From IMG/VR virus record IMGVR_UViG_3300022884_000016, positions 1-22,999 of that record: a stretch of 22,999 nt of DNA; one strand, given 5' to 3'. Origin of the DNA: a virus. The notes below the pieces were generated by a model. That model was not told the origin of the DNA, did not search any database, and was given only the letters and a program-made list of their open reading frames with translations. Made by a program: the position numbers and the translations under genes. Shown here piece after piece: positions 1-22,999 of the stretch. Numbering within the stretch: the first letter of the stretch is position 1; every line of letters starts with the position of its first letter.

Positions 1-878
1 GCCGTTTCCAGAGTGACCTCGATCTTGTCAATCTCATCGCTCAGAGTTTTATTTTCTTGCGCTTTCTTAATCTCTTCGTTTGTCTCTTCTAAATTGTCAA
101 GCTTTTCTTTGAGTTCGGCCTCGTCTCTCTCTACACGGGCACGGATCCAAAACTCGCCCTTTGTCGCGTTGTCGGTGCAAACTTCGGCCTCGGCCTTCAA
201 CAGTTCTATTTCGGCAAAAATTTCCTCTCGGCGAGCTTTCTGAGATTGCATTTTAATCCTAAAGTCTTCGGTTGTGCGATTATACTCAACGGCCGCCAAA
301 TAGTCATTGTTTAGATTTGACAAAGATTGGATTTCGAGCTCGGCCGTTTTAGGGTCGAAAAATTCAAAATTGCCGCTTACTGAGGCGAGTCTCTTTTTTT
401 CATAAGTTACAACCTCGTTAATTTCTTGAATATCCATATTCAAAGCGTTAACGCCGTCAATTTTAAACACCTTACAAAAGTAATTTAGTTGCGGGGTCGG
501 CTGCATACGCATAAACTCGAAAGGGTCAAACTCAAGATTGCCTATAATTTGATCAAGGCGGGCCCGTGGGCTTTCTATTTTCTCGCCGTCAGCCGTTGAG
601 AAAAGAGAGAGTTTTTTTTCGATCTTCTTGCCCTTCTTTTTAAATTCAAGCTCAACCGCAAAGCCGTCCATTTCGACCTCTATTTTTGCCGTTCTGGCGG
701 TTCCTTTTATGGGGTTGGGCGGCATGTTTTTGCCTGTCAAGGCTAAAAATATGGCTGAAATAAACGAGGTTTTGCCGGCTGCATTGCCACCGACTACAAA
801 GACAGATCGACCGCCGAGCTCAACGCCTAGCGATTCTATGCCTTTAAAGTTTGTTATTTTTACGTTTTCGATTTGCAT
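1..878 (-). CDS. SbcC/RecF-like AAA (ABC-type) ATPase, 3' end beyond window
   Basis: The reading frame is open from an ATG at 878 to the left edge (about 292 codons), so the C-terminus is missing. The N-terminus begins MQIENVKITNFKGIESL, the usual opening of RecF/SbcC/SMC-like ATPases, and residues 30-38 (GGNAAGKTS) are a Walker A motif. From about residue 185 the protein is rich in Glu, Lys and Leu, consistent with the start of a coiled coil that separates the two ATPase halves in this family; the signature and Walker B motifs would lie outside the window. Family members work in DNA end processing or recombination, often with a nuclease partner. Its leader (AACCAAAAATCAAAAAAATG) is A-rich. 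It follows the SSB-like gene on the same strand, but a terminator lies between them. The exact subfamily cannot be fixed from half a protein. Confidence 0.8.
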   Translation of the reverse strand, partial: MQIENVKITNFKGIESLGVELGGRSVFVVGGNAAGKTSFISAIFLALTGKNMPPNPIKGTARTAKIEVEMDGFAVELEFKKKGKKIEKKLSLFSTADGEKIESPRARLDQIIGNLEFDPFEFMRMQPTPQLNYFCKVFKIDGVNALNMDIQEINEVVTYEKKRLASVSGNFEFFDPKTAELEIQSLSNLNNDYLAAVEYNRTTEDFRIKMQSQKARREEIFAEIELLKAEAEVCTDNATKGEFWIRARVERDEAELKEKLDNLEETNEEIKKAQENKTLSDEIDKIEVTLET

Positions 879-898
879 TTTTTTGATTTTTGGTTAAT

Positions 899-945
899 TA
901 AAAAACCCGCTAAGACATTACCCAAAATTAGGGTTGCTCAGCGGG
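899..945 (-). terminator. Rho-independent terminator for leftward transcription
   Basis: Read on the minus strand, AGCGGG (945-940) pairs with CCCGCT (911-906). An inner stem of four pairs is formed by 934-931 with 923-920, and a run of T follows (905-899). It sits between the stop of the SSB-like gene and the start of the ATPase gene. It may stop or attenuate the leftward operon before the ATPase. Confidence 0.75.
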
Positions 946-960
946 CTCGCTTTTATTGTC

Positions 961-1650
961 TTAGAAAGGCGGTTTGTCTTCGTCAGCCTCAGCGGCCGCA
1001 ACGGCTTCGGAAACCTCATCTTTTGGGGTTGTTCCTTCGCTTGCGGGTTGCGCGTTTTTGTCAATCGGTCGCTCAATACCTAGCGCGGCCCATTCTGGAG
1101 TTGTTACAATTTTGTCTTGCACGTATGTCGGCACGCTCTCGAAAGCCTTTAGTAATTCATTAGGCTCTAAATCGTACATGAAGATAACAGACTCGAGAAC
1201 TTGATCCGCTACTTTTATGCCTTTCATTAATTTCGCCACGGCTGACACTTTAGCGTATGGCTTGCCAGAGCTAACGCCAACGCCGTTAGCGATAGACAAT
1301 TGACAAGGCGCCCCTATTATAGTCGAAACGTCAAAGCCTTTGAGCTCAATTTCAGTAAAAGGTTTGCCCCTCCAAGCGTCAAGGTCTTTTCTTAAATTTG
1401 CTTTGTCGCCTAAACTCAAAGTGTACTCTTTTGAGATTATTCGAGGTTCTGGGCCTTTCGCCTCGTCAAACTCATAAAGCTCGGTCGGCAACTCCCAAGC
1501 TAGGCGAACCTTGTTTGGTCTCATTTTTTTGCCTTTATACTCGTCTTCTATCGTTCCTATGTGAACAATTTGAATACATCTTGCGGGGTACGTGCCCGCC
1601 TCAATTACGGGGATATTCGAACCGCCCGCGTCTGTTGCATTAATAGCCAT
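961..1650 (-). CDS. Phage protein with SSB-like acidic C-terminal tip (putative ssDNA-binding protein)
   Basis: A 229-residue protein starting at the ATG at 1650, after the leader AAAAAACAAATG. Residues from about 18 (GTYPARCIQIVHIGT, then KGKKMRPNKVRLAWELP) resemble a family of phage proteins found beside recombination ATPases and nucleases. The C-terminus is a low-complexity Ala/Glu/Asp linker ending DEDKPPF, much like the acidic tip of bacterial SSB proteins (DDDIPF), which recruits repair and replication partners. From this tail and the position next to an SbcC-like ATPase I infer a single-strand DNA-binding role in phage recombination or replication. No canonical OB-fold signature can be proved by eye. 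Alternatively it is an uncharacterised recombination accessory protein. Confidence 0.6.
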   Translation of the reverse strand: MAINATDAGGSNIPVIEAGTYPARCIQIVHIGTIEDEYKGKKMRPNKVRLAWELPTELYEFDEAKGPEPRIISKEYTLSLGDKANLRKDLDAWRGKPFTEIELKGFDVSTIIGAPCQLSIANGVGVSSGKPYAKVSAVAKLMKGIKVADQVLESVIFMYDLEPNELLKAFESVPTYVQDKIVTTPEWAALGIERPIDKNAQPASEGTTPKDEVSEAVAAAEADEDKPPF

Positions 1651-1671
1651 TTGTTTTTTAATTTTGGTTTT

Positions 1672-1953
1672 TTACTTAATTGTACCGATATTTCCTTTAG
1701 CGGTTTCGCTTTGGATGAGGTCGGCAAGATCCTCGAATTTTTTTATTATGTCCTCGTCAACGATTGAGAGGTTAAACACGAGGCGCACGCGGCTCGCTTT
1801 TTTGTACGGGCTAAACTCTGGGTGTAACGAGATAAAGGTCGTCACGGCTCCCTTGTTTAGATTTTCTTTGCATACGATCATGCGCTTTCGCAAATCGTTT
1901 ACCTCTAATGACGTTCTTCGAACCGTCACGGGTTTTTGTTTTTTGTTTGGCAT
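1672..1953 (-). CDS. Small basic protein at the divergent control region, possible DNA-binding regulator
   Basis: A 93-residue protein starting MPNKKQKPVTVRR at the ATG at 1953. A longer frame from a TTG at 1986 would run through the predicted promoter, so the ATG is preferred. The N-terminal third is strongly basic; the C-terminal half has two likely helices (VDEDIIKKFEDLADLIQSE). It is the first gene of the leftward transcript, with a leader of under 20 bases from the predicted start. Its position beside paired palindromes and its charge suggest a control protein, but I recognise no HTH motif with certainty and the family is unknown to me. It is followed 21 bases later by the SSB-like gene, probably co-transcribed, so a role in recombination is also possible. 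Confidence 0.55.
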   Translation of the reverse strand: MPNKKQKPVTVRRTSLEVNDLRKRMIVCKENLNKGAVTTFISLHPEFSPYKKASRVRLVFNLSIVDEDIIKKFEDLADLIQSETAKGNIGTIK

Positions 1954-1975
1954 GGTTTGGGTTTTATATACTCGG

Positions 1976-1983
1976 CAAATATA
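1976..1983 (-). promoter_or_regulatory. Leftward promoter, -7 box TATATTTG
   Basis: On the minus strand 1983-1976 reads TATATTTG, a full match to the Bacteroidota -7 consensus TAnnTTTG. It lies about 22 bases before the ATG at 1953. No clean TTG -33 element is present; that position is taken by the palindrome at 2001-2013, which suggests repressor or activator control. Confidence 0.6.
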
Positions 1984-2000
1984 CAACGCTTATTTTGATA

Positions 2001-2013
2001 AACTGATACAGTT
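2001..2013. promoter_or_regulatory. Operator-like palindrome O1 (AACTGATACAGTT)
   Basis: Perfect 5-bp arms AACTG and CAGTT flank a 3-bp centre. The site covers the -33 region of the leftward promoter, ending 17 bases from its -7 box. A near-identical copy lies at 2076-2088. Paired palindromes at divergent phage promoters are typical repressor sites; the protein that binds them is not identified. Confidence 0.6.
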
Positions 2014-2075
2014 AGCAATGTATTTTTAACTTTGTAGGTTTTATAGGGGTTATAGAGGTAAATAAAAATAAAATA

Positions 2076-2088
2076 GACTGATACAGTT
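2076..2088. promoter_or_regulatory. Operator-like palindrome O2 (GACTGATACAGTT)
   Basis: Second copy of the 2001-2013 palindrome, differing only at the outermost base. The 13-mer ACTGATACAGTTA is identical at 2002-2014 and 2077-2089, 75 bases apart. This copy covers the -33 position of the rightward promoter, about 20 bases before its -7 box. Confidence 0.6.
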
Positions 2089-2108
2089 AAGTAATGGACT
2101 ATTTGTTT

Positions 2109-2116
2109 TATATTTG
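2109..2116 (+). promoter_or_regulatory. Rightward early promoter, -7 box TATATTTG
   Basis: TATATTTG matches TAnnTTTG and is identical to the leftward box. With a 19-base spacer the -33 position reads TTA (2087-2089) instead of TTG, inside operator O2. Transcription would start near 2123, giving a short leader before the ATG at 2138. It probably drives the early operon. Confidence 0.6.
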
Positions 2117-2137
2117 CATAAATCAAAACCTCATCAC

Positions 2138-2353
2138 ATGAAAGCAAGATCCGGAACTAATTGCTTAGTCTTATTAAAATCATGGAGACATATTAGCAAG
2201 TACGAAGTGCATAATTTTATGCCGTTGCTCGACTATTCAAAAGAGCCCACGGGGGCCCGCTATCCTGTTAAGATATTTAAATCAATCTCGGCCGCAAATG
2301 AATTTTTGCAAATTAGCGATATTAAGGGGTTTGTAATAGTACCGACACCATGA
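2138..2353 (+). CDS. Hypothetical early protein, 71 aa
   Basis: First gene of the rightward operon. I chose the ATG at 2138 (MKARSGTNCLVLLKSW) rather than an in-frame upstream ATG at 2114, because the latter overlaps the -7 box and the start site. The context CAAAACCTCATCACATG recurs almost unchanged before the gene at 10114, which supports this start. The protein is small, with a central YSKEPTGARYPVKIF segment and an aliphatic C-terminus; no domain is recognised. Its stop overlaps the next start (ATGA at 2350). First genes of phage early operons are often control or anti-host proteins, but nothing in the sequence shows which. Confidence 0.65.
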   Translation: MKARSGTNCLVLLKSWRHISKYEVHNFMPLLDYSKEPTGARYPVKIFKSISAANEFLQISDIKGFVIVPTP

Positions 2354-2602
2354 GGGGCAAGGTTTACTTTGTTGAGATCTTGATCGCTTACGAGGTCGGA
2401 CTATCAAAAGAGACTCAGCGGGCTACAGTCCTAACCACTTGCGGCGGGCCTAAGCTTAGAAGATGCAGAAAAGAAGCTCAAATCGAAACCTTTATTAATT
2501 GCGGCCCGTACACTAAAGAAGCTCGGAAAGATAAGAAATAACGAAATTATCGGGTTTAAGCTCATTAAAGAAATGAGTCTAACTAATTACGAAATAAATT
2601 AA
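2350..2602 (+). pseudogene. Small early gene interrupted by an apparent +1 frameshift
   Basis: The frame from the ATG at 2350 encodes MRGKVYFVEILIAYEVGLSK..ATVLTTC, then turns into an unlikely Cys/Arg-rich tail ending at 2541. The +1 frame is open from 2435 to a stop at 2600-2602 and encodes a normal-looking amphipathic continuation (GLSLEDAEKKLKSK, then KIRNNEIIGFKLIKEMSL). Dropping one G from the GGG at 2446-2448 would join both parts into one protein of about 83 residues that ends just before the ATG at 2606. The overlaps on both sides fit an intact ancestral operon gene. It could be a sequencing error, a recent mutation or, less likely, programmed frameshifting. The function is unknown. 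Confidence 0.6.
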
Positions 2603-2605
2603 CCA

Positions 2606-2884
2606 ATGCAAGAAATCACCAGAAAACAAGAGTATTTTTTCGCTATTCTTAGCGATTGCGAAAGCCGAATTTTGAAACTAGGCACCCCGTTAAGGTGCCG
2701 CGTTATACAGTCAATAGAGAGCGGCCGACCCGACTCTTTTCATATAGGAACCGAGAACTCTGAGCGATTCGTTAGGGTTAGTAAACCGAAATTTAGCAAA
2801 ATTAGGGAGGCTCAAAAGCTTGAAGTCATAAGTCCAGAGTGGCGCCACAATCTTAAATCTCAAGCGGGTTTTGATTTGTCATGA
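2606..2884 (+). CDS. Hypothetical early protein, 92 aa
   Basis: Starts MQEITRKQEYFFAILSDCES and ends QAGFDLS, with the stop overlapping the next start (ATGA at 2881). It begins four bases after the reconstructed stop of the frameshifted gene, so the genes look translationally linked. The protein is mixed alpha/beta with several basic residues and has no signal peptide or membrane segment. I recognise no family. It probably belongs to the early accessory set delivered together with the helicase. Confidence 0.6.
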   Translation: MQEITRKQEYFFAILSDCESRILKLGTPLRCRVIQSIESGRPDSFHIGTENSERFVRVSKPKFSKIREAQKLEVISPEWRHNLKSQAGFDLS

Positions 2885-3051
2885 AAAGGCCAATATTTGA
2901 CGCATACGACCGCGAGACGCTAAGGCTACACCGAGAGAGCCGCCCGACATTATCGGGCGCTTTGCTCGAGTTAAATCTTTCGGGCCTCAGACTAAAGAGA
3001 GAAATTTGCGGGCTTTTATTAATGATTCATAAAATACTTATAGGCGAATGA
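2881..3051 (+). CDS. Short hypothetical protein, 56 aa, overlapping the helicase start
   Basis: This frame is under 60 codons. It starts at the ATG at 2881 (MKRPIFDAYDRETLRLHRES) and stops at 3049-3051. It overlaps its upstream and downstream neighbours by four bases each (ATGA at both ends), a strong sign of a real, translationally coupled gene. The first 40 residues are highly charged with Arg-rich helices; the C-terminus is aliphatic (GLLLMIHKILIGE). The coupling suggests it may be made together with the helicase, but no function is recognised. Confidence 0.6.
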   Translation: MKRPIFDAYDRETLRLHRESRPTLSGALLELNLSGLRLKREICGLLLMIHKILIGE

Positions 3052-4508
3052 AGCTAAGACCATACCAACAAGAAAGCAAAGACCTTTCGAGACAATTATA
3101 TCGCGAAGGTCATAGGCGTGTAATGCTATGCAAGCCCACAGGATCGGGCAAGACTGTCACTTTTGCCTCTATTGCTTCGGACGCCGTAGCTATGGGCTCG
3201 AGGGCGGCGATCGTTGTCGATAGAAAAGAACTACTCGAGCAAGCGGTCGAAAAGTTGAAAATGTACGGGCTAAACCCTCAGATTATTAGAGGCAAGAACC
3301 GCGTAAACTATCAAAATAAGTGTTTTGTTGCGACCGTTCAGACTCTAATTAACAGACAACAATTAGATTTAAACCTCTTGATTATTGACGAGGCGCACAA
3401 ACAAACTTTCGATAAGTTGCTCGCTCTTGACGCTTATAAAAGAACCTTTGTAATAGGGGCCACCGCGACACCTATGCGAACGGGCCGAATGAAACAACTC
3501 TCTGACAATTACACGGCCATGATTGAGCCGGTAACTATTAGCGAGCTAATTGCTGACGGGTTTCTCGTGCCGGCGATAACCTTCGCCGCTAAGTCTGGCG
3601 GGGCCGACATGTCAGACGTAAAAACAAAGCTTGGCGACTTTGAAAAAAAGGCCATGTTTGACGCTTTCAACAAAGCGCCACTTTATGCCGGAGTAGTTGA
3701 GCAGTATAAAAAATTCAGTTATAACGAGCGAGCGATTTGCTTTAATATTAATGTCGAGCACTCCAAGAAGACCGCGCAAGCTTTCGAGGCGGCCGGAGTT
3801 AGCGCAAGGCATTGTGACGGGTCTATGACTGAAAAGGAAAGGGCCATGACTTTAAAGGAGTGGCGCATGGGTCTGTTTTTAGTTCTTTGCAATTGTGACC
3901 TCTTTACTACGGGCTTTGACGAGCCAACGATTAGAACGGTAATTGTAAACCGTGCAACTCAATCGGTGCCCTTATGGCTGCAAATGTGCGGCCGTGGTTC
4001 TCGGCCCTCGGAGGGCAAAGGCGAGTTTAATATTATAGACATGGGCGCGAATATTTACCGGCTTGGGTTCTGGGAGCAAGAGCGAAAATATAACCTTACT
4101 CACGAATACAAAAAAAGCAAAGGCGAGGCTCCTGTAAAAGAGTGCGATCCTACGGTCGGCGATGTTAACGGCTTAACGGGTTGCGGGGCCGTTGTGCCCG
4201 CCTCGTCAACCGCTTGTAAGCATTGCGGCTTCGTTTTTCCTATCAAGAAAAAAAAACTAATTGTCGGCGATTTCGGGCAAGTTACAAACGACACGAACGC
4301 TTTGCCGGAGCACCTTGCGAATAAAAAGTATAAGTCGATGAGCCTTTCAGATCTCGATGAGGTTCGCCAGATAAGAAAGTATAATCTCGGTTGGTTAGTA
4401 CGTCAAGTAGCAACGCGCTCAGACCTCAGCCTCGAGCAATTACAAGAGTTTAAAGGGTACAAAAAAAGTTGGGTCGAAGTGACTAAAAAGCGCCTCGGCC
4501 TTAATTAA
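3048..4508 (+). CDS. Superfamily 2 DEAD/DEAH-type helicase with C-terminal zinc-binding cysteines
   Basis: A 486-residue SF2 helicase of the type seen in phage replication and repair. The motifs appear in order: Q-like RPYQQE (4-9), Walker A TGSGKT (31-36), DEAH (114-117), GATATP (137-142), TTGFDEP (287-293) and the arginine-finger motif QMCGRGSRP (312-320). After the second RecA-like domain, Cys366, Cys379, Cys390 and Cys393 (ending ACKHCGFVFP) form a likely zinc site, followed by a Lys-rich stretch and a C-terminal helix-rich tail. It probably unwinds or remodels DNA using ATP during phage replication. It starts inside the stop of the upstream 56-residue gene and is followed by small unknowns and then the primase-helicase. 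Polarity and substrate cannot be read from the sequence. Confidence 0.92.
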   Translation: MKLRPYQQESKDLSRQLYREGHRRVMLCKPTGSGKTVTFASIASDAVAMGSRAAIVVDRKELLEQAVEKLKMYGLNPQIIRGKNRVNYQNKCFVATVQTLINRQQLDLNLLIIDEAHKQTFDKLLALDAYKRTFVIGATATPMRTGRMKQLSDNYTAMIEPVTISELIADGFLVPAITFAAKSGGADMSDVKTKLGDFEKKAMFDAFNKAPLYAGVVEQYKKFSYNERAICFNINVEHSKKTAQAFEAAGVSARHCDGSMTEKERAMTLKEWRMGLFLVLCNCDLFTTGFDEPTIRTVIVNRATQSVPLWLQMCGRGSRPSEGKGEFNIIDMGANIYRLGFWEQERKYNLTHEYKKSKGEAPVKECDPTVGDVNGLTGCGAVVPASSTACKHCGFVFPIKKKKLIVGDFGQVTNDTNALPEHLANKKYKSMSLSDLDEVRQIRKYNLGWLVRQVATRSDLSLEQLQEFKGYKKSWVEVTKKRLGLN

Positions 4509-4527
4509 AAACCAAAACAAATCACAA

Positions 4528-4761
4528 ATGAGCGAAACTAAGAAAATGACCAGAGCAGCAAAAGACCGCCTCGCGCTAAAGACAATTGACAAAATAGACA
4601 CCTTCACCAAAGAAGTTGGCAAGCTCGACCGATTCGACTTTGACGGTCATAAAAAGCTAGTTGAAGGCGTAGGCGATATTTTAGGCCGAATAGCTGACGG
4701 CGCTTTTAAGGCGGGGCAAGAAGATCAAAAGGCTAAGGGTTTCACCTTTAATAAAAACTAA
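4528..4761 (+). CDS. Hypothetical protein, 77 aa
   Basis: Starts MSETKKMTRAAKDRLALKTI after the leader AACCAAAACAAATCACAAATG, the same A-rich leader type used elsewhere in the window. The protein is Lys/Asp/Phe-rich and predicted alpha-helical, with no membrane segment and no recognised domain. It lies 19 bases after the helicase stop and two bases before the next ATG. A helicase-associated small protein is possible, but nothing in the sequence proves it. Confidence 0.6.
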   Translation: MSETKKMTRAAKDRLALKTIDKIDTFTKEVGKLDRFDFDGHKKLVEGVGDILGRIADGAFKAGQEDQKAKGFTFNKN

Positions 4762-4762
4762 A

Positions 4763-4978
4763 ATGAAAAATAGAGTTATAGCATACATAAAAGCAAAGCA
4801 TAGCCTCGACCTAGTAACGGCGAGCCTCATCTCTGGCGATTCAAAAAATGCCGTTGTCGAGGTTATAAGTCAAGACGTACTTAACGAGTTAGGTTTTGGC
4901 GCTGAGCGTTTCGAAATAGAGACAGGGATCCAAATAAACGATTTAGTAAAAGGAATTTTCGAAATACTTGCCGACTAA
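4763..4978 (+). CDS. Hypothetical protein, 71 aa
   Basis: Starts MKNRVIAYIKAKHSLDL and ends IFEILAD; the stop shares its last base with the next start (TAATG at 4976-4980). It is acidic, mixed alpha/beta and soluble. The layout (close spacing on both sides) supports a real gene in the early operon. No family is recognised. Confidence 0.6.
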   Translation: MKNRVIAYIKAKHSLDLVTASLISGDSKNAVVEVISQDVLNELGFGAERFEIETGIQINDLVKGIFEILAD

Positions 4979-5187
4979 TGGAAAACCCCTATTTTATAAA
5001 GCACCGGCAAGAACTAAGGCCGAGACGTATCGAGCGAATAGCTGACGGCAAGCTCAAGGCCCGAAAATTAGCTTTAAAAGATCAAGATCTCGTTGCCGTT
5101 CCAACAACAGAAACCGCCTTAAAATTCCTTTCAACGATGGGCGACCCTTTAGCTTCACAAATTCAATCTTTAGAAGATGTCGAATAG
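4978..5187 (+). CDS. Hypothetical protein, 69 aa, basic N-terminus
   Basis: Starts MENPYFIKHRQELRPRRIER, strongly basic over its first half, then neutral to acidic (ending IQSLEDVE). It overlaps the upstream stop by one base and the next gene by 11 bases. The Arg/Lys cluster could bind nucleic acid, which is inference only. There is no recognised domain. Confidence 0.6.
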   Translation: MENPYFIKHRQELRPRRIERIADGKLKARKLALKDQDLVAVPTTETALKFLSTMGDPLASQIQSLEDVE

Positions 5188-5599
5188 TATAAAAAAAGAA
5201 GGCCCTTTGTACGACCTTTGCCTCAGCAAAAACAAAAGAGGGCTTTGCGCCGTCAAGTTTTGCAGAGGCAGAAAAGTCGAAAATAAACGAATTTGCAGCA
5301 AATGTTGTAAAAGAAGGCGTAAAATAAACGACCCTATAGGGTATGCCTATGGAGTAACTAAGCAGAACGCCAAAAGGCGCGGCAAGGTTTTCACTATTAC
5401 CTTAGAGTATTTTACAGAGTTTTGTTTAAAAACCGGATATATTGAAAAAAAAGGCCGCAAGCCAAATAGCCTAAGTATTGACAGAATAAACCCCGATTTC
5501 GGATATATAAATGGAAATATTAGAGCTATGACCTACGGGCTAAATTCTGGGCGCACTCAAGACGATGAGAAACACGACCCGAACCCTTGCACTTTTTAA
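5177..5599 (+). CDS. HNH-endonuclease-like zinc protein, canonical histidine not visible
   Basis: A 140-residue protein with Cys24, Cys29, Cys40 and Cys43/44 clustered near the N-terminus, a likely zinc site (C-x4-C then ICSKCC). It then has a basic stretch and the segment SLSIDRINPDFGYINGNIRA at 98-117. The pattern SIDRI...GY..GN is typical of phage HNH-like proteins, where N113 would be the central Asn. The catalytic His usually found just before it (…DH…) is replaced by Asp102-Arg103, so activity is uncertain. Such proteins are often free-standing homing-type or packaging-associated nucleases. It sits between small unknowns and the primase-helicase and overlaps the upstream gene by 11 bases. 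It could be an active variant or a non-cutting DNA-binding relic. Confidence 0.6.
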   Translation: MSNSIKKEGPLYDLCLSKNKRGLCAVKFCRGRKVENKRICSKCCKRRRKINDPIGYAYGVTKQNAKRRGKVFTITLEYFTEFCLKTGYIEKKGRKPNSLSIDRINPDFGYINGNIRAMTYGLNSGRTQDDEKHDPNPCTF

Positions 5600-5647
5600 C
5601 TAAATTGCACCCCGCCGAAATTATCACAATTCAAAAACAATAACCAA

Positions 5648-7927
5648 ATGCCGAAAATATCATTTTATCAAAGTGTAAAAAACTCATCTCAAACGACCGT
5701 GCTAGACCTTGACGACATTATGACAGGGATCCAAATTGGAGAATATGAGGCAATCGTCAGCGCCTACAGAAACGAAACCGACCCAGAGAAACGAAAAAAG
5801 TTAAAAATAGCGGTTCCGGCTTTCACAGGATCCGGAACCTTTGCGAAGAGATTAAACGAGAGTTTGATCAAACACTCGGGCCGAATTATTATAGACCTTG
5901 ACCACCTCGAAGACGTAGCAGCGGCAAAACTAAAGTTTAAAGGTGACGAGTTTGTCGAGTATGCTTTCACCTCTTTAGGTGGTCACGGCCTTGCGGTTGT
6001 GTTTAAGATTGACGGCTCGACTCACGGACAAAGCTTTCAAGAAATAAAGCAATATATAGAAACAAAATACAAGATCGAAGTCGATAAGGGAGTCAAAGAA
6101 GTTGCGCGGCTGAGGTTCGTTTCACACGATCCGGATTTGATATATAACGCCGAGGCTATACAATGGGAGACGCAAGCGCTAGGAGGCCGCGAAGTTTACG
6201 ACACCGACCGAATAAAGCATATAATCGGTACAAGTCTAAGTAATGCAATAGCGGGCGAGCGGCACTTTTTTAGAGTCAGAAACGCCAGACTTGCGGGGGG
6301 GTTTGTGGCCGGTGGCATGATTTCCGAAGACGAAATGCGCGACTTTATGCAAAGCGAAATTATTGCGCGAGGTATTGACGGCACGCGAAGACAAGCCGCT
6401 TTTAAGACAATAGAGGACGGTTTGATCTATGGGCGGCGCGATCCTATCACCAAAGAGAAAGCGCAAGAGTATGAAGTCAGACACGCCCAGACAACGAGCG
6501 CAATAAAAGAGGTTTTCGCTTTTGCTAATGATGTGAACAGAGCCGGCCGTGAATGGAACAAAGCCGACATTGACAACCTCGCAAAGCAGCACGGGTTGAA
6601 TTTTCCAGAGGTTGAGAAGATATTTAAAAGAGTATTTCACGAAAATAAAGACGAGTTCGGAATAAATGAAAAGCCAGAAATTGACAAAGTAGAATTATTC
6701 CTTTCGCGTCAATACGAGTTCTTTTTTAATGAGGTAACTCAGTTGAGAGAATATAGGGCCAAAGGGTCTAGTAGTAAATTTGTAAAAGTAAACTATGACA
6801 CCATTTGGAGAGCACTCTCAAAGCGCGGGTTTAAATTTCCACTCGATAAGCTCAAGAGTCTGTTGCGGTCTGACTTTGTGACGTCTTACAACCCGTTCAA
6901 AATGTATTTCGATAGCTTGCCAACTTGGAAGGCTAAAGACAAAAATCATGACCCTATAGGCGATTTAGCCGGCCACGTAGTTACTAAGACGCCCGTCTTT
7001 TTTAAAGAGCAGTTTAAAAAAGCGCTCGTGAGACAAATCGCTTGCGCTCTGGGCGGCTACGTAAATAGAATAGTGATTGTTTTAGTTTCCGAAGCTCAAG
7101 CCACCGGTAAAAGTACTTTTATTCGGTTCTTAAACCCTTTCGGCTTGGAGTATTACACTGAGAGCCCTTTGCAATCAAACAAAGATACAGAGTTCGCCTT
7201 TGTTGAAAATTTTATGTACAATTTAGAAGAGCTGAGCAGCTTATCAAATACAGACGTTAACAGGCTCAAGGCTATAATTTCGAAAGCGTCAATAAAGGAG
7301 CGTAAACCATACGCCCAAGACGCCGAGAGTCAGCCTAGGCGTTGCACCTTTTGGGGTTCTACTAATAAGACTGAGTTTTTGACCGACACACAAAACACCC
7401 GTTGGCTTTGTTTTACGGTTGAGTCGATCAAATGGGCCTACTCTAAAGAAATTAATATTAATGACGTTTACGCTCAAGCTCTGGCGCTATATAATGACAA
7501 AGACTTTAATTTTGAGTTAACGAGCGATGAGCAAGAAAAAAGAGATTTCATAAATAAAGGTTTCGAGATCGTAGATATAGAAAAGGAATTAATAATGCTG
7601 CATTTTAAGGTGTGCGCAAAGAATTCGGGCGAGTTCGTCAGTAATGCCGATATTTTAGAGCGCTTAACTAATTTCACAGAGGGCAAAATAAAATTAAACA
7701 CTCGTTTTATTAGTAAGTCGATGGTTCAACTCGACTTTGAGAGAGACACCAAAAAAGCAAACGGGCACGCGGTTCGCGGCTTTTGGGTTAAGCAATACGC
7801 AAAGCCTAACTATGAAGTTGTAACCGATAGCGCTATGACTTTAGACGAAAAGATCAAGATCGCCAGAGAGGCACGCGAAGCACTCGCCGAGTGCGTAGTC
7901 GATGAGAACGGAGACGCCCCTTTTTAA
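5648..7927 (+). CDS. Primase-helicase: BT4734-like N-terminal domain plus VapE/VirE-type SF3-like helicase
   Basis: A 759-residue replication protein. Residues 1 to about 165 match the BT4734-like/VirE N-terminal primase domain: IIDLDHL (81-87) supplies the metal-binding acidic motif, GGHGL (111-115) the second motif and ARLRFVSHDP (153-162) the third. The middle (about 190-340) is helical. The C-terminal half is a VapE-type ATPase with Walker A EAQATGKST (482-490), Walker B-like NLEEL (525-529) and a conserved block ending with TFWGSTNKTEFL (568-579) and NTRWLCF (583-589). By family it should make primers and unwind DNA to start replication. It is followed by a membrane protein gene and, 592 bases after its stop, by the start of the main iteron block, a likely origin. 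The start is the ATG after CAATAACCAA. Confidence 0.9.
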   Translation: MPKISFYQSVKNSSQTTVLDLDDIMTGIQIGEYEAIVSAYRNETDPEKRKKLKIAVPAFTGSGTFAKRLNESLIKHSGRIIIDLDHLEDVAAAKLKFKGDEFVEYAFTSLGGHGLAVVFKIDGSTHGQSFQEIKQYIETKYKIEVDKGVKEVARLRFVSHDPDLIYNAEAIQWETQALGGREVYDTDRIKHIIGTSLSNAIAGERHFFRVRNARLAGGFVAGGMISEDEMRDFMQSEIIARGIDGTRRQAAFKTIEDGLIYGRRDPITKEKAQEYEVRHAQTTSAIKEVFAFANDVNRAGREWNKADIDNLAKQHGLNFPEVEKIFKRVFHENKDEFGINEKPEIDKVELFLSRQYEFFFNEVTQLREYRAKGSSSKFVKVNYDTIWRALSKRGFKFPLDKLKSLLRSDFVTSYNPFKMYFDSLPTWKAKDKNHDPIGDLAGHVVTKTPVFFKEQFKKALVRQIACALGGYVNRIVIVLVSEAQATGKSTFIRFLNPFGLEYYTESPLQSNKDTEFAFVENFMYNLEELSSLSNTDVNRLKAIISKASIKERKPYAQDAESQPRRCTFWGSTNKTEFLTDTQNTRWLCFTVESIKWAYSKEININDVYAQALALYNDKDFNFELTSDEQEKRDFINKGFEIVDIEKELIMLHFKVCAKNSGEFVSNADILERLTNFTEGKIKLNTRFISKSMVQLDFERDTKKANGHAVRGFWVKQYAKPNYEVVTDSAMTLDEKIKIAREAREALAECVVDENGDAPF

Positions 7928-7951
7928 TACTAAAAACCAAAACCAAAACAA

Positions 7952-8338
7952 ATGAAAAATTACATTCGTTGGCTAATCGCTAACACTAGAATAAGAAAAG
8001 CAACCTTTGAGCTCTTTTGGCTTGCGTGCTACGTAGCCGGAGCGGTTGCCTCGATTTACTTTTCGATAGTCGAAGAGTGGCAAAATATATTCGGGCTTGG
8101 CTTTGTTTTTGCTATGGCTTTAAACCAATGGAAGAGGGCCAAAGCGGCTGAGGTTTTCAAGGTTGGCGAAATCGTTGGTTATTCTAAAAGATATATTGAG
8201 GACTTCGACCGGCCGCCGTTCTGGGCGGTTGACACTTTTAAAATATTAGAGGTTCACGAGTCGAGAGTCGAGGCCGAGAGGCTTAGAGACGGCATAAAAG
8301 TAGGATTAGAAAATTATCAAATAATCAAAACCAAATAA
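7952..8338 (+). CDS. Small membrane protein, 128 aa
   Basis: Starts at the ATG after the leader ACCAAAACCAAAACAAATG, the clearest example of the repeated A-rich leader. Residues about 20-40 (FELFWLACYVAGAVASIYFS) and 47-58 form two likely membrane spans. The remaining 70 residues form a soluble, charged cytoplasmic domain that includes EVFKVGEIVGYSKR and ends QIIKTK. No family is recognised. A membrane protein directly after a phage primase-helicase could anchor replication or act in superinfection control; both are guesses. Confidence 0.7.
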   Translation: MKNYIRWLIANTRIRKATFELFWLACYVAGAVASIYFSIVEEWQNIFGLGFVFAMALNQWKRAKAAEVFKVGEIVGYSKRYIEDFDRPPFWAVDTFKILEVHESRVEAERLRDGIKVGLENYQIIKTK

Positions 8339-8339
8339 C

Positions 8340-8519
8340 ATGACACAAACAGGAATAAACATTGTTTCTTTTACAGGAACTAAAGCCGTTAGTAAAAGCG
8401 AAGAGTATGCCAGAGACGCAATAAAAAGAGGGCTAAGAGTACACCCTCCTAGTGTGGCCATAGATTCTGGCTACAGAATAACTGTTGTTTTAATGGTTGA
8501 CAAGGTTACACTTGGCTAA
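8340..8519 (+). CDS. Short hypothetical protein, 59 aa, overlapping the first origin repeat
   Basis: A frame of 59 codons beginning MTQTGINIVSFTGTKAVSKS one base after the membrane protein stop and ending MVDKVTLG. Codon use and spacing match the operon, so it is probably real although short. Its last codons are made by the first GGTTACACT repeat (8504-8512), so the repeat array begins inside the gene. A terminator follows at 8551-8590. No domain is recognised. Confidence 0.6.
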   Translation: MTQTGINIVSFTGTKAVSKSEEYARDAIKRGLRVHPPSVAIDSGYRITVVLMVDKVTLG

Positions 8520-8793
8520 AAGTTACACTTGAGAGCTTTAAGTGTAACCCGCCCGCCTTCGCCCGTCTGTCAAGCGAACGCGGGCTTTTTGTGGGCTCGG
8601 GTTACACTAGTTACACTAGTTCTCTATATAGTTCTTTTACGGGGTGGGCGCGTGCCCTCCCTATTATTATTATTCTTTGATAATCTTTTTAGAAATATAA
8701 GTGTAACTAGTGTAACCCTATAATAAAAACCAACAAGGGCGAGGGCTAAGCGGTAAACACTACAAGTGTAACCTAGTGTAACCTAGTGTAACC
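8504..8793. repeat. Iteron-like array: ten copies of AGTGTAACY
   Basis: Copies of AGTGTAACC/T, or its complement RGTTACACT, start at 8504, 8521 (complement), 8541, 8600 and 8609 (complement), 8700 and 8709, and 8765, 8775 and 8785. The last three are spaced exactly 10 bases, close to one helical turn. The pairs at 8599-8617 and 8700-8718 (GGGTTACACTAGTTACACT and its complement) form a perfect 19-bp inverted repeat 82 bases apart. Between them lie a GGGC/GCCC hairpin (near 8646-8657) and an AT-rich run (8662-8700). Clustered repeats next to a primase-helicase gene suggest initiator binding sites, i.e. a replication origin. The alternative is a regulator array. Confidence 0.75.
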
Positions 8794-8812
8794 CTAAAAA
8801 ACACAATTAACA
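8520..8812. other. Gene-poor putative replication origin or control locus
   Basis: This 293-base stretch carries no convincing gene: the 64-codon frame at 8529-8723 is made largely of the repeats. It holds nine of the ten iterons, a terminator, the 19-bp inverted repeat and an AT-rich tract (TATTATTATTATTCTTTGAT region) that could open as an unwinding element. It separates the replication operon from the nuclease gene at 8813. No full TTG/TAnnTTTG promoter for that gene was found, so the repeats may also govern its expression. Confidence 0.55.
8551..8590 (+). terminator. Rho-independent terminator at the end of the replication operon
   Basis: GCCCGC (8551-8556) pairs with GCGGGC (8580-8585). 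Inside it TTCGC (8558-8562) pairs with GCGAA (8574-8578) with one mismatch between the stems, and TTTTT follows (8586-8590). It lies 31 bases after the 59-codon gene, embedded in the iteron array. Confidence 0.75.
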
Positions 8813-9172
8813 ATGATAGAAGCAAAAAGCGAAAGCCAAATACAAGCCGAATGTGTGAGATATATGAGAAACGATTTAAGGGTCGTATATGGCACTTTCT
8901 TTTCAGTTCCTAACGAGGGCAAGAGAAACCCCGTTAACGCCTCGAGAATGATCGCGCTAGGTCTTTTATCCGGTATTCCAGACCTTTTGTGGCTTGTAAA
9001 TCAAACAATCGTATTTTTTGAGCTAAAAACGACAAAAGGCCGAGCCTCAGCGAAACAAATATTAATACATGACAATCTAAGGGCCGAAGGTTTTGAGGTC
9101 TATATTGTAAAATCATTCGAAGAGTTTAAAAATGTCGTAACTTTGATAATTCAACGAAACCCTAAAACATGA
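8813..9172 (+). CDS. VRR-NUC domain nuclease (PD-(D/E)xK fold)
   Basis: A 119-residue protein matching the stand-alone phage VRR-NUC nucleases. The N-terminus ESQIQAECVRYMR carries the conserved Glu/Gln helix. GIPD (54-57) and FELK (69-72) give the PD-(D/E)xK catalytic residues Asp57, Glu70 and Lys72, and Gln82 in the following helix fits the family. Members are structure-selective nucleases, proposed to cut branched DNA such as Holliday junctions in phage genomes. It lies just after the putative origin and overlaps the lipoprotein gene by four bases (ATGA at 9169), so both are probably co-transcribed. Length is normal for the single-domain phage type. Confidence 0.88.
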   Translation: MIEAKSESQIQAECVRYMRNDLRVVYGTFFSVPNEGKRNPVNASRMIALGLLSGIPDLLWLVNQTIVFFELKTTKGRASAKQILIHDNLRAEGFEVYIVKSFEEFKNVVTLIIQRNPKT

Positions 9173-9843
9173 GAAACTTTTTTTTAATATGCCTTTGTGC
9201 TCTTGCTTTCTTGAGTTCATGCACACAATCAAATACAGACTTTAACACCGAAGAGGCTAACGAAGTCCTAGAAATAAAAACACTACTCGACAAGGCGGCA
9301 ATTGAATTTCGAGCGCCTTCTTTGATCTTGACAGAAAGCGAAATCTCTCTCGCTCTCACAGGATCGCACCCGCTCGAAATTCAAGCCGACCGAGTAGAGT
9401 GCAATGATTACCCTTTTAAAAGAAGAGTTCAAGATTTGGTCGAGTATCAAGTTGACATCTTTACAATAGTAGGCGAAATATTGCCCGCTTTTGGTCAAGA
9501 GGTCGAGACGACTAACCCGCGAGACGTCTCTCAGAATGGCGTAATAGATATTAATGACCTAGGTACTCTTTTAGGTTATTTTGGCAACGAATTTGAACCC
9601 GTCTATTTTGATGAGGTCGAACTCATAGGCGGCGAGGTTTCGGGCTCTGGCGAATTTGCTAACTTTAGCGGCTCTCTAATTGTCGCGGGCGACACCTTAG
9701 AGATATTAAATTTATATAAGGGCTCTAATTGCTTTGTTCAAGATTACGACTCTAGTACCTCAGCTTTTGACCAATGCAACAACGAAACGACTTTAACTTT
9801 TGCGACACCTTCGGGGGCCGTGAAATACACCTCAATAAATTAG
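9169..9843 (+). CDS. Phage-borne lipoprotein with one EF-hand/dockerin-like calcium loop
   Basis: A 224-residue protein starting MRNFFLICLCALAFLSSC: a signal peptide and lipobox (FLSSC, lipidated Cys18), so it is predicted to be exported and anchored in a membrane, in Bacteroidota often the outer membrane. Residues 119-130 (DVSQNGVIDIND) form a canonical 12-residue EF-hand loop, followed by LGTLLGYFGN, as in dockerin-type repeats. Dockerins usually carry two such loops; only one is seen here. The C-terminal half is beta-rich and acidic, with Cys188 and Cys203 possibly paired. It is coupled to the VRR-NUC gene by overlap. A surface lipoprotein in a phage early region suggests superinfection exclusion or a host-fitness gene; no known family is recognised. 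Confidence 0.75.
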   Translation: MRNFFLICLCALAFLSSCTQSNTDFNTEEANEVLEIKTLLDKAAIEFRAPSLILTESEISLALTGSHPLEIQADRVECNDYPFKRRVQDLVEYQVDIFTIVGEILPAFGQEVETTNPRDVSQNGVIDINDLGTLLGYFGNEFEPVYFDEVELIGGEVSGSGEFANFSGSLIVAGDTLEILNLYKGSNCFVQDYDSSTSAFDQCNNETTLTFATPSGAVKYTSIN

Positions 9844-9845
9844 AC

Positions 9846-10100
9846 ATGAAAAAATTTTCAGACGTAAAAGAAGGCGATAATATAGAAGTCACAAAAGGGT
9901 TTTCTAAAAACGCAAAGCTTGACAAGGTAGTTAAGATACTAAAAACAAACTACAGTTTAAAAATAGAGCTTAAAAGCGGGCTCGCTTTTGTTACTTGCCG
10001 CGTCTCTCAGCATTTGAGCGAGTTTTTCACCTTTAGCACAAAAAACGGAAACTTCGCCTATAAGGTGCAACAACCCAAAACCAAAACCAAAACCAAATAA
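9846..10100 (+). CDS. Hypothetical protein, 84 aa, with repeat-derived C-terminus
   Basis: I chose the ATG at 9846 (MKKFSDVKEGDNIEVTKG), two bases after the lipoprotein stop, over an in-frame ATG at 9774 inside the lipoprotein gene. The protein is a small basic beta-rich domain (VTKGFSKNAKLDKVVKIL, then LAFVTCRVSQHL). It ends QPKTKTKTK, encoded by tandem CCAAAA repeats that are themselves the A-rich leader motif used before other genes here, so the leader of the next gene seems to have been read into this one. The function is unknown. Confidence 0.6.
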   Translation: MKKFSDVKEGDNIEVTKGFSKNAKLDKVVKILKTNYSLKIELKSGLAFVTCRVSQHLSEFFTFSTKNGNFAYKVQQPKTKTKTK

Positions 10101-10113
10101 AAAACCTCATCAC

Positions 10114-10488
10114 ATGCAAAACAGGATTATACAAAAGAAATCTCTAAACTATATTTTTGAGATTGTAAATTATTTATATTTCAGCCTTGAGTTAGATCAA
10201 GCGATCGAAGTCGTTAAGCTCAGAAAGGAACCTAATAAAGACATGTTCGCGGCCGCTCTGGATTTCATTATCGACCGAAACCTCACCTTTCTCGGGGCCT
10301 TTTCTATACGGTACACCGATGAGACTCGCACCGCAATTAAAAAGATACCTCACTTTCTAGCTAAAGAGGTTGAGGGCGTCAGAATGGATAAACACTTAAT
10401 GCCGTTCGACTTTAAACTCTCGAAAGATAAAAAGCCTTTAGTAGTGGGCGAAAAATATATCAAAATTTTTGACTATGCCAACACCTAG
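10114..10488 (+). CDS. Hypothetical protein, 124 aa
   Basis: Starts MQNRIIQKKSLNYIFEIVNY. The leader AAAACCTCATCACATG (10101-10116) is a 16-base exact copy of that before the first early gene at 2138. The protein is soluble and mainly helical, with no recognised domain. Its 3' end overlaps the terminase small-subunit gene by 14 bases. The position directly before the packaging genes suggests a late-control or packaging accessory role, but this is context only. Confidence 0.6.
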   Translation: MQNRIIQKKSLNYIFEIVNYLYFSLELDQAIEVVKLRKEPNKDMFAAALDFIIDRNLTFLGAFSIRYTDETRTAIKKIPHFLAKEVEGVRMDKHLMPFDFKLSKDKKPLVVGEKYIKIFDYANT

Positions 10489-10903
10489 AAAAGAACCTTA
10501 TAAGCTCGCCGAGATGTACCGATTCGGCATTGTTACGGGCCGACCTCCTAAGTTTAACACGCCAAAGGCTATGAGTACAAAGATTAACTTATACTTTAAG
10601 CATTGCGATGAGGTACTTAAACCGCCTACAATCACAGGTTTAAGTTTGTTTTGTGGCTTTTCAGATAGGCGAAGCTTTTACGATTATCAAGACGACAAGC
10701 CCGAGTTTTCACACGTAACGCGCGCGGCTCGCACCGTTATCGCTAACTTTCATGAAATAAATGTCGCAACTAGCGACAAGCCTCAAGGGTCTATTTTCAT
10801 GCTTAAAAATTTCGGGTTTTCAGATACTCAGACAATCGAGCATAAAGGCAAGGCCGAAGTGCGCCAGACGTTCAAAATCGGCAAGACTATAATCGAATTT
10901 TAA
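10475..10903 (+). CDS. Terminase small subunit / DNA-packaging protein (putative)
   Basis: A 142-residue protein, starting at the ATG at 10475 (MPTPRKEPYKLAEMYRFG); a TTG two codons earlier is an alternative. It has the features of phage DNA-packaging proteins: GRPPKFNTPKAMSTKINLYF with a following helical, HTH-like region (TITGLSLFCGFSDRRSFYDY) for DNA recognition. A segment DKPQGSIFMLKNFGFSDTQT follows, typical of small terminase subunits of Gram-negative phages. It sits immediately upstream of the large terminase with only one small gene between, the usual order. It should recognise the packaging site and hand DNA to the large subunit. Confidence 0.78.
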   Translation: MPTPRKEPYKLAEMYRFGIVTGRPPKFNTPKAMSTKINLYFKHCDEVLKPPTITGLSLFCGFSDRRSFYDYQDDKPEFSHVTRAARTVIANFHEINVATSDKPQGSIFMLKNFGFSDTQTIEHKGKAEVRQTFKIGKTIIEF

Positions 10904-10913
10904 TAACCCCACC

Positions 10914-11051
10914 ATGAAAAAAACGATCAAAGTAAAAGTAGGGAATAGAGTCTTTGAGGGGGTTGTGCCTTTAGAGTACGAAGAGACGGCGAGCAGCAAA
11001 GTCAAAGGCCTAGCTATTGAGCCGCTGACTAAAAAAGCATCTCAAAACTAA
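10914..11051 (+). CDS. Short hypothetical protein, 45 aa, between the terminase genes
   Basis: Frame beginning MKKTIKVKVGNRVFEGVVPL at the ATG at 10914 (context ACCCCACCATG) and ending KKASQN. It fills most of the gap between the terminase subunits. A basic N-terminus, a beta-like first half and an acidic middle are visible; no domain is recognised. Spacing of 10 and 17 bases to its neighbours supports a real gene, but the length makes this uncertain. Confidence 0.5.
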   Translation: MKKTIKVKVGNRVFEGVVPLEYEETASSKVKGLAIEPLTKKASQN

Positions 11052-11068
11052 CAACAGACGCTTGACGC

Positions 11069-12493
11069 ATGAGTACACCCGAAACGCAACTCTTATTTGA
11101 TCCGTTCCCAAAGCAATTGGAATTCTTAGAGAAAGCGCTCGACAAAGTGGCTGAGCTTGTTATTTACGGTGGGGCGATTAGAGGGGGCAAGACGTTCGTA
11201 TCTCTGGGCGCGTTAGTCGTTCTTTGCAAAATGTACCCAAATAGCCGTTGGGCAATCGTCAGAAAAGACCTACCAACGCTAAAAAGGAACATATTACCAC
11301 CATTTAGAAAGATTGCGCCAAATAGTTTTTTAAAGGGTGGTTCGTTTGATAATGCATACAACCAAGCCGATCAAGTAGTCACGTTTAACAACGGCTCTCA
11401 AGTCATTCTATTTGCAGAAAATTACTCCCAAGATAAAGAGCTCAACCGTTGGAAGGGGCTCGAGGTTAACGGCTTTTTGCTCGAAGAGTGCAACGAATTG
11501 CAAGAGGAATCTTTTTACAAGGCAATCGAGCGGGCCGGCACTTGGATCTTACCGAGCGGCCAAATTCAGCCACCATCTAAAATATTAATGACTTGCAACC
11601 CCTCGCAAAACTGGGTTAAAACGACCCTATACGACCCCGCGCAAAACAACGCCTTGCCAGACTGTTGGCACTACATACAAGCCCGAATTTTTGACAACCC
11701 TTTCATGCCTAAGTCTTATATTGAGGGGCTTAAAAGGTTGCCTAAAAATCAATATCAAGTTTTTGTTTTGGGTAATTGGAATATAAAGCTCAAAAACGGG
11801 GCCGAGTTCTATCACAAATTCAATGTAGATACTAATATCGGGCCCGCGAAGTACAACCCCGCCTTGCCTCTTCATATTTCTTTTGACGAAAACGTAAACC
11901 CTTATTTGCCGGCGACTATATGGCAAGGCGAAGGTTTGAACGTCTGGCAAATAGATGAGATAGCGCTCAAGAAGCCCCACAATAAGATAAAAAGCGTATG
12001 TAACGAGCTCGGGCGGCGTTATAAATTCCATTCTGGCGGCGTTTTTGTTTATGGAGATGCCACCTCGAGAAAAGACGACACCAAGATCGAGCACGGCATG
12101 AACTTCTTTAATTTGGCCTTGCGATACCTTGCGAAATTCAGACCTACTAAAAGAGTGCCTAAAAGTAACCCGAGTGTGATCATGAGAGGCAACTTTATAA
12201 ATGCTTTATTTGAGGGCGAGATTGACGGCGCGAGCGCTTTAATAGGAGAAAAAAACGAGCTCACAATCGGAGACATGACCAACGTATTAGAAGATAGTGA
12301 CGGTAAAAAGTTAAAAATAAAGGTAAAAGACGCAAAAACGGGCGTAACTTTCGAGCCTTGGGGCCACCTTTCGGACGCGAACGACTATTTTTTAACATGG
12401 TATTTTAAGGCTCAGTTTCGCGCCTATCAAGGTAGCGCGAGCCTTGAGGCTCCTAGAACAGTAAAAAAGAGAGTTATAAAAAGAACTTATTGA
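11069..12493 (+). CDS. Terminase large subunit (packaging ATPase-nuclease)
   Basis: A 474-residue protein with both terminase domains. The ATPase has Walker A GGAIRGGKTF (34-43), Walker B FLLEE (136-140) and the coupling motif MTCNPS (174-179). The RNase H-like nuclease follows with Asp273 in HISFDEN, Asp330 in VYGDAT and Asp436/Asp439 in HLSDANDYF. It translocates DNA into the prohead with ATP and cuts the concatemer. Length is normal. It lies between the small subunit and the head genes, with the gp36-like gene starting one base after its stop. Confidence 0.93.
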   Translation: MSTPETQLLFDPFPKQLEFLEKALDKVAELVIYGGAIRGGKTFVSLGALVVLCKMYPNSRWAIVRKDLPTLKRNILPPFRKIAPNSFLKGGSFDNAYNQADQVVTFNNGSQVILFAENYSQDKELNRWKGLEVNGFLLEECNELQEESFYKAIERAGTWILPSGQIQPPSKILMTCNPSQNWVKTTLYDPAQNNALPDCWHYIQARIFDNPFMPKSYIEGLKRLPKNQYQVFVLGNWNIKLKNGAEFYHKFNVDTNIGPAKYNPALPLHISFDENVNPYLPATIWQGEGLNVWQIDEIALKKPHNKIKSVCNELGRRYKFHSGGVFVYGDATSRKDDTKIEHGMNFFNLALRYLAKFRPTKRVPKSNPSVIMRGNFINALFEGEIDGASALIGEKNELTIGDMTNVLEDSDGKKLKIKVKDAKTGVTFEPWGHLSDANDYFLTWYFKAQFRAYQGSASLEAPRTVKKRVIKRTY

Positions 12494-12494
12494 C

Positions 12495-13205
12495 ATGAAT
12501 TTTATACTAAAGCACGACCTTCTTACTAAGATAAAGGCCCAAGAGCTTACAATCTTAACTGAGGACACTCAAAACCCCGCGCAAGAGTTGTTCACCTCAA
12601 TAGAGGCCGCGCAAAAGGAGTTAAAAAGCTATATTTCGCACCGTCATGACGTTGCTCTCGCTATGCCTTCGGTTTGGTATTACAACACCAACGAGCCCAG
12701 AGCTACGGGCGACCTTGTTGTCGTTTATACTGAAAACCCCTACAATGCCGCTACTACTTACGCCGTTGACGCCTTAGTAATTGAGCCAGAAACGGGCCGC
12801 GTGTACATGTCAATAAATAGCGGAAACGTGGGCAATGCCTTGTCTGAGGTTCTAAAGTGGGCCCCCTTGGGCTATAATTATAACTTTTATAGGAGCCTTT
12901 CAGACGATAACGAAGACCCTGTCACAACAACGACAAGTTGGTCGCCTGTTGGGTTAGACCCGCGAGACTCCTTACTTAAACGCATGTTAATTGATCTCAC
13001 TCTCTACGACCTACATGCGAGAATAAAGCCGCGCCAGATACCAGAGCACCGGATCCAATTGCGAGACGATACGATCAAACTATTAAGAGACGCGGCCGAC
13101 CCGCGCAAAAATATAACTCTCGATTTACCACTAATAGACCACGGCACAAAGTCGGGCGTTGACTTGACTTTCGGAGGTAATACAAAAACAACTCATAGTT
13201 ACTAA
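12495..13205 (+). CDS. Mu gp36-like (DUF1320) head protein with an inserted CBM5/12-like domain
   Basis: A 236-residue protein, longer than the roughly 140 residues usual for DUF1320. The N-terminus (about 1-60, ELTILTEDTQNPAQELF then QKELKSYISHRHDV) and C-terminus (about 155-215, RDSLLKRMLIDLTLYDLHAR and IPEHRIQLRDDTIKLL) match the two halves of the gp36 fold. Between them about 95 residues are inserted: YNAATTYAVDALVI, a GRVYMSIN strand and WAPLGYN resemble the YxxxxxYxxGDxVxYxGxxY...W pattern of CBM5/12-type carbohydrate-binding modules. gp36-like proteins sit at the head-tail junction. It precedes the portal gene. The carbohydrate-binding reading is inference; an unrelated beta-domain is possible. 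Confidence 0.75.
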   Translation: MNFILKHDLLTKIKAQELTILTEDTQNPAQELFTSIEAAQKELKSYISHRHDVALAMPSVWYYNTNEPRATGDLVVVYTENPYNAATTYAVDALVIEPETGRVYMSINSGNVGNALSEVLKWAPLGYNYNFYRSLSDDNEDPVTTTTSWSPVGLDPRDSLLKRMLIDLTLYDLHARIKPRQIPEHRIQLRDDTIKLLRDAADPRKNITLDLPLIDHGTKSGVDLTFGGNTKTTHSY

Positions 13206-13208
13206 GCC

Positions 13209-14495
13209 ATGAAAATACCATTTACAGACGTTAGCATTAATTTCGGCAAAGTCCAAAATAAAGACAGGAAACGCCGCGACATGTCCGACATTATCGAGAG
13301 AATTAAAAAAACTCAGTTAATTAGGGCCCGCGAAGACGTTAAGAAGTGGCGAGACGCTTTAAACCGTGCCGAGAGCCACCATTTGCCAGACCGAACCGAC
13401 TTAATACGGATATTTAAAGACATCACTCTTGACGCCCACCTCTCAAGTCTAATGACTACGATCATACTAAAAACGACCTCATCGCCTTTTTTTATAGAGG
13501 ACGAAAACGGCGAAATTGACGAAGATGCAACCGCCACTTTTAAAAAGAAATGGTTCAGAGACTTTACAAAGCACGTAGTCGAGGCCCCTTTATACGGCTT
13601 TTCTCTGGTGCAATTTGGCGATATAATGGGCTCGGCGTTTAAAAATACCGAGTTAGTGCCGCGCGAATACATAGTACCGGAAAAAAGAGCAGTAAAAAAG
13701 CATCTTTATCAGTCTGGGCAAGATCTTACCTACTTTGACGATAGGCCCTTCGATTTGTGGACTATCTTCATACATGATAAATACGATTTAGGTCTATTAA
13801 CTAAGGCCGCGCCTTTGGTTATATGGAAAAAAAACGTCCTCGGAGCGTGGAGTGAGGCGGCCGAGCTTTTCGGTATGCCTATTAGAGTAGGTAAAACGGA
13901 CATAAATAACCCGATCGCTTACAAAAACATGACCGACATGCTAGAGAATATGGGCTCGGCGGCTTGGGCGGTCATGGATTCAGACGATGAGATCGACCTC
14001 AAAGAGATCACAAAGTCAGATTATTACAATGTTTACGACCGCTTGATCGACCGCGTAAATTCAGAGCTTAGCAAATTAATTTTAGGCCAAACAATGTCAA
14101 GCGACAACGGGAGCTCTAAAAGTCAAGCCGAGGTGCATGAGAGAGTACTAGACGACTATATTAGCGCGAGCAAGATGCTAGTTGCTGACGTTGTTAACGA
14201 TCAATTAATTCCTTTAATGGTTCGCCATGGAATGATAAAAGAGGGCCTAAAATACAGGCAAGACAACGAAGAGAAAATAAATATAAAAGCCCGCTTTGAC
14301 ATGGTTAATTCCATGCAGAAATGGACGGGCGCAAAGGTTCCTATTGACTACATTGTCGAGACTTTCGGAATACCACTAGAAGAGGTCGAAGCCCTTACAA
14401 TCGAAACAACAGACCCAACAGACCCCGAAGAGATCGAGAGCGTAATGCCTACAATAAAAGACTTGTACAACGAGATAAACGGACACAGTCACTAA
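13209..14495 (+). CDS. Portal protein, Mu gp29-like (DUF935)
   Basis: A 428-residue protein with the DUF935 hallmarks. These are DITLDAHLSSLMTTIILKTT near residue 70, the block beginning VVEAPLYGFSLVQF near 122, DKYDLGLLTKAAPLVIWKKN near 200, and FGMPIRVGKTD. The C-terminal LGQTMSSDNGSSKSQAEVHE matches the region that in portals lines the channel loop. It forms the dodecameric ring at the capsid vertex through which DNA passes. It stands between the gp36-like and MuF-type genes as in Mu-type head clusters; its stop abuts the next ATG with no gap. Confidence 0.9.
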   Translation: MKIPFTDVSINFGKVQNKDRKRRDMSDIIERIKKTQLIRAREDVKKWRDALNRAESHHLPDRTDLIRIFKDITLDAHLSSLMTTIILKTTSSPFFIEDENGEIDEDATATFKKKWFRDFTKHVVEAPLYGFSLVQFGDIMGSAFKNTELVPREYIVPEKRAVKKHLYQSGQDLTYFDDRPFDLWTIFIHDKYDLGLLTKAAPLVIWKKNVLGAWSEAAELFGMPIRVGKTDINNPIAYKNMTDMLENMGSAAWAVMDSDDEIDLKEITKSDYYNVYDRLIDRVNSELSKLILGQTMSSDNGSSKSQAEVHERVLDDYISASKMLVADVVNDQLIPLMVRHGMIKEGLKYRQDNEEKINIKARFDMVNSMQKWTGAKVPIDYIVETFGIPLEEVEALTIETTDPTDPEEIESVMPTIKDLYNEINGHSH

Positions 14496-16046
14496 ATGCC
14501 GGATAAAATAACATACAACAGGCGGCAATTAAACAATCTTTTAAAAGGCGTTTTCGGTGGCTCTTTTACGCCCTCAAGCTTGCCTTTGGACTTGCACGAG
14601 GCTACTATAAAAACTTTAAGCGAGGGCGTTGCTCGTGGTTTTGGGTCTGGCAAGCTCACGAATGAAGTGAGCGAGCTTTTTGAGCACTTCGACCATAATG
14701 TCGCGGTTTTCTCAGCGGCAAAAACTCACCAACAAATTAACGACATGTCTCGCGCTCTTATAGACCCAAGTACGGGGCTAAAGAGATCGTTTTCGGAGTT
14801 CAAAGCTAGCGCAAACGAGGTTTTTGATCAATACAACTCTAATTGGTTACGTACTGAGTACCGAACGGCCGTAAATCAAGGTCTAGGGGCTAAGCAATGG
14901 ATTGAGTTTTCAAAAGATAAAGACTCTTTTCCTGTATTGAGGTATCAAACGGCAAACGATGAGCGAGTGAGAAAAGAACACTCGAGCTTAGATAATATCG
15001 TGAGACATATAGACGACCCCTTTTGGCTTAAATGGTTCCCTCCTAACGGTTGGAATTGCCGTTGTGATGTTACTCAGCACGAAGCTGACGAGTTAAAATT
15101 GACGAGCGACAAAGGGCTCGCCGGTATTCAAGACCCGAGCGCTCTATTTAAAGGAAACCCCGCTTTAGATAAGGTTATTTTTGACCCAGATCACCCCTAT
15201 ATTTCGAAAGTTGCCGAAAGGTTCCACGTTTTAAGGGCTAACAACTTTAATTTGCCTGTACCTCCTTTACCTAAGACGGCGAAAAAAGTTAGAAAAGCTA
15301 AAAAAACCATAGTTAAAAAAGATCCGGTAATAATCAAGCCGAAGCACTTGGAAATGGAGCCGGACGAGTTAAAAGACATTGCGGGTGTCAAGATGAGTAA
15401 GGAGTTTTGGCCTTTGTTTAAAGAAAAGGTGCCCATAGTGGTGGCGGCTAAGGGTAAGGGGTCGTTTCATAGAGCGGGCACCGTTCACATTGCCAACTCG
15501 AAGAGAAACCCGAAAGGGTCGCCTAGAATGAAGCAACTAATATCTCATGAATTCGGTCACGCTTTCCACTACCAACACAATATGTTAAGGCCTTATCAGA
15601 AAGTAGACGAAGACTTTGAGGAATTTTTCACACGACACCAAAAGGACACGTTCGGGCGAGGTCGAAGAGACAAGGCCGGCAAGGCTATAAGGTTAAAAAT
15701 AGACTCTTGGAATAAACGCCCTACAATGGAAGCTTTTAACTTGCATAATGCCGAGTTAAAAGAAGTCGCCGAGGCGGCGGGCTTAGATTTCTCGTCAGAA
15801 ATTTGCAATGAGATGATCTTGACTTGTGCCGACACGGTGGGCGCCATGACTATGGGCCGCCGTGGCTATGGTCATAGCGAAGCATATTACAAGAGAGCGG
15901 GCGGCTATGGCGGGCGGGTTGAGGTTTTTGCTCACATGTTTGAGGTAAATAATTATAGAGAAAACCCTTTTATAACGCATTTTTTTCCAGACTATGCCGC
16001 TGAGCTCGAGATATTATACAAAACTTTAACGGATAAAGTGAAATAA
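14496..16046 (+). CDS. MuF-type minor head protein fused to an HExxH metallopeptidase-like domain
   Basis: A 516-residue two-part protein. Residues 1 to about 245 are a MuF/SPP1 gp7-type minor capsid domain: EYRTAVNQG (121-129), DERVRKEHSSLD (155-166) and WFPPNGWNCRCDV (180-192) are its typical motifs. A Pro/Lys-rich linker (253-283, PVPPLPKTAKKVRKAKK...) follows. The C-terminal domain has HEFGH at 351-355, the gluzincin-type zinc and catalytic motif, and a downstream VEVFAHMFE (475-483) in which Glu476 is a candidate third zinc ligand. MuF proteins enter the capsid and in several phages carry C-terminal toxin or enzyme domains delivered with the DNA. The peptidase could act on host proteins after entry or on head proteins. 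The next small gene overlaps it by one base. Confidence 0.87.
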   Translation: MPDKITYNRRQLNNLLKGVFGGSFTPSSLPLDLHEATIKTLSEGVARGFGSGKLTNEVSELFEHFDHNVAVFSAAKTHQQINDMSRALIDPSTGLKRSFSEFKASANEVFDQYNSNWLRTEYRTAVNQGLGAKQWIEFSKDKDSFPVLRYQTANDERVRKEHSSLDNIVRHIDDPFWLKWFPPNGWNCRCDVTQHEADELKLTSDKGLAGIQDPSALFKGNPALDKVIFDPDHPYISKVAERFHVLRANNFNLPVPPLPKTAKKVRKAKKTIVKKDPVIIKPKHLEMEPDELKDIAGVKMSKEFWPLFKEKVPIVVAAKGKGSFHRAGTVHIANSKRNPKGSPRMKQLISHEFGHAFHYQHNMLRPYQKVDEDFEEFFTRHQKDTFGRGRRDKAGKAIRLKIDSWNKRPTMEAFNLHNAELKEVAEAAGLDFSSEICNEMILTCADTVGAMTMGRRGYGHSEAYYKRAGGYGGRVEVFAHMFEVNNYRENPFITHFFPDYAAELEILYKTLTDKVK

Positions 16047-16255
16047 TGACAAACAACAACGAATTAAATAAAGCCCTATTCGCTTACTTTGATAAGCACC
16101 CTAATGCCGAAAGCCCTCTCGATCACATTGCCTTTTTTGGGGTCGATGAGCTCTTGACTATAATGCAAAAGGCTAACGGGCGATTTATTAAATTTACCGA
16201 GGACAAAACCCAAGGGCAACAAGATAACGCTCCTATGACATTTAAATATGAGTAA
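16046..16255 (+). CDS. Small hypothetical protein, 69 aa, coupled to the MuF-peptidase gene
   Basis: Starts MTNNNELNKALFAYFDKHPN at the last base of the MuF stop (TAATG) and overlaps the next gene by eight bases. It is acidic and helical at the N-terminus (SPLDHIAFFGVDELLTIMQK) with a polar C-terminus. Toxin-like cargo genes are often followed by small immunity genes; tight coupling allows that reading but does not prove it. It may equally be a head accessory protein. No family is recognised. Confidence 0.6.
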   Translation: MTNNNELNKALFAYFDKHPNAESPLDHIAFFGVDELLTIMQKANGRFIKFTEDKTQGQQDNAPMTFKYE

Positions 16256-16682
16256 AAGAAGAGGCAAACAAATAGACTTTGATAAAATAAACCGAAATCT
16301 CGATAAAATGGCCGAGAGGTTGCCGAGAATTGCGGGCGTTTATATGCTTAACCATTCAAAAAAAGCCTTTAGAGAACAAGGCTTTACAGACAATGCGCTC
16401 AAGCCTTGGGCTAAGAGATCCACTAAGAACAGAGCCGACAAAAATACCAACAAATCGAGGGCTATTCTTATAGACTCGGGCAATTTAAAGCGATCTTTGA
16501 GAATAAGAAAGGCCAATTTTAGAGAGGTCATTGTCGGATCTTACGGCATGAGTTACGCCTCTAGGCACAACAGGGGCTTGAAAGGCATGCCAGAGCGTAA
16601 ATTTGTCGGGCGGTCTAAGGTCTTGAATGACAAAATAGAAAAGTTAGTGTTTAAAGAGTTTAAAAAAGCTATTGAGCCATGA
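16248..16682 (+). CDS. Virion morphogenesis protein, Mu gpG-like
   Basis: A 144-residue basic protein starting MSKRRGKQIDFDKINRNLDK. Mid-protein NTNKSRAILIDSGNLKRSLR (about 63-82) and the end block GMPERKFVGRSKVLNDKI match the gpG/phage_tail_S family, where the ...G-LR-SL and (M)P-R-FVG motifs are typical. These proteins complete the tail or head-tail junction. It overlaps the next gene by four bases (ATGA). The length is normal for the family. Confidence 0.82.
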   Translation: MSKRRGKQIDFDKINRNLDKMAERLPRIAGVYMLNHSKKAFREQGFTDNALKPWAKRSTKNRADKNTNKSRAILIDSGNLKRSLRIRKANFREVIVGSYGMSYASRHNRGLKGMPERKFVGRSKVLNDKIEKLVFKEFKKAIEP

Positions 16683-17170
16683 GTAAAATAATATTATACA
16701 ACAAGATAAAAGAACATATTAACGCGGTTGAGGGTTTCAAGTGCTTCGGCCTGTATAATGGGCAATTTGATCGCGAGATAGATGAGGACGTTTTGACCTA
16801 TCCGGCCGTTTTCGTTTCTTTTGGGTCTATAGAGTGGGCCAACGTCTTAGGGTCTGTTAAAAACTTGCAAGAGGGTTTAATCGAGGTAGAATTGCGCGTT
16901 GGGTTTAAGAGACTAGACAAAGACAACGAGGGCACTCTCTCAGAAATAGATAAGTTATTTGTGGCCCTCGAGGCTTTCGGAGACGATGAGTTCGACCCGC
17001 TTAGACGGGTTCGCGATACTCAAGACACTAACTACAACAACCTTGAAGAGTGGATCTTGACCTTTAGAACGATATTAAGAGACACGCAAGCCACAATGAC
17101 AGGCACCCAAACGCACACAATAACGAGTTTAGACGCCCGAACCGACTCGACTATCTCAACAGACGTTTGA
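16679..17170 (+). CDS. Neck/tail-completion-type protein (gp37/DUF1834-like, tentative)
   Basis: A 163-residue protein starting MSKIILYNKIKEHINAVEGF. Its central part (DEDVLTYPAVFVSFGSIEWA, then EGLIEVELRVGFKRLDKDNE) has the strand pattern of small head-to-tail joining proteins such as Mu gp37. The C-terminus is Thr-rich (TQATMTGTQTHTITSLDART). It follows the gpG-like gene with overlap, in the position where these genes occur in Mu-type clusters. Family assignment is by pattern and context; it could be another tail terminator. Confidence 0.6.
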   Translation: MSKIILYNKIKEHINAVEGFKCFGLYNGQFDREIDEDVLTYPAVFVSFGSIEWANVLGSVKNLQEGLIEVELRVGFKRLDKDNEGTLSEIDKLFVALEAFGDDEFDPLRRVRDTQDTNYNNLEEWILTFRTILRDTQATMTGTQTHTITSLDARTDSTISTDV

Positions 17171-17318
17171 CTCTATTTTTGTCGTATATTGCGCCCTTCA
17201 TGTATAGACTTTCCTAGCGTTTTGTGATGAGGACGTTTTGAATTTGATTAATTTTGGTTAATTAGTATAAAAAGGGCTTTTCAGTAGGCCCTTTTTATTT
17301 AAACGATAACTTTAGATC
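17171..17318. other. Intergenic region with TAATTTTG box and hairpin
   Basis: These 148 bases separate the neck gene from the membrane pair. They contain TAATTTTG (17249-17256), a match to the TAnnTTTG -7 element without a clear TTG upstream, and the terminator-type hairpin at 17269-17300. A 16-base stretch GATGAGGACGTTTTGA (17226-17241) repeats coding sequence at 16781-16796 in the neck gene. No gene is seen. Confidence 0.5.
17269..17300 (+). terminator. Rho-independent terminator before the membrane pair
   Basis: AAAAAGGGC (17269-17277) pairs perfectly with GCCCTTTTT (17288-17296) around a 10-base loop, and more T follows. The paired A tract makes it potentially bidirectional. It ends the terminase-to-neck transcript, or acts as a leader hairpin if transcription starts at the box at 17249. 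Confidence 0.75.
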
Positions 17319-17618
17319 ATGGATAAAAATAAAAACCCTTCTTTCTTACGTTGGACGCTCAAAAGCAAAACAAAGCGCGCGGGCCTTGCTTTTTTACTCC
17401 TGTTTTCTTTGCTCGGGCGTCTGTTTATGTACTCGGATCTTTTAAGCATACCGTGTGACGGTCAATTTCTTTGCGGGTTCTGGCGACATCTTGACGAGTT
17501 GCCTTTTTTCCTAATACTATCCTATGAGTTGGCGACAACGGTGCCCTTTGCCCTTGTTTTGCTCTCGTTTTGGGGCTTGTACAAGTCTAACGTCTTATTT
17601 AAGAAGCCTAAGCCATGA
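17319..17618 (+). CDS. Small membrane protein, 99 aa
   Basis: Starts MDKNKNPSFLRWTLKSKTKR: a basic start, then hydrophobic AGLAFLLLFSLLGRLF (21-36) and FFLILSYELATTVPFALVLL (63-82), likely two membrane spans. Cys46 and Cys52 lie in the loop between them. The C-terminus is basic. It overlaps the next gene by four bases (ATGA at 17615). Small membrane proteins in phage late regions may be holins, host-modifying proteins or cargo; nothing here decides. It has its own intergenic control region upstream. Confidence 0.65.
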   Translation: MDKNKNPSFLRWTLKSKTKRAGLAFLLLFSLLGRLFMYSDLLSIPCDGQFLCGFWRHLDELPFFLILSYELATTVPFALVLLSFWGLYKSNVLFKKPKP

Positions 17619-18121
17619 GAGGCGCGGGCGAGTTTATCACTAGAGCTTTAGAGGCCAACTTTGACGATCCTAGATTTATTTTTGCGGCCGTTTGTTTGGC
17701 TCTTGCCGGTGTTTTCAACGCATGGCTCGACCGTCTCGACAATGTCGGGGCCTTTTCGACCTCAATTTTTAAAGGTTGGCGGCGTGACTTCTGGCTTAAA
17801 CCAGAATCGGCAAATAGAAAATATAAAACGTACCCAACGGGCAAGCTTATAGTTTCGCATTACGACAAACAAAACCGCCCCATTTACAAGCCCGCTTTCA
17901 CCTTCTTAGGGCTGAGGTCTGACAAGTCGCTCGTTTTCCTTTCGGACGGTTGGCACCTTGTACAGTTTGGGCAATGGTCATTTGTGTGCTTTGCGGTTGT
18001 TTTTGCCTCTGGTCTAACCATGGGCAATTTGTGGTTTTGGGTTCTATGGACTTGTATGCGCGGGGTTTTGACGGGAACTTTTGCCGCCTTTTATGGCTCA
18101 GTATTTCGAGCCCGAGGCTGA
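17615..18121 (+). CDS. Membrane protein, 168 aa, partner of the 99-aa protein
   Basis: Starts MRGAGEFITRALEANFDDPR. Residues about 21-36 (FIFAAVCLALAGVFNA) and 123-165 are hydrophobic, the latter long enough for two spans (WSFVCFAVVFASGLTMGNL, then WFWVLWTCMRGVLTGTFAAF). Between them is a soluble domain with many Tyr/Lys/Asp residues (about 52-120) that faces one side of the membrane. It is coupled to the upstream membrane gene by a 4-base overlap, implying one complex. Its 3' end overlaps by 24 bases the 3' end of the minus-strand HTH gene. No family is recognised; holin or exclusion roles are possible. Confidence 0.65.
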   Translation: MRGAGEFITRALEANFDDPRFIFAAVCLALAGVFNAWLDRLDNVGAFSTSIFKGWRRDFWLKPESANRKYKTYPTGKLIVSHYDKQNRPIYKPAFTFLGLRSDKSLVFLSDGWHLVQFGQWSFVCFAVVFASGLTMGNLWFWVLWTCMRGVLTGTFAAFYGSVFRARG

Positions 18122-18286
18122 GCGCGAATTCAACGCCTTTTCAAAGTCGCCCCAAATAGTGCGTTCGCTCAAAAAAAGCTCGTCAGCTAGTTGACCGACC
18201 GCCCGCGATATTGAAACGGGCCGCTTGTTAACCTCTCTCAAAACATGTTCGGCCCTTTTATCGAGCTTGCCCTCTTTTCGTCTCAT
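18098..18286 (-). CDS. Small helix-turn-helix protein, 62 aa, opposite to the late genes
   Basis: Read leftward from the ATG at 18286 (MRRKEGKLDKRAEHVLREVN). Residues about 27-48 (SRAVGQLADELFLSERTIWG) form a clear helix-turn-helix: LADELFLSERTI is the recognition-type segment seen in small DNA-binding proteins of Bacteroidota phages. The rest is very basic. Its own promoter and an inverted repeat lie just upstream. It is the only minus-strand gene among the head genes and ends tail-to-tail with the membrane gene. It probably controls its own promoter or the divergent protease-capsid operon. Confidence 0.75.
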   Translation of the reverse strand: MRRKEGKLDKRAEHVLREVNKRPVSISRAVGQLADELFLSERTIWGDFEKALNSRSASGSKY

Positions 18287-18311
18287 TTACTGCAAAGATT
18301 GATCTATCTAT

Positions 18312-18341
18312 CAAAATTAAGGTAAATCAATAGACAAACAA
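18312..18341 (-). promoter_or_regulatory. Promoter of the HTH gene with overlapping inverted repeat
   Basis: On the minus strand TTG (18341-18339) is followed after 19 bases by TAATTTTG (18319-18312), a full Bacteroidota promoter. The ATG lies 26 bases beyond. TTGAT and ATCAA (18299-18314) form an inverted repeat over the -7 box and start site, and a further ATCAAT occurs at 18326-18331, so self-repression is plausible. Confidence 0.6.
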
Positions 18342-18356
18342 GCTTTCTTTGCATTT

Positions 18357-19511
18357 ATGGACTTGCAATATGTAGAAAATTTTACAGGTGGTACCGTTGT
18401 CATGCTAGTGTATGGTGAGATAGGAGGCGAGAAAGGCGTCAACGGTGCGCAATTTGCTCAAGTTATTCAATACTTGCAAGGCGATCCGGAGGTCTTAGAT
18501 ATAGAGGTGAGGGTAAACTCTCACGGTGGCGGCGTTCTTGACGCCCTCAATATATTCAACGCGATTAGAGGCTCAAAAAAACCATGTAGAACGATAATTG
18601 ACGGCATTGCCGCAAGTTCTGGCGGGTTGGTAGCTATGGCCGGACATACTCGAGCGATTAATGACTTTGGCCGCTTAATGGTACACGCTCCAAGCGTGCC
18701 AGACAAGGCAAAAGAGACTTTAAACGAAAACACCGTTAAAATGCTCGATCAATTTCAAGATTTGATTGCCGACTTATTGACGGCCAACTCGAAACACGAA
18801 AAGAGCGAAGTCGTGACCATGATAAACGGCGAAACATGGTTTAATGCAAATCAAGCCCTCGAGGCGGGTTTTGTTGACGAGGTTATCAATACAGGCCGAC
18901 AATTTGACGAGGTTTTCAACGGCCTCGACTTCGAAACTAGCGAGCTTAGCCTCGTTGTAAATAATTTTAATAGGAACCCTAAAAACATCATAAAGATGAA
19001 ACTAGTAAAAAATACGCTCGGGCTTGACGAGAACGTCAGCGAGCAAGTGGTAAATGAAACAATCGCAACGATTGTAAACGAGAAAGCCACGGCCGACAAG
19101 GCCCTCGAGACTGAGCAAAAATTGCACGGCGAAACGAAAACGGCACTAAAGACGGCAACGGATAAAGTGACTGAGATTAACAACTCGGCGGCGGTTTCTT
19201 TTGTTGAGAACGCTATAAAAGAGGGCAAATTTGCACCAGAGGCAAAAGAAGCGCTTATCTCTCAAGCTAAAAACGACCTAAAAGGGTTTAAAACTCTTTG
19301 TGAGTCTATGGCGACACCCGCGAAAAAAATCACGGATAAAATAGACACTAAAGGAGACGCTAAGGCGGGCGAAGTTGTCAACGGAAAGCTTGACGGTAAA
19401 ACTTTTAGAGAGCTTGAAAAGTCAAGTCCTCAAGTTATCGTTGACCTTTTGGCTAACGATCCAGAAAAGCACGCGGCTCTATTCGCTGCTCAGTACCCAA
19501 ACGCGAAATAA
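18357..19511 (+). CDS. ClpP-type prohead protease with C-terminal scaffold-like region
   Basis: A 384-residue protein. Residues 1 to about 190 are a phage ClpP-like serine protease: RVNSHGGG (52-59), GIAASSGG (83-90) with the nucleophile Ser87, and RLMVHAPS (106-113) with His110; NGETWFNANQALEAGFVDEV (157-176) is the conserved end block. From about 215 the protein is Ala/Lys/Glu-rich and helical, without fold signatures, as in capsid scaffolds. By family the protease matures the prohead by cutting scaffold and capsid proteins. The major capsid gene follows 37 bases downstream. An A-rich internal start at 18996 may also give free scaffold. The ATG at 18357 is preceded by TTTCTTTG, a near-match to a -7 box, so the leader may be very short or absent. 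Confidence 0.88.
   Translation: MDLQYVENFTGGTVVMLVYGEIGGEKGVNGAQFAQVIQYLQGDPEVLDIEVRVNSHGGGVLDALNIFNAIRGSKKPCRTIIDGIAASSGGLVAMAGHTRAINDFGRLMVHAPSVPDKAKETLNENTVKMLDQFQDLIADLLTANSKHEKSEVVTMINGETWFNANQALEAGFVDEVINTGRQFDEVFNGLDFETSELSLVVNNFNRNPKNIIKMKLVKNTLGLDENVSEQVVNETIATIVNEKATADKALETEQKLHGETKTALKTATDKVTEINNSAAVSFVENAIKEGKFAPEAKEALISQAKNDLKGFKTLCESMATPAKKITDKIDTKGDAKAGEVVNGKLDGKTFRELEKSSPQVIVDLLANDPEKHAALFAAQYPNAK
18996..19511 (+). CDS. Possible nested scaffold protein from an internal start in the protease gene
   Basis: An in-frame ATG at 18996 (residue 214 of the protease frame) follows AAAACATCATAAAGATG, a leader of the A-rich type used by other genes in the window. It would give a 171-residue protein starting MKLVKNTLGLDENVSEQVVN, all of it scaffold-like helix. 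In phages Mu and lambda, scaffold is made from an internal start within the protease gene, which is the precedent. Whether it is used here cannot be read from the sequence. Confidence 0.45.
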   Translation: MKLVKNTLGLDENVSEQVVNETIATIVNEKATADKALETEQKLHGETKTALKTATDKVTEINNSAAVSFVENAIKEGKFAPEAKEALISQAKNDLKGFKTLCESMATPAKKITDKIDTKGDAKAGEVVNGKLDGKTFRELEKSSPQVIVDLLANDPEKHAALFAAQYPNAK

Positions 19512-19548
19512 GGGCGCGAAAATTATTAAAAGAAAAAAAGACAAGAAA

Positions 19549-20643
19549 ATGAAAACTATTATTTCACTTATGAGCGCCTTTTTAATCGGTTGCGTTATTG
19601 CAATCGTTTCGAGCGTGTTCGGGTTAGTTGTTAACCCTCTAATCGGCGGCCTTGCGACTACGGGCGCCTTAACTATGTCGGGCGTTGTTTCGTTCGTTTC
19701 TGGCGCCTCTCAAGCCGGTATTCTTTGCGCGTTGCAAAAACAAGTCTGGGTTGCGGATATTATGGACAACCTATTTTTAGGTCAAGAGTTTATCGGTCGC
19801 TCAATTGACGATGGAAGTTTTATAAACAACTCTATTGTACATATTCCACAGGCGGGAAACGCTCCGAGTATTACAAAAAATAGGTCTTCTTTTCCGGCGA
19901 CTATTGCAGAACGTACGGACGCAGAATTGACTTATTCGGTTGCTAATTTCACAACGGATCCAATAAGAGTTAGAAACTTTGACGAGGTTCAAGTGAGTTA
20001 CGCTAAGAGGCAATCCGTTTTAGGTGAACACTCAGCGGCATTGTCTGAGAGAATGGGCGATGAGGTTGCTCATATATGGGCGCCAACGGCTGACGCCGCT
20101 CTCGTATTGAGAACAACAGGAGCAGCAACGGCCGACCTTGCACACGGCACGGCAACGGGTACAAGGTTGAGACTTACAAAGAATGATGTCGCGAAAATGG
20201 CTAAGAAATTAGACAAAGACAGGATGCCGAAACAAGGCAGAACATTGCTACTTAGCCCAGAAATGTACTACGAACTTTTTGAGGTCGAACAGTTAATTCT
20301 GGCCGATGTTATGGGCCGCGTAACTTTACCAGAGGGCGCGATAAATAGACTATTCGGTTTTGATATTATGGTGAGAGATACTATTGTCACTTATAACAAC
20401 GTAGCAGCCGGAGCAAAGAAAGCAGTCGGAGCAGCAGCAGCGGCAACGGATTGTCTGGGGGCCTTAGCATGGTCTAGTTTTGCAGTTCGTCACGCTTTAG
20501 GCTCTATAGGAGTTTACTTAAATGAGGGGCAAGCTGAGCACTACGGCGACATCATGAGCGCTGAGGTTAATCTAGGCGCATCTATATCGAGAACAGACTC
20601 AAAAGGTATTGTTTCGATCGCTCAAGGTTACGTTGCACCATAA
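19549..20643 (+). CDS. Major capsid protein with a hydrophobic N-terminal extension
   Basis: A 364-residue protein by position and content the major capsid protein. I chose the ATG at 19549 (leader AAAGACAAGAAAATG, MKTIISLMSAFLIG) because the longer frame from 19375 overlaps the protease gene. Residues about 5-60 are strongly hydrophobic (SLMSAFLIGCVIAIVSSVFG, VVNPLIGGLATTGALTMSGV), unusual for a capsid subunit. From about 65 (VWVADIMDNLFLGQEFIGRS) the protein looks like a normal HK97-type subunit, with FTTDPIRVRNFDEVQVSYAK and later LLSPEMYYELFEVEQLILAD as found in phage capsids. The upstream protease may remove the N-terminus during maturation. A strong terminator follows the gene. Confidence 0.82.
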   Translation: MKTIISLMSAFLIGCVIAIVSSVFGLVVNPLIGGLATTGALTMSGVVSFVSGASQAGILCALQKQVWVADIMDNLFLGQEFIGRSIDDGSFINNSIVHIPQAGNAPSITKNRSSFPATIAERTDAELTYSVANFTTDPIRVRNFDEVQVSYAKRQSVLGEHSAALSERMGDEVAHIWAPTADAALVLRTTGAATADLAHGTATGTRLRLTKNDVAKMAKKLDKDRMPKQGRTLLLSPEMYYELFEVEQLILADVMGRVTLPEGAINRLFGFDIMVRDTIVTYNNVAAGAKKAVGAAAAATDCLGALAWSSFAVRHALGSIGVYLNEGQAEHYGDIMSAEVNLGASISRTDSKGIVSIAQGYVAP

Positions 20644-20670
20644 GCAACAAATTGAAAAAAAAGAATCGAG

Positions 20671-20702
20671 GGGCGCGGTCGATAGCCGCGCCCTTTATTT
20701 TT
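20671..20702 (+). terminator. Rho-independent terminator after the major capsid gene
   Basis: GGGCGCGG (20671-20678) pairs perfectly with CCGCGCCC (20686-20693) across a 7-base loop; TTTATTTTTAA follows. It would limit read-through from the abundant capsid mRNA into the connector and tail genes. Confidence 0.85.
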
Positions 20703-20719
20703 AACCATAATTTGAGAGA

Positions 20720-21436
20720 ATGAAAAAACAAGAACTTTTAAAGATAGCTAAGGAATTCGTGAAAGGCGAAAGCCTAAAGAATAAACAAGGGTGTTATTTG
20801 ACACTTGACGGGTCTGTCTTTTACCGAAACTATGCCGGTTTACAGTATGCCAGAGCTCACGCGGGTAATACTACTGAGGTTTATGAATTTGACGAAAACG
20901 CCGAGCTTGTCGTTTACAAAAGTGAAGACGTTGAGCGAATTGAGCTACTTAGGCGAATAGCTGACGACAACGAAAATAAGTACCAAAAACCTCAGCTTGA
21001 AAACTTGACAAACGAAGGTTTGAGAAAATTAGCCTCAGACATATTGACCGAAGGCTCAACAGGAGCAACAGGAGCAACAGAAGGTGACGAAGACAACGAG
21101 AACGACATAAATCTTGATAAAATGAGCCGTGACGAGCTTGTCGGTTTGTTAATGGAGTTGGATCCTACTCACGAAGTACAAAAGGAAAATAAAGCGCAAT
21201 TAAAAGACATAATTGTTAACGCTAACACTCTAGCCTTATCGTCAGACTCGAAATTAATCTCTATGGTGAGGGCTTTTAACCCCGACATGATTGCTAAGGA
21301 AATGCCAGAAGGTGAGGTTTTAAGAATATTAAACAGTAACGAGCTCAAGGCCGTTGTGCTTAATTTGCGCGATGAGGTTGAGCTTGATCAAGAAATAAGC
21401 GACAAGCTTTTCGCACTAGGCGAGGAGATTAATTAA
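20720..21436 (+). CDS. Putative capsid-associated/connector protein with HeH/LEM-like repeats
   Basis: A 238-residue acidic protein starting MKKQELLKIAKEFVKGESLK. The N-terminal half (about 1-85) is a compact mixed domain. A low-complexity linker GSTGATGATEGDEDNENDIN follows (about 112-131), encoded by a short GGAGCAACA tandem repeat. The C-terminal half has helix-extended-loop-helix (HeH/LEM-like) motifs: KMSRDELVGLLMELDPTHEV with KENKAQLKDIIV, and SKLISMVRAFNPDMIAKEMP. Such motifs occur in phage structural proteins encoded next to the capsid gene. Its place between capsid and sheath suggests a head-tail joining or decoration role. Assignment is tentative. Confidence 0.6.
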   Translation: MKKQELLKIAKEFVKGESLKNKQGCYLTLDGSVFYRNYAGLQYARAHAGNTTEVYEFDENAELVVYKSEDVERIELLRRIADDNENKYQKPQLENLTNEGLRKLASDILTEGSTGATGATEGDEDNENDINLDKMSRDELVGLLMELDPTHEVQKENKAQLKDIIVNANTLALSSDSKLISMVRAFNPDMIAKEMPEGEVLRILNSNELKAVVLNLRDEVELDQEISDKLFALGEEIN

Positions 21437-21457
21437 GGACTTTTAAAATTCAGTTAA

Positions 21458-22633
21458 ATGAATGATGTAATTTTTACAAGAGGAAACGGGGCACTAGGCC
21501 GACCGTTGGCAACTCGTGACCATGTCAGCGCGATTTGTATGCCTGTCCCAGACGCTAATTTACCGGCGGGAATCACTACGACTGACAGAATAAAATTAAT
21601 TTATTCAGTCGCGGACGCTGAGGCTTTGGGTATTTTATTGAGTGCTACCAATTTAACACATGCGCACTATCAAATAAGCGAGGTTTTTAGGCTTAACCCA
21701 AAGGCCGAGTTGTACGTTTATCTTTATGACTCAACGGCCTCAACGGCGGCGGTTTATTTGCAGCCTGTTATCGAGTTTCCAGAAAACGGCGAAATTAGAA
21801 ATGTCGCTATATTTAAAGATGATGCAATCGCGAGCGCTGACGTTTTAGACGTTCAAAGCGTAGTAACGGCAATGCGAGCAGTACACCGACCTTTCTCGGC
21901 AATTGTAGGCTTTTCAGCTTATGGAGCTTCTAACGATTGGAGCACCGCGCTAGATTTGAGATCTTTAAACGCTGACGCGGTCGGGGTTGTTATTGGTGGC
22001 GATGGTTCGGGCTTAGGCTTTAACTTAGCGACAACAGACAACAATATACCGGCAATAGGCGCGGTTTTGGGGGCAACCTCTAAGGCGGGCGTGCATGAGT
22101 CTATTGCTTACGTTGCAAAGTTCAACTTTAGCAATGGGCTCGAGCTTGAAAAAACAGTTATCGGAGACAAGAGCAACCTCGTCAACGATCAAACTGAGGT
22201 TTTATTGACGGCTTTAACTGCTAAAGGTTACATTTTCTTTAGGAAGCACATGGGAATAACAGGATCGTACATAAACGACTCATCTAACGCGGTCGCTATT
22301 ACTTCGGACTATGCTTATGGCGAGAACACCAGAACGATAGATAAGGCAATTAGAGGGGTTAGAACCTTTCTACTACCTCAGCTTGCAAGTCCGGTCTATT
22401 TGAACAATGACGGCACTATGAGAGAGGACACCGTTGCAAATTTCAGAGCTTTAGCACTTAGATCGCTTGATCAAATGCAACAAGCGGGCGAAATTTCAGC
22501 GAGAGAGGTCACAATCGACCCGACTCAACCGGTATTAAGTACGAGCAAACTAGTTATAGGTGTAAAAATTGTGCCCGTAGGAGTTGCCAGAAATATAGAA
22601 GTTAATATTGCTTTCGCTTTGAAAGTTAGCTAA
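21458..22633 (+). CDS. Tail sheath protein (DUF2586-like)
   Basis: A 391-residue protein. The N-terminus MNDVIFTRGNGALGRPLATR with DHVSAICMPVP matches the conserved start of DUF2586 proteins (NDV...GNGALGRP...DH-SG), the tail-sheath family of Bacteroidota and Gammaproteobacteria phages. The central VVIGGDGSGLGF, the HMGITGSYINDSSNAV stretch and the end VPVGVARNIEVNIAFAL also fit. A sheath protein implies a contractile tail. The gene is followed 19 bases later by the tail-tube gene, the normal order. Confidence 0.88.
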   Translation: MNDVIFTRGNGALGRPLATRDHVSAICMPVPDANLPAGITTTDRIKLIYSVADAEALGILLSATNLTHAHYQISEVFRLNPKAELYVYLYDSTASTAAVYLQPVIEFPENGEIRNVAIFKDDAIASADVLDVQSVVTAMRAVHRPFSAIVGFSAYGASNDWSTALDLRSLNADAVGVVIGGDGSGLGFNLATTDNNIPAIGAVLGATSKAGVHESIAYVAKFNFSNGLELEKTVIGDKSNLVNDQTEVLLTALTAKGYIFFRKHMGITGSYINDSSNAVAITSDYAYGENTRTIDKAIRGVRTFLLPQLASPVYLNNDGTMREDTVANFRALALRSLDQMQQAGEISAREVTIDPTQPVLSTSKLVIGVKIVPVGVARNIEVNIAFALKVS

Positions 22634-22652
22634 ACCCTTTAAAACTGCAAAA

Positions 22653-22999
22653 ATGCCAGTAAACAATACACCTTTAATAAATGGGCGCGCGTATGACTTC
22701 GCTCAAATTGTCGTTAATGTTCTTGGAGTGCCTTTGATGGGTATTTCGAGCGTAACATATAGCGAAGAGCAAGAGAAAACAAACAACTACGGGGCCGGCA
22801 AGTATGCCGTTTCGCGTGGTCATGGAGCGGTCGAGGCGAGCGCGTCTTTTGACATTCACATGAATGACATAGAAGCGCTAAGAGACGCGGCACCCCTTGG
22901 GCGTCTGTTGGATATACCGCCCTTTGATATTCCTATCACTTTTTTAAACGCTAACAAGGTTGTGACTCACACTTTGAAAAATTGCGAGTTCACTAATGA
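22653..22999 (+). CDS. Tail tube protein, 3' end beyond window
   Basis: Open from the ATG at 22653 to the right edge (115 codons). The start MPVNNTPLINGRAYDFAQIV with VLGVPLMGISSVTYSEEQEK, NNYGAGKYAVSRGHGAVEAS and DIPPFDIPITFLN is characteristic of tail-tube proteins encoded after DUF2586 sheaths, which form the inner tube. A following frame in the sheath operon, 19 bases after the sheath stop, fits the expected sheath-tube order. The C-terminus (NCEFTN...) continues outside the window, so the full length is unknown. Confidence 0.82.
   Translation, partial: MPVNNTPLINGRAYDFAQIVVNVLGVPLMGISSVTYSEEQEKTNNYGAGKYAVSRGHGAVEASASFDIHMNDIEALRDAAPLGRLLDIPPFDIPITFLNANKVVTHTLKNCEFTN

Follow-up and report, generated by a model that had tools for sequence, protein, structure and literature searches.

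A candidate iteron-type replication origin at the VapE-type primase-helicase locus of a Winoviridae-like phage, with a spacing layout that seems to recur among phages

The DNA analysed here (the window, a stretch of 22,999 bp) is a complete virus record in the collection (IMGVR_UViG_3300022884_000016). The phage is of Flavobacterium type; its gene order resembles that of Winoviridae phages, and it encodes terminase and structural genes. A block of short repeats (iterons) lies downstream of the gene for a predicted primase-helicase, and the small and large terminase genes lie 1.7-2.3 kb downstream of that block. The features of the locus are listed below with their positions in the window, strand and, where one applies, the source of the assignment.

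5648..7927, + strand: predicted initiator with a BT4734-like PrimPol N-terminal domain and a VapE-type SF3 helicase, 759 aa (Pfam, PHROG)
7571..7795, + strand: predicted origin-binding winged-helix domain, residues ~642-716 of the initiator (AlphaFold2 model)
7952..8338, + strand: small ORF between the helicase gene and the block (ORF list; no Pfam match)
8340..8519, + strand: 59-aa ORF whose final codons contain the first iteron (ORF list)
8504..8512, - strand: left outer iteron AGTGTAACC (site search)
8521..8529, - strand: left outer iteron AGTGTAACT (site search)
8541..8549, + strand: left outer iteron AGTGTAACC, inverted (site search)
8551..8590, + strand: terminator-like hairpin (stem-loop 8551-8585) followed by TTTTT (fold -20.6 kcal/mol over 8545-8595, z -2.4)
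8599..8617, - strand: left inner dimer, iterons 8600 and 8609, 9 bp apart; left arm of the 19-bp inverted repeat
8618..8699: core separating the inverted dimers, 82 bp; its right half is a candidate melting site
8700..8718, + strand: right inner dimer, iterons 8700 and 8709, 9 bp apart; right arm of the inverted repeat
8752..8761, - strand: degenerate inverted iteron GGTAAACACT, an eleventh site (alignment with L014 and L015)
8765..8793, + strand: three iterons (8765, 8775, 8785) at exact 10-bp spacing (site search)
8813..9172, + strand: VRR-NUC nuclease gene directly after the block (PF08774, E = 3.4e-5)

The motif AGTGTAACY has ten exact sites in the window (8504-, 8521-, 8541+, 8600-, 8609-, 8700+, 8709+, 8765+, 8775+ and 8785+), all ten inside 8504-8793 (a block of ~290 bases) and none elsewhere in the 22,999-bp record, against a chance expectation for the window of 0.23 (sd 0.47; maximum of 2 in 100 shuffles). 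In a 31-kb sibling contig with an identical helicase (the record of L013), all ten matches to GTGTAACY fall within the same block. A preliminary description of this DNA had reported ten copies in both orientations and had proposed counting the 9-mer over the whole genome; the copies are where it placed them, and they are restricted to the block in both records. It was equally right that the array starts in the final codons of the 59-aa ORF, that the last three copies are spaced by exactly 10 bp, and that a perfect 19-bp inverted repeat (8599-8617 and 8700-8718; 100% complementary, arms 82 nt apart) encloses a GC hairpin (8641-8662; fold z -2.2) and an AT-rich tract. AT content is 66% in the core and 85% in its right half (8660-8699), compared with 57% for the window. 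The three direct iterons stand 65, 75 and 85 bp from the site at 8700; binding at these helically spaced sites may be cooperative, as the preliminary description proposed with the spacing as its one basis. The terminator that it placed within the array corresponds to the terminator-like hairpin at 8551-8585, which is followed by TTTTT and folds with z -2.4; a pattern scan for terminators lists the core hairpin only, and the scan's total of four terminator-like sites is little above chance (1.4 expected, sd 1.2). The stretch GCCCGTCTGT at 8561-8570, located between the inner and the outer group of left iterons, is no iteron, yet it is identical in the window, L014 and L015.

The gene after the block is also the neighbour in the Winoviridae phages FPSV-S1 and lotta8-1, where primase and helicase are encoded by two neighbouring genes, after which come a non-coding gap, VRR-NUC and the terminase genes. 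In that same gap, FPSV-S1, lotta8-1 and Cellulophaga phage phi17:1 have an AT-rich core surrounded by arrays of GTGTAACC, TGGAACA and GTGACCA, i.e., blocks of similar layout built on other motifs in more distant helicase relatives. Conservation is closer in L014 and L015 (helicases 85% and 78% identical to that of the window), in which the inner dimers and right-hand sites occur at equivalent positions with orientation kept, and which by eye also have short ORFs resembling the 59-aa ORF. The comparison with relatives carrying the same primase-helicase, suggested in the preliminary description, thus found the block present with equivalent sites. Across the alignment of the window, L014 and L015, 62/81 iteron columns are invariant, vs 84/199 of the others (Fisher P = 2e-7), and the counterpart of the degenerate site at 8752-8761 is intact in L015 and near-intact in L014, inverted in both. 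No clear block was seen downstream of the related helicase gene in P12024S (L012), and scans of genome contigs for a host found no close bacterial relative.

These alignments bear on whether the element recognised is a DNA stem-loop (cruciform) rather than the iterons, as proposed for two other replicons: the archaeal plasmid pRN1, in which a stem-loop with 21 nt in the stem and 58 nt in the loop is required downstream of the primase-helicase gene, and Bordetella phage BIP-1, for which a large stem-loop origin has been suggested (PMC4234260). Both are like the window in having a primase, an SF3 helicase and a C-terminal winged helix with the origin downstream, and unlike it in that their origins are described as stem-loops and not iterons (PMC4234260). 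A perfect 19-bp inverted repeat with an 82-nt loop would suit such a structure. However, in L014 and L015 one stem position is mispaired through a change of single iterons to AATGTAAC while every site is still a recognisable iteron, and the outer iterons of the window lie outside the stem. Moreover, the counterpart in BPP-1 (L134), a relative of BIP-1, itself consists of inverted dimers, TTGCCTCG twice and CGAGGCAA twice with 9/78/9-bp spacing, 467-570 bp downstream of the primase stop (no outer array was found there by exact-word search). We therefore regard recognition of a cruciform as highly improbable and take the iterons as the sites that would be recognised.

The 759-aa protein encoded upstream of the block has the parts expected of an initiator acting at such sites. 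It matches PF08800 (E = 1.9e-14), a BT4734-like domain that predicts a fused primase, as well as PF05272 (E = 2.8e-28) and PF19263 (E = 1.5e-9), which identify an SF3 (VapE/D5) helicase domain; its PHROG class is DNA helicase/primase, and a profile built from this protein plus seven relatives hits PDB chain 7pds, which is similar to D. nodosus vapE, with E = 3e-29. A winged-helix DNA-binding domain is predicted at the C terminus (AlphaFold2 mean pLDDT of 89.5, topology helix-helix-helix-wing), for which the closest listed fold is the RFX DNA-binding domain (Z = 8.8). The origin-binding domain of P4 (1ka8) is a weak match to this model (Foldseek rank 8, E = 0.19, TM of 0.42 by target length) and is not among the best 50 matches listed by VIA-align, a weak similarity of fold between the P4 domain and the predicted domain of the window. 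Among ten window proteins scanned (a part of its ORFs), none was a Rep_3-type initiator. 3′ of the initiator gene, the block presents an AT-rich segment with a set of short iterons on either side; the preliminary description placed it beside the primase-helicase gene, and two small ORFs lie in between. The last residues of the primase-helicase are DENGDAPF, and in many relatives the C terminus is likewise acidic and closes with PF; the protein encoded at 961-1650 (- strand; phrog_862) ends in EADEDKPPF. Both C termini resemble the tail of single-strand binding protein, which recruits host replication proteins.

Sfi21, P4, EcCICFT073 and BPP-1 were chosen for their known or proposed origins and so illustrate the layout. 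One of them is Sfi21 (NC_000872), whose record annotates a 302-bp non-coding stretch as origin of replication, directly downstream of a D5-type SF3 helicase gene as in the window. The whole layout is present there: an AT-rich core lies between inverted dimers with 8-bp spacing, a further copy stands inverted at 51 bp, and three direct copies follow at 67, 79 and 87 bp. In contrast to the window, the Sfi21 iteron is AGTAAC (window AGTGTAACC), its helicase is Pox_D5/DUF5906 without a fused BT4734-like primase, and the phage infects a Firmicutes host, Streptococcus thermophilus. P4 (NC_001609) encodes alpha, a primase-helicase with a C-terminal winged-helix origin-binding domain (1ka8), and has directly downstream of it the crr, annotated as needed in cis for replication, with type 1 iterons in 9-bp dimers and an inverted copy 45 bp away; it differs in having a separate annotated ori on the other side of the alpha gene, in its iteron (GGTGAACA) and in a primase of the Toprim type (PMC4234260). 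In the PICI pri-rep-ori class (EcCICFT073, SaPI) the origin is likewise 3′ of the primase/initiator gene, and a plasmid given the EcCICFT073 origin and initiator gene was able to replicate in E. coli (PMC6092414). That origin has 9-bp dimers and an inverted copy 45 bp away; unlike in the window, the dimers are outermost and the arrays innermost, and the iteron is GGTAGACA. The outer arrangement thus differs from that of the window in both P4 crr and EcCICFT073. PICIs are satellites without a full virion gene set, whereas the window has terminase and structural genes; classing the window itself as a PICI was considered and rejected, given its small and large terminase genes and Winoviridae-like gene order.

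An array in a non-coding gap between co-directional genes, with a terminator-like hairpin, could also be an operator, at which binding of a repressor or of the initiator would control the passage of transcription from replication to packaging genes and no origin would be present. Initiators often double as repressors, and this too would fit an operator. However, an operator does not account for the twofold symmetry centred on an AT-rich core, for the way the dimers are spaced or for the layout held in common with the annotated Sfi21 origin, and P4 crr, required in cis for replication by annotation, has the same dimer and 45-bp step downstream of its initiator gene. Promoter-like sites in the region number just two, at chance level. 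We consider a purely regulatory array very unlikely. Binding by the small terminase subunit at a packaging site (pac or cos) seems still less credible, to the point of being extremely improbable: the terminase genes are within reach of the block here, and near it in many relatives, but the distance between terminase and helicase genes varies from ~0.2 to 4.7 kb while the block stays by the helicase gene. Moreover, arrays of related layout come after the initiator gene both in P4 (no terminase in its record) and in EcCICFT073 (no terminase gene annotated beside the origin).

To place the origin reading in a wider set, a profile scan retrieved 74 viral loci with VapE relatives, which together with loci already collected, P4 and Sfi21 formed 59 clusters at 90% identity; 58 were scored (P4 and Sfi21 included), the 59th having too little downstream DNA. 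A 7-mer cluster within 400 bp downstream of the VapE stop codon, matched by <5% of the other scan windows of the same locus, was found in 40/58 non-redundant loci, a count that misses the window, L014 and L015, in which small ORFs separate the block from VapE. When the strongest block anywhere in each locus was taken instead (55 loci, without P4, Sfi21 and P12024S), 40 loci had a strong block, centred ≤1 kb downstream of VapE in 33, within 1 kb upstream in 1 and elsewhere in 6; the other 15 of the 55 VapE loci had no strong short-repeat block. L044, L115, L116 and L119 have a repeat block upstream of VapE and not downstream. The iteron words differ widely by clade (AGTGTAACC, TGTTCCAC, CGTTCACAC, CTTACTACA). 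On sequence comparison, a block of similar layout is found in the same place in dozens of phages, written in different short words. A common theme, TGNAAC, was tried across clades and rejected: orientation by TGNAAC conflicts with orientation by layout, and therefore homology of iteron words between clades is not claimed.

In the recurring layout, 8-9 bp dimers in inverted orientation enclose an AT-rich core; ~43 bp outward comes an inverted copy, and after it a direct array. Adjacent inverted dimer pairs were present in 19/41 loci (P4 and Sfi21 included), whereas placing sites at random gives 0.15 (sd 0.38) and shuffling their orientations alone gives 2.9 (sd 1.6). In these 19 loci, the preferred distances from the inner site are 49-55 bp for inverted copies and 63-65, 72-75 and 83-85 bp for direct ones; in the window the direct distances are 65, 75 and 85 bp. 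The dimer-plus-43-bp rule, formulated and counted on the same loci, held in 22/42 (P4, Sfi21 and EcCICFT073 included), vs 5.8 or 9.6 under two nulls, and more weakly over 16 clusters (8 vs 3.2 or 4.2); the window itself scores negative because its inverted copy is degenerate. The layout of spacings seems to be retained through turnover of the iteron sequence. Across 36 loci, motif distance was correlated with winged-helix distance given the ATPase (partial r = 0.27, reached in 0/1000 permutations, in which shared descent remains) and hardly with ATPase distance given the winged helix (partial r = 0.06); the segment of residues 345-384 correlates with motif distance about equally well. This correlation is in modest agreement with a C-terminal domain that would recognise the iterons.

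Taken together, the block is very probably the replication origin of this phage, which its own primase-helicase would bind through the winged helix, and it is best read as a further member of the P4/PICI/Sfi21 kind of origin with an SF3 primase-helicase initiator. The resemblance to a phage origin that the preliminary description had pointed out is thereby strengthened: to the confined 9-mer are added the blocks of relatives and the likeness to Sfi21, P4 crr and EcCICFT073. This reading rests on the sites, their layout and conservation, and the place beside the initiator gene in many lineages, and also on a predicted winged-helix fold and on analogy to annotated or tested origins. The C-terminal winged helix of the VapE-type primase-helicase would contact the AGTGTAACY iterons, the inverted dimers would load the protein on both sides of the AT-rich core, and two helicase rings could then assemble in opposite directions and melt the core, where the fused PrimPol would lay primers; extra initiator copies may be brought in by the outer inverted copy and by the direct array with its helical spacing. 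Cumulative GC skew, proposed earlier as a sign of the origin, gave no such support, having no extreme at the block in the window; the detrended minimum lies 3.5 kb from the block in FPSV-S1 and 0.2 kb from it in lotta8-1.

The block offers a concrete origin candidate for Winoviridae-like phages of Bacteroidota; a literature search covering few subscription papers found no description of this block in Bacteroidota phages or of where replication starts in the Winoviridae-like ones. The PICI origin layout was described as common to no other known bacterial replicon (PMC6092414); on the loci compared here, many tailed phages have it too. More surprising than the origin itself is that spacing seems to persist amid iteron turnover. 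It is an evenly balanced question whether phage and satellite origins with SF3 primase-helicases follow one spacing rule (inverted 8-9 bp dimers, an AT-rich core between them, then an inverted copy at ~43 bp and direct ones near 65, 75 and 85 bp) that outlasts complete iteron turnover, with initiator and word co-diversifying and with BIP-1-like stem-loop origins being the same inverted dimers. If so, origins and initiators could be predicted and paired from sequence alone, and winged-helix residues set against iteron sequences would form a data set for DNA-recognition rules.

Tandem copies of AGTGTAACY also occur near other replication genes, namely D5_N/DUF5906 (L026), Prim-Pol (L033), a CHC2 zinc-finger primase (L036) and DUF3987 (L037). 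A different cluster, of AGTGTAAC with spacings of 10, 12 and 45 bp, is common to nine contigs (L016, L019, L020, L022, L025, L029, L031, L032 and L040), in the examined stretches of which no VapE gene was found; in the contigs inspected, this cluster adjoins a small gene without family assignment as well as a cytosine methylase gene.
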